Position numbers and translations under genes: made by a program. Below the pieces are notes generated by a model. It made no database searches, had not been told where the DNA came from, and saw only the letters and a list, made by a program, of their open reading frames with translations. Shown here piece after piece: positions 1 to 64,000 of a stretch of DNA of 64,000 bases (position 1 is its first letter; the number at the start of each line of letters is the position of its first letter). Origin of the DNA: Moritella marina ATCC 15381 (GTDB taxonomy: Bacteria; Pseudomonadota; Gammaproteobacteria; Enterobacterales; Moritellaceae); contig NZ_CP044399.1 in the NCBI RefSeq assembly GCF_008931805.1, positions 3,769,370-3,833,369 on the forward strand, in the 5' to 3' direction.

Positions 1-1397
1 GCAGTGGTTGAACAACCATCTTCGAATTGTAGAATATTAACCTTACCGCCATTTGCTAACACTTGTTTATGGCCAGCAATCTCTTCAACTTTATAATCAC
101 CACCTTTAACCAATACATCTGGTAATAACTTAGCAATTAAACGCTCTGGTGTATCTTCAGTAAACTCAACAACCCAATCAACAGCACCTAATGCAGCAAG
201 CACCGTCATACGGCGATCACAAGTATTAATCGGTCGACTCGATCCTTTCAGCGCTCGGACTGACGCATCTGAATTAACCGCGACAATTAAACGCTGGCCT
301 AGCTTACGAGCCGAATTTAAGTAAGACACGTGACCAGCATGGAGAATATCAAAACAACCATTGGTCATGACAATCTCTTCGCCACGTAGCTGCGCTGACT
401 TAACCGCGATGTTCAATTGTTCTTCGGATAATACCCCAAAACCACTTTCGTGCGAGCCATAAACTGAATTAGCTAATTCAAGCGGGCTAACCGTCGAAGT
501 ACCTATCTTAGCAACGACCACACTGGCTCCAGCATTCGCAAGGGCACAAGCTTGTTCTAACGATGATCCAGCAGAAACAGCCGCCGCTAACACCGAAATA
601 ACGGTATCACCCGCACCAGTAACATCATAGACCTCTTGGGCTAATGCAGGCAGATGAAATTCATCTTCACTTGCGCGAATCAACGTCATGCCCTTTTCAC
701 TACGAGTAACTAATAATGCTTCAAAATCATGTTCCGCAATGAGCTTACGACCTTTTTCAACGAGATCTTGCTCACTCTTACAATGACCAACAACCGCTTC
801 AAATTCCGATAAATTCGGCGTTAATAATGTCGCACCACGGTATTTTTCAAAATCACAGCCTTTCGGATCAACGAAAACTTTAACGCCTTGTTGCTTCGCT
901 GCTTGGATCATATTTTGCACTTCAACCAAAGCACCTTTGTTATAATCCGACACTATCATCACTGAATAATCCGCTAAGTTAGCGATTGTTTTAGCGACAA
1001 GCGGTTGCGTATCTACAGCTGCAACTGACTCTTCAAAATCTAAGCGAATCACTTGCTGGCCACGGCTTAGCACACGTAATTTAGTGATTGTTGGATAATC
1101 ATCTAACTGCAAAAAATCACAGGTAACATCAACCGCATTCATTTTGCCACATAATGCTTGAGCCGCTTCATCTTTACCCGTTAAGCCCAACAGCTTAACA
1201 TTAGCACCTAAAGCAGCAAGATTAAGCGCAACGTTCGCTGCGCCACCTGGACGGTCTTCAACATTACCGACTTTAACGATAGGTACTGGCGCTTCAGGAG
1301 AAATACGGCTTGAGTCACCAGTCCAATAACGATCTAACATGACATCGCCAACGACTAATATTTTTGCAGTATTAAAGTCAGGTAAAATGATTTCCAT
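1..1397 (-). CDS. hldE: Bifunctional heptose 7-phosphate kinase / heptose 1-phosphate adenylyltransferase (partial)
   Basis: Makes ADP-heptose for the LPS inner core: the N-terminal PfkB-type kinase phosphorylates heptose 7-phosphate and the C-terminal domain adenylylates heptose 1-phosphate. My translation of the minus strand starts [20 protein letters not shown], carries the sugar-kinase motifs PGGAANVA and DVTGAGDT, then the nucleotidyltransferase signature [12 protein letters not shown]. The reading frame is open to the window edge; by family length (about 475 residues) only about ten C-terminal residues are missing. It starts 17 bp after glpG on the same strand, so it is probably the last gene of a glpE-glpG-hldE unit. 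Confidence 0.95.
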
Positions 1398-1414
1398 TAT
1401 TTTCTCGATAATAT

Positions 1415-2263
1415 CTAGTTAAAAGATTTAAATTTATGATCTACAAACGCTTGGCCACAACCGACAACTAAGCCAAGTACATGCGCGGCATTGGCGACAT
1501 TGAGGCCAAATAGTGGGAAAAAGCCAAGTACCAACCAAACCAACATAAAGCCAATATAAGGCTTCGGCAAACTAACGCCTTGTTCCGGCGCTAACCAAGC
1601 AGTCCACCAAATATAACCGACTAAAGCATAAACCACACCCGATAAACCACCAAAATTAGGTCCGGATAATAAAAACTGGCCGATATTGGGTATTAACGCG
1701 GCAACTAAAAATAATAGTAATAATTTCTTACTGCCAAGTTTATTTTCAATCAGTCCACCAAGATACCACCACCATAATAAATTAAACACCAGATGTAACA
1801 CTGAAAAATGCATGATCGCTGGTGTAAATAAACGCCAAAACTCACTCAATGAACTGATACTTAAATCATACGGGAAATGCAGTGCAGCAAAGATAAATTC
1901 ATTTTGTGTCAACATGCTAAAGTACATTGCCGCAAAGACAATCACACTCATCGCAAAAATAACTAATGTTACTTTACCAGCATGTAGCAAAAAGTTACTG
2001 AGCATATTACCCGAGCCATAACTGAAACTCGCCGTTCTGCTATCCGCAACATCCCAAGACGCCGCTTGGTATTTTTGCTGATAAGGGTCAGCTAAAAATA
2101 AATCAAGTTCTGCAGACGCAGCTTCTACATGCGTCATTGCAGGTAAGCAAATAGCAAAGCCTTCATCAGTCTGAGCGACTTTCGCATCAATTTTTTGCAC
2201 AGCTAAATAATCCACAAAAGCCTGCGCCATACGTGGATTATTAATTACACCTATCTCAATCAT
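1415..2263 (-). CDS. glpG: Rhomboid intramembrane serine protease GlpG
   Basis: Inner-membrane protease that cuts membrane-spanning substrates. The protein has the cytoplasmic N-terminal GlpG domain, then about six hydrophobic segments. The rhomboid catalytic serine is in [10 protein letters not shown] (about residue 208) and the histidine in NAAHVLGL (about residue 261); the WR loop [12 protein letters not shown] is also present. I place the start at the ATG at 2263 ([20 protein letters not shown]), which matches the E. coli GlpG N-terminus; a longer frame to 2287 has no family support. It follows glpE by 31 bp and precedes hldE by 17 bp, so the three are probably cotranscribed. Confidence 0.95.
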
Positions 2264-2294
2264 GCTATTACTTACTCTCCACCACAACTATCAC

Positions 2295-2615
2295 TTACTT
2301 TGCCACAAACGCACATTCTCGACGCCAAGCTTCAAAACCACCATCCATGCTATAAACATCTTCAAAGCCTTGTTCTACTAAATATTGCGCAGCACCTTGG
2401 CTACTACGGCCATGGTAACAAACCACGACAACAGGCGTATCGAAATCAGTTTTTTGCATAAAACTGCCTAACACTGAGTCAGTTAAATGCAATGAATCTT
2501 CGATATGTGCATCGGAAAATGATTGCGGATCGCGAATATCGACAATTTTAACGTCAGTATTACCACTCATTAATTGCTGAACTTCATTAATCGAAATATG
2601 TTTGAAACTATCCAT
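2295..2615 (-). CDS. glpE: Thiosulfate sulfurtransferase (single-domain rhodanese) GlpE
   Basis: Small cytoplasmic rhodanese of 106 residues that transfers sulfane sulfur from thiosulfate to acceptors such as cyanide or thioredoxin. The active-site loop reads CYHGRSSQGAAQYL with the catalytic cysteine first, and the ends match E. coli GlpE (MDSFKHIS start, GGFEAWRR near the C-terminus). The ATG at 2615 is chosen by that match; an upstream extension to 2678 has no homology I recognise. First gene of the probable glpE-glpG-hldE unit, divergent from waaA. Its physiological sulfur donor here is unknown, although a thiosulfate-related locus lies 24 kb away. Confidence 0.93.
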   Translation of the reverse strand: MDSFKHISINEVQQLMSGNTDVKIVDIRDPQSFSDAHIEDSLHLTDSVLGSFMQKTDFDTPVVVVCYHGRSSQGAAQYLVEQGFEDVYSMDGGFEAWRRECAFVAK

Positions 2616-2748
2616 GCTACACCTTAATATAATTCTATCGCGTTCAAGTATATCCACAAGAAACACCAAATTTAACAATTCAACAGCGAACCATTAGCTT
2701 ATGATGATATTATCACATTGCTTATATTGATACAGAAGGGAATACCGA

Positions 2749-4080
2749 ATGCTTAGCCGAACACTCTACACCACGTTACTTTATGCAACGTCACCGTTGA
2801 TATTCTCTTTGTTATTAAAAACCAAGAAAGGTAAACCACCTGTTGGTGACCGCTGGAAAGAATTTGTCGGTATTACTCCTGAATTAGTGCAAACACAACA
2901 ACCAATCTGGATCCACGCAGTGTCAGTGGGCGAAGTGATTGCAGCAACGCCTATTATCAAAGCCTTGCAACAGCAATACCCAGAGTTACCATTACTGATC
3001 ACGACGACCACAAGCACGGGGGCCGAGCGTGTCGTTGCTTTACCCGGTAACATTGAGCACAGGTATTTCCCAGCTGATTACCCTTGCGCAGTGAAACAAT
3101 TTATTAGCCGTATGCAACCATCGCTCTGTTTAATAATGGAAACCGAGTTATGGCCTAATATGCTGACCATTTGTAAAGATGAAAGTATCCCCACTATAGT
3201 AGTAAATGCACGATTATCAGAAAAGTCTCAACACAAATACCTGCGTTTTAAGTCTCTGTTCTCTGCACCATTACAAACGTTAACGCATATATTATGTCAG
3301 GACGAAAATGACCAACGTCGGTTTAAAACGTTAGGATTAAACCAAGCACAACTGTCTGTCAGTGGCACCGTTAAATTTGATATTCAATTTTCAGATAGCA
3401 TCATCAATAATGGCTTATCACTACGCCAACAACTTGGACAGCAGCGTCCTGTCGTCATAGCCTCAAGTACCCATAAAGGTGAGGATGAGATAGTGCTTGC
3501 TGCGTTTGAAAACGTAAAAAAACAACATCCAAATGCCGTATTAATATTGGTGCCTCGCCATCCAGAACGCTTTGATAATGTGACGGATCTGTGCTCAGCT
3601 AAATTCCCAGAAACTCAACGTCGCAGCCAAGCTACAACAACAGATGACCTGAGTAATGTGGATGTGTATGTAGGCGATAGCATGGGAGAAATGCCAGTTC
3701 TACTTGCCGCCAGTGATATCTGTTTCATGGGCGGAAGTTTAATTGGTGACAAGGTCGGCGGGCATAATTTACTCGAGCCTGCTGCGCTTTCAAAAGCCTG
3801 TATCACAGGTCCAAGTTACTTTAATTTTGCTGATGTCACTGCACAATTACTTAATTGCGAAGGCGTTGCTGTCGTTAATGACGCACAGGAATTAGCGAAC
3901 AAAATAAATACATTGATATCTCAGCCTGAAATGGCAGTCACGATGGGGAAACAAGCAAAGCAGGTAGTGGAAAAAAACAAAGGGGCGTTAGATAAAATAA
4001 TGCACACTTTAACACATTACATTGACCAGAATATTAACCAGCGCAGTGACCAAACAGCTAAGCAGAACAATATCAAATAA
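2749..4080 (+). CDS. waaA: 3-deoxy-D-manno-octulosonic acid (Kdo) transferase
   Basis: Membrane-associated GT-B glycosyltransferase that adds Kdo from CMP-Kdo to lipid IVA, the first step of LPS core assembly. It has an N-terminal membrane anchor (about residues 5-24), the acceptor-side motif HAVSVGEVIAATPI with the probable catalytic Glu62, and the C-terminal donor-binding motif MGGSLIGDKVGGHNLLEPA. At 443 residues it is slightly longer than the E. coli protein, with a polar Gln/Asn-rich tail. A good Shine-Dalgarno (AGAAGGGA) precedes the ATG. Whether it adds one or two Kdo cannot be read from sequence; the kdkA gene nearby suggests a single phosphorylated Kdo, as in Haemophilus and Vibrio. 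Confidence 0.95.
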   Translation: MLSRTLYTTLLYATSPLIFSLLLKTKKGKPPVGDRWKEFVGITPELVQTQQPIWIHAVSVGEVIAATPIIKALQQQYPELPLLITTTTSTGAERVVALPGNIEHRYFPADYPCAVKQFISRMQPSLCLIMETELWPNMLTICKDESIPTIVVNARLSEKSQHKYLRFKSLFSAPLQTLTHILCQDENDQRRFKTLGLNQAQLSVSGTVKFDIQFSDSIINNGLSLRQQLGQQRPVVIASSTHKGEDEIVLAAFENVKKQHPNAVLILVPRHPERFDNVTDLCSAKFPETQRRSQATTTDDLSNVDVYVGDSMGEMPVLLAASDICFMGGSLIGDKVGGHNLLEPAALSKACITGPSYFNFADVTAQLLNCEGVAVVNDAQELANKINTLISQPEMAVTMGKQAKQVVEKNKGALDKIMHTLTHYIDQNINQRSDQTAKQNNIK

Positions 4081-4090
4081 ACGAATGATT

Positions 4091-4145
4091 CAATATGGTT
4101 TACCTTAATCAACGACATCATCGCCGATGAAAGAAAACCATATTG
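4091..4145. repeat. Long nested inverted repeat between convergent waaA and TetR gene
   Basis: CAATATGGTTT (4091-4101) is exactly complementary to AAACCATATTG (4135-4145). Inside the loop TCATCG and CGATGA form a second small dyad. There is no clear T-run on either strand; it may still act as a bidirectional terminator or mRNA 3' stabiliser for the two converging genes. Confidence 0.6.
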
Positions 4146-4164
4146 TATAGGCTAACGTGAAAAA

Positions 4165-4830
4165 TTAGCCGTTCTTCTCAGTGACAACCATATCAGCAGT
4201 GGCTAAACGTAAATAATATTCACGCATATGCTGATAATCAACCAATGCTTTTTCGGTAAAGTAAGGCTTCATCATAAAGATTGATTTTAGAATACCGCGA
4301 TAAATATCCGCTTTATATACCTTCGCATCTTTACTAATTGTGGTGCGATAACTGACCCAAGAAACCAATACGACTTTAATCGAGTTAGCTAACTCATCCA
4401 GATCTTCCATCGGAATGTTAACCACATTATTTTTCTGCAATGAAAATAATAAATCCACTTCACGCTGCGCTGAAACTTCTTGGAATTTCAAATATTTTTT
4501 ATGTAAGTTCGGATCTCGAGATAATAGGCTTGGTAAGCTGTAATACAAAAATCGAAAACGCCACATGGTTTCAAACATAGAATCTAAATAACTCATCATC
4601 ACTTCCAACGTGACTTCACCTTCACGATGAGGTTGGAAATGTTCAGCTAAATAATTTACATACTGATCAAAGATAGAATCAATAATGTCTTCTTTATTTC
4701 GAAAATGATAATAAAGATTACCAGGACTAATGCCTAAATGTGCAGCAATATGATTGGTAGTGACATTACGCTCACCACATTCATTAAACAGCTCAAGTGC
4801 AGTATGAATGATCTTATCTCTGGTTTTCAT
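4165..4830 (-). CDS. TetR/AcrR family transcriptional regulator
   Basis: A 221-residue regulator. The N-terminal helix-turn-helix spans about residues 8-55 with the TetR hallmark GNLYYHFRNKEDI. The C-terminal ligand/dimer domain is aromatic-rich (FRFLYYSLPSLLSRDP) and resembles the long C-terminal domain seen in a group of marine gammaproteobacterial TetR repressors. Its ligand and targets are unknown. It lies downstream of kdkA on the same strand with a 94-bp gap, and faces waaA across a strong inverted repeat. Control of the flanking LPS genes is possible but not shown by any operator I could find. Confidence 0.85.
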   Translation of the reverse strand: MKTRDKIIHTALELFNECGERNVTTNHIAAHLGISPGNLYYHFRNKEDIIDSIFDQYVNYLAEHFQPHREGEVTLEVMMSYLDSMFETMWRFRFLYYSLPSLLSRDPNLHKKYLKFQEVSAQREVDLLFSLQKNNVVNIPMEDLDELANSIKVVLVSWVSYRTTISKDAKVYKADIYRGILKSIFMMKPYFTEKALVDYQHMREYYLRLATADMVVTEKNG

Positions 4831-4924
4831 GAAAATGACCGCTTTGATTTATAATAGATTTGTTAATACTCGCACATTTATTACTAAATGACACAGTGTA
4901 ATATCTCATTGTTAGAATATTCGC

Positions 4925-5632
4925 TCAATTCTGATAACCAGCGAGCAACAAATCCCAATCAGACGTTTGCCATTTAAATGCAGTGTCTTTGCTTTGCTCT
5001 TTCACAAAAGAACGTTTTAAACGGGCTAGGTTTGCTTGTTTCCATGAATCAGCTGCAGGTTTAAATTTACAACGGTCAAAATCAATCAACCACCACTTAC
5101 CATCACCGTCTAAAATGATGTTATGAGTGTTTAAATCTGCATGCCATAAATTCACATCATGAAAACGTCTTATCATCTCGCCAATTTGTTGGTAATCATC
5201 TTGATTCAACGCGCGATCTTTTAATACAGCCACCAAATCGTTAGCCCCCGCAATTTTTTGCGTAATTAAATCCGCACGATAAAATAATCCGTGTTTAATT
5301 ACCTGACCTGCTACCGGTTGTGGTGCCGGCAAACCTTTTTCGACTAATTGCTGTGTCACCATAAACTCTTGGTAAGCACGGGTGCTTTCAAGCCCTGTAT
5401 AGCAATAACTATCCTTGATTAACTTACCAACCAGCCCACCGCGGTGATAATGACGTAATACAAACTCGTCATTATTTATTTTGAAAAACCAGGTAATACC
5501 ACGACCAAATGCCGACCCAATAATTGCATTATTCCGTTGCCAATACGCCCCATCAAAATATTCGGGGGTGATTTCGCCTTTTAATTCATCCTGAAAAAAT
5601 AAGACTCGAGCGCCTTGTGTGTCTATTAACAT
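4925..5632 (-). CDS. kdkA: Kdo kinase (3-deoxy-D-manno-octulosonic acid kinase)
   Basis: Phosphorylates Kdo bound to lipid A in the LPS inner core. The protein (235 residues) has the KdkA/RIO-like kinase fold: catalytic loop WHADLNTHNIIL with the catalytic aspartate and asparagine, and the metal-binding IDFDRC segment. Starts at ATG 5632 (MLIDTQGARV), divergent from the glycosyltransferase at 5717, so the roughly 85 bp between them must hold both promoters. The presence of kdkA beside waaA fits a core with a single Kdo-phosphate. Confidence 0.92.
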   Translation of the reverse strand: MLIDTQGARVLFFQDELKGEITPEYFDGAYWQRNNAIIGSAFGRGITWFFKINNDEFVLRHYHRGGLVGKLIKDSYCYTGLESTRAYQEFMVTQQLVEKGLPAPQPVAGQVIKHGLFYRADLITQKIAGANDLVAVLKDRALNQDDYQQIGEMIRRFHDVNLWHADLNTHNIILDGDGKWWLIDFDRCKFKPAADSWKQANLARLKRSFVKEQSKDTAFKWQTSDWDLLLAGYQN

Positions 5633-5716
5633 GTGATCTCCAAAAAAACTTTACCGATAAATTTTACATTACCTCAAACGATTTGCATAATAGCCTTTTA
5701 CATTCAACAACTAGAA

Positions 5717-6727
5717 ATGATGAATATGACCCCTCCACAGAGTATCTGTATTTTACGTTTTTCCGCAATTGGCGATGTTTGCCATGCTGTATCTGTTGTA
5801 CAAGCCATCCAACGCCACTACCCAAACGCCAAGATAACTTGGGTAATAGGTAAAATAGAGGCGATGTTAGTGGGGGATCTCGCCGGTGTTGAATTTATTA
5901 TTTTTGATAAAAAAACGGGACTGAAAGGCTATTCAGACCTGCGTAAAAAATTAAACAATCGCCAGTTCGATGTATTATTGCACATGCAAGTTGCACTCAG
6001 AGCCAGCGTCGCGAGTTTATGCATCAAAGCGAAGCAACGTTGGGGCTTTGATAAAGTCAGAGCCAAAGAAGGCCAATGGCTATTTACAAATAATAAAATA
6101 AAACCACAATCTCAACCCCACGTACTTGATGGCTTTATGGCATTTGCCGAAGCGATTGGCGTGCCAGTAGCACCACCGCAGTGGGACATACCGCTTACCA
6201 CCCAAGATAATTTATGGGCGCATTCACAATTAAGCCATACTAAGAAAAACTTTATTATTTGTCCATCAGCCAGTAAAGCTGAGCGGAATTGGTCAACTGC
6301 TGGCTATGCTGAAATAGCTAATTATATGCATGAAAATAATTACCAAGTCTCTATTTGTGGCGGTCCGACCGACAGTGAAAAACAATTAGCCAAAGAGATT
6401 ATCGAGCTTGCGACAGTGCCAGTGAATAATTTGGTGGGAGAAACGTCACTAAAACAATTACTCGCCATTCTAAAACATGCTGACCTAGTGCTCGCGCCAG
6501 ATACAGGCCCCGCACACATGAGTACCACAGTCGGAACACCTGTTGTCGGTTTATATGCGCACAGTAATCCAGGACGCACAGGTCCTTATAATAATCTAGA
6601 TGATGTCGCTGAAGTTTATCATCAACATTTACCCGATAGTGAATGGGGTGTAAGAGCCAAAGGTCCTGATTTAATGGACGCAATTTCGATTGAGCAAGTC
6701 AAATCTTGCTTACAAAAATGGCTTTAA
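5717..6727 (+). CDS. Glycosyltransferase family 9 (heptosyltransferase-like)
   Basis: Probable LPS core heptosyltransferase. The N-terminus ICILRFSAIGDVCHAVSVVQ is the GT9 acceptor-domain signature, and the C-terminal half has the donor motif APDTGPAHMSTTVGTPVVGLY typical of ADP-heptose transferases. The frame is open back to 5633, but that would abut the kdkA start. I choose the ATG at 5717; ATGs at 5720 and 5726 are equally possible because no strong Shine-Dalgarno is seen. It is more like the heptosyltransferase relatives found beside kdkA in Shewanella and Vibrio than WaaC or WaaF proper. The sugar position transferred is unknown. Confidence 0.85.
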   Translation: MMNMTPPQSICILRFSAIGDVCHAVSVVQAIQRHYPNAKITWVIGKIEAMLVGDLAGVEFIIFDKKTGLKGYSDLRKKLNNRQFDVLLHMQVALRASVASLCIKAKQRWGFDKVRAKEGQWLFTNNKIKPQSQPHVLDGFMAFAEAIGVPVAPPQWDIPLTTQDNLWAHSQLSHTKKNFIICPSASKAERNWSTAGYAEIANYMHENNYQVSICGGPTDSEKQLAKEIIELATVPVNNLVGETSLKQLLAILKHADLVLAPDTGPAHMSTTVGTPVVGLYAHSNPGRTGPYNNLDDVAEVYHQHLPDSEWGVRAKGPDLMDAISIEQVKSCLQKWL

Positions 6728-6815
6728 AAACGTCAATTAAAATTAGAGTAATATAAAGTTCAGTTGTCCCTTTGTATTACTCACCAATCAAAATCTGAAT
6801 ACGAGTCGTGTGACC

Positions 6816-8356
<1,541 letters not shown>

Positions 8357-8370
8357 AAATTAAGATCGCG

Positions 8371-9183
8371 TTAGCGCTGACACTGATTGCAATAAATCGT
8401 GTTGCGCTGACCGATCTTAACCGCTTGTAATACCTCACCGCATTTAGGACACGGTTTACCTGCTTTGCCATATACCTGTAACTCTTGAACAAAGTAACCT
8501 GGTTTACCATCTGTTTGAGTGAAATCTTTTAATGTTGTACCGCCTTGCGCAATCGCTTTAGCTAATACACTTTTCACTTCGTCGACCAAAACTTTATAAC
8601 GCTGTAAAGAGACATTGCCCGCGGCACGTTTTGGACTGATTCCCGCAGAAAATAGCGCCTCATTGGCATAAATATTACCAACACCGACAACATTATGGTT
8701 ATCCATCAGAAATGATTTTACTGGCATCTTCCGTGAACGAGAACGTTCAAACAAACGTTGCGCGGTAAAATCATCGGTTAACGGCTCTGGGCCTAAGCTA
8801 GCTAATAATTTGTGCTCAAGCACCTCGCCCACTTGCCACAGCACCGAGCCAAAGCGCCTAGGGTCATTCAGGCGAAGACATTTCCCTGAATCCAGCACTA
8901 TGTCTACATGATCATGCTTTTCAACTGCTACGTTTGAATCAAGCACCCTTAGACTACCTGACATACCCAGATGAATAATGATTGTGCCCTTTTCTGTTTC
9001 CAACAGTAAGTATTTAGCCCGGCGGCGTACACTTATCACCATACAGCCCACCGCATCTTGCAAAGCCATTGGTACAGGCCAACGCAGTTGACCATTACGT
9101 ACAACTATTTTGGTGATCAGGGCATTTTCGAGATACGGGGAAATACCTTGACGGCTTACTTCAACTTCCGGTAATTCAGGCAT
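8371..9183 (-). CDS. mutM: Formamidopyrimidine-DNA glycosylase
   Basis: Bifunctional base-excision repair enzyme that removes 8-oxoguanine and Fapy lesions and cuts the abasic strand. The N-terminus [14 protein letters not shown] supplies the catalytic proline and glutamate. KYLLLE holds the conserved lysine, and the C-terminus is a zinc finger with cysteines in CPKCG and CNQCQR. 270 residues, full length. Probably transcribed on its own or with the membrane protein gene upstream (97-bp gap). Confidence 0.97.
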
Positions 9184-9280
9184 AAGACATCCAGTCGGTT
9201 ATATGTAGGTTACAGAGTAATGGTGCGGTGAAGCCCAGATAAAGAATAACTAAGTGTTATTAGCGAGCATAAACAAGCGG

Positions 9281-9793
9281 CTAACGCGGTAATAAAACCT
9301 GCAATTCAGCTTCATCAATTTGTAATAACTGGCTTTGCCAATTTTGTAATAAATAACCGCTCTCTATTTGATATAAAATCAAGGTAACAGGCTCGGCTAA
9401 ATTCGCTAATTCGAAGGAAACATTAATACCGTAAGCAAGATTGGCGATCACAACATCTTTAGCCACAGGCTTAAATGTCGCACTTTCCCATGCTTTAATA
9501 ATTTGCTGCAATTGTGGCTGCGACAAACCCAGCTCAGGTTTGGTTGCCAGTTGACTACCAACGCGTTGGATTTGAATATGATCAAACTGCATCGACAATA
9601 CCACCGCACTAGCCGGTAGCGCTGATTGATAGAGATTCGCGGTATCATCACCGTTCACCTTCTTGCCTGAATATTGAAATATCAGCATCATAGCCAATAT
9701 CGCAAATATTAAAACGTTATTCCAACCTCGTCGTGATAACTGCACGGATAATCCTTCCAATCGAGTCATTGATTTATCAATAAGTATACGCAA
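9281..9793 (-). CDS. Uncharacterised membrane-anchored protein
   Basis: I do not recognise a named family. The 170-residue protein has a short basic N-terminal part, one hydrophobic segment at about residues 26-43 (NNVLIFAILAMMLIFQY), then a soluble remainder with no cysteines or obvious catalytic motif. This suggests a single-pass inner-membrane protein with a periplasmic domain. Start at ATG 9793 or the ATG eight codons later. It sits between mutM and the L33/L28 operon on the same strand, after their terminator, so it needs its own promoter. Position suggests a conserved hypothetical of marine gammaproteobacteria. Confidence 0.65.
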   Translation of the reverse strand: MRILIDKSMTRLEGLSVQLSRRGWNNVLIFAILAMMLIFQYSGKKVNGDDTANLYQSALPASAVVLSMQFDHIQIQRVGSQLATKPELGLSQPQLQQIIKAWESATFKPVAKDVVIANLAYGINVSFELANLAEPVTLILYQIESGYLLQNWQSQLLQIDEAELQVLLPR

Positions 9794-9845
9794 ACTACGT
9801 GAAAACGCCGACTAGGGCAAGTATCGCAAGGCTGAATTTCAGGCA

Positions 9846-9872
9846 AAAAAAACCCAGCAAAAGCTGGGTTTT
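9846..9872 (-). terminator. Rho-independent terminator of rpmB-rpmG
   Basis: AACCCAGC-aaaa-GCTGGGTT hairpin. Read on the minus strand it is followed by a run of T residues, 25 bp after the rpmG stop. Confidence 0.9.
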
Positions 9873-9896
9873 CAATATCGAACATAAAATCAAGAA

Positions 9897-10052
9897 TTAC
9901 TTGATTTTACCTTCTTTGTAGATAACGTGCTTACGAACAACTGGATCAAATTTTTTGATTTCCATTTTTTCAGGCATGTTTTTCTTATTTTTATCAGTGG
10001 TATAGAAGTGACCTGTACCAGCAGATGAATTCAAACGAATTTTATCGCGCAT
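9897..10052 (-). CDS. rpmG: 50S ribosomal protein L33
   Basis: A 51-residue ribosomal protein read from the minus strand: [20 protein letters not shown] at the start, then [17 protein letters not shown] at the end, matching E. coli L33 almost throughout. No zinc-binding cysteine pairs are present, so this is the C-minus form, as in E. coli. It begins 11 bp after the rpmB stop and ends before a strong terminator, so rpmB-rpmG is a two-gene operon. Confidence 0.97.
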
Positions 10053-10063
10053 AATATAGTTCC

Positions 10064-10300
10064 TTAAACCTTCTCACCACGGGCACGCATTTCAGCTAAA
10101 ACTGAATCAATACCCTTTTTATCGATAATACGCATACCTTTACAAGTAAGACGTAATTTAACAAAGCGGTTTTCGCTCTCAACCCAAAAACGGTGTGAAT
10201 GTAGGTTTGGCAAAAAACGGCGACGTGTGCGGTTTTTTGCGTGAGAAACGTTATTACCAACAGCTGGCTTTTTACCAGTGACTTGGCATACTTTAGACAT
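10064..10300 (-). CDS. rpmB: 50S ribosomal protein L28
   Basis: Large-subunit protein of 78 residues, starting [20 protein letters not shown] and containing the basic [16 protein letters not shown] segment; this is the normal length and sequence of gammaproteobacterial L28. A Shine-Dalgarno (GGAGAA on the minus strand) precedes the ATG at 10300. A second, frame-shifted reading of the same stretch is only a shadow. First gene of the rpmB-rpmG operon, with a sigma-70 promoter about 90 bp upstream. Confidence 0.98.
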
Positions 10301-10385
10301 GTCGTCTTCTCCAAATATTTTCTTGCTCGAGCAAATATACAGCGTCTTGTTGGCCGTCGCCCAAGACGCGTGCTAAAGGCCGCAT

Positions 10386-10414
10386 TTTATACAGTAAATT
10401 AAAACATAGAGCAA
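10386..10414 (-). promoter_or_regulatory. Sigma-70 type promoter of rpmB-rpmG
   Basis: On the minus strand TTGCTC (-35) is separated by 17 nt from TATAAA (-10), about 85-90 bp upstream of rpmB. Consensus match is 4/6 and 5/6 with ideal spacing. Confidence 0.65.
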
Positions 10415-10451
10415 GCTTTTTATATTTCAAGAATGAATGGAAATCGTAATT

Positions 10452-11126
10452 TCACACCCACCCTCGCTCTGCAAAGCTCGCTATGTCACTGTCACCTATA
10501 ACAAAATGATCGAGGACTTTAACATCAATTAATTGTAAGGCTGAGATAAGTTTATCTGTGATCATACGATCAGCACGGCTGGGTTCAGCAATGCCAGAGG
10601 GATGGTTATGCGCAAAAATAACTGCCGCAGCATTTCTTTCTAACGCTTTTTTTACCACCACTCGCGGATAAACACTAGCACTGTCTATTGTGCCATAAAA
10701 CAACTCCTCAAAGCGAATAACTCGGTGCTTATTGTCTAAAAATAATACCGCAAACACTTCATGAGGCTGATCGCGTAACTTTGCCCGAATGTAATTTCGA
10801 CTTTCTTGTGGGCTAGTAAGGGCATTACTACGCTCTAATTTTTCGGCTAAAAAGCGCCGAGACATCTCCACAGTTGCTTGTAACTGCACATATTTAGCGA
10901 CACCCAGTCCCTTAATCTGACAAAACTCATGTTCACTGGCCGCAAGTAATGCCCGTAAAGTGCCAAACTCAGCCAAAATATGACTCGCCAGCGCCACGAC
11001 ATTCGTACCCTTAATGCCCGTGCGTAAAAATATCGCTAACAATTCTGCATCAGATAATGAGTTTGCACCCAGTTTAACCAGCTTTTCGCGTGGCATTTCA
11101 CTGCTCGGTAATGATTTTAATTTCAT
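10452..11126 (-). CDS. radC: RadC/YicR family JAMM-domain protein
   Basis: 224 residues. N-terminal helix-hairpin-helix part ([19 protein letters not shown], about residues 20-38) and C-terminal MPN/JAMM domain with the metal site [14 protein letters not shown]. Historically called a DNA repair protein, but its actual function is unsettled; the metal-binding motif predicts a metalloprotease-like fold. Divergent from coaBC, as in E. coli (yicR-coaBC). Confidence 0.93.
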
Positions 11127-11337
11127 CTATTTCACCATTTAACATAACGTCCTGTTAGCTTAGCTATTCGGTGAATAAACGAACTCAATAATGATAAAAC
11201 AGTGAAATAGTTCAAATTTATAGATTTGATAATGATGCATATAAAATTAATAACAAACCTTAGCCTCTGCGAATTTAATTATGGTATTGTTATTACGTTA
11301 TTAGAATATCCTTTCAGATTTTAACGTGGAATACACA

Positions 11338-12561
11338 ATGACTGCTATTGCCAATAAACGCATTTTGCTCGGTATTACCGGCGGCATCGCCGCTTATAAA
11401 TGCGCAGAGTTAACCCGTCGATTAACGGAACAAGGCGCAGAAGTTCGCGTCGTTATGACCCAATCGGCGCAAGAGTTTATCACTCCGCTTACCATGCAAG
11501 CAGTCTCAGGAAACCCCGTTGCACATAGTTTACTAGACCCCGCAGCCGAAGCTGGCATGGGTCATATAGAATTCGCTAAATGGGCCGATTTAGTCTTAAT
11601 TGCCCCTGCTACCGCCAATTTTATTGCCAAATTCACTGCCGGTATTGCCGATGATTTACTCTCGACGTTATGCCTTGCAACGCCAGCTCCAATTGCCATT
11701 GCCCCAGCGATGAATCAAGTGATGTATCAAGCGCCAGCAACACAAGATAATTTAGCCACGCTTAAACAACGCAATATCACACTATGGGGACCAGCAGCAG
11801 GCGCGCAAGCGTGTGGTGATGTAGGCCCAGGTAGAATGGTGAATCCTGACGAGCTAGTAACAGCTGTTGTTAACTATTTTAGCGAACAAGAAAAGCCGCA
11901 ACTATTAGCGGGTAAAAATATCATGATCACCGCAGGACCAACCCGCGAGGCGATTGATCCAGTACGTTATATCAGTAATCACAGTTCAGGAAAAATGGGT
12001 TATGCCCTCGCCCAAGCGGCACGTTTATTAGGTGCTAATGTCACAGTGGTAAGTGGTCCAGTGGCATTAGCCGCGCCCACTTCATGCCATCTTGTTAAAG
12101 TGACTAGCGCACTTGATATGCACGATGCAGTCATGGCCGACATTCACCAACAAGATATTTTCATTGCCTGTGCAGCCGTGGCAGATTACCGCCCAGAAAG
12201 TATTGCCGAACAAAAAATTAAAAAGACCAATAGCGACGAGATGGTTGTACGCATGATCAAAAACCCCGATATTGTCGCCAGTGTCGCCGCGCTCGAAAAT
12301 TCTCCTTTTACTGTCGGTTTTGCTGCAGAAACACAAGATGTTGAACATTATGCACGCGACAAAATGCAGCGTAAAAATCTTGCTATGATCGCCGCAAATG
12401 ACGTGGCACAATCAGGCCAAGGTTTTAATGCTGAAGACAATGCGTTAACGGTATTTTGGCCACAGGGCAGCACACAAATTGCGTTAGCAAGTAAACAAGA
12501 TGTAGCGGTACAATTATTACAATTAATCGCCACTCAGTTCAACGCCAATACCAGACCATAA
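11338..12561 (+). CDS. coaBC: Bifunctional phosphopantothenoylcysteine decarboxylase / phosphopantothenate-cysteine ligase
   Basis: Two consecutive steps of coenzyme A synthesis. The N-terminal FMN-dependent CoaC domain (about 1-185) has [10 protein letters not shown], the active-site [10 protein letters not shown] and the PAMNQVMY loop. The C-terminal CTP-dependent CoaB domain has [20 protein letters not shown] and the KKTN segment. I start at ATG 11338 ([16 protein letters not shown]) with GGA eight bases before; a GTG at 11326 is in frame but would overlap that site. It precedes dut in the same order as E. coli. Confidence 0.96.
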
Positions 12562-12659
12562 ACATTATAAAACAATAATAATATTCGGCATCTAACCTTG
12601 TCTTGCGCTACCGCAATACACAGTTGAGCCATTAATTGATATATTTAGTGAAACAAACA

Positions 12660-13115
12660 ATGAAACAAATAGAAGTTAAAATTTTAAATCCACGTGTGGG
12701 TACTGAGTTTCCATTACCAAGTTATGCAACCCCTGGCTCAGCGGGTTTAGACCTACGCGCTTGCCTTGCCCAGCCATTGACGGTTAATCCAGGCGAGACA
12801 CATTTGATCCCAACGGGCATTGCAATCCATATTGCTGACCCGACAATGGCAGCAACCATTTTACCGCGTTCAGGCTTAGGGCATAAGCACGGTATTGTAT
12901 TGGGGAATTTAGTGGGTTTAATTGACTCTGATTACCAAGGCGAGTTAATGATCTCATGTTGGAATCGTGGTCAAGACAGTTTCAGTATTCAACCAGGCGA
13001 TCGTATTGCTCAGATGATGATAGTGCCAGTAATACAAGCACAACTCACCATTGTTGAAGAGTTTGATAGTAGTGAACGCGGCGAAGGTGGCTTTGGCCAT
13101 TCGGGTAAGCAATAA
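12660..13115 (+). CDS. dut: dUTP diphosphatase
   Basis: Hydrolyses dUTP to dUMP and diphosphate, keeping uracil out of DNA and feeding dTMP synthesis. The trimeric dUTPase motifs appear in order: [45 protein letters not shown] and the flexible C-terminal [10 protein letters not shown] that closes the active site. ATG at 12660 gives [14 protein letters not shown], matching E. coli. The open frame continues upstream but without homology. 151 residues, complete. Confidence 0.97.
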
Positions 13116-13143
13116 CGGTTAACACCATTCTAGGATGAAAAAG

Positions 13144-13737
13144 ATGTCAACAAGCACTAAAAAGAATCGTCGAGAACAAATATTACAAGCATTAGCACAC
13201 ATGCTGGAAACCAGTCCTGGTCAGCGTATTACGACCGCTAAACTTGCCAAAGAAGTTGGTGTATCAGAAGCTGCGCTCTATCGCCACTTTCCAAGTAAAG
13301 CTCGTATGTTTGAAGGGTTAATTACCTTTATCGAAGATTCAATCTTAGCGGGTATTAATCAGATCTTAAATGAAGAAAAAGATACCATCACCCGTTGTCA
13401 TCACATCCTGCATTTGCTGCTGGTATTTACCGAGCGCAACCCAGGTATCACTCGCATTATGACTGGCGATGCACTGCAAGGTGAACACGAACGTCTTGGT
13501 GAGCAAATCAGCGCGTTATACGCCAAGATTGAAACACACTTAAAACAAGTATTACGTGAAAAGAAAATGCGTGACGGGGCAGGCTTTAGCTTAGATGAAG
13601 GTATGTTAGCAAATTTATTGTTAGCCTATGCAGAAGGTCGTATCAATCAATACGTACGTACCCGTTTTGCATTAAAACCAACCACAGACTTTGATCAACA
13701 GTGGGAATTCTTACGCAAGCAGTTACTGCAAAGTTAA
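13144..13737 (+). CDS. slmA: Nucleoid occlusion factor SlmA (TetR family)
   Basis: DNA-bound inhibitor of FtsZ ring assembly over the nucleoid. The HTH part matches E. coli SlmA closely ([20 protein letters not shown], then [12 protein letters not shown]). The ATG at 13135 lies too near the AGGA at 13131, whereas the ATG at 13144 has it at eight-base spacing, so I choose 13144. A hairpin terminator follows. Two possible SlmA-type operators were not searched for systematically. Confidence 0.95.
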
Positions 13738-13778
13738 CCTCTTTCAGCGCATAGCAGTAAAGTTTGCTATATAGAAAT

Positions 13779-13805
13779 AAAAAAGGCTACCTCGGTAGCC
13801 TTTTT
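13779..13805. terminator. Bidirectional terminator between slmA and pyrE
   Basis: GGCTACC-tc-GGTAGCC stem flanked by A-run and T-run, so it can stop transcription from both converging genes. Confidence 0.9.
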
Positions 13806-13883
13806 CGTATTTTCTTTAACGGCAGTGATAAATAGAGCTGTGATTTAACCCCCCATAATTCATCTTGCCGCGAAACGTATTAA

Positions 13884-14525
13884 TTAGATACCGTAGTTTT
13901 CACGATATGTTTTTACCGTCTCAAGATGTTGCTTCATCTCAGGCTTGTCTGCTAAGAAAGTAACAAGATCGCCTAAAGTAACGATTGATAATACGCTACA
14001 GCCATAATCCTGTTCAATTTCTTGGATTGCAGATAATTCGCCTTTGCCTTTTTCTTGGCGGTCTAGCGCGATTAATACACCAGAAAGTTCAGCGTTATGT
14101 GCTTGGATGATATCCATAGATTCACGGATTGCAGTACCTGCTGTGATCACGTCATCAACCAATACGATACGGCCTTCCAATGCAGAACCGACTAATGAAC
14201 CACCTTCGCCGTGGTCTTTTTTCTCTTTGCGGTTAAAACAGTAAGGCGCATCAATATCATGATGATCGCAGAGCGCTACAACAGTAGTCGTCGCGATTGG
14301 GATACCTTTGTAGGCAGGACCAAATACCACATCGTATTCGATACCAGAATCAACTAAAGCGGCTGCATAGAAACGACCAAGACGTGATAAATCACGACCT
14401 GTGTTGAACAAACCGGCGTTGAAGAAATAAGGGCTAGTACGACCAGACTTTAGTGTGAATTCACCAAATTTAAGCACTTCTTTTTCTAAAGCAAACTCAA
14501 TAAACTCGCGTTGGTAATCTTTCAT
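13884..14525 (-). CDS. pyrE: Orotate phosphoribosyltransferase
   Basis: Converts orotate and PRPP to OMP in pyrimidine synthesis. 213 residues starting [20 protein letters not shown]; the PRPP-binding loop is [17 protein letters not shown] and the flexible catalytic loop is [12 protein letters not shown]. Full length. Transcribed from rph through a 144-bp gap that contains an attenuator-like hairpin, so its expression probably depends on pyrimidine supply as in E. coli. Confidence 0.97.
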
Positions 14526-14579
14526 CGTTTTCCCCTATTATGATTAATTAGATGTTGTTGGCTAAAAGCCACTTCACCT

Positions 14580-14613
14580 AAAAAGCCTAATAATATGGGG
14601 AATATTATTAGGC
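14580..14613 (-). promoter_or_regulatory. Probable pyrE attenuator (terminator hairpin in the rph-pyrE gap)
   Basis: On the minus strand a perfect 12-bp stem (GCCTAATAATAT / ATATTATTAGGC, positions 14585-14613) is followed at once by five T residues, 55 bp before pyrE. A second imperfect stem (CTTGTTAG...CTAACAAG) sits between it and the rph stop. The layout is that of the E. coli rph-pyrE attenuator, where UTP level and coupled ribosomes decide readthrough. Confidence 0.75.
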
Positions 14614-14669
14614 AATTAACCTTGTTAGCGCTTGGCGACTAACGATAAGCGCCGCTATTCTAACAAGCT

Positions 14670-15401
14670 TTACACTTTAATCAAGCTATCACCGAGTGCT
14701 TTCTTTTGCTCTACAATAATCTGTTCGATGCCGTCTTTCGCTAACGCCAGCATGGCTAACATTTCTTCGTGGCTAAACGGTTCGCCTTCAGCAGTGCCTT
14801 GGATCTCGATAAATTTGCCGGTATCCGTCATCACTACATTCATGTCTGTTTCAGCATCAGAATCTTCTGGATAATCTAAATCGCATACCGCTTCGCCTTT
14901 ATAGATACCAACAGACACAGCGGCAATCATAAATTTGATCGGGCTAATCTTTAATTTACCTTTGCGGATCAAAAATTCAACCGCATCCGCCAAGGCCACA
15001 CAAGCACCAGTAATAGCAGCTGTACGCGTGCCGCCGTCAGCTTGAATAACATCACAATCGATTACAACCGTATGCTCACCCAATGAACCAAGATCGATAC
15101 AAGCACGCAATGAACGCGCAATCAGGCGTTGAATTTCCATAGTGCGTCCAGTTTGTCCACCACGTGCCGCTTCACGATTCATGCGCTTGTGCGTCGAGCG
15201 CGGTAGCATGCCGTATTCAGCCGTAACCCAACCTTGGCCTTTACCCTTTAAGAAACGTGGCACATTGTTTTCAACAGTCGCAGTACACAATACCTTAGTA
15301 CCGCCAAATTCGACTAATACAGACCCTTCTGCATGCGCGGTAAAGTTACGGGTAATGGTGACAGGTCGAATTTGACCTAATGTTCTTTGACTTGGGCGCA
15401 T
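14670..15401 (-). CDS. rph: Ribonuclease PH
   Basis: Phosphorolytic 3'-5' exoribonuclease that trims tRNA 3' ends. 243 residues starting [20 protein letters not shown], with the conserved RxxR-rich RNA-binding stretch ([20 protein letters not shown] region), the phosphate-site [11 protein letters not shown] and the catalytic D(x)nD segment [18 protein letters not shown]. Complete, unlike the frameshifted E. coli K-12 gene. It is the upstream partner of pyrE and divergent from yicC. Confidence 0.97.
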
Positions 15402-15523
15402 TATTTTAACTCTTCATTGATGATAGGCCAATATTATATGAGCTAAGCTAAACTATCGCTATAGCAAGTTGTAATAACCTGCAGGTATAATTGGCTTAAT
15501 TTACTTTAATTAACGGATTCAAC

Positions 15524-16387
15524 ATGATTCATAGTATGACGGCATATGCCCGTAAAGAGTTTAAAGGCGATTGGGGTACAGCAGTATGGGAGATCCGTTC
15601 GGTTAACCAACGTTACCTTGAAACGTACATCCGACTACCTGAGCAATTTCGCGGCTTAGAAGCTGTACTACGTGAACGTTTCCGTAAACAATTACAACGC
15701 GGTAAAGTAGAATGTAACCTGCGTTTTGAAGCAAATGCAGCTAACAGCGGTGAATTACAATTAAACGAAGCACTTGCTGAAAAATTAATTGAAAGCGCCA
15801 ACTGGGTATCAAAAAAAGCCGGTAAAGCGAAACTGAATCCAGTAGATATCCTGCGCTGGCCTGGCGTAATGGAAGCGGCCGAAAAAGACATGGGCGAGTT
15901 ATCAACCGACCTGTTAAGCTTTTTCAACGAAACGCTAGGTGAATTTTTAGAATCACGTGCATCTGAAGGTGAAAAACTACAAGCAATGCTAGAGCAACGT
16001 TTAACGGGCATCACTGAACAAGCTAATTTCGTTGAAGGTAAAATGCCTGAAATCATTAAATGGCAACGTGAACGTATTCAAAAGAAATTCAGCGATGCGA
16101 AAATCGAATTAGACGAAACTCGCGTAGAGCAAGAACTTATCTTAATGGCGCAGAAATTAGATGTAGCTGAAGAGATTGACCGTTTAAATGCCCACGTCAC
16201 TGAAACACGTAGCATCTTAACGAAAGGTGGCGCTTGCGGTCGTCGCCTGGATTTCATGATGCAAGAGTTCAATCGTGAATCAAATACCCTAGGTTCAAAA
16301 TCGATTAGTACAGATATTACTAAGTCGGCTGTAGAGCTTAAAGTGTTAATTGAGCAGATGCGTGAACAGTTACAAAACATAGAATAA
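15524..16387 (+). CDS. yicC: YicC family endoribonuclease
   Basis: 287 residues of the YicC/YloC family, starting MIHSMTAYARKEFKGDWGTA and ending with the conserved DUF1732 part (KLDVAEEIDRLNAH, GRRLDFMMQEFNRE, ELKVLIEQMREQLQN). Members are reported to be metal-dependent endoribonucleases; the acidic and arginine residues of the C-terminal domain are kept. Divergent from rph with about 120 bp between. It is the last gene of the conserved block before the accessory region. Confidence 0.95.
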   Translation: MIHSMTAYARKEFKGDWGTAVWEIRSVNQRYLETYIRLPEQFRGLEAVLRERFRKQLQRGKVECNLRFEANAANSGELQLNEALAEKLIESANWVSKKAGKAKLNPVDILRWPGVMEAAEKDMGELSTDLLSFFNETLGEFLESRASEGEKLQAMLEQRLTGITEQANFVEGKMPEIIKWQRERIQKKFSDAKIELDETRVEQELILMAQKLDVAEEIDRLNAHVTETRSILTKGGACGRRLDFMMQEFNRESNTLGSKSISTDITKSAVELKVLIEQMREQLQNIE

Positions 16388-16414
16388 CACTCACTAAACA
16401 TAAGTTGAATTAAA

Positions 16415-16443
16415 GGCGATGACTTTGTTATCGCCGATTTTAC
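16415..16443 (+). terminator. Probable terminator of yicC
   Basis: GGCGATGAC-ttt-GTTATCGCC stem (one G-U pair) followed by GATTTTA, 28 bp after the yicC stop; the T-run is short. Confidence 0.6.
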
Positions 16444-16626
16444 AGCGCCCGATCTAATTGAGTCTTTTCAATCACTCCATATGATCACGTCAAAATAGCC
16501 AAACAGCCATCCTGTTAAACGCTGAATATATAATCATATATAAAGCTGTATAAGCATACGTATTTTAAAATGCGATAAAATGCCCTACCATGCCCAACTA
16601 TTTTTTAAGAAGTAAGGGTAGCAACC

Positions 16627-17958
16627 TTGTTACATAGTATCTATTTCGCAGTGAGAATGTTCATTGTTTCTGTTGTGGTGTTAACCGTTATTTTTCATTA
16701 TATTTTCTCTGCAAGTACGCTTAAAGATGAGCAATCAAAGATACATCAAACCATGAACGAACTCTCTGATGCACTGCTAGAGCTCTCTAACATCATAGTG
16801 ATAGCAAAGAATGAAAAACTCGCATCATCAACACCATTAAATCGAAGATCTTACATTTATATTAGCCATGCTGACACAGACGCGGCTGTTAAAGCTGAAA
16901 AAACAGAGCACCTTTCTCAATATAAAAAGGCGTTAGACGGTTTAGGTTTCATAACCACCTCATCTATTTCTGGTAACTTCATGATTAAAGACTGGCAAGC
17001 TCACAGTGTGTTATATCGACGGAAATTAGAACCTGAGCTGGTGAGTACTATTTTTGATCCCGTTCGTTGCCGTAAACTTAATATTTGCAAAACCAAAGTG
17101 CACAAATATCGCGTGAGTTACATGCATGAAGATGCATTATCTGGAAATCAATTATTCACTATATTTAAAGGCGTAAATGATCATATTGATATCGGATTTA
17201 ATTTTCATTTAAATAATAACTCTTATTTTGATGATAAAACGATTGCAATCATGCCGCCGAATACTAAAAAGAACCAAAAAAGTTATGTCATCTCGGTTAA
17301 ATATTCCGATTATCCCGATTCTTTATTATTTTATAGAAGTGAATATGCAGACATCGCTGATGGCATAATAGTGATCGTACAAATACCGTTTTTATACGTG
17401 CTTGATATACCGTTGAAGTTTTCATTTATACTCTCTTTTTTCATCGCAATTTCGATTTTTTATTTTCATTTCATTCAACGCATTACCAGTGAATCAGAAC
17501 TGCATAAACAAAAATCGATGATAGACACACTCACAAAAGCTTATAACCGCCGTTATTTTGATTATTACAGCGAAGCAACTTCGTCTGGGGTATTGGCCGT
17601 TATCGATGGCAATAAAATAAAAGAAATCAATGACACCCTAGGTCACTCTGCTGGCGATAGTGCCATTAAATTGCTGGCGTCATCGGCTCAAGAAGCAATA
17701 AGAGACGAGGACTACTTAATCAGAAATGGTGGTGACGAATTTATTATTCTATTGAATGATTGCCCGACAATAGAAATAGCCACAGAAATCATCGAAAAAA
17801 TACAGAATAAAATACTCCAAAAATCTAAATACAAGAAAGAATTTAGAGAGCATAAAATATCTTTCGCCTATGGTTTAACCTCGTATTCAGCAGGTGATCA
17901 ATATGACGAAATTATAGAGATGGCTGATTTTTATATGTATGAGCATAAGAATAAATAA
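16627..17958 (+). CDS. Membrane-anchored diguanylate cyclase (GGDEF)
   Basis: Makes cyclic di-GMP. A first hydrophobic helix (about residues 8-28), a periplasmic sensor region of about 220 residues with no named domain I recognise, a second helix (about 260-285), then a GGDEF domain from DTLTKAYNRRYF. The active site is canonical (RNGGDEFIILL) and the inhibitory RxxD site is present as RDED five residues before GGDEF, so product feedback is expected. The usual DxDxFK motif is altered to IDGNKIKEIND. Start is TTG 16627 with AAGGG nine bases before; an ATG at 16657 is the alternative. Confidence 0.85.
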   Translation: MLHSIYFAVRMFIVSVVVLTVIFHYIFSASTLKDEQSKIHQTMNELSDALLELSNIIVIAKNEKLASSTPLNRRSYIYISHADTDAAVKAEKTEHLSQYKKALDGLGFITTSSISGNFMIKDWQAHSVLYRRKLEPELVSTIFDPVRCRKLNICKTKVHKYRVSYMHEDALSGNQLFTIFKGVNDHIDIGFNFHLNNNSYFDDKTIAIMPPNTKKNQKSYVISVKYSDYPDSLLFYRSEYADIADGIIVIVQIPFLYVLDIPLKFSFILSFFIAISIFYFHFIQRITSESELHKQKSMIDTLTKAYNRRYFDYYSEATSSGVLAVIDGNKIKEINDTLGHSAGDSAIKLLASSAQEAIRDEDYLIRNGGDEFIILLNDCPTIEIATEIIEKIQNKILQKSKYKKEFREHKISFAYGLTSYSAGDQYDEIIEMADFYMYEHKNK

Positions 17959-18028
17959 GCTGAGGCAAAGACTGATATGGGGGAGGTAGATCTGCGGGCT
18001 CAGTACTGATAAAAAACTATCACAAAAT

Positions 18029-18058
18029 AATAAGTCTTCTGTCTACAGAGGGCTTATT
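18029..18058. repeat. Stem-loop after the diguanylate cyclase gene
   Basis: Nearly perfect inverted repeat AATAAGTCTTCTGT / ACAGAGGGCTTATT (two G-U pairs). It lies 70 bp after the stop; no strong T-run, so terminator function is only possible. The remaining 176 bp up to the next gene show an AT-rich promoter-like stretch and nothing else. Confidence 0.5.
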
Positions 18059-18234
18059 TAATGCCATTCTCTCACTCTAGCTCCCCTATAAATAATTCCA
18101 ACAGTGGTTTTGAATCACACTTTAAGCAAGCAATTAACTAATAACCCTTAATTTTTAAATGCTTATACAATACTTGTCATATACTTTTAGTATATTAAAA
18201 GATATTTTCAATAGCGATTTTTTAGAGGTGTTGC

Positions 18235-18531
18235 ATGCATAATCCAATTAAAGTCCCAGGTCCTGATATTTCATACCCAGGTATCCTATCTTACATTTAC
18301 ATCGACGGTTCAAAGGTATTATCTGCGCACCCACTGTTCGCATTAAAGAGTGAAACCGATGATTGGTGGGCGTGTACGCCAGATCATAAAGACGCAATGT
18401 TGGTTGGTTATAAACTAAAACACAGTGACCATGAACTATACCAATGTATTGACCCTGCAGAGCTAAAAAAAATAGGCCTAGAATTAGACCCTCGCTTGCA
18501 CAATCAACCAATTGATTTTATTAATGATTAA
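18235..18531 (+). CDS. Uncharacterised 98-residue protein
   Basis: No family recognised. The protein is soluble, acidic and aromatic-rich (SYIYIDGSKVL, DDWWACTPDHKD), without signal peptide or membrane helix. It is very likely a real gene: a good Shine-Dalgarno (GAGGTG) lies six bases before the ATG, and a strong hairpin terminator follows within 45 bp, so it is a monocistronic unit. Neighbours (diguanylate cyclase, tyrosine catabolism) give no clear hint of role. Confidence 0.75.
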   Translation: MHNPIKVPGPDISYPGILSYIYIDGSKVLSAHPLFALKSETDDWWACTPDHKDAMLVGYKLKHSDHELYQCIDPAELKKIGLELDPRLHNQPIDFIND

Positions 18532-18573
18532 CACCTTGTGATATAAGAACTGGCATTGCTAATTTTTAGACAT

Positions 18574-18606
18574 AAAAGGCGATAACCTAAGTTATCGCCT
18601 TTTTTA
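18574..18606 (+). terminator. Strong rho-independent terminator
   Basis: AGGCGATAAC-ctaa-GTTATCGCCT stem followed by seven T residues, after the 98-residue ORF. Confidence 0.92.
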
Positions 18607-18724
18607 TTCATTAACTTTAATGACTTCGAGTAAGCAAAACCAGCATAAATCGTCCATACTAGCTCTACATTCCTGTTAAATTTGTAGGCTATTCTGTACT
18701 TCCAAAGTCTGCAAAGGAGGTATT

Positions 18725-19813
18725 ATGGGTCATGCTTATGATTATACTAAACAAGCGTTTAGCAATCCTGCTGGCACTGAAGGCTTCGAATTTGTCGAAT
18801 TCTCGTCTCCCGATCCCACACAACTGGCAGCCCTTTTCAAAACATTAGGTTTCCACGCCTTTGCTCAACATCAAACACGTCCGTTAACTTGGTTTAAACA
18901 AGGTGATATTCATTTTTTGGTGAGTACTGAAGGCCGTGGTTTCGCCTCAGAATTCTCCCAGCAACACGGTCCTTCCGCTTGTGCAATGGGCTTTAAAGTC
19001 AGTGACGCCGACAAAGCTTATCAATATGCTATTAGCCGTGAAGCCCAACCTTGTAAGCGTAAAATCCTCGAGTTCGGTGTACCAGCGATTTATGGCATTG
19101 GCGAGAGTCTGCTGTACTTGGTCGATGACGATGTCAGAAAACGCCTCTATCAGGAACAGTTTAAATTAACAGGCGAGAGCGAGCAGGCAACAACCTCCGC
19201 CGGACTGACTTACATCGATCACCTCACCCACAATGTACATAATGGCCACATGGATACTTGGTCAGAATTTTATGAACGGGTATTTAATTTTCGTGAAATT
19301 CGTTATTTCGATATCCAAGGCAAGATGACCGGATTACGTAGCCGCGCCATGACGAGCCCTTGCGGTAACCTGCGCATTCCTATTAATGAAAGCAGTGATG
19401 ATAAATCCCAAATTGTAGAATTCTTGCAAGAATATCACGGTGAAGGCATTCAACACATCGCCTTAGGTACTGACGATATTTACCACACAGTTGCCACCTT
19501 AAAAGCCAACGGTATTAAATTCATGGATGTCCCCGATACCTATTACGACATGATTGCAGAACGCTTGCCTGAACATCACGAGGCGATTGACCAACTTAGA
19601 AAACACCGTATTTTGATTGATGGTCACATGGACGACGGTAAATTAGTGCTGTTATTACAAACCTTCACCAAGACGTTAATCGGGCCTATTTTCTTTGAAA
19701 TAATCCAGCGTAAAGGTGACGAAGGTTTTGGCGAAGGTAATTTCCAAGCCTTGTTCGAATCCATTGAACGCGACCAAGTTGCGCGTGGCGTGATCATTGA
19801 TAAAGATAACTAA
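18725..19813 (+). CDS. hppD: 4-hydroxyphenylpyruvate dioxygenase
   Basis: Fe(II) enzyme converting 4-hydroxyphenylpyruvate to homogentisate, second step of tyrosine breakdown. 362 residues in two vicinal-oxygen-chelate halves. The iron ligands are seen in order: His in IDHLTHNV, His in GIQHIALG, Glu in FFEIIQRKG. An ideal Shine-Dalgarno (AAAGGAGG) precedes ATG 18725. First gene of hppD-hmgA-fahA-maiA, the same order as in Vibrio cholerae. Homogentisate build-up gives pyomelanin if the next step fails. Confidence 0.97.
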   Translation: MGHAYDYTKQAFSNPAGTEGFEFVEFSSPDPTQLAALFKTLGFHAFAQHQTRPLTWFKQGDIHFLVSTEGRGFASEFSQQHGPSACAMGFKVSDADKAYQYAISREAQPCKRKILEFGVPAIYGIGESLLYLVDDDVRKRLYQEQFKLTGESEQATTSAGLTYIDHLTHNVHNGHMDTWSEFYERVFNFREIRYFDIQGKMTGLRSRAMTSPCGNLRIPINESSDDKSQIVEFLQEYHGEGIQHIALGTDDIYHTVATLKANGIKFMDVPDTYYDMIAERLPEHHEAIDQLRKHRILIDGHMDDGKLVLLLQTFTKTLIGPIFFEIIQRKGDEGFGEGNFQALFESIERDQVARGVIIDKDN

Positions 19814-19824
19814 AGGGGCGAGAT

Positions 19825-20949
19825 ATGATCCGTAGAATTGCGTTTCCATTACGAAAAGGCACTTATTCTCGGCAAGCGCACGTGGATCTCCCCGAACAAG
19901 GTATTTTCGAGCGTGAAGTCAGTCGAGAAGGTTTCTATGGACCAGCCACACATCTGCATCATAAGCACCCGCCAACAGGATGGTGTGCTTGGTCAGGTGA
20001 GCACAGACCAAGAGCCTATAATTTATTGAAGCTTCCCTACGCTCAAACTTCGCCTTGGGATGCGCCCCTGTTATTTCACAATGCGCATTGCCAGATCCGA
20101 TTCTGGCAATGTAACGAAAACATGCAAACCTTGGTAAGAAATGCCGATGGCGATGATCTCATTTTTATCCATCAAGGCCACGGAGAGTTATTTTGCGATT
20201 ACGGCCATTTGAGTGTTGTTCAGGGGGATTACGTATTAATTCCGCGTTCTTGTTTGTGGCGTTTAGAACCAGCTAAACCAATGACCTTAATGATGATCGA
20301 AGCAACCAATGATTATTATGGTTTGCCCGATAAAACCATCGTTGGTCAGCATGCCATATTTGATCAAGCGGTATTAGACACACCAGAAATTGACGCCGCT
20401 TATTTGCAGCAACAAGACGAAGAACCCTGGCAAGTCGTGCTCAAACGCTTTAATAAACTATCGGTCATCGACTACCCTTTCAACCCGCTTGATGTGGTGG
20501 GTTGGCATGGCGATGTTTCCGTGGTCAGGCTTAACTGGCAAGATATTCGCCCGTTAATGAGTCACCGTTTTCATCTGCCGCCCTCTGCGCATTCTACTTT
20601 TGTCACCAGTCGATTTGTGGTCTGTACTTTTGTACCACGGCCAATGGAAAGTGATCCCGGCGCATTGAAAGTGCCTTTTTATCACAGTAACGATGACTTT
20701 GATGAAGTGATTTTTTACCACCAAGGCGAGTTTTTTAGTCGCGACAATATTGAACCCGGAATGCTGACCTTTCACCCTTGTGGTTTTACCCATGGACCGC
20801 ACCCTAAAGCCTATCGAGCAGGGCGTCAGTCACAACGTAAAGAAACCGATGAAGTAGCTGTAATGATTGATACCCGCGATGGTTTAGCCATAGGGTCAGG
20901 CATGGCAAATGTGGAATGGCCAGGTTATGTTGATAGCTGGAAAGAATAG
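19825..20949 (+). CDS. hmgA: Homogentisate 1,2-dioxygenase
   Basis: Ring-opens homogentisate to maleylacetoacetate. 374 residues, the short bacterial form (Vibrio type), shorter than the roughly 440-residue eukaryotic and Pseudomonas enzymes. A cupin core holds histidine- and glutamate-rich metal-site segments FYHSNDDFDEVIFYHQGE and FHPCGFTHGPHP. It begins 11 bp after hppD with a GGGGCGAG ribosome site. No frameshift or stop is seen, so the strain should not accumulate pyomelanin from this step. Confidence 0.95.
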   Translation: MIRRIAFPLRKGTYSRQAHVDLPEQGIFEREVSREGFYGPATHLHHKHPPTGWCAWSGEHRPRAYNLLKLPYAQTSPWDAPLLFHNAHCQIRFWQCNENMQTLVRNADGDDLIFIHQGHGELFCDYGHLSVVQGDYVLIPRSCLWRLEPAKPMTLMMIEATNDYYGLPDKTIVGQHAIFDQAVLDTPEIDAAYLQQQDEEPWQVVLKRFNKLSVIDYPFNPLDVVGWHGDVSVVRLNWQDIRPLMSHRFHLPPSAHSTFVTSRFVVCTFVPRPMESDPGALKVPFYHSNDDFDEVIFYHQGEFFSRDNIEPGMLTFHPCGFTHGPHPKAYRAGRQSQRKETDEVAVMIDTRDGLAIGSGMANVEWPGYVDSWKE

Positions 20950-20973
20950 TATAAAGCAGGAGGATAAAATACG

Positions 20974-21960
20974 ATGAAATTAGCCACATTACGAGACGGC
21001 TCTAGAGATGGCAGCTTATACCTGGTTAGCAAAGACTTACAAACTGCATTGTGTGTATCCTCGATAGCGGCCAATTTACAATGGGCGTTAGAGCATTGGG
21101 CTACAGTCGAACCCCAGTTACAAAGCCATTACGTACAATTAAATAACGGTGATTCGACAGGTTCCATTGAGTTTAGAAACAGCCCTCTAGAATCGCCCTT
21201 ACCCCGAGCATATCAATGGGCCGACGGCAGTGCTTACGTTAATCATGTCGAGCTAGTCCGCAAAGCCAGAGGCGCGGAAATGCCCGAGTCATTTTGGACT
21301 GAACCGTTAATGTATCAAGGCGGAAGTGACAGCTTTATAGGGCCAAAAGATGATATTCCATTACAAGATCCAGCTTGGGGTTTAGACTTTGAAGCCGAAG
21401 TCGCGGTGATCACCAACGATGTCCCTATGGGGATAAACGCAGACGCAGCCAGCGAGTATATTTTATTAATTACCTTGGTTAACGATGTATCCCTGCGTAA
21501 TTTAATTCCCAGTGAATTAGCTAAAGGTTTTGGTTTTTTTCACAGCAAACCATCAACGGCATTCTCTCCTGTTGCCGTGACCCCCGATGAACTGGGTGGC
21601 ACTTGGGATGGAGCAAAATTACACTTACCGTTATCAACCTATCTCAATGACACTTTATTTGGCTGTCCTGATGCCGGGATCGACATGACATTTAATTTCC
21701 CTGAATTGATTAGCCATGCGGCAAAAACACGATCTTTAATCGCTGGAACCATTATCGGTTCGGGCACAGTATCCAATTGCGATCGCACTGTCGGTTCATC
21801 CTGTCTAGCTGAAAAAAGAATGTTGGAAAAAATTGCCACAGGGGAAATCACGACCGCTTTTTTACAAGTTAACGACAAGGTAAAAATTGAAATGCGGGAT
21901 AAGGCTGGAGATTCTATTTTTGGCGCGATTGAACAACGCGTGACACACATAAAACCATAA
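20974..21960 (+). CDS. fahA: Fumarylacetoacetase
   Basis: Last step of tyrosine catabolism: hydrolyses fumarylacetoacetate to fumarate and acetoacetate. 328 residues of the FAA hydrolase family; metal-binding acidic cluster in GLDFEAEVAVITNDVPMG and the C-terminal IIGSGTVSNCD loop are present. Preceded by AGGAGGA at good spacing. Third gene of the operon, 24 bp after hmgA. The length and position match Vibrio fumarylacetoacetases rather than the longer animal enzyme. Confidence 0.93.
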   Translation: MKLATLRDGSRDGSLYLVSKDLQTALCVSSIAANLQWALEHWATVEPQLQSHYVQLNNGDSTGSIEFRNSPLESPLPRAYQWADGSAYVNHVELVRKARGAEMPESFWTEPLMYQGGSDSFIGPKDDIPLQDPAWGLDFEAEVAVITNDVPMGINADAASEYILLITLVNDVSLRNLIPSELAKGFGFFHSKPSTAFSPVAVTPDELGGTWDGAKLHLPLSTYLNDTLFGCPDAGIDMTFNFPELISHAAKTRSLIAGTIIGSGTVSNCDRTVGSSCLAEKRMLEKIATGEITTAFLQVNDKVKIEMRDKAGDSIFGAIEQRVTHIKP

Positions 21961-21979
21961 ACAGCCAAGGGAATACCAG

Positions 21980-22657
21980 ATGAAATTGTATAGCTATTTC
22001 CGCTCATCAGCTGCTTATCGGGTGCGGATAGTATTAAACTTAAAGCATATTAGCTATGACACAATACCTGTGCACTTGGTTCGTCATGGTGGTGAACAAA
22101 ATTCGGCAGAATATCTTGATGTTAACCCACAAGGTTTAGTGCCAAGCCTTGATATCACACCCACGATTAATACTGGCGAGCGAGAACTAAAACCACAAAT
22201 CATCACCCAATCAACGGCTATCATAGAATACTTAGAAGAGGCTTTCCCCCAGCCAGCTCTATTACCTATTAATCTCATTGAACGTGCTTATATCCGTACA
22301 TTAATGCAAATCATTGCCTGCGACATACACCCAGTGAATAACTTACGGGTATTACATTATCTCGAGGAATGTTTCGACTGTGATAAAGCAGAAAAAATAA
22401 CCTGGTATCACCATTGGTTAGCAACAGGGTTTGCAGCATTTGAAAGGCTATTGATCGAAAATGGAAGTACTCACTATTGCTGCCATAAGCAAGTAACGCT
22501 GGCAGATGTTTATTTAATACCGCAAGTTTATAACGCGCTACGATTTAACTTAGATATGAGCCCTTACCCTACTATCAATCGCATCTATCAGCACTGTATT
22601 CAAATACCCGCCTTCGTCGATGCTGCGCCAGAACAACAACCTGATGCTGACATATAA
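21980..22657 (+). CDS. maiA: Maleylacetoacetate isomerase (zeta-class GST)
   Basis: Glutathione-dependent cis-trans isomerisation of maleylacetoacetate to fumarylacetoacetate. 225 residues. The zeta-class active-site motif is YFRSSAAYRVRIVLNLK, with NPQGLVPSL and the glutathione-site QSTAIIEYLEE segment. 19 bp after fahA with AAGGGAA before the ATG. Last gene of the tyrosine operon; the 288 bp after it hold no terminator I can see, only AT-rich sequence before the small ORF at 22946. Confidence 0.95.
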   Translation: MKLYSYFRSSAAYRVRIVLNLKHISYDTIPVHLVRHGGEQNSAEYLDVNPQGLVPSLDITPTINTGERELKPQIITQSTAIIEYLEEAFPQPALLPINLIERAYIRTLMQIIACDIHPVNNLRVLHYLEECFDCDKAEKITWYHHWLATGFAAFERLLIENGSTHYCCHKQVTLADVYLIPQVYNALRFNLDMSPYPTINRIYQHCIQIPAFVDAAPEQQPDADI

Positions 22658-22945
22658 CAAGATACAGAGTAATAATTTCGTTGCTAATATCCCCAATGTC
22701 AGTTAATTGAAGCTCAGTGCTTATAACAAAAAACAACATTATCTCCGTCACATATATGCCAAAGCATCGCTGTATATATAGATAAAAGAATAACAAGCCC
22801 GCGCTTTAGTTTCATTTGAAATAAGTGTGATTTATATTTGAAGTGGACCGATATTTATTATATTACTATTTACCGAGTAACCATTACCAGACGATAATCG
22901 CTTCGTAATAGGCAGCTAGTAAGACCAACAATATAGAGGTACGTT

Positions 22946-23128
22946 ATGAAAGTAGTTGTGGAATTTATAGAAACAGGTCGATACAAAGATAGAGCTTGGG
23001 AACCTTCATTCCATAGTGGAAAAGGTAGTTTACGCTCCGTCTCACCATCTTGTGCAGTGCAATTAATTAACCAAGCAAAAGCCAAACTTCACATCAATGA
23101 AGATGGCTCAGCAGCGTTTGAAAATTAA
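22946..23128 (+). CDS. Small protein of 60 residues, unknown function
   Basis: No family recognised. The protein starts MKVVVEFIETGRYKDRAWEP and is mixed in charge with no membrane helix. Support for a real gene: GAGG six bases before the ATG, a stop 30 bp before a very strong terminator, and no competing frame. It is a monocistronic transcript. The GRYKDRAW and AVQLINQAKAKLHINEDG parts would be good seeds for a homology search. Confidence 0.65.
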   Translation: MKVVVEFIETGRYKDRAWEPSFHSGKGSLRSVSPSCAVQLINQAKAKLHINEDGSAAFEN

Positions 23129-23158
23129 ATAAAATTCTACTACTTCAAAATACGCAAG

Positions 23159-23191
23159 GGGCTAAGCTGCATATACAGCTTAGCCCTTTTT
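23159..23191 (+). terminator. Strong rho-independent terminator
   Basis: Perfect 11-bp stem GGGCTAAGCTG / CAGCTTAGCCC with a six-base loop and five T residues, after the 60-residue ORF. It also abuts the end of the opposing DUF1127-like gene. Confidence 0.93.
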
Positions 23192-23192
23192 G

Positions 23193-23444
23193 TTACGTTG
23201 CTATTTTCACACGGCAAGCTCGACGTAGATGACGCACTCGACGTTTCGCCGCTACATCACGTGGCTCAGCACTGCAAAGTGGACGACCGTCGATATTCAG
23301 ACCGATATCTTTTAACAGATACGTATTGCCTAATGGCAGTTCACTACTCGTACGACGGCTTTTTGCTAGCCATACTCGTTCTTCACGACGGATATCAGCA
23401 CGAACAAAAAACACAGCAAGGTTTAAATAAAGTGAATGACGCAT
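23193..23444 (-). CDS. DUF1127-like arginine-rich small protein
   Basis: 83 residues, highly basic. The central part SSELPLGNTYLLKDIGLNID resembles the DUF1127 (YjiS-like) core, in which a short helix ends in L.DIGL. The C-terminal part is rich in arginine (KRRVRHLRRACR). Members are linked in alphaproteobacteria to RNA turnover and phosphate responses; the role here is unknown. GGAG precedes the ATG by seven bases. A plus-strand ORF in the same place has no such support. A second tiny ORF lies 134 bp upstream on the same strand. Confidence 0.7.
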   Translation of the reverse strand: MRHSLYLNLAVFFVRADIRREERVWLAKSRRTSSELPLGNTYLLKDIGLNIDGRPLCSAEPRDVAAKRRVRHLRRACRVKIAT

Positions 23445-23578
23445 AATAATTCTCCAGTATATAAGTTTAAAACTTAAAGTTGACTGGGAAAAATGGCGTG
23501 AATTATTTCGGCTATCTAGGGATATATATGAGGATTACCCTATCAGCTGCCATTTTTCGCAGCCGTTAAGGTTACGAA

Positions 23579-23704
23579 TTAATTAGTAAATGTGGTGCCT
23601 GGTTTACGATCGGAACAGGCTATGAAGGCGTGATTAACGGCCATCATTGGGCTGGTATCATCGAGTGATACACAAACGAATTGAACAAGATTTAAATTTT
23701 TCAT
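23579..23704 (-). CDS. 41-residue peptide with strong ribosome binding site
   Basis: Read by me on the minus strand: MKNLNLVQFVCVSLDDTSPM, then a second half MAVNHAFIACSDRKPGTTFTN, stop TAA. A near-perfect Shine-Dalgarno (CTGGAGGT) stands six bases before the ATG, better than for many neighbours. No family recognised; two cysteines, no membrane helix long enough to be sure. It lies upstream of the DUF1127-like gene on the same strand and may share its transcript. It could be a small protein or a leader peptide. Confidence 0.5.
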   Translation of the reverse strand: MKNLNLVQFVCVSLDDTSPMMAVNHAFIACSDRKPGTTFTN

Positions 23705-23885
23705 GTGTACCTCCAGTTAACTAATTAATCCAAAAAAATGTGAATAAAACGTGAGTGATATGTTAATTCACAGTAAGAAGTTTATGCGATATTGAATATT
23801 CTGCAACCGTAAATTACCACTAAAGAGTAAAACAAAATATTATGCTAACGATCTATTTCAGCAAGCAGCGCTGCCCTATTTCCAG

Positions 23886-24506
23886 CTAGTTAATCGCCAA
23901 TCCATATTGTAAAACCAACTCAGCAATCGTCTTAGCCTGAAACTTTTTCATTAAACTCGATCTATGTACTTCCACAGTCCGGACAGCAATACATAATATA
24001 TCGGCAATCTGTTGATTACGCTTACCTTGTACCAACAATAATAATATGTCCTGCTCACGCTCAGTAAGTGATTGATAAGATAATAACGCACTGAGTTGTT
24101 GGCTACGCGCAACTGATTTATCGGCTGCAAGCATAATCGCCTGCACTAACTTTTCCCCATCGACCGGCTTTTGAAAAAAATCTACCGCACCCGATTTAAA
24201 CGCATCGACCGCCATAGATACATCGCCATGGCCAGTAAGAAAAATAATCGACAGTGGACTATTACATTGAGTCAGAATAGCTTGTACATCCTGCCCACGT
24301 AGTTCCGGCATCCGGCTGTCTAAAATCACACAGCCCGGCAGCATGATCTCGGCGTTATCTAAAAATGATGGGCCACCAGCATACGTAGTGACGTTAATAT
24401 CATAACCATCAAGCATAAATGCCAACGAATCACGTACTGATTCATCATCATCAACAACATAGACTGGCACTGACAGTTCATATCCTGTTACTGGCTTTTG
24501 ACTCAT
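23886..24506 (-). CDS. ttrR: Tetrathionate response regulator TtrR (FixJ/NarL type)
   Basis: Response regulator partner of TtrS that activates tetrathionate respiration genes. Receiver domain with the acidic pocket VVDDDESVRD, phosphorylation aspartate in CVILDSRMPE and lysine in FFQKPVDG. The C-terminal LuxR-type HTH reads LTEREQDILLLLVQGKRNQQ. I choose ATG 24506 because GAGGA stands eight bases before it; TTG 24521 and ATG 24515 are alternatives. It follows ttrS closely and lies divergent to ttrBCA, the standard ttr arrangement. Confidence 0.9.
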   Translation of the reverse strand: MSQKPVTGYELSVPVYVVDDDESVRDSLAFMLDGYDINVTTYAGGPSFLDNAEIMLPGCVILDSRMPELRGQDVQAILTQCNSPLSIIFLTGHGDVSMAVDAFKSGAVDFFQKPVDGEKLVQAIMLAADKSVARSQQLSALLSYQSLTEREQDILLLLVQGKRNQQIADILCIAVRTVEVHRSSLMKKFQAKTIAELVLQYGLAIN

Positions 24507-24530
24507 ATTAATCATCCTCAATTATAACGA

Positions 24531-26324
24531 TTATGGCAAGGGTAACTGTATGCTGACGCGACAACCAATGGGATCTGCGGCCACCAGCGAAAATTGACCA
24601 TGATGTGCTTCAATCACGTCACGACAAATCGCTAATCCTAAGCCTAATCCCTCTTTTTTAGTGGTGAAAAAGGCATTCTGTAATTCTGCACTCGCCGCCG
24701 TTAAGCCAATGCCATTATCCGTCACAGTTAATATTAACCTGTCATCACTATAGTGACTCTCGATACTAATTTGATTATTGACCAGCACTGCCGGATCTCG
24801 CATCAAACACGCATCTGCCGCATTGTTTAATACATTTAATAATACTTGCTGCAAGCCAACAATATCAGCCTCTAGATCCACAACATTACCGACACAAGAC
24901 TGGCTTACGGTAATATTCTTTTGCTGGAAATCATACTCTAGCAACTCTAAGGTATCAGTGAGTAATATTTGCACGTTACAGCGCGACTTCGCCACAGCAC
25001 GTTTATTAATAAGCGTACGTAATCGCTGCACAATATCATCTGCTCGCTTCACTTGCTGTTGTATTTTTTCTAATGCAGGTGTGATTGCACTGGCATCCGC
25101 ACCTTTATTTATGCGTAATAATCCGCCTTGACTGTAATTTAAGATTGCGGCCAGTGGTTGATTAATCTCGTGCGCGAGACTACTGCCCAACTCCCCCACA
25201 ATCGCCACGCGTTGCGCATGTTCTAACATGGCATTTTTTTCTTTTAAACGATTTAAGGTGGCTGTTAATTTACGCTCACTGCGACTAAAACGGTATTCCA
25301 AAATTAAATGATAAACACTTAATAACAACACGAATAAAAATACTACCCAAGCCCATTGTTGATTCTTCTTGATCCAAACAGCAGCTTCCTGCCACCAAGG
25401 TCGTTGTAAAGGATGCATATCCAAGTCACGATATAATTGGTCGACAGACAATTGGCTGATGGGTGGTGTCCAACCTGTAGAATAAGCCGCAATACTGGCA
25501 GCATGATCACCGGGTAAAGCTAATAAGGCGCGGGTTATTTTTTTGGCTAACGTGGCTGAAATAGCACTGGTTTTGGCAATAGACCAGTTCGGATATAACT
25601 GCGTAGACAGCGCACAAGCAAAATTATCCGGGCTGATATCATCTAACACACGGAATACACCTTGTTGAATCAAGCCTTCTTCTAACATGCTTTCGAGTTG
25701 GCATACCGGTACTACGGCAGCATCCACATAGCCATCTCGTAACTGGTAAATAATGGCATCGACAGGAAAACCTAAAAACGATACGTCAGAGAAAAATGCG
25801 GTGGGATTAATCCCTAAATTTTGCACCGTCAGTTGCATCGTTAAGTAACCACCAAAGGCATTACTGGCAACGGCAGCTATCTTGTCACCACTGACATCTA
25901 CTAAGTGTTGATAGTGCGAATCGGCGCGGACAATCAAAGCCGAGCCAATCACATGAGTACCGTCACCGAGTTTACTGTTTAACGTCGCTAACCAAGACAA
26001 AGGGTATTGCCGGCCTAAACGCACCGCTTGCCCAGGGTTGGTCACCACTACATCGACACTTTGTTGTTCTACTGCGATTTCCATTTCGACCAATGTAAAA
26101 GGGTGTAGTCTAAATTCACTATTGGGGATCTGACTTTGTAGCCATAATAAGGTCGGTTGCCAGCGCTGTTTAGCTTCAAAGACACCACGCGTTGCTAATA
26201 CGCCCACATCAACGGTGGTAATGATTGGCTTGATAGCAGTCTTGGGATCAGTCGCGTTACTGGCGTGCACTTGCGTCATCATCAGCAAGGTAGCAATCAC
26301 TACTTTTATTAATACGTTAGCCAC
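24531..26324 (-). CDS. ttrS: Tetrathionate sensor histidine kinase TtrS
   Basis: Senses tetrathionate in the periplasm and phosphorylates TtrR. It has an N-terminal signal-anchor, a PhnD-like periplasmic binding domain (about 40-320) and a membrane helix (WAWVVFLFVLLLSVYHLIL). The kinase core follows with H-box LAHEINQPLAAILNYSQGG, N-box LLNVLNNAADAC and G-boxes DNGIGL and GLGLGLAI. GTG 26324 is preferred (AAGGG six bases before); a TTG at 26345 gives a seven-residue longer protein. Located immediately upstream of ttrR and divergent from ttrB. Confidence 0.92.
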   Translation of the reverse strand: MANVLIKVVIATLLMMTQVHASNATDPKTAIKPIITTVDVGVLATRGVFEAKQRWQPTLLWLQSQIPNSEFRLHPFTLVEMEIAVEQQSVDVVVTNPGQAVRLGRQYPLSWLATLNSKLGDGTHVIGSALIVRADSHYQHLVDVSGDKIAAVASNAFGGYLTMQLTVQNLGINPTAFFSDVSFLGFPVDAIIYQLRDGYVDAAVVPVCQLESMLEEGLIQQGVFRVLDDISPDNFACALSTQLYPNWSIAKTSAISATLAKKITRALLALPGDHAASIAAYSTGWTPPISQLSVDQLYRDLDMHPLQRPWWQEAAVWIKKNQQWAWVVFLFVLLLSVYHLILEYRFSRSERKLTATLNRLKEKNAMLEHAQRVAIVGELGSSLAHEINQPLAAILNYSQGGLLRINKGADASAITPALEKIQQQVKRADDIVQRLRTLINKRAVAKSRCNVQILLTDTLELLEYDFQQKNITVSQSCVGNVVDLEADIVGLQQVLLNVLNNAADACLMRDPAVLVNNQISIESHYSDDRLILTVTDNGIGLTAASAELQNAFFTTKKEGLGLGLAICRDVIEAHHGQFSLVAADPIGCRVSIQLPLP

Positions 26325-26426
26325 GAAAAACCCTTGCTCATACAATGCATCATAAACTCACACCATCCATTACAAATAAGATAACCACCTCAGCATACCA
26401 AAATAGCCACAAAGCCAAAATATTTA

Positions 26427-26440
26427 TTGTTTTAGATCAA
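26427..26440. promoter_or_regulatory. FNR-type site upstream of ttrB
   Basis: TTGTT-TTAG-ATCAA matches the FNR consensus TTGAT-N4-ATCAA at nine of ten positions. In Salmonella the ttr operon needs FNR and anaerobiosis, so oxygen control is expected. The site lies 92 bp upstream of ttrB and 103 bp from ttrS. Confidence 0.6.
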
Positions 26441-26452
26441 GCCAACCTTGGG

Positions 26453-26471
26453 TATGTGGAAAACCACAATA
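26453..26471. promoter_or_regulatory. Putative TtrR operator, copy 1 (ttrB side)
   Basis: TATGTGGAAAACCACAATA, with core dyad TGTGG-N4-CCACA. The same element, 18 of 19 bases identical, recurs at 31662-31680 ahead of tsdB. The dyad, its place in the ttrS/ttrB intergenic region and its recurrence make TtrR the obvious candidate binder. Confidence 0.6.
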
Positions 26472-26531
26472 CAACATACCTCTTAATTTCCAGACAATGG
26501 CCTTAATCACTATTAACCACAAGGTGTTCTC

Positions 26532-27305
26532 ATGGACTCAACTAAACGCCGCTTAATGACCCGCCTCGGTGCATTAACTGTAGGCGCAGCCATCATACCG
26601 GTGTCGACGGCAAACCCGCTCACCACAACCATTATTCGTAATAACGAAGCCCCCGATCGAAAAGGCCAGAGCGGTAAACGTTATGCCATGGTGGTTGATT
26701 TACGTAAATGCGTCGGTTGCCAAGCGTGTACAGTTGGTTGCAGCATTGAGAACCAAGCACCTATTGGCCAATTCCGTACCACAGTAAAACAATACGAAGT
26801 CACTTTAGATGACGGCAGCAGTGAATTACAAAATGTTAAATCATTTACCCTACCACGCTTATGCAATCACTGTGAAAACCCACCCTGTGTGAAAGTATGC
26901 CCAGTACAAGCAACCTTCCAACGTGACGACGGGATTGTCATGGTCGATAACGAGCGCTGCGTGGCTTGTGCTTATTGCGTGCAAGCTTGTCCTTACGATG
27001 CCCGCTTTATTAATGAAGAAACCCTCACGGCTGACAAATGTACCTTCTGTGCCCATCGCTTAGAAGAAGGTTTATTACCTGCCTGTGTAGAAACCTGTGT
27101 GGGTGGTGCGCGTATTATTGGTGATATTAAAGATCCTAACAGCCAAATTAGCCATTTAATGCGCGAACACCAAGCAGACATCAAGGTATTAAAACCGGAA
27201 GAAAACACCCAGCCACATGTGTTCTATATCGGCATGGATGACGCGTTCACCAGTAATGTTGACGGTAAAGTAGCCATCTACGACCCTGCAGGAGAAAACG
27301 CATGA
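26532..27305 (+). CDS. ttrB: Tetrathionate reductase subunit B (4 x [4Fe-4S])
   Basis: Electron-transfer subunit between TtrC and the catalytic TtrA at the periplasmic face. The Tat-like signal KRRLMTRLGALTVGAAI is at the N-terminus. Four ferredoxin-type cysteine clusters follow (CVGCQACTVGC, CNHCENPPCVKVCP, CVACAYCVQACP, CTFCAHRLEEGLLPACVETC). 257 residues. Overlaps ttrC by four bases, so they are coupled. First gene of ttrBCA, same order as Salmonella. Upstream lie an FNR-type site and the putative TtrR operator. Confidence 0.95.
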   Translation: MDSTKRRLMTRLGALTVGAAIIPVSTANPLTTTIIRNNEAPDRKGQSGKRYAMVVDLRKCVGCQACTVGCSIENQAPIGQFRTTVKQYEVTLDDGSSELQNVKSFTLPRLCNHCENPPCVKVCPVQATFQRDDGIVMVDNERCVACAYCVQACPYDARFINEETLTADKCTFCAHRLEEGLLPACVETCVGGARIIGDIKDPNSQISHLMREHQADIKVLKPEENTQPHVFYIGMDDAFTSNVDGKVAIYDPAGENA

Positions 27306-28435
27306 ACATCACTGAAATTTTAGTCCAACCACAAGCCATTGCTTGGCTCCCCTGGGCAGTACAATACTTTTTTTATATTGGTTCGGCGTATGCGGCAGCA
27401 ATATTGTTTTTATTAAGTTATATATTCCGTGCTCATACCAGCCATTACTTACGCTCGGCATTAGTACTGACCATGTCGATTGGCGCCGTTGTTGGCCCAC
27501 TGGCATTAACAGGTGACTTACACCAACCGGGTCGCGCTTTGAACTTTTATAGTCATATAACACCTTGGTCATGGATGTCATTGGGTTCGCTATTTTTACC
27601 GCTATTTTCAGCATTAACGATATTAACGGCTTGGTTATATTTACGTGATGATATTGCCAAACTCAAACACAGTGACAGTGCTATCGCCCAGAAGATTGCC
27701 TTGTTTAGTTTAGGTAATTGGCAGACCAGTAGTAAGCAAATGATCACAGCAACCGTGGTGACTTGCCTTGCAGGTTTAACGGTGGCGCTATACACAGGCG
27801 CAGAGATATACGTAGTACAAAATCGTCCTCTGTGGCATCAACCTGCCGCGCCATTATTGTGGTTTGTGACTGCATTCATCGGTGCCATTGGCTTTGCGTT
27901 ATTACTGTTAGCGCTATTCCCTATTCCTGCCAAAGCGAATGTCTTTACCCAAAGCGACCAAGGATTAATAAAACGCGCCCTGTTAGTCAGCGCCATCTTA
28001 GCCGCAGTGTTACTGCCAATCTGGGCATCCAATAATGCCTCATTTTCGTTATATGAAAGCGAGGCATGGTTAGTTCGTTTGGGCAGCTTGGCGGTCAGTT
28101 TCTTGGCCTGTATGGGCATTGCATTGCTAGCCTCTAAAATTGCACGGTATAACCGTCCGCAATTATTAATCATGAGCGCGATCAGCTTGATCTGTTGTTG
28201 GTATCTACGTTGGGTCACCATCATGGATGTACAAACTATCGCTAAATTTGACCAAGGACCGTATCCGTATGAATTACCAATGGGATCTGCTGGGTTACTC
28301 GGTATTCTTGGTATGGCAGGTCTGTGGTTAGCCTTAGCGCTCGCCGCGTCAGAAATAGTGTCGATATCAGCTAAATCATTAACAAAGAAATCATCAATAA
28401 AACAAGCATTCAGCAAACCACAACAGGCACAGTAA
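27302..28435 (+). CDS. ttrC: Tetrathionate reductase membrane subunit C (NrfD family)
   Basis: Quinol-oxidising inner-membrane anchor passing electrons to TtrB. 377 residues with about nine to ten hydrophobic segments, starting with WLPWAVQYFFYIGSAYAAAI. The GDLHQPGRALNFYSHITPWSWMSLG segment is the NrfD/PsrC family signature (acidic residue near the quinol pocket). Slightly longer than Salmonella TtrC (about 340). Overlaps the end of ttrB and is followed after 10 bp by ttrA. Confidence 0.93.
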   Translation: MNITEILVQPQAIAWLPWAVQYFFYIGSAYAAAILFLLSYIFRAHTSHYLRSALVLTMSIGAVVGPLALTGDLHQPGRALNFYSHITPWSWMSLGSLFLPLFSALTILTAWLYLRDDIAKLKHSDSAIAQKIALFSLGNWQTSSKQMITATVVTCLAGLTVALYTGAEIYVVQNRPLWHQPAAPLLWFVTAFIGAIGFALLLLALFPIPAKANVFTQSDQGLIKRALLVSAILAAVLLPIWASNNASFSLYESEAWLVRLGSLAVSFLACMGIALLASKIARYNRPQLLIMSAISLICCWYLRWVTIMDVQTIAKFDQGPYPYELPMGSAGLLGILGMAGLWLALALAASEIVSISAKSLTKKSSIKQAFSKPQQAQ

Positions 28436-28445
28436 GGGCTTAATT

Positions 28446-30287
28446 ATGGATAACAAACGTCGTCAATTTCTTAAATCAGGTCTTGCTGTGGGTGGTGCTG
28501 GCGCTTTTGCAGCGGGTTATGCAACCACCACATCACATGCGGTACATGGCATTATCGATGGTACTGCCGGTAAAAAAACCAAACACCCGCATCATGGCAA
28601 TTCATTAACACCAGAATATAGGGTGACTGAAAACGGTAAGCTGATCAATAACCCAGCGCAGCGTGTGGCACCGTCAATGTGTTTCGGCTGTTGGACCTTG
28701 TGTGGTTTACGTGTACGTGTAGATAACGCCAGTGACGAGATATTACGTATTTCTGGTAACCCGTATCACCCATTATCAAACGAACACCAAATTCCCTTTA
28801 ATACCCCAGTCAAAGATGCGTATATCGCCATGGCGGGTGAAGCTGGATTAGACGGGCGATCAACCGCCTGCGCCCGTGGTAACGGCATGATGGAAATCCG
28901 TAAAAGTCCGTATCGGATCACTCAACCGTTAAAACGTGTTGGTAACCGCGGTGAAGGTAAGTGGATCCCGATCAGCTACGAACAACTGTTAGAAGAAGTG
29001 GTTGAAGGTGGCGATCTGTTTGGTGAAGGGCATGTTGACGGTTTACGGGTGATCCGCGATGTTAAAACCCCACTCGATCCGCTTAATCCTGAATACGGCC
29101 CGAAAGCCAACCAGTTATTAATGACCAATGCCGGTAATGAAGGCCGTGACGATCTGTTTAAACGTTTCGCGTTCAACAGTTATGGCACCCGTAACTTTGG
29201 CCATCACGGTTCTTATTGTGGTTATGGTTTCCGCGCTGGCTCTGGCGCCTTAATGAATGATCTAAAAAAATTCGCTCACGTTAAGCCAGACCTAGAGAAC
29301 TGTGAATTTGCGTTATACATAGGTATGTCGCCAGCACAGGCGGGTAATCCCTTTAAACGCCAAGCACGTCAATTAGCCACCGCACGTACCAAAGGTAACT
29401 TTAGTTATACCGTGGTATCTCCAGCGCTACCGGCATCATCAAGCTTAGCAGCGGGTGACAATAACAACTGGTTGCCAATCAAGCCCGGCACTGATTCCGC
29501 TTTAGTACTTGGTATGATCCAATGGATATTAGCCAATGATAAGTTTAATACAGCCTTCTTAACACAACCAGGTCCGAATGCGATGAAAACCGCAGGCACT
29601 GCCCATTGGTGTAATGCCACGCACTTGGTAATAAGTGATAAGGATCATCCACGCTACGGCTATTTCCTACGCGCTTCAGAAGTAGATCTTGGCTTTACTG
29701 GCACGCCATTATCTGAATCGGATCCGTACGTGATCGTCGACGCACAAAGCGGTGATCTTTCAGTACACACACAAGATCAACCTGCGCGATTATTCATTGA
29801 TCAAATCGTCACGACTAAACAAGGTGATGTACAAGTTAAATCATCACTACAACATTTAAAAGAATCGGCATTTGCCCACGATCTTGCGTTCTACAGTGCA
29901 CAATGTGATATTCCAGTAGCGACGATCACCGCGCTAGCGAAACGCTTTACCAGTCATGGTACTAAAGCCGTTGTCGATAGTCATGGCGGCAACATGCACA
30001 GTAATGGTTTCTACAATGCCTATACGATCCTAATGCTCAACGCGCTGATTGGTAATATCAATCTGAAAGGCGGTGTCATGGCGAAATCAGGCGGTTATCC
30101 AACATCAGGGAAAGGCCCGCGTTACGATTTCACCAAGTTTAAAAATAAAGTAAAACCAAAAGGGATCTTTTTATCACGCAGTAAATTCCCGTACCAAAAA
30201 ACCAGCAATATAAACGTCGTGTCGCCGCCGGTGAATCGCCATATCCAACACGATCACCTTGGTATCCGATCTCTGCGCCGTTATTAA
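28446..30287 (+). CDS. ttrA: Tetrathionate reductase catalytic subunit A, N-terminal piece (frameshifted)
   Basis: Molybdopterin-guanine-dinucleotide enzyme reducing tetrathionate to thiosulfate in the periplasm. This piece carries the Tat signal DNKRRQFLKSGLAVGGAGAF, the [4Fe-4S] cysteines in MCFGCWTLCGLRVRV, and the probable Mo-ligand cysteine in HGSYCGYGFRAG. From about 30196-30210 the reading frame is lost: the last roughly 26 residues, up to the stop at 30287, are out of frame and unlike TtrA. The other half follows at 30350-31534 in a different frame. Joined by one inserted base the pieces make a protein of about 1030 residues, close to Salmonella TtrA (about 1020). Confidence 0.9.
   Translation: MDNKRRQFLKSGLAVGGAGAFAAGYATTTSHAVHGIIDGTAGKKTKHPHHGNSLTPEYRVTENGKLINNPAQRVAPSMCFGCWTLCGLRVRVDNASDEILRISGNPYHPLSNEHQIPFNTPVKDAYIAMAGEAGLDGRSTACARGNGMMEIRKSPYRITQPLKRVGNRGEGKWIPISYEQLLEEVVEGGDLFGEGHVDGLRVIRDVKTPLDPLNPEYGPKANQLLMTNAGNEGRDDLFKRFAFNSYGTRNFGHHGSYCGYGFRAGSGALMNDLKKFAHVKPDLENCEFALYIGMSPAQAGNPFKRQARQLATARTKGNFSYTVVSPALPASSSLAAGDNNNWLPIKPGTDSALVLGMIQWILANDKFNTAFLTQPGPNAMKTAGTAHWCNATHLVISDKDHPRYGYFLRASEVDLGFTGTPLSESDPYVIVDAQSGDLSVHTQDQPARLFIDQIVTTKQGDVQVKSSLQHLKESAFAHDLAFYSAQCDIPVATITALAKRFTSHGTKAVVDSHGGNMHSNGFYNAYTILMLNALIGNINLKGGVMAKSGGYPTSGKGPRYDFTKFKNKVKPKGIFLSRSKFPYQKTSNINVVSPPVNRHIQHDHLGIRSLRRY
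30196..30211 (+). other. ttrA: Frameshift site in ttrA
   Basis: Homology switches from frame 0 to frame 2 here: ...PYQKTS ends in the first frame and YKRRVAAGESPYPTRSPWYP is read in the second. One base is missing. A run of six A residues (30196-30201) is the likeliest spot. Either a sequencing or assembly error or a true inactivating deletion. Confidence 0.8.
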
Positions 30288-30349
30288 CAGAACATTTATC
30301 GGCTGCTGTAGATGGTTATCCGTATCGCGCCAAAGCCTGGATCAACCAC

Positions 30350-31534
30350 ATGGCCAATCCTATGTATGGTGTTCCTGGTTTAGCCAATTTGCTCGGCGAG
30401 AAATTAAAAGATCCAAAACAGCTACCACTGATCGTGTCTGTGGATGCTTTCATTAATGAAACCACGGCATTATCCGATTACATCGTTCCTGACACAGTGA
30501 CTTATGAAAGTTGGGGCATGGTGACACCTTGGCATGGCGTGCCGACTAAAACAGTCACAGCACGCAGGCCGATTGTGAATGCCTTAACAGAAAAAACCGC
30601 TGACGGTCGCAGTATCAATTTAGAAAACTTCTTAATTGATATTGCCAAGAAAATACAGCTCGGTGGCTTTGGCGATAATGCCATTAGTGATAGCCAAGGT
30701 AATTGGCACGGTATTCACAATGCGGAAGATTTCTATCTACGCTCTGCAGCTAACTTAGCCTATGTCGCCAATGGTGTGCCTGCAGCAAGCAGTGAAGACA
30801 TGGTGCTATCTGGCCTAGAACGTCTACTACCAGATATGCAGCGGGTATTAACACCAGAAGAACTCGGTAAAGTCGCCTTTATCTTTGCCCGTGGAGGTCG
30901 CTTTGAAGATGCCACCGAAGCCTATAAAGGCGACGAAATGAAACACAAATGGCAGAAGCCATTAGCGATCTGGAATGAAAAAGTCGGTACGTCACGTAAT
31001 ACCATTACTGGTGAGTATTATTCTGGCTGTCCTACTTGGCATCCACAAAAATTAGCCGATGGCACACCCTTAGCAGAAAAATACCCTGCAACGGAATGGC
31101 CGTTTACCTTAACCAACTTTAAATCCAATATACACAGTGCAGTATCGAACCTGTCACCGCGTTTAAATTCGATTAAAGGCGTTAACCCGGTTTATATCCA
31201 TCCGACTGACGCGGCTAAAATTGGCTTAACAACTGGTGCTATGTTTACCATCACCACACCAACCAGTGCCACTAAAGCGATGGCGTTAATTGTTGATGGG
31301 GTAAAACAAGGCACACTTGGGTTTGAACATGGCTTTGGTCATAGAGAACTCGGTGAACGCGCCCATTGGATTGGCGATATACAACAACCAGTAAAAATGA
31401 AATCCAATGATGGCGTGAATATTAACGATATTGGTTTAATCGACCCAACCCGAGAAGGCAAAGGCGTATTGCTCGATTGGGTGGTTGGCGCGGCAGCAAG
31501 ACAAGCACTGCCCGCAAAAATTAGTTTAGGCTAG
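30350..31534 (+). CDS. ttrA: Tetrathionate reductase subunit A, C-terminal piece (frameshifted)
   Basis: Second half of the molybdoenzyme, with SVDAFINETTALSDYIVPDTVTYESWG in the third domain and the C-terminal molybdopterin dinucleotide-binding domain around FTLTNFKSNIHSAVSNLSPR and VYIHPTDAAKIGLTTGAMF. The same frame stays open and homologous upstream to about 30209, well before the ATG at 30350, which shows this is a broken continuation rather than a separate gene. It ends before a terminator at 31575. Whether a functional TtrA is made depends on whether the frameshift is real. Confidence 0.88.
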   Translation: MANPMYGVPGLANLLGEKLKDPKQLPLIVSVDAFINETTALSDYIVPDTVTYESWGMVTPWHGVPTKTVTARRPIVNALTEKTADGRSINLENFLIDIAKKIQLGGFGDNAISDSQGNWHGIHNAEDFYLRSAANLAYVANGVPAASSEDMVLSGLERLLPDMQRVLTPEELGKVAFIFARGGRFEDATEAYKGDEMKHKWQKPLAIWNEKVGTSRNTITGEYYSGCPTWHPQKLADGTPLAEKYPATEWPFTLTNFKSNIHSAVSNLSPRLNSIKGVNPVYIHPTDAAKIGLTTGAMFTITTPTSATKAMALIVDGVKQGTLGFEHGFGHRELGERAHWIGDIQQPVKMKSNDGVNINDIGLIDPTREGKGVLLDWVVGAAARQALPAKISLG

Positions 31535-31574
31535 TTAACTTATTAATTAAGTCAGAGCCCAGTCATTAATTAAC

Positions 31575-31610
31575 AAGCCCACAGGTATAACAACACCAGT
31601 GGGCTTTTTT
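31575..31610 (+). terminator. Terminator of ttrBCA
   Basis: AAGCCCAC ... GTGGGCTT hairpin with a 16-base loop, ending in six T residues. It separates ttrBCA from the tsd pair, so the latter needs its own promoter. Confidence 0.85.
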
Positions 31611-31661
31611 GATCACAAGGCTAATCCACATAGCAATACCCTACTAATATACCCCTTAATT

Positions 31662-31680
31662 TATGTGGATAACCACAATA
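31662..31680. promoter_or_regulatory. Putative TtrR operator, copy 2 (tsdB side)
   Basis: TATGTGGATAACCACAATA, one base different from the element at 26453-26471. It lies about 130 bp upstream of tsdB. A TATAAT at 31762-31767 without a matching -35 box is consistent with an activator-dependent promoter. Confidence 0.6.
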
Positions 31681-31807
31681 TCTTTCTCTTTCTCAAACAG
31701 CCAGACTATGCCCGTAATATGACCTTGCCTATAAGAATCCTACTTACGGCCAAAGCATTACTATAATTAGACCGCCCCTGCAATCATCGACTATCTGGAG
31801 ACATACC

Positions 31808-32425
31808 ATGCCCATAAAGAATATATTCCGCAGCATCATTGGACTAAGCGCTTTGCTGTTAGTGCAAGCGCCAGCATTTGCAGCAACGCCCCCCCCGGCG
31901 ATGGTATGTGAAAGTTGTCATGGCACGGCAGGTTTAGGTACGCCAAATCTATCGCCAATGTTGGCAGGTATGGATAAAGATTATTTAGTAGAACAAATTA
32001 ACCACTTTAAAAATGGCAATCGAAAAAATCCTTTAATGTCAGCAATGGCGATGACATTAGCTACGCCTGAAGCCGTGGAGCAAGTAGCGACATTTTTTGC
32101 ATCCTTACCTGCACCAGTGATCAATGATATTGAAAAACGTGGTGATAACGTCATCATTACCGACCCCGCTAGAAAACTGGTTTACCAAGGTGATTGGTCC
32201 CGTAACATCCCCGCTTGTGCAACCTGTCATGGTCCGAGCGGTTTAGGCGTCGCCCATTTCCCGCGTCTAGCCAGTCAGCATGCTGATTATATCACTAGCC
32301 AATTAACCGCATGGCAAAGCAAGCAGCGCAGTGGCGATCACAACAACGTAATGGCTACCATAGCGCAGCAATTAACAGCCTCTGAAATCCAACATCTTGC
32401 GCAATACTTTGCGGCGATCAAATAA
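31808..32425 (+). CDS. tsdB: Diheme cytochrome c4-like protein (TsdB-type electron partner)
   Basis: Periplasmic electron carrier. 205 residues with a signal peptide ending at about AFAA-TPPP and two c-type heme sites, CESCHG and CATCHG, one in each of two homologous cytochrome c domains. Diheme c4-like proteins of this kind are called TsdB when paired with the thiosulfate dehydrogenase TsdA, the next gene 9 bp downstream. Name given by context and architecture; a general cytochrome c4 remains possible. Confidence 0.8.
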   Translation: MPIKNIFRSIIGLSALLLVQAPAFAATPPPAMVCESCHGTAGLGTPNLSPMLAGMDKDYLVEQINHFKNGNRKNPLMSAMAMTLATPEAVEQVATFFASLPAPVINDIEKRGDNVIITDPARKLVYQGDWSRNIPACATCHGPSGLGVAHFPRLASQHADYITSQLTAWQSKQRSGDHNNVMATIAQQLTASEIQHLAQYFAAIK

Positions 32426-32434
32426 GGTCATCTA

Positions 32435-33487
32435 ATGAAAACATTATCTCTTATCCTCGGCGCAGGTTTATTGCTCTCGACGTTTGCCAACGCTGAAGCC
32501 AATTTACCCGATCGCCAAACTGAATTGCCAGCCCATGCCAAAGCGGCAAGTAGCGAATACTTAGTACCACGTGATTTAGCCACTATCCCAGATAGCGAAT
32601 TTGGTAATAAAGTAAAACTCGGTTATTCATTATTCGTTAACTCGCAACCAATGCGCGGTCAATACGTGGGTAATGAACAAAACTGTGCCAATTGCCACAT
32701 GCAAGCGGGTATGAAAGCCAACTCAGCACCATTGTGGGGCGCATTCATGGCCTACCCTGCCTATCGTAAAAAGAACGACAAAGTAAATACTTACGCAGAA
32801 CGTATCCAAGGTTGTTTTAAATATTCAATGAACGGCGTTGCACCTGCTGTTGATTCACCAGAACTCGTTGCCTTAACAGCTTATTCATATTGGTTAGCCA
32901 TGGGTGGCTTGTTAGATAAATACGACATGCAGAGTACGCCAATCCCAGAGATGAGTGATACTGTCGTGCAACTTGGTGGTAAAGCGGATTCATTTGTATT
33001 ACCTGAAAAGATTGCGGCAGCATTGCCAGTAGAGCAACGTAATAAGTTAGCTGGCCGAGGTTATCCTAAATTAGCTAAATCAGCAGAAACACCATCTATC
33101 GAACGTGGTGAAATAGTTTATAAGCAAACTTGTGCCAGCTGCCACGGTGCAGAAGGCCAAGGCTTGAAACAAGACGGCGTACAATCATTCCCGCCACTTT
33201 GGGGTAAAGACTCATTTAACTGGGGCGCTGGCATGCATCGCGTTAATACCGCCGCTTACTTTATCTATGAAAACATGCCGCTGGGTAAAAGCATCCAACT
33301 TAGCAATCAAGAAGCATGGGATGTCGCCGCATTTATGAATAGCCATGAACGTCCACAAGATCCACGCTTCACTGGTGACTTGAAAGCCAACCAAGAGCAA
33401 TACCATAACCACCAAGGTTATTACGGCAAATCAGTAAACGGTAAAGTACTTGGCGAACATGCCTTTCCGGTTAAAGCGGTAGATTAG
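32435..33487 (+). CDS. tsdA: Thiosulfate dehydrogenase / tetrathionate reductase TsdA
   Basis: Periplasmic diheme enzyme interconverting two thiosulfate and tetrathionate. 350 residues with signal peptide (to about FANA). Heme 1 site CANCH (Cys84, Cys87, His88), the diagnostic QGCFKYSMNG segment whose Cys127 is the expected distal heme-1 ligand, heme 2 site CASCH (233-237), and NMPLGK with the probable heme-2 methionine 281. The residue before that Met is Asn, as I recall for Campylobacter jejuni TsdA, which mainly reduces tetrathionate, rather than Lys as in Allochromatium. Follows tsdB by 9 bp; terminator follows. Confidence 0.92.
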   Translation: MKTLSLILGAGLLLSTFANAEANLPDRQTELPAHAKAASSEYLVPRDLATIPDSEFGNKVKLGYSLFVNSQPMRGQYVGNEQNCANCHMQAGMKANSAPLWGAFMAYPAYRKKNDKVNTYAERIQGCFKYSMNGVAPAVDSPELVALTAYSYWLAMGGLLDKYDMQSTPIPEMSDTVVQLGGKADSFVLPEKIAAALPVEQRNKLAGRGYPKLAKSAETPSIERGEIVYKQTCASCHGAEGQGLKQDGVQSFPPLWGKDSFNWGAGMHRVNTAAYFIYENMPLGKSIQLSNQEAWDVAAFMNSHERPQDPRFTGDLKANQEQYHNHQGYYGKSVNGKVLGEHAFPVKAVD

Positions 33488-33520
33488 TCATCACGAAATA
33501 AATCCATCGTTAATTATCTA

Positions 33521-33547
33521 ACCCAAGTCACTCGGCTTGGGTTTTTT
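33521..33547 (+). terminator. Terminator of tsdBA
   Basis: ACCCAAG-tcactcgg-CTTGGGT stem followed by six T residues, 33 bp after the tsdA stop. Confidence 0.9.
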
Positions 33548-33566
33548 CAATCTATAGCCCCCATCC

Positions 33567-34517
33567 CTATTTATTTTCCACACTTTGACAAATCATATCC
33601 CTTACCCACTTATGTCCGGGTTCATCATTATTACGCTCATGCCATAACAACACATACACCAATGACGAAAAATCGATTGGCAAAGGTAACTGTACCAAGT
33701 CATATAACTTCTGCGCATGGGATACGAAGCTCGAGGGTAATGTGAACACTAAATCACTGTGCGCACAGACACTCGCGGCACCGTAAAAATCCGGTAAAGT
33801 CGCACAAATATGGCGGTGCTGACCGGATTCAGCTAATTGATAATCCAATAACCACCAATCATTACCTTCACAGCGCACTTGCACATGCGACATACTTAAA
33901 TAAGTGTCGACATCCCACACTCCAGCTTTAATACTCTCCAGCATAGGATGGTTACTGCGAACCAAACAGACTTGACTATCGGTCAGTAAACGTTGATGCG
34001 CTATGCCCTCAGGTAAATTATTCAAGCGAAAATCAGCCGTTGGGTGCAACTCCCTTGCGGTAATGCCAAAATCAATCTGTCCTTGCTGTAAGTCTAATAA
34101 TGACTTTTCATTCCAGCCATAAATCTCTAGATTCAGTTTTGGCGCTTGCGATAAAATGGGGCCAATGTAATAAGGCAGTAACGTTTCATAGGCACTTTCC
34201 AACATCGCAAACGAAAACTGGCGATGACTTTTTTCAGGCATAAAACTCGGCGGTAAACTGATTTGATACAGGCCCTGCAATATCGTCGGTAATTGCAATT
34301 TTAACTGCAAAGCATGGGCGGTCGGTTTCAAACCATGGGCGGTACGTAAAAATAACGGATCACCTAAGGTATCGCGCAAACGATTAAGACTTTTACTTAA
34401 CGCCGACTGACTCAAATGCAAACGGCTCGCGGCACGAGTAACACTTTCTTCTTCTAATAATATTTGTAATATCACCAACAAATTAAGATCTATTTTGGCA
34501 AGGTTGTCTAAATTCAT
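33567..34517 (-). CDS. LysR family transcriptional regulator
   Basis: 316 residues: winged helix-turn-helix (about residues 9-66, SVTRAASRLHLSQSALSKSL) and a C-terminal effector domain. Related by its N-terminus (LAKIDLNLLVILQILLEEES) to the NodD/SyrM-like branch of LysR proteins. It is divergent from the Bcr/CflA-type transporter, sharing a 108-bp intergenic region, so that transporter is its likely target. Effector unknown. Position next to tsdA is probably coincidental because a terminator separates them. Confidence 0.88.
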   Translation of the reverse strand: MNLDNLAKIDLNLLVILQILLEEESVTRAASRLHLSQSALSKSLNRLRDTLGDPLFLRTAHGLKPTAHALQLKLQLPTILQGLYQISLPPSFMPEKSHRQFSFAMLESAYETLLPYYIGPILSQAPKLNLEIYGWNEKSLLDLQQGQIDFGITARELHPTADFRLNNLPEGIAHQRLLTDSQVCLVRSNHPMLESIKAGVWDVDTYLSMSHVQVRCEGNDWWLLDYQLAESGQHRHICATLPDFYGAASVCAHSDLVFTLPSSFVSHAQKLYDLVQLPLPIDFSSLVYVLLWHERNNDEPGHKWVRDMICQSVENK

Positions 34518-34625
34518 AAGATATTCCTTAAAGGAAATTCAGTATTGAAATTATACCACTTCCATTCATACCATGCTTTACGTAAACTGCCCCGCATTAA
34601 TCCATGCCTTTACTTGAGAATAACA

Positions 34626-35828
34626 ATGCGCCGAAATATATTACCTATTTTGATGGCAATGGTGGTGTTAAGCCCCCTCGCGATCGATATCTACCTGCCT
34701 TCAATGCCGACGATGGCCACCGAGTTTCAGGTATCCTCAAGTGAAATCCAATCCACCTTAGTATTATTTTTATTTGCTATGGGTATTGGTCAGATATTAA
34801 TTGGGCCACTAGCCGATCGATTTGGCCGCCGCCCTGTGGCGATTGCTGGTGTCGTCTTGTATTGCTTAAGCAGCCTACTTGCAGCTGGCGCCGCAGAGTT
34901 TCATTGGCTACAAATAGCACGTGTACTGCAAGGTATCGCTGCCTGTGCCACTTCAATTGTAGTATTTAGTGCGGTACGTGATAGCTTTGATTCTAAAGTC
35001 AGCGCACATTACTACAGTTACTTAAATGGCGTTATTTGTGTGATCCCTGCATTAGCACCAACTTTAGGTGGTCTATTAGCATTGCAGTTTGGTTGGCGTT
35101 CTACGTTTATTTTCATGGCAATATACGGTCTTATTATACTGTTATTAATCAGCAGAAAGTTACCGGAAACGCGTCCTGACAATACCGATACATCCGGTTC
35201 GCTTTATCACTGGGATCGCTTTAAACCAGTATTACACGATGCACACTTTATGTTTTATGCCATTGCTTGCATGGTCGGTATGGCTTCAATCTTAACGTAC
35301 GTCTCGTATGCACCCGATTGGTTGATCCGCAATTTAGGCATCGCCGAGTTAGAGTTCAGTGGTTTGTTTGGCCTGAATGCCATCGTTAATATCGCCGCCT
35401 GTTTTGCTGCACCGTTAGTGATTAAACGCTTCGGTAATCGCCCTACCGTTATTATCGCGCTACTCGCTTTATTATCATCAGCTGCATTACAGTTGATGGT
35501 ACAGCAATGGGGTCCAACCGCAGGCATGGCCGCAGCTTTTGCCTTCATGTTACCTATGATGCTGCTTTGCATTGGTTTCGCATTATTGCTTGGCCCTGCA
35601 ACGAGCATGGCATTAGCCGCATTTGGCGAACGTGCAGGTACAGCGGCAGCAATGTTAGGTTGTATCCAAATGAGTGGCGCAGCATTACTTGCTGGTTTGA
35701 TCCAACAAACAGATTTAACAGCCCCTTACGCGGTTATCGTATTGATGGGTGGTTTATCACTGGTATTATTAGCAATCATGCTCACACCACGTCTTAATCA
35801 TTGGCATCAAGAACAAGTACAGCATTAA
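34626..35828 (+). CDS. Bcr/CflA-type MFS drug efflux transporter
   Basis: Twelve-helix proton-driven exporter of the major facilitator superfamily. The protein begins MRRNILPILMAMVVLSPLAI and has DIYLPSMPTMATEF of the Bcr/CflA group, then the family motif IGPLADRFGRRPVAIAGV between helices 2 and 3. The open frame extends upstream to 34545, but those residues are not transporter-like, so ATG 34626 is chosen. 400 residues. Substrate unknown; bicyclomycin-like compounds or sulfonamides are typical for the group. Probably regulated by the divergent LysR. Confidence 0.9.
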   Translation: MRRNILPILMAMVVLSPLAIDIYLPSMPTMATEFQVSSSEIQSTLVLFLFAMGIGQILIGPLADRFGRRPVAIAGVVLYCLSSLLAAGAAEFHWLQIARVLQGIAACATSIVVFSAVRDSFDSKVSAHYYSYLNGVICVIPALAPTLGGLLALQFGWRSTFIFMAIYGLIILLLISRKLPETRPDNTDTSGSLYHWDRFKPVLHDAHFMFYAIACMVGMASILTYVSYAPDWLIRNLGIAELEFSGLFGLNAIVNIAACFAAPLVIKRFGNRPTVIIALLALLSSAALQLMVQQWGPTAGMAAAFAFMLPMMLLCIGFALLLGPATSMALAAFGERAGTAAAMLGCIQMSGAALLAGLIQQTDLTAPYAVIVLMGGLSLVLLAIMLTPRLNHWHQEQVQH

Positions 35829-35914
35829 ATGCCGCAATGAGCGGGTTCGTCTACACTGAAAGAACGCGTTCATTACTTTATCTTGAAGTAATTTGGAGAT
35901 ATAAGGCCATCATA

Positions 35915-36160
35915 ATGCAAAATGAAAAACACCCTCTTCCACACGAATTTCCAGAACACGCTATCGATATCGCGAAGTTAAAAAGCGATGATCCCGCATT
36001 TGCAGCCCTCGCAAAAGAATATCATCAACTCGATCATCATATTTACGGCCTTGAAGCCAGTAATATTCCCACCACAGATGCCAATTTCATTGAATTAAAA
36101 ACTCGCCGTTTAGTATTAAAAGATCAGATTTATCAAAAACTAATTCAAGGTGATTTTTAA
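35915..36160 (+). CDS. YdcH family (DUF465) protein
   Basis: 81-residue helical protein. The family core is clear: FAALAKEYHQLDHHIYGLE, then ELKTRRLVLKDQIYQKL near the C-terminus. I start at ATG 35915 (MQNEKHPLPHEFPEH), with AAGG nine bases upstream. A longer frame begins inside the transporter gene and is not supported. Function of the family is unknown. It lies 86 bp after the MFS gene. Confidence 0.88.
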   Translation: MQNEKHPLPHEFPEHAIDIAKLKSDDPAFAALAKEYHQLDHHIYGLEASNIPTTDANFIELKTRRLVLKDQIYQKLIQGDF

Positions 36161-36232
36161 TTTTGTTACTGCCATTTAGTCATAAAAGCCTTACACTGAA
36201 GTTATAAATACATGGCATTAAGGGAATGCGCA

Positions 36233-36841
36233 ATGACTGAAGAAAATAGCCAAGATAAACATCAACAAAAGATGCAGAAGATCCAAAGCACCGTCGCTAA
36301 ACGTGTCGATAAAGCCACTGAAGAACGTGGTATTCTGATCGTAATGACAGGTAATGGTAAAGGTAAAACCTGCGCTGGTTTTGGTAATGTTATTCGCTGT
36401 ATTGGCCATGGCTTTAACGCCGGCGTTGTGCAATTTATCAAAGGAACTTGGGAAGCAGGCGAAGTGAAATTTATTCAGCAAGTACGTCCAGACATGCCTT
36501 ATCATGCCATGAAAACGGGATTTACCTGGGACACCCAAGATAAAGCCGCAGATATCGCCGCCGCAGAAGCAGCATGGGTACATGCCAAAGCAATGCTCGC
36601 CAATCCAGGTCTTAAAATGGTGCTGTTAGATGAGCTGACTTACATGCTCAGCTACCAATATCTAGATCACGAAGAAGTATTAAACGCGATCCGCAACCGC
36701 CCTGTAGATCAAACAGTTATCGTCACAGGTCGAAGCGCCCACAAAGATCTAGTCGCCATTGCCGACACCGTAAGTGAAGTTCGCGAAGAAAAACATGCTT
36801 TCCGCTCTGGTATCAAAGCGCAAAAAGGGATTGACTGGTAA
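36233..36841 (+). CDS. cobO: Cob(I)yrinic acid a,c-diamide adenosyltransferase
   Basis: Adenosylates reduced corrinoids in adenosylcobalamin synthesis or salvage (CobA/BtuR in enterics). The P-loop is MTGNGKGKTCAGFGN, followed by VVQFIKGTWEAGEV and LLDELTYMLSYQYLD. 202 residues from ATG 36233, which has AAGGGA eight bases before; the longer frame to 36212 has no support. The stop codon overlaps the start of yceH by one base. No other cobalamin gene lies nearby, suggesting salvage. Confidence 0.93.
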   Translation: MTEENSQDKHQQKMQKIQSTVAKRVDKATEERGILIVMTGNGKGKTCAGFGNVIRCIGHGFNAGVVQFIKGTWEAGEVKFIQQVRPDMPYHAMKTGFTWDTQDKAADIAAAEAAWVHAKAMLANPGLKMVLLDELTYMLSYQYLDHEEVLNAIRNRPVDQTVIVTGRSAHKDLVAIADTVSEVREEKHAFRSGIKAQKGIDW

Positions 36842-37515
36842 TGGATGAATTATCACTACATGAAACGCGCGTATTAGGCGCATTAATTGAAAAAGAACAC
36901 ACCACGCCCGATAACTACCCACTGTCGTTAAACTCATTAACGTCTGCATGTAATCAAAAAAGCAGCCGTGAGCCAGTACTCTCATTAAGCCAAGATGAAG
37001 TACAAAATATCGTTGATGATTTAGTCAAAAAACACTTAGTGATAAATGATGAAAATGGCGGTAAACGCAGTGCTAAAATTCGTCATCGTTTCGGTAATAC
37101 TGAGTTCAGTAAAATTCGTTTCAACCCGCAACAATTAGCTATTTTGACGCTATTATTTTTACGTGGCCCACAAACTCCGGGTGAACTAAGAACCCGTTCG
37201 GCGCGCCAATATGCATTTAATGATGTGCAAGAAGTTGAAACGGCATTAGATCAACTGGCCAATCATGAACAAGGTCCATTTATCGTTAAACTAAATAGAG
37301 AGCCGGGACAAAGTGCTTGTCGTTATGCCCATCTATTCAGTGGTGCTGTAACGTCGACAGCTACCGCAACAGGTAACTCAGCACTGGCTAGCAGTAACAG
37401 CGCCGATGAAAATAACGCATTAGCAACGCGTGTTGATGAACTTGAACAGGAAGTCGCGACGCTTAAAGCGCAGTTAACAGCATTACAAGAAACTGTTGCG
37501 CTTTTAAGCGAGTAA
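36841..37515 (+). CDS. yceH: YceH family (DUF480) protein
   Basis: 224 residues with two winged-helix-like repeats: LSLHETRVLGALIEKEHTTP, then YPLSLNSLTSACNQKSSREP, and in the second half LRGPQTPGELRTRS. The C-terminal region ends in a short coiled coil (DELEQEVATLKAQLTALQET). The family is widespread in gammaproteobacteria and of unknown function. The ATG overlaps the cobO stop (TAATG), so translation is coupled. Confidence 0.92.
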   Translation: MDELSLHETRVLGALIEKEHTTPDNYPLSLNSLTSACNQKSSREPVLSLSQDEVQNIVDDLVKKHLVINDENGGKRSAKIRHRFGNTEFSKIRFNPQQLAILTLLFLRGPQTPGELRTRSARQYAFNDVQEVETALDQLANHEQGPFIVKLNREPGQSACRYAHLFSGAVTSTATATGNSALASSNSADENNALATRVDELEQEVATLKAQLTALQETVALLSE

Positions 37516-37599
37516 AATTTTTAACTTGCCAGAATAATAAAGGGGCTCTGAATTCACAGATTCAGATGTCCTATTCAGCTATAAAGAGATGCTTATATT

Positions 37600-37905
37600 T
37601 AAATTAGGCGAATACCATTATCGAAGAGATAATCTAATTTTTCGCTTAAAAATAATATAATTGGAGTTTACGCGTGTTCGCCTAAAATTTTCCAACGGAG
37701 ACCCCCTGCAGTCCTCACTATAGTTTGTGCAAGGTGTTTCAATCTTGGTTGTTGTTGTAACTTTTTCTCCTGTAAGTAATCCTTCATCACTTTTAGAAGA
37801 AGTCATTACATCACCAAAACAAAAAACTCTTAACTCATGAATTGATACAGCGCATACCATCAATACCGACATTAGCGCAGTCGTCGTTATCATTGCAGTT
37901 TTCAT
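37600..37905 (-). pseudogene. Decayed duplicate of the adjacent outer-membrane beta-barrel gene
   Basis: An ORF of 95 residues (37618-37905) begins MKTAMITTTALMSVLMVCAV, almost the same signal peptide as the intact gene at 37956-38570 (MKKTMIATTALMSVLMVSTV), and keeps scattered matches (CTNYSEDCRGSP against YTNYGDITFTSP). DNA similarity runs on out of frame to about 37600 (GGCGAATACCATTATC occurs in both copies), so homology covers roughly the first 60 percent of the gene and then stops. The ribosome-site region ahead of the ATG is also duplicated. A remnant of a tandem duplication. Confidence 0.75.
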
Positions 37906-37955
37906 TGCTTACCTTTCAATCTAAGTCAGCTATTAGAGTAGAGTGAAAGGAATGC

Positions 37956-38570
37956 TTAAAAACGAAAGTTAACCGCTACATAGTAAGAATCTAAAACGAT
38001 ATCTTTATCACCAACACCAGTCTCAATTGCGAAAGTGTCGGCTTCGTAGCCAAGTCTAAAGCTAACATCAGCGTAAGTCTCATACGGGTTATATGGAATA
38101 TACTCGATGCCAAAACCATAGCGAACACCCCCACCATTATCAATATCGATAGTACTACTTTGTATCGACTCATCTAAATCTATAGAAGTCACACCAATAA
38201 TACCAAATGGGCGAATACCATTATCAAATGTATAACCTAAGTTTGCGCTTAACGATAATATTTTTGGGGTCCATGAAATCCCCGAACGATACATTGGCGA
38301 CGGTGAAGTGAAGGTAATATCACCATAATTTGTATATTGTGCTTCTATCGCCGCAATATGATTAAACTGATAGCCTGCAATTATTTTATAGGTAGAATCC
38401 TCAGCTTTAGCTTCTATTGGTACCAGGGATTTTTCAAATAATCCACCATCATCAAAACCAGAAGTTCCGATTGCACCACCAAGATAAAACCCTCTTGATT
38501 CATTCGCTGATACAGTACTTACCATCAATACCGACATTAAGGCTGTCGTTGCTATCATTGTTTTTTTCAT
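37956..38570 (-). CDS. Outer-membrane beta-barrel protein
   Basis: 204 residues: signal peptide cleaved after about VSANES, then alternating strands typical of an eight-stranded OmpA/OmpW-like barrel, beginning GFYLGGAIGTSGFDDGG and ending with the outer-membrane C-terminal phenylalanine (YYVAVNFRF). No precise family recognised. AAGGTAAGC precedes the ATG. The 271 bp upstream are extremely AT-rich with no gene. A ToxR-like regulator lies directly upstream on the same strand and could control it, as ToxR controls porins in Vibrio; this is inference. Confidence 0.8.
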   Translation of the reverse strand: MKKTMIATTALMSVLMVSTVSANESRGFYLGGAIGTSGFDDGGLFEKSLVPIEAKAEDSTYKIIAGYQFNHIAAIEAQYTNYGDITFTSPSPMYRSGISWTPKILSLSANLGYTFDNGIRPFGIIGVTSIDLDESIQSSTIDIDNGGGVRYGFGIEYIPYNPYETYADVSFRLGYEADTFAIETGVGDKDIVLDSYYVAVNFRF

Positions 38571-38841
38571 TGCTTACCTTTTAATCTTGAATTCTCGTTT
38601 AAATCAGGCAGCATAATAAAGTTAAATATCAAGAAAAAATAAACAATAATGAAACATATCAATAAATATACATAATCAACCACAAAAAACACAGTAAGCA
38701 ATTGTATTTAAAAATTAAAATAAAAAATAAATGTGTATTAATATTTGCTTTGGTTATATTTTTATTACAAAAACAACGTATAAATATAATACTTAGTACT
38801 AAATGAATTGCATTAGGATGAAACAATCCAGTTTTAGAAGG

Positions 38842-39777
38842 CTAATGAGAGATTGATGAACCATGACATAAATGGTCATCTTGAATAGAGTCCAATATAG
38901 AATTATAGGTTTCCCCATCCACTAATTTGTAGTTAATAATATTATGGCTTTCACTATTTTTAGTTTTGATAAAAGCACTCATCGCAATGTTGTCTTTGTT
39001 GTAGGGCGAGGAGTAAACCCTAATATAGACCTTATTCATATCACATGAATTTAGGTTTGAAGCATACAATGCTTTTCTAAAATCACTCTCAACAAGTAAC
39101 CGATCGGAATCACTAATATAGACATCAATATTATCCAGTCTATAATGTTGATAGTTTTTTTCATCCATAAAAGATGCGTTACTCATATTGTTTTTTGCGA
39201 TAAGAAAAATCAACGTCGATAGCAATATTAAATTAACAAAAAACCACATACTCCTTACATAGTTCCCCTTAACAGCTGGTAAATTTATTTTTTTATTCTC
39301 GCTGAATATACGATTAAGGTCATTGTCTTTATCGCTTTCACTAGGGCCATCATCTAGCTCGATAACGTCATCTAACACTTGTGTTTCATCCGAATCTTCA
39401 ATGCTTTTTTTAAGAGCTTCATTATGAATATCTTCGGGGAATTCATGATTAAAAGTAATTACTAAGGAGTAGCCTTTTTTACTAATGGTATTAAGTTTCA
39501 GTTCATTAGATTCGAGTTTTTTTATCGTCTTTCTTATATAACTAATGGTATTCGTTAATGATTGTTCAGAAACAATCGCGCCTTGCCAGCATTCTTCAAA
39601 TAACTCATCCCTAGAAATACATTGATCTTGATTTTTTAATAAGTACATAAATACTCTAAAAGGCAAAGGGCGCATGCTAACTGTAATGCTTGAAAGGAGG
39701 CAAGTTACAGCCCGCATTTCAGGATCAATACTGATATATTGGGTTACTGGTTGTTTATGAATCATTAATTCCTGCAT
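38842..39777 (-). CDS. ToxR/CadC-like membrane-bound transcriptional regulator
   Basis: 311 residues. Cytoplasmic OmpR-type winged helix at about residues 20-110 (PLPFRVFMYLLKNQDQCISR, SEQSLTNTISYIRKTI), an acidic linker, one membrane helix at about 190-206 (WFFVNLILLSTLIFLIA), and a periplasmic domain of about 100 residues with two cysteines. This is the ToxR/CadC architecture, where the periplasmic part senses envelope or pH signals. Start at ATG 39777; ATG 39765 with GGA just before is an alternative. Divergent from a small exported protein gene, and upstream of the barrel protein gene. Confidence 0.85.
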   Translation of the reverse strand: MQELMIHKQPVTQYISIDPEMRAVTCLLSSITVSMRPLPFRVFMYLLKNQDQCISRDELFEECWQGAIVSEQSLTNTISYIRKTIKKLESNELKLNTISKKGYSLVITFNHEFPEDIHNEALKKSIEDSDETQVLDDVIELDDGPSESDKDNDLNRIFSENKKINLPAVKGNYVRSMWFFVNLILLSTLIFLIAKNNMSNASFMDEKNYQHYRLDNIDVYISDSDRLLVESDFRKALYASNLNSCDMNKVYIRVYSSPYNKDNIAMSAFIKTKNSESHNIINYKLVDGETYNSILDSIQDDHLCHGSSISH

Positions 39778-39922
39778 TTTTTAAGTAGAAATGATGGCCA
39801 ACTTCATTCCGAGCAATAAATTTGTATATGATACATTATAATGTAAGCTCTTAACTTATACTGTTGATTATTTATCTCTTGTAGTTAAACAACACAAATA
39901 AAATCAAAGGAGTAGTGGTCTA

Positions 39923-40411
39923 GTGCAAGTATATTTAACTAAGCTAATGATTATAAACCTTATTTTGTTTTTTATTTTACTGAGTAAAATATTAACAACT
40001 TCAAATATTAGCTTAGCAGGTAGCCAATGGGTTTGTGATTTAAAAAAAATAGGCTTTGCAACAAATGCATACTCAAAATACAACAGCATAAATGAATTAA
40101 TGCTTTATACATTTAGCTCAAAAAGTGCTTTCTATATTAAAGATAGGATATTGGTCGAGAATAAAAATGCTCAAACTGAAACCGCAGAACTACTCTTCGT
40201 AGGAAAGTATGTTTTAGAAGGCAATAACTTATCGATGACTTTCAACGATGTTATTTTTAAAAAAAAGCATAGCGATGACGTCATCAACAATGATCAATTG
40301 CTATATAAAGGCTTTTCGATAGATTATAAAATTGAACGTAAAGGTAATTTCCTTTATTTTTACTCGGCGAATAATAGCGAAGTATTTAATCACATTTGTT
40401 GGATGCATTAA
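39923..40411 (+). CDS. Uncharacterised exported or membrane-anchored small protein
   Basis: 162 residues, no family recognised. An N-terminal hydrophobic helix (about residues 8-26) is followed by a periplasmic-looking domain with a cysteine near each end (GSQWVCDLKK and NHICWMH), which could form a disulfide. GTG start at 39923 with AAGGAG eleven bases before; ATG 39947 is a shorter option. Divergent from the ToxR-like gene across 145 AT-rich bp. ToxR, TcpP and similar regulators need a small periplasmic partner (ToxS, TcpH); this protein could be such a partner, by position only. Confidence 0.6.
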   Translation: MQVYLTKLMIINLILFFILLSKILTTSNISLAGSQWVCDLKKIGFATNAYSKYNSINELMLYTFSSKSAFYIKDRILVENKNAQTETAELLFVGKYVLEGNNLSMTFNDVIFKKKHSDDVINNDQLLYKGFSIDYKIERKGNFLYFYSANNSEVFNHICWMH

Positions 40412-40430
40412 GCGATAAACAATTTTCACT

Positions 40431-41321
40431 TTATGGTGTAGACTTCAACGCCAATTCTTTCGCCAAATAGTCTACCAACATACGTACTTTCGGCGACAGA
40501 TGGCGATTTTGTGGATATAACGCCCACACTGCATCATCCGGTTCGCGGTAATTCGGTAGCAATTCAATTAACTGACCTTGATTAATATATTCCTGCACAT
40601 AATAATCGGGCAGTTGCACAATACCGACGCCTTTCAAGGCCGCATCCACTAAAACTGGGCCACTGTTACAGCTAAAATTACCTTTCACGCGAATATTACG
40701 GGCTTTGCCTTTTTCCTGAAAACGCCAATAATCCAAGGTGCCAGATAAGCAATTATGACGGTCTAGTTCTGACAAGGTATGTGGCGCACCAAAGGCACTT
40801 AAGTATTCCGGCGCCGCGCAAACATATTGCTTACGTGTTGCCAAACGTTTACCTATCATCGAGGAATCGCCCAACTGACCAAGGCGAATAGCTAAATCAA
40901 AACCTTCATCAATTAAGTCAATTTGCTGATTAGATAAGACCAGTTGCACTTCTAATTCTGGATATTCCATCACAAAATCATTCACTAATGGCGCAACACT
41001 ACGTTCACCGTAAGTAATTGGCGCAGTTATTTTTAACTTACCTTTGGGCGTGCTCTGTAAATTGCTGATGGCACGTTCAGCATCTGCTAAACCATCCATC
41101 ACCTGACGACAATGCTGATAGTAAATGCCACCCACTTCGGTTACAGATACTTTACGTGTGGTCCGGTAGAATAACTTTGCCGACAAGCGCTCTTCAAGTG
41201 CCGACACCTGTCGACTCACTTGCGCGGTCGAGATCCCTAAACGCTTTGCTGCGGCGGTAAAACTTTCGGTTTCTGCAACCGCTACAAATTCACTGACACC
41301 AGACCAATCACTCATCAACAC
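40431..41321 (-). CDS. LysR family transcriptional regulator
   Basis: 296 residues of the CrgA/AaeR-like LysR branch: HTH TAAAKRLGISTAQVSRQVSA, then a substrate-binding-like domain (KLKITAPITYGERSVAPLVN). Regulators very like this are often found beside class III alcohol dehydrogenase (adhC) in gammaproteobacteria. Here it is divergent from a dicarboxylate-type symporter, while adhC lies 5.6 kb away; a 27-bp element in its own upstream region recurs upstream of adhC. It may govern both. Confidence 0.88.
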   Translation of the reverse strand: MLMSDWSGVSEFVAVAETESFTAAAKRLGISTAQVSRQVSALEERLSAKLFYRTTRKVSVTEVGGIYYQHCRQVMDGLADAERAISNLQSTPKGKLKITAPITYGERSVAPLVNDFVMEYPELEVQLVLSNQQIDLIDEGFDLAIRLGQLGDSSMIGKRLATRKQYVCAAPEYLSAFGAPHTLSELDRHNCLSGTLDYWRFQEKGKARNIRVKGNFSCNSGPVLVDAALKGVGIVQLPDYYVQEYINQGQLIELLPNYREPDDAVWALYPQNRHLSPKVRMLVDYLAKELALKSTP

Positions 41322-41380
41322 ATTCTCTTATTCAACTGTTAGGTAACAATTATAAGTTATTAGCGACAATAAACCTAAAC

Positions 41381-41407
41381 TATTACTATGTAGTAAAAGT
41401 GATTTGC
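41381..41407. promoter_or_regulatory. Putative LysR-type operator, copy 1
   Basis: Perfect dyad TTACTA-TG-TAGTAA, of the T-N11-A type bound by LysR regulators, followed by AAAGTGATTTGC. 24 of 27 bases recur at 46798-46824 ahead of adhC. It is 60 bp upstream of the LysR start and 86 bp upstream of the symporter start. Confidence 0.55.
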
Positions 41408-41492
41408 TTATCCAGCTCATTATCATCAGTACATAACTCCAATATAATCTCGCCTTAATTACTGATATCCAGTAACTCTAACGAGAAAGATT

Positions 41493-42749
41493 ATGCTATC
41501 AACGATCAAGCGTTCATTGCCATTGCAACTATTCATAGCCGCTATGCTGGCTTGGGTCTTTGCCACAATAATGCCCACTGTAGCCAATATTACCGAGCCA
41601 GTTATTGAACAAACTTGGTATCAATTAATTTTGTTAGGTAAGACCACTTATATCGGTTTGCTGAAAATGGTTATCGGCTTAGTAGTAATGCTGTCATTAA
41701 TGCAGGGTATTACCAATATAGGCTCAACGCTAAAGTTAAAAACCTTAGGCGTCAGCACCCTCGCTTTTTACAGCTTAACGTCGATTATCGCGATTAGTCT
41801 CGGGCTTGGTGCTGCGCTATTAATGCCAGAATGGCAACCACTTGTAGAGCCAGTCGTTGTTGCTGACCACATTAATTTAATTGAACAAGATACAGTCACA
41901 GGCTCAAGCATTACCGCTAAATTATTGGCGATGGCGTTAGTGAATCCTTTTTCAGCCTTAGTTAACGGTAACCTGTTAGCGATTGTTTTATTCTCGTTGT
42001 TATTTTCAGTATCGTTATTACGTTCATTGCCACAAGACCATGTGGTATTTACTGTGATTGCGGGGTTGAATACAGGTTTAAATAAATTAGTACAGAGCAT
42101 CATTCGTCTCGCCCCGATAGCCGTGTTCGCCATTGTATTTGAGTTTACGGTGACAGGAAATACCGGCTTATTTGGTCAATTAGCGCTATTCGCCTTGTTA
42201 GTGTTTGTACTCACGCTGATTCACGGCGTAATTGTATTACCGACTCTAGCTAAAATTTTTACTGGCATTAAATTTAGCACCTTATTTAAAGCCATTTCCG
42301 CACCACTCGCGATGGCGTTTGCCACTTCATCAAGCTCAGCAACACTGCCTTTATCTATGCAAGCAGCAGAGAACGAGCTGGGCATATCACAAAGCACCAG
42401 CAGTTTTGTACTGCCACTCGGCGCGGTGATGAATATGGATGGCACCGCCTTGTTTGAAGGTGTAGCAGCGATCTTCCTCGCGCAGTTATTTGGTATTGAT
42501 TTAAGTACCACTGGCATTGTGATGATATTTATTATGGCCATGGTTTCATCAGTCGGCGCACCCGGTATGCCATCAGGATCTATGTCTGGTATGCAATTAG
42601 TCATGCTAGCCGCAGGTATTCCACTAGAAGGTATCGCGATCTTGCTTATTATCGAACGTCCACTCGATACATTTAGAACGGCGGTAAATGTGGAAGGTGA
42701 TTTGATTGCAGCGCTGGTTGTTGATAAATGGCAACAGGATAAAATATAA
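41493..42749 (+). CDS. Dicarboxylate/amino acid:cation symporter (DAACS family)
   Basis: Sodium- or proton-coupled uptake carrier of the GltP/DctA/SstT type. 418 residues, eight helices and two re-entrant loops. The serine-rich loop AFATSSSSATLPLSMQAAE and the conserved LPLGAVMNMDGTALFEGVAA with NMDGT are present. The substrate (glutamate, aspartate, dicarboxylates or serine) cannot be set from this. Divergent from the LysR gene, with the shared operator-like element between. A weak hairpin (AAAGGTAGG...CCTATCTTT, about 42767-42799) follows. Confidence 0.92.
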   Translation: MLSTIKRSLPLQLFIAAMLAWVFATIMPTVANITEPVIEQTWYQLILLGKTTYIGLLKMVIGLVVMLSLMQGITNIGSTLKLKTLGVSTLAFYSLTSIIAISLGLGAALLMPEWQPLVEPVVVADHINLIEQDTVTGSSITAKLLAMALVNPFSALVNGNLLAIVLFSLLFSVSLLRSLPQDHVVFTVIAGLNTGLNKLVQSIIRLAPIAVFAIVFEFTVTGNTGLFGQLALFALLVFVLTLIHGVIVLPTLAKIFTGIKFSTLFKAISAPLAMAFATSSSSATLPLSMQAAENELGISQSTSSFVLPLGAVMNMDGTALFEGVAAIFLAQLFGIDLSTTGIVMIFIMAMVSSVGAPGMPSGSMSGMQLVMLAAGIPLEGIAILLIIERPLDTFRTAVNVEGDLIAALVVDKWQQDKI

Positions 42750-42812
42750 CCGAGCTTAATCGCGAGATAAAGGTAGGAGGAGATAAGCCCCTATCTTTAA
42801 TAATTGCATTTC

Positions 42813-42827
42813 AAGACGATCGGTCAT
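42813..42827. promoter_or_regulatory. Operator-like site ahead of the TetR gene
   Basis: AAGACGATCGGTCAT, matching AAGACGACCGGTCT at 43517-43530 ahead of the flavin oxidoreductase (AGAC-N5-GTC core). It is 12 bp before the TetR ATG, a typical autorepression position. Confidence 0.55.
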
Positions 42828-42838
42828 AGAATAGCCAA

Positions 42839-43438
42839 ATGCCAAGACCTAAACAAAACGAACATACCCGCGAAGCCCTGATTGAAGTTGGTATCAAGCA
42901 TATCTCTCAACACGGTTATCACGGTACTGGGATTAAACAGATCCTAGACGAGCTAAAAGTACCTAAAGGGTCTTTTTATAACTATTTTAATAGCAAAGAA
43001 GCCTTTGTTGCCGAGCTAATCGAAGCCGATATGCACGCCAATGCCAAAGAAATTCAACCGCTATTGGATGACGTAAACCTAAATCCAATACAAAAATTGC
43101 GTGCGCTATTTGAAAAAGGCCGCCAAAAATACAGCGAACAAAACGGCAAACAAGGTTGTTTAGTTGCCAGTGTCGCTAACGATATTGGTGATTCAAGTGC
43201 ATTATGCCAACAGGCAATGCAACGTTCGGTAAACGCACTGAACAAACTATTATCTGGATTAATCAGCGATGCACAAGCACAGCAATTGATCCGTACTGAC
43301 TTACCCGCCAAGCAGTTAGCTACATTGATGTGGACAGCATGGGAAGGTAGTTTAATCGAAATGAAGATCGCCGGTAATACCGATAATCTAACGCAGATTA
43401 CCGACTTCATTTTTGATGACATTTTAAAAGTTAGCTAA
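42839..43438 (+). CDS. TetR/AcrR family transcriptional regulator
   Basis: 199 residues. HTH at about residues 8-55 with the hallmark LKVPKGSFYNYFNSKEAFVA; the C-terminal domain contains KQGCLVASVANDIGD. This is the TetR branch that includes NemR- and AcuR-like repressors, several of which sense electrophiles through cysteines; here Cys residues occur in QGCLVA and ALCQQ. The next gene is an old-yellow-enzyme homologue, and both genes carry the same operator-like motif, so it probably represses itself and that enzyme. Confidence 0.88.
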   Translation: MPRPKQNEHTREALIEVGIKHISQHGYHGTGIKQILDELKVPKGSFYNYFNSKEAFVAELIEADMHANAKEIQPLLDDVNLNPIQKLRALFEKGRQKYSEQNGKQGCLVASVANDIGDSSALCQQAMQRSVNALNKLLSGLISDAQAQQLIRTDLPAKQLATLMWTAWEGSLIEMKIAGNTDNLTQITDFIFDDILKVS

Positions 43439-43516
43439 TTAACGAGCTAACCGAAAAAGCAAACAAACAGCGATATTATGAGTCGAATTGTAATATCGTT
43501 TTTTTGACCCAAGACT

Positions 43517-43530
43517 AAGACGACCGGTCT
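43517..43530. promoter_or_regulatory. Operator-like site ahead of the flavin oxidoreductase gene
   Basis: AAGACGACCGGTCT with inverted AGAC/GTCT ends, 27 bp before the ATG at 43558. Resembles in part the E. coli NemR box, which ends GGTCTA, and copies the site at 42813. Confidence 0.55.
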
Positions 43531-43557
43531 AATGATTTATTTAAAGCAGGATTAATA

Positions 43558-44790
43558 ATGACTACAGCAATTACATTACAGCAAGGTTTTACCTTAAAAA
43601 ATGGCACGTTTATTAAAAACCGTTTATTTAAATCGGCAATGAGCGAACAACTTAGTGATGCCCAACACAACCCATTACCCGGTTTAGCTACGCTGTATCG
43701 CGCTTGGGCGTTAGGCGGTTTAGGATTATCAATTACGGGTAACCTCATGGTTGATCGTAACGCGCTTGGCGAACCAAAACAGGTGGTATTAGATGAACAA
43801 AGTGATTTAACTGAATTTAAAAATTGGGCAAAGCAAGGCAGCCTTAATGGTACACAGTTATGGGCGCAGCTAAATCATCCCGGTAAACAGACTCCTAATT
43901 TTATTAATAAAGAACCTGTCGCGCCATCAGCTATCGCATTAACTAATGGTTTAGAAAAAGGTTTTAATACACCACGCGCCTTAACCGAATCAGAAATTTT
44001 GAACATTATTGGTCAATTTCAAACGAGTGCAAAACTGGCGAAGCAAGTTGGTTTTACAGGCGTACAAATCCACGGCGCCCACGGTTATCTAGTGAATCAA
44101 TTTTTGTCTCCACGTCACAATCAACGTGACGACCAATGGGGTGGTAGCATTGAAAATCGTATGCGCTTTGTATTATCTATCTATCAAGCAATACGTGCCG
44201 AAGTCGGTGGCGCATTTCCAATTGGCATTAAATTAAATTCAGCCGATTTCATGCGTGGTGGTTTTACTGAAGAAGAGTCAATGCAAGTCGTTAAAGCATT
44301 AGCGGATGCCGGTATCGATCAGATTGAGATCAGCGGTGGTACCTATGAAAGTCCAACGATGACAGGTCATAAGGTAAAAAAATCAACTTTAGAACGTGAA
44401 GCTTACTTCCTTGCTTATGCAGAAAAAGTACGTGCAATCACCGACACACCGTTAGTGGTAACAGGTGGTTTCCGTTCAAGCAAAGCCATGTTGTCAGCAC
44501 TAAAAAGCAATGCCACTGATTTTATTGGCCTCGCGCGTCCTATGTCATTAGATACGCAACTGCCAAATAAGTTAATGGCATCAGACGAGCATGCAATCAG
44601 CTTACCGAATTTAACCACAGGTGTGAAAGCCATAGATCGTATGGCGATGTTAGACATTACTTGGTACGAAGCCCAGCTTGCCCGCATTGCGAAACAACAA
44701 CAGCCGAAAGCAAATTTAGGCACTTGGCCGGTATTCTTCAAAACCATCTATGGAGCTGGTATCTACGCATTTAGAAAACGCCGTGCTTAA
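43558..44790 (+). CDS. NADH:flavin oxidoreductase (old yellow enzyme family)
   Basis: 410-residue FMN-dependent TIM-barrel reductase. Motifs in order: LWAQLNHPGKQTP, VQIHGAHGYLVNQFLSPRHN (catalytic and substrate-binding His pair), RDDQWGGSIENRMRF and VTGGFRSSKAM with LARPM for phosphate and flavin binding. Members reduce activated C=C bonds, nitro compounds or enones with NAD(P)H. The TetR gene just upstream with a shared operator suggests induction by electrophiles, as for nemRA. Physiological substrate unknown. Confidence 0.9.
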   Translation: MTTAITLQQGFTLKNGTFIKNRLFKSAMSEQLSDAQHNPLPGLATLYRAWALGGLGLSITGNLMVDRNALGEPKQVVLDEQSDLTEFKNWAKQGSLNGTQLWAQLNHPGKQTPNFINKEPVAPSAIALTNGLEKGFNTPRALTESEILNIIGQFQTSAKLAKQVGFTGVQIHGAHGYLVNQFLSPRHNQRDDQWGGSIENRMRFVLSIYQAIRAEVGGAFPIGIKLNSADFMRGGFTEEESMQVVKALADAGIDQIEISGGTYESPTMTGHKVKKSTLEREAYFLAYAEKVRAITDTPLVVTGGFRSSKAMLSALKSNATDFIGLARPMSLDTQLPNKLMASDEHAISLPNLTTGVKAIDRMAMLDITWYEAQLARIAKQQQPKANLGTWPVFFKTIYGAGIYAFRKRRA

Positions 44791-44872
44791 CCATCACGGT
44801 AGCGTCGCTATATTGACCATAAATGTGTTAGCATAGCGAAAATTTTTACCCATTTTCACAAGGTGTTTATTC

Positions 44873-45235
44873 ATGAAAGTTGTTCGCTGGTTACTAGGTC
44901 GTCTTATTTTAACGCTTAATTTTATTTTCACGCCAAAAAGCATGAAACGTCCTGCTGATGAACAAGCGAAAGTGGATAGTGAAATTAATAATATGTCACT
45001 TTACCAATTTGAAGCGTGCCCATTTTGCGTGAAAGTACGCCGTAGCATGAAACGTTTAAACCTAGATATTGCAGTACGTGATGCGAAAAATGATGCGACA
45101 TTTGGTAACGAACTAGAGCAAGAAGGCGGTCGCCGTAAAGTTCCTTGCCTACGCATTGAAGAAAACGGTCAAGTGCAATGGATGTATGAATCAAATGACA
45201 TCATTGCCCATTTAGAAAAGAAATTCGCTTCTTAG
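44873..45235 (+). CDS. Glutaredoxin-like protein with N-terminal membrane anchor
   Basis: 120 residues: a hydrophobic N-terminal helix (about 5-20), then a thioredoxin-fold domain with redox motif Cys49-Pro-Phe-Cys52, the cis-proline KVPCLRI and the glutathione-site MYESNDIIAHLE. Such proteins are related to the N-terminal domain of glutathione S-transferases. Membrane attachment is predicted but not certain. It lies 82 bp after the flavin reductase and ends with a terminator; a role in thiol stress response would fit. Confidence 0.88.
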   Translation: MKVVRWLLGRLILTLNFIFTPKSMKRPADEQAKVDSEINNMSLYQFEACPFCVKVRRSMKRLNLDIAVRDAKNDATFGNELEQEGGRRKVPCLRIEENGQVQWMYESNDIIAHLEKKFAS

Positions 45236-45282
45236 ATTCAAATATTAAATGGCGAATAGCCAAGTTAATTAATACCTGAAAG

Positions 45283-45307
45283 CCTGATAGCAATATCAGG
45301 TTTTTTT
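45283..45307 (+). terminator. Terminator after the glutaredoxin-like gene
   Basis: CCTGATA-gcaa-TATCAGG stem followed by seven T residues. Confidence 0.9.
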
Positions 45308-45325
45308 ATGTTCAATAATCTTCCT

Positions 45326-46000
45326 CTAGAATGAAATCCGCCCTCCAATAGTCCAACTGTAATCAATGTCATCCATGCCATAATAAGTACCGTTAGGGCT
45401 AAAAGCAGATACTTTAGCATACGGATAGACATGTAAAATCGGGCGCATAGTACCTATAGATATTTCCCATTCATTCGCGGTCCCTTGGTTGAAATCAATC
45501 ATATCCGATTTGTCTTCTGCATAGTGAAACTCAAATTTACCAATAACATAAGCATGCTGGAAGTACTTAGCTGCGGCGAAATAGGCCGAATACTTATTCG
45601 CATCATCAACCGTCATCCAAGTGAAACCATTGCGGACAAATTCACTTGTCACGCCAAACTTGGCAGAGTACCCGTCGAAAAATCGGATTGCAGAAAGGTC
45701 AACAAAGTGTGTTTTTGTTTTAACGCCATCAACACCTGCCAACTCCCCCATAAGCCAATCATCCTCCAAGCTGAACTCATAATAAGAATCCAACTTCCAA
45801 TTCGAATTAACAAATTGATGGTAACCAACACCAATCCCGAGCCATTCGTTGCTGTCTCCACCAATATATAAATAAGTATTATCAGTTACCGTCGCGGTAA
45901 CACCGATCTCTATAACATCCTTTTCAATTGATAGATCAATTCCAGCAAACGCTGAAGTACAGAGCATCATTGCGCTGCAAGTAATTGAAATAGTTTTCAT
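45326..46000 (-). CDS. Uncharacterised outer-membrane beta-barrel-like protein
   Basis: 224 residues with signal peptide (cleavage near SAFA-GID). The rest alternates hydrophobic and polar residues with many aromatic girdle residues and ends in ISF, an outer-membrane C-terminal signature. No family recognised. It follows the lipoprotein gene by 60 bp on the same strand, so the two may form an operon and act together at the cell surface. Confidence 0.75.
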   Translation of the reverse strand: MKTISITCSAMMLCTSAFAGIDLSIEKDVIEIGVTATVTDNTYLYIGGDSNEWLGIGVGYHQFVNSNWKLDSYYEFSLEDDWLMGELAGVDGVKTKTHFVDLSAIRFFDGYSAKFGVTSEFVRNGFTWMTVDDANKYSAYFAAAKYFQHAYVIGKFEFHYAEDKSDMIDFNQGTANEWEISIGTMRPILHVYPYAKVSAFSPNGTYYGMDDIDYSWTIGGRISF

Positions 46001-46060
46001 GCTCTAACCTAGGGGGAGGCTCCAAGCAAACGCTAGGAGCTGAATACATAAAATAGATAA

Positions 46061-46516
46061 TTATTTTAAATGAGAGCGAATTGAATCGCGGATAGCACTA
46101 CGGTCAATAACCTGTCCACTACTCTCCATCAATGGTCTTGGCCCATCTTGAACCATATCAGCGCTCATAATCGTGCTTCCTGAAATGGTGTGACTGATCG
46201 TTGGACTATTATCAATTTCCGGCATTTCAGGTCCACCCCATATAGGTGGTAATCGGTCTGGAATCGAAGCTGTTGGAAGACCGAAATCTGGATCAACTAC
46301 CCCCCAATCTGGTGTATTTCCAGCATCAAGACCCCATTCTGGTGAGTCATCAAGATCAGGAATAACGGCCTCAATATCAAGACCCCATTCTGGTGAGCCA
46401 TCGATATCAGGGATAACTGGATCACCCGGTCCACCGTTGCTTGAGTCACCCGAAGAAGAACAGCCTGCTAAAAATAGAGAAGCAGAGACAATCGTTGCCA
46501 AAAGAGATTTATTCAT
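46061..46516 (-). CDS. Lipoprotein with tandem DSPEWG repeats
   Basis: 151 residues from ATG 46516 (AAGGT eight bases before; an upstream frame to 46540 is not supported). Lipobox LFLAGC gives a lipidated cysteine. The mature part is low in complexity: VIPDIDGSPEWGLD, VIPDLDDSPEWGLD and the shorter NTPDWG form tandem repeats of 17 residues, very acidic and proline-rich, probably unstructured. No family recognised. The residue after the lipid Cys is Ser, so outer-membrane sorting is likely. Upstream of a barrel-like gene on the same strand. Confidence 0.75.
   Translation of the reverse strand: MNKSLLATIVSASLFLAGCSSSGDSSNGGPGDPVIPDIDGSPEWGLDIEAVIPDLDDSPEWGLDAGNTPDWGVVDPDFGLPTASIPDRLPPIWGGPEMPEIDNSPTISHTISGSTIMSADMVQDGPRPLMESSGQVIDRSAIRDSIRSHLK
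46325..46418. repeat. 51-bp tandem repeat inside the lipoprotein gene
   Basis: A 51-bp unit beginning ATCAAGACCCCATTCTGGTG at 46325 repeats at 46376 with few changes; a shorter decayed copy lies near 46300. It encodes the DSPEWG repeats, so copy number could vary between strains. Confidence 0.8.
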
Positions 46517-46797
46517 AATGTATACCTTAAGTCTAATCAAAGTTCACTGATACCTAACGTTCATCAGTGGCGAAATCATCGCCATTTCCATTGGCACAAC
46601 GACAATGATTTTGAAGGTATATCAATAATCTAATACCAAAATAACAAAACCAAAGCCAACCGCTATCAGCAAATCCATGCGACGCTATCTGTTGGGAGGC
46701 ATTATTATAATTTGATGCTGAAAGAACTAATGACTATTACTTATTAGTCCCATAAGTAATGCTTATTATAAGGGAATCACCGCTAACACCCGCCAAT
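46517..46797. other. Gene-free stretch before adhC
   Basis: No credible ORF on either strand in the 414 bp between the lipoprotein and adhC. A small GGCGA/TCGCC hairpin near 46567 and AT-rich sequence are seen here. The only strong signal in the stretch is the element at 46798-46824. Confidence 0.6.
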
Positions 46798-46824
46798 TAT
46801 TACCATGCAGTAAAAGTAATTTGC
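46798..46824. promoter_or_regulatory. adhC: Putative LysR-type operator, copy 2 (adhC side)
   Basis: Shares 24 of 27 bases with 41381-41407: TATTACCATGCAGTAA followed by AAGTAATTTGC. It lies 107 bp upstream of adhC. The dyad is less perfect here (TTAC...GTAA). Confidence 0.55.
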
Positions 46825-46915
46825 GATTTAATGGGATTATCAACACCTGAGAAATAACTATAATGGCTCCAACAAAACGAGGGACCTCAGCGTTACCTCC
46901 CAAATGACAATATAA

Positions 46916-48061
<1,146 letters not shown>

Positions 48062-48119
48062 TGCTTTCTACAAGTTGTCTTTTCGGTAAAAAAACGTTTT
48101 AAAATAATCGTGTTATATC

Positions 48120-48155
48120 CGCCTTCACATACAACCAGTATGTGAAGGCGTTTTT
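48120..48155 (+). terminator. Strong terminator of adhC
   Basis: Perfect 13-bp stem CGCCTTCACATAC / GTATGTGAAGGCG, five-base loop, five T residues. Confidence 0.95.
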
Positions 48156-48210
48156 AAATCATAAATTTTCTATTTTCTATTTTCTATAAATACAGTGAGC
48201 AGGTATCGTT

Positions 48211-48540
48211 ATGGGTTGGTTATTTCTTTTATTAGGCGTCTTAGCTGAAGCAACATCACATGTAGCACTGAAAGCCACCAACGGGTTTAGTAACTTTTGG
48301 CCAAGTGTCATTGTTATTTTTGGCCACCTACTCGCGTTTTTATTTTTAGGCCAAGCCGTTAAAAACTTACCCGTTGGTATTGTCCATGCGTCATGGGCCG
48401 GTTTAGCCATTATTCTAGTCACTTATATGTCGAGCTTAGTTTACAAGCAACACCTGGATACTAAAGTTTGGATCGGTATGTTATTTATCGCCGTTGGTAT
48501 TGCCCTCATTAACTTATCATCAACACCGCATACTCACTAA
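48211..48540 (+). CDS. Small multidrug resistance (SMR) family transporter
   Basis: 109 residues with four membrane helices. The helix-1 glutamate that couples proton and substrate binding in EmrE is in GVLAEATSHVALKATNGF. The loop after helix 2 and the helix-3 segment GIVHASWAGLAIILVTYM are related to but divergent from EmrE and SugE. It could export quaternary ammonium or guanidinium compounds; the substrate is not evident. Monocistronic, between the adhC terminator and gmk. Confidence 0.85.
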   Translation: MGWLFLLLGVLAEATSHVALKATNGFSNFWPSVIVIFGHLLAFLFLGQAVKNLPVGIVHASWAGLAIILVTYMSSLVYKQHLDTKVWIGMLFIAVGIALINLSSTPHTH

Positions 48541-48578
48541 GCCAGGCTAAACCACTGACAAGTGAACACTTTACAATA

Positions 48579-48613
48579 ATTTTTTGTGCTTGTTACATCG
48601 ATTTTTTGTGCTT
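48579..48613. repeat. Direct repeat upstream of gmk
   Basis: ATTTTTTGTGCTT occurs at 48579-48591 and again at 48601-48613, spaced 22 bp (two helical turns), about 100 bp before gmk. Could be a tandem protein-binding site. Confidence 0.45.
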
Positions 48614-48713
48614 ACAGCATAGTTAAGTATTAAAGCAGTTTAATTCCCCCACCTATTTATGCTATCTTGGGCCGCTTTTAACTCCTATCAAATACTTTCA
48701 TTAAAGGCTCACC

Positions 48714-49340
48714 ATGGCACGTAAAGGCACTCTGTTCATTGTATCCGCTCCAAGTGGCGCAGGTAAATCAAGTCTTATCAAAGCACTTCTAGATGCAAAC
48801 CCAAGCAGCGATATGAAAGTGTCTGTCTCTCATACGACTCGCGCAATTCGCCCTGGCGAAGTTGATGGTACACATTACCATTACATTCCAGTGGCTGATT
48901 TTAAAGCACAAATCGAAAATAATGAATTTTTTGAGTGGGCTGAAGTATTCGGCAATTACTACGGCACATCACGCGTGATGATTGAAAATACCCTAGCACG
49001 TGGCATTGATATTTTCTTAGATATCGATTGGCAAGGTGCGCGTCAAATCAAAGAGCAAATCACTGATGCCCGAGGTATCTTTATCTTACCACCAAGCCGT
49101 GAAGAACTTGAGCGTCGTCTAAACAGCCGCGGTCAAGACAGTGAAGAAATCATCGCAAGTAGAATGGCTGAAGCAGAAGCTGAAATGTCACACTATAATG
49201 AATATGATTACCTGATCATTAATGATGATTTCTCGACCGCACTTGAAGATCTACACGCAATTGTACGCGCAGAACGACTTGGTTCAGCAAAGCAAGCTGC
49301 GAAAAACAGCGTGATAATGAAAGATTTGCTGGTTAAGTAG
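48714..49340 (+). CDS. gmk: Guanylate kinase
   Basis: Phosphorylates GMP to GDP. 208 residues with P-loop [16 protein letters not shown], the GMP-binding [14 protein letters not shown], and the lid [13 protein letters not shown]. Full length. First gene of gmk-rpoZ-spoT-trmH-recG, the order found in E. coli, and the first backbone gene after the accessory region. Confidence 0.97.
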
Positions 49341-49399
49341 GCAAAAATAAAGTATAGTTTCTCGTCATTTTTTAGACTTAATTCACTGGGAGTTCCTGC

Positions 49400-49675
49400 A
49401 TGGCACGCGTAACCGTAGAAGATGCTGTACAACAGGTTGGTAATCGTTTCGACCTAATATTAATGGCGGCACGTCGCGCTCGTCAATTACAGATTAATGG
49501 CAAAGAGCCTTTGGTAGCACCAGAGAATGATAAGCCGACTGTAATCGCCCTTCGTGAAATTGAAGCAGGTCTAATGAGCAACGAATTAATGGATGCTGGC
49601 GACCGTCAAGAACAGCAAGAACACGAAGCACAGCAAGTAGCAGCAGTAGCAGCAATTGCTGAAGGCCGTGGTTAA
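49400..49675 (+). CDS. rpoZ: RNA polymerase omega subunit
   Basis: 91 residues: [20 protein letters not shown] start, then [17 protein letters not shown] and [16 protein letters not shown], all as in E. coli omega. It helps assemble beta' and is part of the ppGpp binding site, which suits its place before spoT. A terminator hairpin follows. Confidence 0.97.
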
Positions 49676-49703
49676 TACCGAATCATCTCTTTGATGGTTT
49701 GAT

Positions 49704-49730
49704 AAAAAAGGTGCAATATGCACCTTTTTT
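49704..49730 (+). terminator. Terminator after rpoZ
   Basis: AAAAAAGGTGC-aatat-GCACCTTTTTT, symmetrical with six T residues. Implies a separate promoter for spoT in the following 200 bp. Confidence 0.88.
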
Positions 49731-49929
49731 AATACCTGAAATCCGTTAGGAAATAGATTATAGAGTTTTATATATATTTAAAACCCTACCCTCTAAATGG
49801 TTAATACTCACTAGAATTAGCATAAATATGACCAAGATGTAAATTTAAAGGTGCAATTAACCCCACTTTTGATAATCTTGCTAATATTATCATCTCATTT
49901 ATATCAACTTTTCAGTAACGAGGCTGTAC

Positions 49930-52053
49930 TTGCATATATTCGCAAATTTGAAAGCAACGACATCAACCTACCTATCGGTTGAACAAGTCGAACTCATTGA
50001 GCATGCTTATTTAGTCGCGCGGGAAGCGCACCTACCTCAAAAAAGAAGCACAGGTGAACCTTATATTATTCACCCTGTTGCCGTTGCTGAAATTCTGGCT
50101 GATATGCGTCTTGATCACAAAACCATTATGGCAGCCCTGCTCCACGATGTGATTGAAGATACGCCAACGACTCAAGAAGACCTTGCTTCATTATTTGGCA
50201 ATACAGTTGCTGAATTAGTCGAAGGTGTTTCTAAGCTTGATAAGTTAAAATTCCGCGATCGCAAAGAAGCGCAAGCAGAAAATTTCCGTAAAATGTTCAT
50301 GGCAATGGTACAAGACATTCGCGTTATCTTAATCAAACTCGCTGATCGTACGCACAACATGCGTACCCTAGGCGCATTAAGACCAGACAAACGCCGTCGT
50401 ATTGCCAGCGAAACATTAGAAATTTTCGCGCCGATTGCTAACCGCCTTGGTATTCATAATATTAAAAATGAATTAGAGGAACTTGGGTTAGAGGCTATGT
50501 ACCCAATGCGTTACCGTATTCTGACCGAATCGGTAAAATCTGCGCGTGGTAATCGCAAAGAAGTCATGTCAAACATCCGTCAAGAAATAGAAGGCCGCTT
50601 AAAAGAAGCAGGCGTACCAGCGGAAACCCATGGTCGTGAAAAGCTGATCTTTAGTATCTACAATAAGATGAAAAAGAAACGTGTTCAATTCCATGAAGTT
50701 GTTGATATTTATGCATTCAGAATTATCGTTGACGATCTTGATACCTGCTATCGCGTACTCGGTCAAATGCACAGTTTGTATAAGCCGAAGATAACGCGCT
50801 TTAAAGATTACATCGCCATTCCAAAAACCAATGGCTATCAATCCCTGCATACATCACTGGTTGGCCCACACGGCGTGCCTCTGGAAATTCAAATCCGAAC
50901 TAAAGATATGGATCTGATGGCTGACCGTGGTGTTGCTGCACATTGGTCATATAAGCAAGGCGCAGACAAGATTAATACCAACGCCCAATTACGTGCGCAA
51001 AAATGGATGCAAAGCTTACTGGAATTACAACAAAGTGCAGGTTCGTCGTTTGAATTTATTGAAAGTGTAAAAACGGATCTGTTCCCTGATGAAATTTATG
51101 TATTCACGCCGAAAGGTAAGATCATTGAATTGCCGCGTGGTGCCACACCTGTCGACGTCGCTTACTCTATCCATACCGATGTTGGCCATACTTGTGTTGG
51201 TGCACGTGTAAACCGTCAACCACATGCACTCAGTCAGCCCTTGAAAAATGGTCAAACAGTGGAAATCATTACCGCACCGGGTGCTCGCCCAAATGCGGCA
51301 TGGTTAAACTTTATTGTCACCGGAAGAGCACGTGGTCGCGTTCGTCAGCAATTGAAAAATATGCGTACCGAAGATTCTATTATTTTAGGTCGTCGCCTCT
51401 TAAATCATGCCCTTAATGGCGTGAAGATAGAAGACATTGCCCCTGAGAATTTAACTCAAGTACTCGCTGATACCAAATGTGAAACCCTCGACGATTTACT
51501 TATCGAAGTTGGTTTAGGCAATATCATGAGTATTTTAGTCGCGCGTCGTTTACAAGGTCGAGTGGATGAATTGACCGATCTAGCACCGCGTTCGGAAGAG
51601 CAAGACAAAATGCCAATTAAAGGCGCAGAAGGTATGTTGGTGAGTTTTGCTAACTGCTGTCACCCAATTCCAGGTGATCCGATTGTTGCGCACTTAAGTC
51701 CAGGTAAAGGCTTAGTGGTACATATTGAAACTTGTCGTAATATTCATGGTTATCAAAATGAGCCGGATCGTTATATTCCAGTTGAATGGGATGACAATAT
51801 TGACTCAAGCCAAGAGTTTAAAACCGAGATCCGTATTCAAGTGGTTAATCACCAAGGTGTGTTAGCGAAACTAACGAATACCGTGGCATCAAGTGGCGCC
51901 AATATTCACAATATCGTCACCGATGAAAAAGATGCGCGCGTTTATAACGTCGATATTCTCATTACCGCGAAAAACCGTAAACATGTCGCCGATGTCATGA
52001 AGAAAATCCGTACCCTGCAAGATGTATTGAAAATATCACGCAGCTACAACTAA
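49930..52053 (+). CDS. spoT: Bifunctional (p)ppGpp synthetase/hydrolase SpoT
   Basis: Stringent-response enzyme that mainly hydrolyses ppGpp. 707 residues: HD hydrolase domain with ALLHDVIEDTPTT (about 70-85), synthetase domain with RFKDYIAIPKTNGYQSLHT, TGS domain DEIYVFTPKGKIIELPRGAT, then the conserved helical/zinc-finger-like region (ANCCHPIPGDPI) and a C-terminal ACT domain. The start is TTG 49930 with GAGG about eight bases before; translation from it aligns with the E. coli N-terminus, whose gene also starts at a rare codon as I recall. No upstream ATG exists in frame. Confidence 0.96.
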   Translation: MHIFANLKATTSTYLSVEQVELIEHAYLVAREAHLPQKRSTGEPYIIHPVAVAEILADMRLDHKTIMAALLHDVIEDTPTTQEDLASLFGNTVAELVEGVSKLDKLKFRDRKEAQAENFRKMFMAMVQDIRVILIKLADRTHNMRTLGALRPDKRRRIASETLEIFAPIANRLGIHNIKNELEELGLEAMYPMRYRILTESVKSARGNRKEVMSNIRQEIEGRLKEAGVPAETHGREKLIFSIYNKMKKKRVQFHEVVDIYAFRIIVDDLDTCYRVLGQMHSLYKPKITRFKDYIAIPKTNGYQSLHTSLVGPHGVPLEIQIRTKDMDLMADRGVAAHWSYKQGADKINTNAQLRAQKWMQSLLELQQSAGSSFEFIESVKTDLFPDEIYVFTPKGKIIELPRGATPVDVAYSIHTDVGHTCVGARVNRQPHALSQPLKNGQTVEIITAPGARPNAAWLNFIVTGRARGRVRQQLKNMRTEDSIILGRRLLNHALNGVKIEDIAPENLTQVLADTKCETLDDLLIEVGLGNIMSILVARRLQGRVDELTDLAPRSEEQDKMPIKGAEGMLVSFANCCHPIPGDPIVAHLSPGKGLVVHIETCRNIHGYQNEPDRYIPVEWDDNIDSSQEFKTEIRIQVVNHQGVLAKLTNTVASSGANIHNIVTDEKDARVYNVDILITAKNRKHVADVMKKIRTLQDVLKISRSYN

Positions 52054-52055
52054 GC

Positions 52056-52092
52056 AGTGTCATCGCGAACGACGATTAATCGCGATGACACT
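52056..52092. repeat. Stem-loop 1 in the spoT-trmH gap
   Basis: Perfect 12-bp inverted repeat AGTGTCATCGCG / CGCGATGACACT, 13-base loop, starting 3 bp after the spoT stop. No T-run, so not a classic terminator. Confidence 0.75.
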
Positions 52093-52093
52093 C

Positions 52094-52130
52094 ATCGCCA
52101 AGGCCTTATTTCCATCAATGCCTTGGCGAT
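52094..52130. repeat. Stem-loop 2 in the spoT-trmH gap
   Basis: Perfect 11-bp inverted repeat ATCGCCAAGGC / GCCTTGGCGAT directly after stem-loop 1, 15-base loop and no T-run. The pair may mark mRNA processing or protect the spoT 3' end. Confidence 0.75.
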
Positions 52131-52239
52131 ATATTTATCACTCGACTCTCTCAAACCCAGTCAAGCTAACAGCAGATACTCGCATTAGCCGATTATTTGG
52201 GTATAATACCTCGCCAATTAAATCTTATAGAGTAAGACC

Positions 52240-52926
52240 ATGACCCCAGAACGTTTAGAACGCATTACTAAAATGCTACAACACCGCCAACCAGATTTAA
52301 CAGTTTGTATGGAAGCAGTACATAAACCACATAACCTTGCTGCAGTAGTAAGAACCTGTGATGCTGTTGGTGTCAACAATGTTCACGCGGTATGGTCAGT
52401 ACGCCCAACAAAAGTATCTGGTGGCACTGCGACTGGCAGCCAAAACTGGGTAAAAGTACACTCTCACGATAACATTGCAGAAGCAATTAAAGCGCTAAAA
52501 TCGCAGGGTATGCAAGTGCTTGCAACAAACCTGTCGGATAATGCCGTTGATTTCCGTGAAATTGATTACACCAAACCAACCGCCATTTTAATGGGTCAGG
52601 AAAAAACAGGTATCAGTGCAGAAGCATTAGCGCTAGCTGATCAAGATATCATCATCCCAATGGTTGGCATGGTACAATCATTAAATGTATCTGTAGCAAC
52701 AGCGACGATCTTATATGAAGCACAGCGTCAACGTGACAATGCAGGCATGTATCAAGGCGAAAGTAGACTGTCAGCAGAAGAACAACATAAGATATATTTT
52801 GAAGGTGGTCACCCTATCTTCGCAAAAGCATGTAAACGTAAAGGTTTAGCTTACCCTGAATTAGATGAAGAAGGCCAAATTGTGGCTGACGAATCTTGGT
52901 GGGATGCACTGCGTAGCGCGAACTAA
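52240..52926 (+). CDS. trmH: tRNA (guanosine(18)-2'-O)-methyltransferase
   Basis: SPOUT-class enzyme that 2'-O-methylates G18 in the tRNA D-loop. 228 residues; motif 1 HNLAAVVRTCDAVGV, motif 2 ILMGQEKTGIS, motif 3 IPMVGMVQSLNVSVATATIL form the knotted SAM site. Start MTPERLERITKMLQHRQPDL matches E. coli. Located between spoT and recG as in E. coli. Confidence 0.96.
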   Translation: MTPERLERITKMLQHRQPDLTVCMEAVHKPHNLAAVVRTCDAVGVNNVHAVWSVRPTKVSGGTATGSQNWVKVHSHDNIAEAIKALKSQGMQVLATNLSDNAVDFREIDYTKPTAILMGQEKTGISAEALALADQDIIIPMVGMVQSLNVSVATATILYEAQRQRDNAGMYQGESRLSAEEQHKIYFEGGHPIFAKACKRKGLAYPELDEEGQIVADESWWDALRSAN

Positions 52927-52937
52927 GCAGTAAAATA

Positions 52938-52970
52938 TAGCTTTGTATTTAACCTCTAAATGCAAAGCTA
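52938..52970. repeat. Stem-loop between trmH and recG
   Basis: TAGCTTTGTATTTA / TAAATGCAAAGCTA, one mismatch, five-base loop, 11 bp after the trmH stop. No T-run. Confidence 0.7.
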
Positions 52971-53050
52971 GTCCAATCTACATTGCAGTGGCTTGAGTAT
53001 AAATCTTCTGATAATATATGTTTATATGTACAGTAGATTATTGAGTAATT

Positions 53051-55123
53051 ATGCGATTAGATAAGATCCCGGTTATCGAATTAAAAGGTGTCGGCGCTAA
53101 AATGGCCGAAAAATTAGCGAAACTGAACCTAGTGACCGTTCAGGATGTGCTTTTTCACCTACCAAGTCGATACCAAGATCGTACCACCATCTATCCAATC
53201 CAAGACCTACTGCCCGGTCTACACGGTACTATCGAAGGCGAAATAGTCAGTTGCGATGTCACCTTTGGCAAACGCAAGATCATGTCTTGTAAAGTAAACG
53301 ACGGCACAGGCATCATCACGCTATTGTTTTTTCACTTTAATGCCGGACAAAAAAACAGTTTTAATGTGGGTAAAACCATAACCGCGTTTGGCGAATTTCG
53401 TCGTGGTCGCTTTGGTTATGAAATTGTCCACCCTGAATATAAACTCGCGAATGCAAGCACCTCAGAGATGAGCGAAGAAACGCTGACCCCCGTTTATCCT
53501 TCAACTGATGGTTTAAAACAGCTAACGCTGCGTAACCTAACCGACCAAGCTCTGCAGCACCTCAGCCAAACCACATTACAAGAATTACTACCGGCTGGCC
53601 TTTATACTGGTCAAATTGAATTAAACCATGCCATCCAATTATTACATCGACCAACACCCGATGTGTCCCTTGAGCTATTAGAGCAAGGTCAACATCCGGC
53701 GCAACAACGACTGATTATTGAAGAACTGTTGGCGCAAAATATCAGCATGTTGCAACTACGTAAGAAAATGCAGCAACACCCTGCAGTCAAACTACAGCCC
53801 AGCAGCAGCATCACCGATCAGTTTTTATCACAATTGCCTTTCACACCAACGAACGCACAACAACGCGTCGTGGCAGAGATTCAACAGGATCTCCAGAAAG
53901 CCTATCCCATGATGCGCTTGGTTCAAGGTGATGTAGGATCAGGAAAAACCCTTGTAGCTGCCTTAGCGGCGCTTCAGGCTATCGGTAATGGCTATCAAGT
54001 AGCACTAATGGCGCCAACTGAGATACTCGCCGAGCAACACGCCATTAACTTTAAAGCGTGGTTTAATCAACTCGGCATAAAAGTGGGCTGGTTATCAGGT
54101 AAACAAAAAGGTAAAGCCCGCGAAGCCGAACTGGAATCGATTGCTAGTGGCGAAACGCAGATGATTGTCGGCACCCATGCTATTTTCCAAGATGCAGTGC
54201 ATTTTTTAAATTTAACCCTCGTCATCATTGATGAACAACATCGCTTTGGTGTGGAGCAACGTCTTGCGCTACGTGAAAAAGGCGCGGTTAGCGGTTTATA
54301 CCCACATCAATTATTTATGACTGCAACTCCTATCCCACGTACCTTGGCCATGACCGCTTATGCCGATTTAAATACCTCGGTAATTGATGAATTACCACCA
54401 GGGCGAACACCAATCACGACGGTCGTCATGCCCGATAGCAAACGCAGTAAAATCATTGAACGTGTCGAATTAGCGGTTAAAAACGAAGGGCGTCAGGTCT
54501 ATTGGGTATGTACCTTAATTGAAGAATCGGAAGCACTGGAAGCGCAAGCAGCTGAAGATACCGCCAATGATTTGCAGAAACAATTACCCGACTTACGTAT
54601 CGGTTTAGTCCATGGCAGAATGAAAGCCATAGAAAAACAATATGTTATGAGCGCATTTAAAAACAAAGAATTGGATTTATTAGTCGCGACGACTGTTATT
54701 GAAGTTGGCGTAGATGTACCGAATGCCAGTTTGATGATTATCGAAAATCCAGAGCGCTTGGGTCTGGCGCAATTACATCAATTACGCGGGCGTGTTGGCC
54801 GTGGTAAAGTAGCCAGCCATTGTGTACTGCTTTATCACGCCCCACTTTCTGATACTGGCAGTAAGCGTTTATCGGTATTACGAGAAACTACCGATGGCTT
54901 TAGGATTGCGCAACGAGATTTAGAGATCCGTGGTCCCGGTGAAATGCTCGGCAGCAAACAAACAGGTATTGCCGACCTAAAAGTGGCTGATTTAGTGCGT
55001 GACCAACAACTGATACCTTTGGTACAAAATATTGCCCGCCACTTATTACAACAGCATCCAGATAATGCCCACGCGATCACCCAGCGCTGGATGGCCGACA
55101 AAGACATTTACTCTAACGCTTAG
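53051..55123 (+). CDS. recG: ATP-dependent DNA helicase RecG
   Basis: Remodels stalled forks and branched DNA. 690 residues: N-terminal wedge/OB domain (IEGEIVSCDVTFGKRKIM), Walker A QGDVGSGKTLVAALAAL, DExH box IIDEQHRFGVEQR, motif VI region LHQLRGRVGRGK and the RecG C-terminal QxxLEIRGPGEMLG segment. Full length. Last gene of the gmk-to-recG series, followed by genes on the other strand after 38 bp. Confidence 0.97.
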   Translation: MRLDKIPVIELKGVGAKMAEKLAKLNLVTVQDVLFHLPSRYQDRTTIYPIQDLLPGLHGTIEGEIVSCDVTFGKRKIMSCKVNDGTGIITLLFFHFNAGQKNSFNVGKTITAFGEFRRGRFGYEIVHPEYKLANASTSEMSEETLTPVYPSTDGLKQLTLRNLTDQALQHLSQTTLQELLPAGLYTGQIELNHAIQLLHRPTPDVSLELLEQGQHPAQQRLIIEELLAQNISMLQLRKKMQQHPAVKLQPSSSITDQFLSQLPFTPTNAQQRVVAEIQQDLQKAYPMMRLVQGDVGSGKTLVAALAALQAIGNGYQVALMAPTEILAEQHAINFKAWFNQLGIKVGWLSGKQKGKAREAELESIASGETQMIVGTHAIFQDAVHFLNLTLVIIDEQHRFGVEQRLALREKGAVSGLYPHQLFMTATPIPRTLAMTAYADLNTSVIDELPPGRTPITTVVMPDSKRSKIIERVELAVKNEGRQVYWVCTLIEESEALEAQAAEDTANDLQKQLPDLRIGLVHGRMKAIEKQYVMSAFKNKELDLLVATTVIEVGVDVPNASLMIIENPERLGLAQLHQLRGRVGRGKVASHCVLLYHAPLSDTGSKRLSVLRETTDGFRIAQRDLEIRGPGEMLGSKQTGIADLKVADLVRDQQLIPLVQNIARHLLQQHPDNAHAITQRWMADKDIYSNA

Positions 55124-55161
55124 CGTAGATCGACGTTAAGTGTTCATCCTCATTACTCGTA

Positions 55162-56061
55162 TTAAGCGCCGACAGGCAGCACTACAAAAGTACCACTAAA
55201 TACAGCGGCCAATTTAGGTCCACTGTAAACATCAACGTCAATATCCAACTTGGCGTTACGCCCTTCTAGCAACTCAAGCAAGCTACCTTTCATGCGATAT
55301 TTGTGTGCCACCGCAAACGGCTCAAGATTAATCGGACGCTTATAATGGATATTACCTTTGGCCAGCACAATATTGCCCATTAAGCCCTGTTCTTTCAACA
55401 TCAACCAGACTAACCCCCAACCCGTTAGTGTCGCTTGGCTATAAATGCTACCAGCAAACATCGTCTCGTGAACGTTAACGTTGGCGTTTAATGGGGCCGA
55501 GGTTTCAAATCGCCAACCACTATATTGACGAATATTAATGCCCATGTGCTGACTGATTGGGATCTTCATCGCCCACTCGTTTTGCAGTTCTGCACACCAG
55601 TCAGGATGGCGTAATATCTTATCCATCGCGCTGACTTCTTTAATCATCTGACGATGACGAACCCCTTCACTGATTTGGCCACTACCGACTAAAGAAAATC
55701 CACATTTTTCATAAAATGGGACAGCTTCAACACGTGCATTCATCACAATACGTTCACTACCGGCTTTATATGCTTCATCTTCCAGTGCTGAAATCAGTAA
55801 GCTACCCAAACCCTTTTTACGATAATTTGGATCCACAGCCATATAATGAATTTGCGACTCGTTCACACCCGCAGTATAAATTCGTCCGCAGGCGATAGGC
55901 GTACCGGTCTTATCCAAGATCATACGATGTTCACTGTGCTCATCATAAATGTCTTTTTCAGTACCACGTGGACGCTGCAATGGTGCTCTTAACAGCGACC
56001 AACGCAAATGATAATAATCCTCTAACTCTTGTTCCGTTTCAGGTACGTGCACGTGAAACAT
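55162..56061 (-). CDS. yiiD: Bifunctional GNAT acetyltransferase / hotdog thioesterase-like protein (YiiD)
   Basis: 299 residues from ATG 56061 (AAGGAGAG before it; an extension to 56091 is not needed). The N-terminal half is a GNAT fold with the acetyl-CoA signature VDPNYRKKGLGSLLISALED; the C-terminal half is the YiiD_C hotdog thioesterase-like domain (LTGWGLVWLMLKEQGLMGNI, HYKRPINLEPF). Substrate unknown. E. coli also has yiiD beside dtd. The gap to dtd is 40 bp, same strand. Confidence 0.9.
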   Translation of the reverse strand: MFHVHVPETEQELEDYYHLRWSLLRAPLQRPRGTEKDIYDEHSEHRMILDKTGTPIACGRIYTAGVNESQIHYMAVDPNYRKKGLGSLLISALEDEAYKAGSERIVMNARVEAVPFYEKCGFSLVGSGQISEGVRHRQMIKEVSAMDKILRHPDWCAELQNEWAMKIPISQHMGINIRQYSGWRFETSAPLNANVNVHETMFAGSIYSQATLTGWGLVWLMLKEQGLMGNIVLAKGNIHYKRPINLEPFAVAHKYRMKGSLLELLEGRNAKLDIDVDVYSGPKLAAVFSGTFVVLPVGA

Positions 56062-56101
56062 AGTCTCTCCTTGTCTATTATTACCACTCATGGTCTGCTA
56101 T

Positions 56102-56539
56102 TTACACCTGCAGCCAAAAAGTAACTGGTCCATCATTGACTAACGACACTTGCATATCAGCGGCAAAACGCCCTGTTGCTGTCGTTATTTCTTTCTGCTG
56201 ACATAGCCCAACAAAATGTTCATACAAATGATTCGCATCAGCAGGCGTCGCGGCCGTCGAAAAGCTCGGACGCGTGCCAGAATTAGTATCCGCAGCAAGG
56301 GTAAATTGCGACACCACTAACAACTCACCGTTAACTTGTTGCACATTCAAATTCATCTTGTCATCGGCATCACTAAACACTCGATAAGCCAGTAATTTCT
56401 CACATAAACGTTTTGCTTTGGCTTCAGTATCACCTTTTTCAACGCCGAGGAATACCAGTAAGCCCTGCTCTATTTTACCAATCACTTCATTTTCAACGCT
56501 TACATCTGCTTTGCGTACACGTTGGATCAATGCAATCAT
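56102..56539 (-). CDS. dtd: D-aminoacyl-tRNA deacylase
   Basis: Removes D-amino acids and glycine mischarged on tRNA. 145 residues starting [20 protein letters not shown]; motifs SQFTLAADT and the chiral-proofreading [11 protein letters not shown] (Gly-cisPro) at the end. ATG 56539 matches family starts, with an extension to 56551 unlikely. Part of a yihY / pip-like / dtd / yiiD gene series on the minus strand. Confidence 0.96.
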
Positions 56540-56600
56540 GCCTTGCCTCAATAATCATTATTAAATATTAATGTTATTGATAATACCGAAATGGCCGAAA

Positions 56601-57575
56601 TTAATCACTGACAAACTCATAATCGATGATCTCAGCCATCAGTTCGGTCGCTTTTCGTAACGCATCTATCATGCCAGGTTCACAATCAAAGTGTCCTGCA
56701 TAAGGCACGATAAACAACTGTGCGCCTGGTAAACGTTGGCATAACGCATAAGCAGGCCCAAGTGGATTAGAAATATCAAAACGGCCATGCACCATGATCA
56801 TCGGCACTGTCGCTAATGAATCACAATGTTTAAAAATATAATTATCGCTAATAAAACAGTTTTGGGAAAAGTAATGGCACTGCAATTTAGACATACTTAA
56901 CGCCACATTCGCATCTATCAAATCTACTTTACTGCGAAATTCAGGGTGGGGATTACCAATCTGCGCCTGCCATTCCACCCACGCTTTTGCTGCTGTCATT
57001 TTTTCGATATCGTTATCACTGACGAGCAACTGGCTATACGAGGATAGTAGCGCCGTATAATCATTGCCATTAGCATGGCTCTGTAAATGATTAAAATGCT
57101 CAGGAAAGAGCTGCGCAGCACCACCTGAAGCTGAAAATTGCCACGCTAAGTCCTGATTACGCGCTAAGAACACACTGTGTAGTATTAATCCCTGCACCTT
57201 ATCCCGATATTGCAAACTGTATAATAATGCCAAGGTAGCGCCCCAGCCTTCTCCGAATAATACACAACGTTGGATAGCCAATAGCGTTAGGATCGCATTG
57301 ATATCCTGCAGCAGGTCTTGCGTCGTATTATCATCAACACAGGCATATGGCTTAGACCCCCCACAACCGCGTTGGTCGAATAAAATAATGCGGTATAGCT
57401 TTGGGTCAAATAAGCGTCGGTCATCTTCCATAATGCCCTTACCGGGGCCATCATGAAGAAATATGAGCGGTATGCCGTCCGGATTCCCCACTTCCTCGAT
57501 ATAAAGGCAATGTTGGGGATTCACAGGTAAATAATGTTCAGCATAATGCTGGATGGCAGGGTACAGTCCAATCAT
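56601..57575 (-). CDS. Proline iminopeptidase homologue lacking the catalytic serine
   Basis: 324-residue alpha/beta-hydrolase, clearly related along its length to bacterial prolyl aminopeptidases (GLYPAIQHYAEHYLPV, LFDPKLYRIILFDQRGCGGS, DDNTTQDLL, HGRFDISNP, AGHFDCEPG). The nucleophile elbow, GGSWGS in active enzymes, reads GEGWGA: the serine is replaced by Gly110 (codon 57246-57248). The oxyanion segment HGGPGGG has become HDGPGKG. Asp and His of the triad remain. Without a serine it should not be a peptidase. Start at ATG 57575, or 57605 if extended. Lies between yihY and dtd. Confidence 0.88.
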   Translation of the reverse strand: MIGLYPAIQHYAEHYLPVNPQHCLYIEEVGNPDGIPLIFLHDGPGKGIMEDDRRLFDPKLYRIILFDQRGCGGSKPYACVDDNTTQDLLQDINAILTLLAIQRCVLFGEGWGATLALLYSLQYRDKVQGLILHSVFLARNQDLAWQFSASGGAAQLFPEHFNHLQSHANGNDYTALLSSYSQLLVSDNDIEKMTAAKAWVEWQAQIGNPHPEFRSKVDLIDANVALSMSKLQCHYFSQNCFISDNYIFKHCDSLATVPMIMVHGRFDISNPLGPAYALCQRLPGAQLFIVPYAGHFDCEPGMIDALRKATELMAEIIDYEFVSD

Positions 57576-57713
57576 CGTCTTCTCAACCTCCCTTTCCCGT
57601 AACAAAGAACACAGATGTTGACAGTTGAACTAACATCAGCACCGACAATTCATCGCGTTTGCCGGTTTAAATGGCCTTACTTAGTCAGAACTGTCATCCA
57701 TGGATAGGTGTTT

Positions 57714-58706
57714 TCACTGCTGGTTATGTGACTGTTGTTGGCGTTCAGATTCTATTGCTGATTTCATTTTTGGTGCCATTTTTTCCGGCTCTATTTCCGG
57801 TACGACTTCCGATTGTAGCGTTTTGAGTTTTAACTGCTCAGTGAACTCGGTTAAGGATGCGGTAATTTCAGCGCCCAACAACACAATTAACCAACACACA
57901 TAAATCCAAACTAGTAAGATAGGTATAGTTGCTAATGCGCCATAAATCACTTCATAAGAAGGAAATTGTACTAAATACCACGCAAAAATACGCTTGATCG
58001 CTTCAAATAATAACGCACTAATACACGCACCAATAAGCGCATAGCGCATAGGTACATGGCGATGTGGGATCACCACGTACATCACAAATAGACCCAGCGT
58101 ACCAAGTAGAGCAGGTATCAGTTTTAACAGGCTAACAGTCTCTGCGACTTCCGTCATATCAGTGACAAATGACAGCGATAATAAATACGACGAAATACCT
58201 AAACTAATCGCAATGAACAGCGGCCCAAACGTTAAGATAAGCCAATATACCGCAAACGATAAAAAAAAACTGCGCTCTATTTTACAGCGCCAAATGTGAT
58301 TAATGTGCTTATCAATGGTATTAATTAGCAACAATGCCACCATAAATAACGCCCCAGAACCGATAGAAGTCATCTTTCCAGTATTGGCAACAAAGCCTTC
58401 GATATGCCCCTGCACAGCACCAGTCGCATTAGGTACTAAGTTGGTATATAAAAAAGATTCTACACTTTGCTGCCATGTTTCAAAAACAGGGAACGCAGAC
58501 ATCACAGAAAACAACACGGTAATTAAAGGGACCAGAGAAAGTAGCGTGGTATAAGCGAGAGAACTGGCGTTTACTGTGATCCGATCATCACTGACACGTT
58601 TACCGAAATAACATAGGAAAGCAAAACAAGTTAATAGGCATGACCAGATAACCGTTTTTGTTTTAGCAATGAATACCAACGATTGTCGATAAGGTGAAAT
58701 AACCAC
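57714..58706 (-). CDS. yihY: YihY/BrkB-family inner-membrane protein
   Basis: 330 residues with six or seven membrane helices. Family core: ASSLAYTTLLSLVPLITVLF, VYWLILTFGPLFIAISLGIS, FPSYEVIYGALATIPILLVW and WLIVLLGAEITASL. Formerly called RNase BN in error; the function is unknown. A polar C-terminal tail rich in Glu and Gln. Same location as in E. coli near dtd and typA. A terminator separates it from typA upstream. Confidence 0.92.
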   Translation of the reverse strand: MVISPYRQSLVFIAKTKTVIWSCLLTCFAFLCYFGKRVSDDRITVNASSLAYTTLLSLVPLITVLFSVMSAFPVFETWQQSVESFLYTNLVPNATGAVQGHIEGFVANTGKMTSIGSGALFMVALLLINTIDKHINHIWRCKIERSFFLSFAVYWLILTFGPLFIAISLGISSYLLSLSFVTDMTEVAETVSLLKLIPALLGTLGLFVMYVVIPHRHVPMRYALIGACISALLFEAIKRIFAWYLVQFPSYEVIYGALATIPILLVWIYVCWLIVLLGAEITASLTEFTEQLKLKTLQSEVVPEIEPEKMAPKMKSAIESERQQQSHNQQ

Positions 58707-58733
58707 AGGTTCCGTCCTTGGTAATTTGAAGAT

Positions 58734-58768
58734 AAAAAAAAAGGTGATACCTAAGTATCACCTTTTTT
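58734..58768 (-). terminator. Terminator of typA (bidirectional)
   Basis: GGTGATAC-ctaa-GTATCACC stem with long A and T flanks. On the minus strand it is followed by nine T residues, 46 bp after the typA stop. Confidence 0.92.
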
Positions 58769-58813
58769 CGTAATAGCGCCAAGATTATTAATTCATAATC
58801 TGGTTAACTATTA

Positions 58814-60631
58814 TTATTTAGCTGGACGGCCAGCACGTTTACGTTCGTTTTCAGTAAGGAAACGCTTACGGATACGAATGCTTTGTGGTGTAACTTCAAC
58901 TAATTCGTCATCATCGATGAACTCTAGAGCTTGCTCTAGTGTCATTTTGATTGGCGTAGTTAACGTTTGTGCTTCATCAGTACCAGAAGAACGTACGTTA
59001 GTTAGCTGCTTACCTTTCAAGCAGTTAACTGTAAGGTCGTTAGAACGAGAGTGAATACCCACGATTTGACCTTCGTAAACTTCTTGAGCGTGTTCGATGA
59101 ATAGACGACCACGTTCTTGTAAACCGAATAGAGAGTAAGTTAGTGCCTTACCCATAGCGTTAGATACTAATACACCGTTTTGACGTAGCGCAAAAGAACC
59201 GCCTTTATGTGGACCATACTGTAGGAATGTATGGTACATAAGACCAGAACCAGACGTGATAGTCATGAATTCAGTTTGGAAACCGATTAGACCACGGCTA
59301 GGAACGATGAAGTCCATACGAATACGGCCTTTACCATCTGGTGCCATATCTGTAAGTTCAGCTTTACGTACACCCATTTTTTCCATTACTGGACCTTGAT
59401 GCGCTTCTTCAACATCAATAGTAACAGTTTCATATGGTTCTTGAGTTTCGCCATCTTTTTCAATCATGATCACTTCAGGACGAGATACAGCTAGCTCGAA
59501 ACCTTCACGACGCATGTTTTCAATTAAGATACCTAGGTGAAGTTCACCACGGCCAGAAACTTTAAATTTATCTGGATCGTCAGTTTGTTCAACACGTAAT
59601 GCAACGTTGTGAACAAGTTCAGCTTCAAGACGTTCAAGGATGTTACGTGAAGTAACAAACTTACCTTCTTTACCACAGAATGGAGAGTTGTTCACTTGGA
59701 AAGTCATTGTTACTGTTGGTTCATCAACAGACAATGCAGGTAGTGCTTCAACAGCAGAAGGCGCACAGATAGTATCAGAAATCTTAAGTTGACCTAGACC
59801 TGTGATTGCGATGATATCGCCAGCTTGCGCTTCTTCAACTTCGTGACGGTCAAGCCCCATGTAACCAAGTACAGTACCTACTTTACCGTTACGGATATGG
59901 CCATCAGCACAAACAACACTAACTTGTTGATTTGGTTTAACAGAACCACGCGTTACACGACCAACACCGATCACGCCAACATATGAGTTGTGATCAAGTT
60001 GCGAGATTTGCATTTGGAATGTACCGTCACGATCGCCTTCTGGTGGAGAAACACCGTCAACGATAGCTTGGAATAAAGGTTCCATGTTCTCAGTCGCTTC
60101 TTCAGACTCAACGTTAGCCCAACCGTTTAGTGCTGATGCGTAAACAACTTTAAAGTCTAGTTGCTCATCAGTTGCGCCTAGATTATCAAATAGATCGAAG
60201 ATTTGATCCATTACCCATTCAGGGCGAGAACCAGGCTTATCGATTTTGTTGATAACAACAATTGGCTTAAGACCATGTGCAAATGCTTTTTGTGTTACGA
60301 AGCGTGTTTGCGGCATAGGACCATCAACAGCATCAACGATTAAGCAAACACTATCAACCATAGACATAATACGCTCAACTTCACCACCGAAATCGGCGTG
60401 TCCAGGAGTGTCTACGATGTTGATACGGTAATCTTTCCATGTAATAGCAGTATTCTTAGCAAGAATTGTAATACCACGTTCTTTTTCAAGATCGTTAGAA
60501 TCCATTACACGTTCTTCATTACCACCACGTTTCTCTAAAGTACCTGACTGTTCTAATAACTTGTCTACTAAAGTCGTTTTACCGTGGTCAACGTGAGCGA
60601 TAATCGCAATGTTGCGTAGTTTATCTAGCAC
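58814..60631 (-). CDS. typA: Ribosome-associated translational GTPase TypA/BipA
   Basis: 605 residues. GTPase motifs [15 protein letters not shown] (G1), [12 protein letters not shown] (G3), NKIDKPG (G4), followed by EF-G-like domains and the TypA-specific C-terminal domain ([22 protein letters not shown] region; end [20 protein letters not shown]). Needed for ribosome assembly and growth in the cold in several bacteria. Divergent from glnA across 519 bp, as in E. coli. Confidence 0.97.
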
Positions 60632-60955
60632 TGTGATGCCTCTATATATTTTATATGGGTAAAAATTAGGCGGTATTGTAACCGCCTCGCTGTGATCTAC
60701 CTAGCAAAATTTTGGCACAGAGTAAAATGATTGCAATTTATTTTATTAAAAAACCGTGCGATGGGCAGTAAACGGGGCTTTAGCACACAAAAATAAATAC
60801 TTTTTAGTGTGTTCAGAAACGAATCTGTGGTGCTGATATATCCTGTAATTTATCAAAACTATTTGAACACGATTTTACTGGTAATCGTTGAAAATAAACC
60901 ATAATATCGAACAGAGTAAGAACGAATGTACAACTTGAATGCTCACCAGTGTAGT
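60632..60955. other. Gene-free part of the typA-glnA intergenic region
   Basis: No credible ORF. It must hold the typA promoter (minus strand) and perhaps a sigma-70 promoter of glnA. A loose CACAC...GTGTG inverted pair lies near 60785-60815. The recognisable nitrogen-control sites lie just downstream at 60956-61074. Confidence 0.6.
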
Positions 60956-60970
60956 GCACCAAAGCGGTGC
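60956..60970. promoter_or_regulatory. NtrC binding site 1 upstream of glnA
   Basis: GCAC-CAAAGCG-GTGC, matching the enterobacterial NtrC pattern GCAC-N7-GTGC, about 95 bp upstream of the sigma-54 promoter, the usual enhancer distance. Confidence 0.8.
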
Positions 60971-60977
60971 GTCATGC

Positions 60978-60992
60978 GCACAGAGATAGTGC
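60978..60992. promoter_or_regulatory. NtrC binding site 2 upstream of glnA
   Basis: GCAC-AGAGATA-GTGC, 22 bp centre to centre from site 1 (two helical turns), as expected for cooperative NtrC binding. Confidence 0.75.
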
Positions 60993-61057
60993 ACATGCCG
61001 ATCGGAGCACGCGAGGACATGTACATTAAAACATTTAAATCAACAACTTAAATAGTT

Positions 61058-61074
61058 GGCACATATATGGCATT
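61058..61074 (+). promoter_or_regulatory. Sigma-54 promoter of glnA
   Basis: TGGCACATATATGGCAT: GG and GC dinucleotides exactly ten bases apart, with TGGCAC at -24 and TGGCA at -12. 77 bp before the glnA ATG. Confidence 0.75.
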
Positions 61075-61150
61075 ATTTAGTTTATGATTGTTTACAGTCA
61101 ACAACTTTAAATGAAGCCATCATATTGATGACACCGGAGGTTATTTTATT

Positions 61151-62560
61151 ATGTCAGCAGAAAGCGTATTAGCTCTAATTAAAGAACAAGACGTTAAATT
61201 TGTAGATTTACGTTTTACAGATACTAAAGGTAAAGAGCAGCACGTTTCTCTACCACATCATCAAATTAATGCTGGCTTCTTTGAAGAAGGCAAAATGTTT
61301 GATGGTTCATCTATTCAAGGTTGGAAAGGCATCGACGAATCAGATATGGTGCTAATGCCAGATCCGGCAACCGCTGTACTTGACCCGTTCACAGAAGCAA
61401 CAACACTGAATCTACGTTGTGACGTACTAGAACCTGCAACAATGCAAGGTTATAGCCGTGACCCACGTTCAGTTGCTAAACGTGCGCTTGCATACTTACG
61501 TTCAACTGGTATCGCAGATGACGTATTCTTCGGTCCAGAACCTGAATTTTTCCTATTTGATGATGTTAAGTACAAAACTGACATGTCAGGTAGTATGTAC
61601 AAAATTGACGCTGAAGAAGCTTCTTGGAACTCTGATAAAGAGTACGAAGGCGGCAACATGGGTCACCGTCCAGGCGTTAAAGGTGGTTACTTCCCAGTAT
61701 CACCAGTTGACTCAGCACAAGACATCCGTAGCGCTATGTGCTTAGTAATGGAAGAAATGGGCTTAACAGTTGAAGCACATCACCATGAAGTAGCAACAGC
61801 AGGTCAAAATGAAATCGCAGCACTATTCAACTCTATCGTTGAAAAAGCTGATGAAGTGCAAATCACTAAATACGTTATCCATAATGTTGCGCACGCTTAC
61901 GGCAAAACAGCAACATTCATGCCGAAGCCATTAGTTGGCGATAACGGTTCAGGTATGCATTGTCACCAATCACTACAGAAAAATGGCGAAAACATTTTTG
62001 CTGGTGATCAGTATGGCGGTCTATCTGAAACGGCACTTTATTACATCGGTGGCATCATCAAACATGCTAAAGCAATTAACGCATTTGCTAACCCTGCAAC
62101 TAACTCGTACAAACGTCTAGTTCCTGGTTTTGAAGCACCGGTAATGCTTGCTTACTCAGCACGTAACCGTTCAGCATCTATCCGTATCCCAATCGTACCG
62201 TCAGCAAAAGCGACACGTATTGAAGTACGTTTCCCAGATCCAGCGGCAAACCCATACCTTGCATTCTCAGCAATGTTAATGGCAGGTATCGACGGTATTA
62301 AAAACCGTATTCACCCAGGTGATGCAATGGATAAAGATCTATATGACCTGCCTCCAGAAGAAGCAGCTGAGATCCCACAAGTTGCAGCATCACTAGAAGA
62401 AGCGCTATCTGCACTAGATACAGATCGTGAATTCTTAATTGCTGGCGATGTTATGGCACACGATACTATCGATGCATACATTGAGCTTAAAGCTGAAGAA
62501 GTTGAAAGACTAAACATGACAACTCACCCAGTTGAGTTTGAAATGTACTACAGCGTATAA
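61151..62560 (+). CDS. glnA: Glutamine synthetase, type I
   Basis: ATP-dependent assimilation of ammonia into glutamine; dodecameric. 469 residues. N-terminal [17 protein letters not shown], metal and ATP motifs [10 protein letters not shown] and NRSASIRIP, and the adenylylation site LYDLPPEEA with the modified tyrosine, so GlnE control is expected. Strong ribosome site (CCGGAGGTT). Transcribed from a sigma-54 promoter with two NtrC sites. Terminator follows. Confidence 0.98.
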
Positions 62561-62587
62561 TTTGTTATTAATACAAATTAATCTAAT

Positions 62588-62612
62588 AAAACCCGCTATT
62601 TAGCGGGTTTTT
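62588..62612 (+). terminator. Terminator of glnA
   Basis: ACCCGCTA-tt-TAGCGGGT stem ending in five T residues, 30 bp after the stop. It may be partly read through into the DUF4124 and glnL genes. Confidence 0.9.
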
Positions 62613-62681
62613 CATTTGTTAATTTTATGTAACTAGGTGAGAATAACCATATAAATAAGAAGCAATAGACAGGATGTCGTT

Positions 62682-63203
62682 ATGCAGCACGTTATATTAT
62701 TAATATTATTACTCACAAGCTACACCAGTGTCGCCGCTATTTATCAATGGACTGATGAACAAGGCGTTACCCACTTTTCGGATGACGAAAGTAAACCTGA
62801 ATCAGCCACCAAAATTAACGTCAAACTCACACCGCCGTCGATAGGTTCACTAACTCAGTCACGCACACCTGAAGCAAGTACGGCAGCACCGACCATGCCA
62901 GATACGCCTTTAACGCCCATGACTATAAGTATCAACAGTCCTACCGATCAACAAACCTTACGCAGTAATAATGGTGAGATTGTCGTATCAGCAGCACTCA
63001 GCCAAACGCTGAACTACGGTTTAAATATTCGCTTATTAATTGATGGTCAGATCCATAGCGAGCAAGTTGATAGCCAATTTACTATCAATCATATTCCTAT
63101 TGGCACACATAAATTACAGTTACAAGTAATTAACAACTTAGGCAAGGTAATTGCATCATCTGAACTAATTACTGTTTATTTACATCGTTTTAAAGCTAAT
63201 TAA
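62682..63203 (+). CDS. DUF4124-domain exported protein
   Basis: 173 residues. Signal peptide (MQHVILLILLLTSYTSVAA), then the DUF4124 core IYQWTDEQGVTHFSDDES at the mature N-terminus, a Pro/Thr-rich linker and a C-terminal beta-sandwich-like part. Function unknown; proteins of this type are common next to glnA and ntrBC in marine gammaproteobacteria, where they lie between glnA and glnL as here. Confidence 0.88.
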   Translation: MQHVILLILLLTSYTSVAAIYQWTDEQGVTHFSDDESKPESATKINVKLTPPSIGSLTQSRTPEASTAAPTMPDTPLTPMTISINSPTDQQTLRSNNGEIVVSAALSQTLNYGLNIRLLIDGQIHSEQVDSQFTINHIPIGTHKLQLQVINNLGKVIASSELITVYLHRFKAN

Positions 63204-63253
63204 CGCATAGCAGCTTTAATTTCGTCACGCTGTGCAGTAGTATTTCAGTAGTA

Positions 63254-63268
63254 GCACCAAAATGGTGC
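63254..63268. promoter_or_regulatory. NtrC-type site upstream of glnL
   Basis: GCAC-CAAAATG-GTGC, the same pattern as the two glnA sites, 37 bp before the glnL ATG. At this position it more likely represses a local glnL promoter, as at the E. coli glnL promoter. Confidence 0.75.
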
Positions 63269-63305
63269 AGAGCGATAAAAACAGTAATCCTGATAAGGAA
63301 ATACC

Positions 63306-64000
63306 ATGATCATGATCCCCGAAACACAGCAATCATTGCTCAACAATTTAGTTTCTTCGGTTTTCGTGCTCGATAATGATCTGCATATAAAATATCTCAA
63401 TCCAGCAGGCGAACAGTTATTGGGATCAAGTGCTAGCCGTGTAAAAGACATGAAAATAACCGATGTTATTGAATACACAACGCTCGACTTGTCATTACTG
63501 GCAAGCACGATTAAAACAGGTCAAGGCTTTACCGATAATGAAGTGTCCTTGGTGATTGATGATCGCCAACTATTAGTGGAAATATCGGCAACGCTAACTA
63601 ACTTTGGTGCTGATACCTGTATTTTGATTGAAGCAAGGCAAATCGATTTACAAAAAAAAATCAGCCAAGAGCTTTATCAGCACGTACAACAGCAAGCGGC
63701 GCAAGAACTAGTGCGTGGCTTAGCACACGAGATTAAAAACCCGCTAGGTGGCTTACGTGGCGCAGCGCAATTACTAGAAAAAGAACTGCCAACAGCAGAG
63801 TTAAAAGAGTTCACCGGCATTATCATTGAACAAGCTGATCGTTTACGTGCACTCGTAGACCGTTTATTAGGGCCACAGAAACCCGGTAAGCAAACTATTT
63901 TAAACATTCACTCTGTCATTGAAAAAGTAAAACAACTCGTCGAATTTGATTTACCGCTAGGCATTACTATCGAACGCGATTACGACCCTTCGATCCCTGA
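63306..64000 (+). CDS. glnL: Nitrogen regulation sensor kinase NtrB (partial)
   Basis: Phosphorylates NtrC when nitrogen is limiting and is controlled by PII. My translation begins MIMIPETQQSLLNNLVSSVF, followed by a PAS domain (VLDNDLHIKYLNPAGEQLLG) and the H-box LAHEIKNPLGGLRGAAQLLE, a hallmark of NtrB. The frame is open to the window end, so about 230 residues are seen and the ATP-binding half is missing. AAGGAA precedes the ATG at 63306; ATG 63312 is also possible. ntrC is expected next. Confidence 0.95.
   Translation, partial: MIMIPETQQSLLNNLVSSVFVLDNDLHIKYLNPAGEQLLGSSASRVKDMKITDVIEYTTLDLSLLASTIKTGQGFTDNEVSLVIDDRQLLVEISATLTNFGADTCILIEARQIDLQKKISQELYQHVQQQAAQELVRGLAHEIKNPLGGLRGAAQLLEKELPTAELKEFTGIIIEQADRLRALVDRLLGPQKPGKQTILNIHSVIEKVKQLVEFDLPLGITIERDYDPSIP

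Follow-up and report, generated by a model that had tools for sequence, protein, structure and literature searches.

Our analysis indicates that two nearly identical dyad elements in the 64,000-nucleotide stretch of Moritella marina DNA studied here (the window) are very probably operators of the response regulator TtrR, and that the TtrS/TtrR pair would thereby drive ttrBCA and, separately, tsdBA in Moritella. The regulon itself is not new. Moritella is a further member of the regulon known from Vibrio parahaemolyticus, where a "ttrR box", GTGG-N4-CCAC, has been characterized by gel-shift assays, by deleting the box and by showing that tsdBA expression depends on TtrR (PMC11293645, PLoS Pathog 2024). 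The first-pass annotation of this DNA had proposed TtrR control of both operons and knew of no description of tsd under TtrSR; the latter remark is outdated, since the 2024 study describes exactly that in V. parahaemolyticus, while the proposal is well supported by conservation, synteny, footprinting across promoters, helix co-variation and the V. parahaemolyticus experiments.

The two 19-mers, TATGTGGAAAACCACAATA at 26453-26471 ahead of ttrB and TATGTGGATAACCACAATA at 31662-31680 ahead of tsdB (both on the + strand), are one base apart, as had been reported at first pass, and each contains the dyad TGTGG-N4-CCACA (26455-26468 and 31664-31677, respectively), of which they are the sole two exact matches in the window. 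Both promoters also carry the published GTGG-N4-CCAC. The genes around them form a recognizable set, although in several cases the names rest on best match and not on curated cut-offs. The regulator gene ttrR (23886-24521, - strand) encodes a FixJ-type response regulator with REC and LuxR/GerE helix-turn-helix domains (Pfam Response_reg and GerE) and a DNA-binding helix RTVEVHRS, with FixJ (5XSO) among its two best PDB matches. Its best match of 79 NCBIfam families is the TtrR equivalog NF040749, at 202.5 bits against a curated cut-off of 290, and it is named TtrR by synteny and best match, in view of the neighboring ttrBCA. Next to it, ttrS (24531-26345, - strand; start codon uncertain, TTG as listed) encodes a histidine kinase with a PhnD-like periplasmic domain (Phosphonate-bd, HisKA and HATPase_c) that best matches the TtrS equivalog NF040750 (428.6 bits; curated cut-off 750). 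On the + strand, ttrB (26532-27305) encodes the iron-sulfur subunit, with NF011569 TtrB as best match at 397.7 bits, just under the curated 416, while the DsrO cut-off is passed at a lower score (233.5 vs 200); ttrC (27302-28435) encodes an NrfD-type membrane subunit (Pfam NrfD) whose sole match is NF011568 TtrC (204.8 bits, below the curated 314). The gene ttrA, named at first pass, is not one open frame here: an N-terminal part (28446-30287, + strand; NF011567 profile positions 5-579) and a C-terminal part (30350-31534, + strand; positions 628-1020) lie in different frames and score 792.9 and 500.9 bits against a cut-off of 1750. All five other Moritella with ttrA carry it as one continuous frame. 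Downstream, tsdB (31808-32425, + strand) encodes a di-haem cytochrome c with two cytochrome c stretches and adjoins tsdA (32435-33487, + strand), which encodes a SoxA/TsdA-type di-haem cytochrome. The latter combines a SoxA-TsdA domain (PF21342) with a second cytochrome c domain (PF00034) and is kin to solved TsdA structures, its PDB matches including 5LO9 (named Cytochrome C) and the thiosulfate dehydrogenases 4WQC and 4V2K.

How distinctive the elements are depends on how much of them is considered. A genome scan had been suggested at first pass, and its outcome is mixed: an extended form is rare, but the bare core lies near chance level. Within the window, the 10-base core with up to two mismatches occurs 15 times against 21.9 expected, and it is found exactly at four places in the whole genome against two for a reversed control. 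The extended 15-base form, TATGTGG-N4-CCACAATA, occurs in the 4.76 Mb genome at two places with no mismatch, none with one and nine with two, where about 0.012 exact matches per genome would be expected by chance from the window's base composition. Allowing up to three mismatches on both strands genome-wide gives no excess (123 matches vs 194 in the control), and we therefore reject the idea that the core dyad marks a regulon across the genome. Seven of the nine two-mismatch sites fall within ORFs of 90 aa or more; of the others, C2:3874994 adjoins a tRNA array and C2:2992220 is flanked by divergent MarC and DUF481 genes, named by profile search, with no recognized sulfur gene adjoining either site within the 3 kb examined. 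The ttrS-ttrB gap used as a query against plasmids gave no match.

Among 11 Moritella genomes, the box stands ahead of ttrB in all six with that gene and ahead of tsdB in all five with tsdA. When the tsdB promoters of the five Moritella are compared, invariant columns make up just 18% of the alignment, but the 18 bp ATGTGGATAACCACAATA does not vary at all, the next longest invariant run being 5. Could the tsdB box nonetheless be functionless, having arisen by recent duplication of the ttrB promoter or by chance? The single-base difference between the 19-mers would fit such an origin, but we give it very little weight: the spacers remain distinct in all Moritella bearing the boxes (AAAA ahead of ttrB, ATAA ahead of tsdB), the box stays invariant while its flanks diverge, the FNR-like site described below has not been copied to the tsdB promoter, and the rarity of the extended form speaks against chance.

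More broadly, the box follows the sensor-regulator pair. We scored 83 ttrB loci (86 minus one duplicate and two without usable upstream DNA), and the exact box is present in 64 of the 65 with TtrSR, in neither of the two with TtrR only and in one of 16 with neither, bearing in mind that the loci are not independent (many are from Vibrio), that those lacking the box come largely from other lineages and that some of these (such as L120, L138 and L146) have short DNA upstream of ttrB in which TtrSR could be missed. The exceptions are an Alcaligenaceae locus (L127) with TtrSR and no exact box, and a Spiribacter locus (L117) with a box, for which TtrSR was not found in the stretch examined and whose genes were named by profile search. 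Several Vibrio splendidus-group loci contain a third box word, and some boxes occur within ttrA or ttrR; all of these lie in ORFs and were set aside as coding coincidence. In a class-wide homologue search of 369 genomes, TtrA was found in four and TsdA in one, the window's own genome being counted in both. Within the order, the exact box precedes tsdB in 15 of 41 tsdA genomes, and in 14 of these 15 it lies beside ttr, an arrangement seen in none of the other 26. The box is therefore not a general feature of tsdBA; four of these 26 genomes have a one-mismatch word upstream, and six (G546, G607, G645, G720, G743 and G746) encode, at another place in the genome, a TtrS match with 48-54% identity. 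The one orphan is a complete genome (G479) with the box ahead of tsdBA, yet no TtrS or TtrA match.

The DNA-binding helix of TtrR co-varies with the box across these loci: R-T-[VI]-E-[VI]-[HC]-R-[AS] occurs in all 64 TtrR from box-bearing loci and in none of the three from box-lacking loci. The main alternative concerns the identity of the reader and its signal, namely that another FixJ-type sulfur regulator reads the box, or that the pair beside it is ThsSR-like and answers thiosulfate and not tetrathionate. The NCBIfam TtrR and TtrS models do not separate a tetrathionate pair from a thiosulfate pair, which slightly lowers our confidence in the main reading. At L224, where the genes were named by profile search, the regulator next to phsABC reaches 213.8 bits on the TtrR model and its kinase 397.2 on the TtrS model; the window pair reaches 202.5 and 428.6, respectively. 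The published ThsR operator of Shewanella halifaxensis, TATGTGGTTTACCACAAT in PphsA342, which is said to resemble the FixJ operator (PMC5408782, Mol Syst Biol 2017), has the same dyad, and one genome (G755) carries a TtrSR-like pair next to a PhsA gene (1333.2 bits, cut-off 694) that has twin boxes ahead of it; the regulator of this pair scores as high as the window's on the TtrR model and has the nearly identical helix RTIEVHRS. Against this, the window pair adjoins ttrBCA and not phsABC, and the next best full-length regulator match in the genome after TtrR is only 33% identical over residues 24-207. We consider this alternative improbable, and TtrR the very probable reader of both boxes.

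The two kinds of promoter share a layout. In V. parahaemolyticus the ttrR box directly precedes the -35 region (PMC11293645), and a predicted -10-like hexamer, beginning 37 bp beyond the first base of GTGG, would fit that location in the window: GACAAT at 26493-26498 (+) on the ttrB side, a position common to most ttrB promoters, and CAGACT at 31702-31707 (+) on the tsdB side, with an alternative GACTAT 2 bp downstream. Transcription is accordingly predicted to begin near 26505 and 31714. A hexamer at this offset with A at position 2 and T at position 6 is present in 57 of 65 ttrB and 24 of 25 tsdB promoters. The same spacing bears on whether the dyads act as transcribed hairpins (attenuators or terminators) and not as protein-binding sites. 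A pattern scan does list 31664-31677 as terminator-like, and the ttrB dyad is able to form a hairpin (-7.4 kcal/mol, z -2.6), but the spacing would place the dyad upstream of the transcription start, conservation of the outer AT and ATA almost equals that of the stem, and published gel shifts show protein binding in V. parahaemolyticus (PMC11293645); such a role seems to us highly unlikely. A terminator had been placed between ttrA and tsdB at first pass, and a terminator-like hairpin followed by a T run is indeed found there (approximately 31575-31608, + strand; the fold of 31565-31615 gives -17.5 kcal/mol, z -5.1). The pattern scan does not report it because its outer stem encloses 16 bases where the scan allows 8.

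The promoters differ upstream of the box. An FNR-like site, TTGTTTTAGATCAA (26427-26440, + strand), is centered 28 bp upstream of the center of the ttrB box. It is invariant in all six Moritella, and all 65 box-bearing ttrB promoters have a site at this position with one or two mismatches to TTGAT-N4-ATCAA, whereas none of 25 box-bearing tsdB promoters (22 distinct stretches) does (5 to 10 mismatches of 10).

We suggest that TtrS would sense tetrathionate and phosphorylate TtrR, encoded next door, a dimer of which would bind GTGG-N4-CCAC on the upstream side of the -35 region, close to it, and switch on the divergently arranged ttrSR and ttrBCA and, as a separate target, tsdBA. For Moritella, we infer binding, the requirement for the box and tetrathionate induction from V. 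parahaemolyticus. Given the FNR-type site at a fixed step upstream of its box, the ttrB promoter should also need low oxygen, and the tsdB promoter, having no such site, should answer TtrR alone; we infer this oxygen split from promoter sequence. One sensor would then govern two arms with different oxygen logic, an idea we hold as tentative and, on balance, doubtful; against it, FNR is reported to have no apparent role at the ttr promoters of V. parahaemolyticus (PMC11293645). If true, TsdBA could be produced in air provided that some tetrathionate is already there, and would oxidize thiosulfate to more tetrathionate, priming TtrSR, with the molybdoenzyme turned on once oxygen falls. The layout makes differing oxygen gating of the two arms simply testable, and provides a precise operator and promoter arrangement for tetrathionate and thiosulfate sensors. 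New in the present analysis are the split of the FNR-like site between ttrB and tsdB promoters, the ttr-linkage of the tsdBA box (one orphan apart), the helix-box co-variation and the frame-broken ttrA that is intact in five relatives. A two-enzyme tetrathionate regulon, demonstrated experimentally in one Vibrio, is thus extended to the marine genus Moritella, and sequence also places Aliivibrio and other Vibrio within it.

Compared with known systems, Moritella shares the sensor, regulator and molybdoenzyme of the Salmonella TtrSR-ttrBCA system, where ttrBCA is under TtrR plus FNR (as told in PMC5408782 and PMC11293645), although S. Typhimurium has no tsdBA homologue (PMC11293645). The Moritella box is nearly the same 18-mer as the S. 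halifaxensis ThsR operator, which differs in that it controls phsA, answers thiosulfate and is present as two copies flanking a CRP site (PMC5408782). With the V. parahaemolyticus TtrRS-ttrBCA-tsdBA circuit, the Moritella system has in common the gene set, the box ahead of both ttrB and tsdBA, and the regulator family (PMC11293645); it departs from that circuit in the frame-broken ttrA of the window and in being described here from sequence, and our account adds an FNR-like site, on the ttrB side only.

The two 19-mers, one in the gap between ttrS and ttrB (26453-26471) and one ahead of tsdB (31662-31680), lie exactly where the first-pass annotation placed them, in a locus where the minus strand carries ttrR and ttrS and the plus strand carries ttrB, ttrC, ttrA, a hairpin, tsdB and tsdA in that order. 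The proposal that TtrR controls both the tetrathionate reductase genes ttrBCA and the cytochrome pair tsdBA appears correct and is well supported by conservation of the box, its co-occurrence with the sensor-regulator pair TtrSR and co-variation of the TtrR helix. The accompanying statement that tsd had not been described under TtrSR control does not hold, as the available text of PMC11293645 describes this regulon in a related family, in V. parahaemolyticus. What this analysis adds is modest: the regulon is extended to Moritella, FNR-type sites are distributed asymmetrically, the box is limited to ttr-linked tsdBA, and the TtrR helix co-varies with the box. Profile search and open frames place ttrA in two plus-strand frames (28446-30287 and 30350-31534), with the break region at 30190-30350, and the gene is a single frame in the five other Moritella having ttrA; a real loss and an assembly error are both possible. 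If the break is real, the strain would have an intact sensor and intact tsdBA without a whole TtrA. Directly after tsdA, a LysR regulator and a Bcr/CflA-type efflux pump are encoded divergently (33567-35828).

A scan of the surrounding 4.76 Mb genome for the element, suggested by the first-pass annotation, came out differently for its two forms. The bare core TGTGG-N4-CCACA occurs at 4 places versus 2 for a reversed control, which is no persuasive departure from chance, whereas the extended form TATGTGG-N4-CCACAATA is persuasive, with 2 exact places (about 0.012 expected from the window's base composition), none with one mismatch and 9 with two. Related genomes bear the proposal out. Among 11 Moritella genomes, ttrB is found at at least 94% identity in six and tsdA in five, and the box is kept ahead of both genes throughout, as GTGGAAAACCACAAT before ttrB (6/6) and GTGGATAACCACAAT before tsdB (5/5). 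A looser box pattern occurs at 21 places in these genomes, 10 of them elsewhere and with other spacers, and at 33 in the reversed control, so the association of box and genes rests on position and spacer rather than on counts. When the tsdB promoters of five Moritella genomes are aligned, 18% of columns are invariant; the box is unchanged over 18 bp and the next longest run is 5. The ttrB promoters of six genomes are invariant in 62% of columns, with the longest runs at the box (21), around the start codon (16), at TTGTTTTAGATCAA (14) and at ATTTCCAGACAAT (13).

To look outside Moritella, we took the 80 best of the 330 named loci from a scan for relatives of TtrA and joined them with six Moritella regions to make 86; removing a duplicate (L070) and two loci without usable DNA upstream of ttrB (L123, L128) left 83 to be scored. 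TtrSR was counted as present at TtrS scores of at least 150 bits and TtrR scores of at least 100 bits, and the exact box was sought within 450 bp of ttrB. It was found in 64 of 65 loci with both proteins (the exception is L127), in neither of two with TtrR only, and in one of 16 with neither (L117), in a set that is neither independent nor complete, as it includes many Vibrio and contigs that end near ttrB (L120, L138, L146). The loci lacking TtrSR are mostly of Halomonas, Pseudomonas and Achromobacter type. In L117 (5328-8080), from a Spiribacter MAG, MoeA, MobA-like and YqeC genes lie upstream of the boxed ttrB, and a profile search of the locus found no TtrSR match there. The regulators tell the same story: the stretch compared among TtrR proteins, which we take to be the DNA-recognition helix of LuxR-type domains, reads R-T-[VI]-E-[VI]-[HC]-R-[AS] in 64/64 TtrR with a box in the locus and K-T-[VA]-[EH]-[VI]-H-R-[QH] in all three without. 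That box and ttr cluster are frequent companions had previously been remarked in the accessible part of PMC11293645.

For tsdBA, the exact box precedes tsdB in 15 of the 16 named and Moritella loci with a TsdB match (L070 again dropped), the sole exception being an Arhodomonas locus (L110) with tsdBA in the opposite orientation. An order-wide search found tsdA in 41 of 394 genomes, and the exact box before tsdB in 15 of these, 14 of which adjoin ttrSR-ttrBCA; it is absent before tsdB in the other 26, four of which have a one-mismatch word and six of which have, at another genomic location, a TtrS match with 48-54% identity. These counts tie the box to ttr-linked tsdBA, not to tsdBA generally. 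The fifteenth genome (G479, one contig) has a perfect box before tsdBA (L206 4486-6300); TtrS and TtrA matches were not found in it at the thresholds used, and its single TtrR match (33% identical) falls in the receiver domain of a larger protein. By eye its tsdB promoter resembles those of Aliivibrio, which suggests transfer; this resemblance and two further oddities fit the restriction to ttr-linked tsdBA. Aliivibrio sp. EL58 retains a box downstream of ttrA (L072 13185-13196), the position of tsdBA in two related Aliivibrio loci; TsdA and TsdB were not found in the 21.8 kb of the locus, and the box looks like a leftover operator. Lastly, in Vibrio hangzhouensis (L092 13191-14289) a box after ttrA precedes a lone gene for a divergent TsdA-like cytochrome (33% identity), which occupies the place of tsdBA.

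The two promoters may differ in their further requirements. An FNR-type site (TTGAT-N4-ATCAA with one or two mismatches) begins exactly 29 bp before GTGG in 65/65 box-bearing ttrB promoters, and the same place in 25 box-bearing tsdB promoters (22 distinct) shows 5 to 10 mismatches of 10. A search for displaced sites in 15 tsdB promoters, to 250 bp upstream, gave weak candidates in a few, such as those with two mismatches at -43 in a Moritella genus-mate (G001) and at -56 in L071. Both promoters have a -10-like hexamer at +37, whose positions 2 and 6 are A and T in 57/65 ttrB and 24/25 tsdB promoters; were transcription to start 7 bp after it, the centers would lie near -43.5 for the TtrR box and near -71.5 for the FNR-type site. 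ttrBCA is predicted to require both TtrR and low oxygen, and tsdBA TtrR alone. Against such an oxygen split, the ttr promoters of V. parahaemolyticus seem independent of FNR and are induced in air, according to the available text of PMC11293645. That species is outside the named loci; the Vibrio ttrB promoters scored, including that of V. diabolicus, do carry the FNR-type site.

In the open-licence literature, we found no account of tetrathionate regulation in Moritella, and tsdBA in connection with FNR, like the term "ttrR box", only in PMC11293645; the accessible text of PMC7759655 does not mention tsdA control. As far as the former's available text goes, V. parahaemolyticus TtrR shifts boxed promoters and leaves box-deleted ones unshifted, expression is TtrR-dependent and tetrathionate-induced, and the box is marked in further bacteria. 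In the accessible part of PMC5408782, the attempt to locate the operator of S. baltica TtrR gave no clear answer, and the operator of ThsR, from the thiosulfate-answering pair ThsSR, is TATGTGGTTTACCACAAT in S. halifaxensis. The same word, with spacer TTTA, turned up in our order-wide scan, and some genomes have two copies about 94 bp apart. The regulator beside phsA in one of the order's genomes, G755, is matched by the TtrR model just as well as that of the window (213.8 versus 202.5), so the name TtrR in the window rests on gene neighbors. In G755 (L224 2321-9356), the gene after the twin boxes scores above the PhsA cut-off and adjoins a TtrSR/ThsSR-like pair, and the boxes stand 94 bp apart before phsA, as in the Shewanella halifaxensis arrangement given in the available text of PMC5408782.
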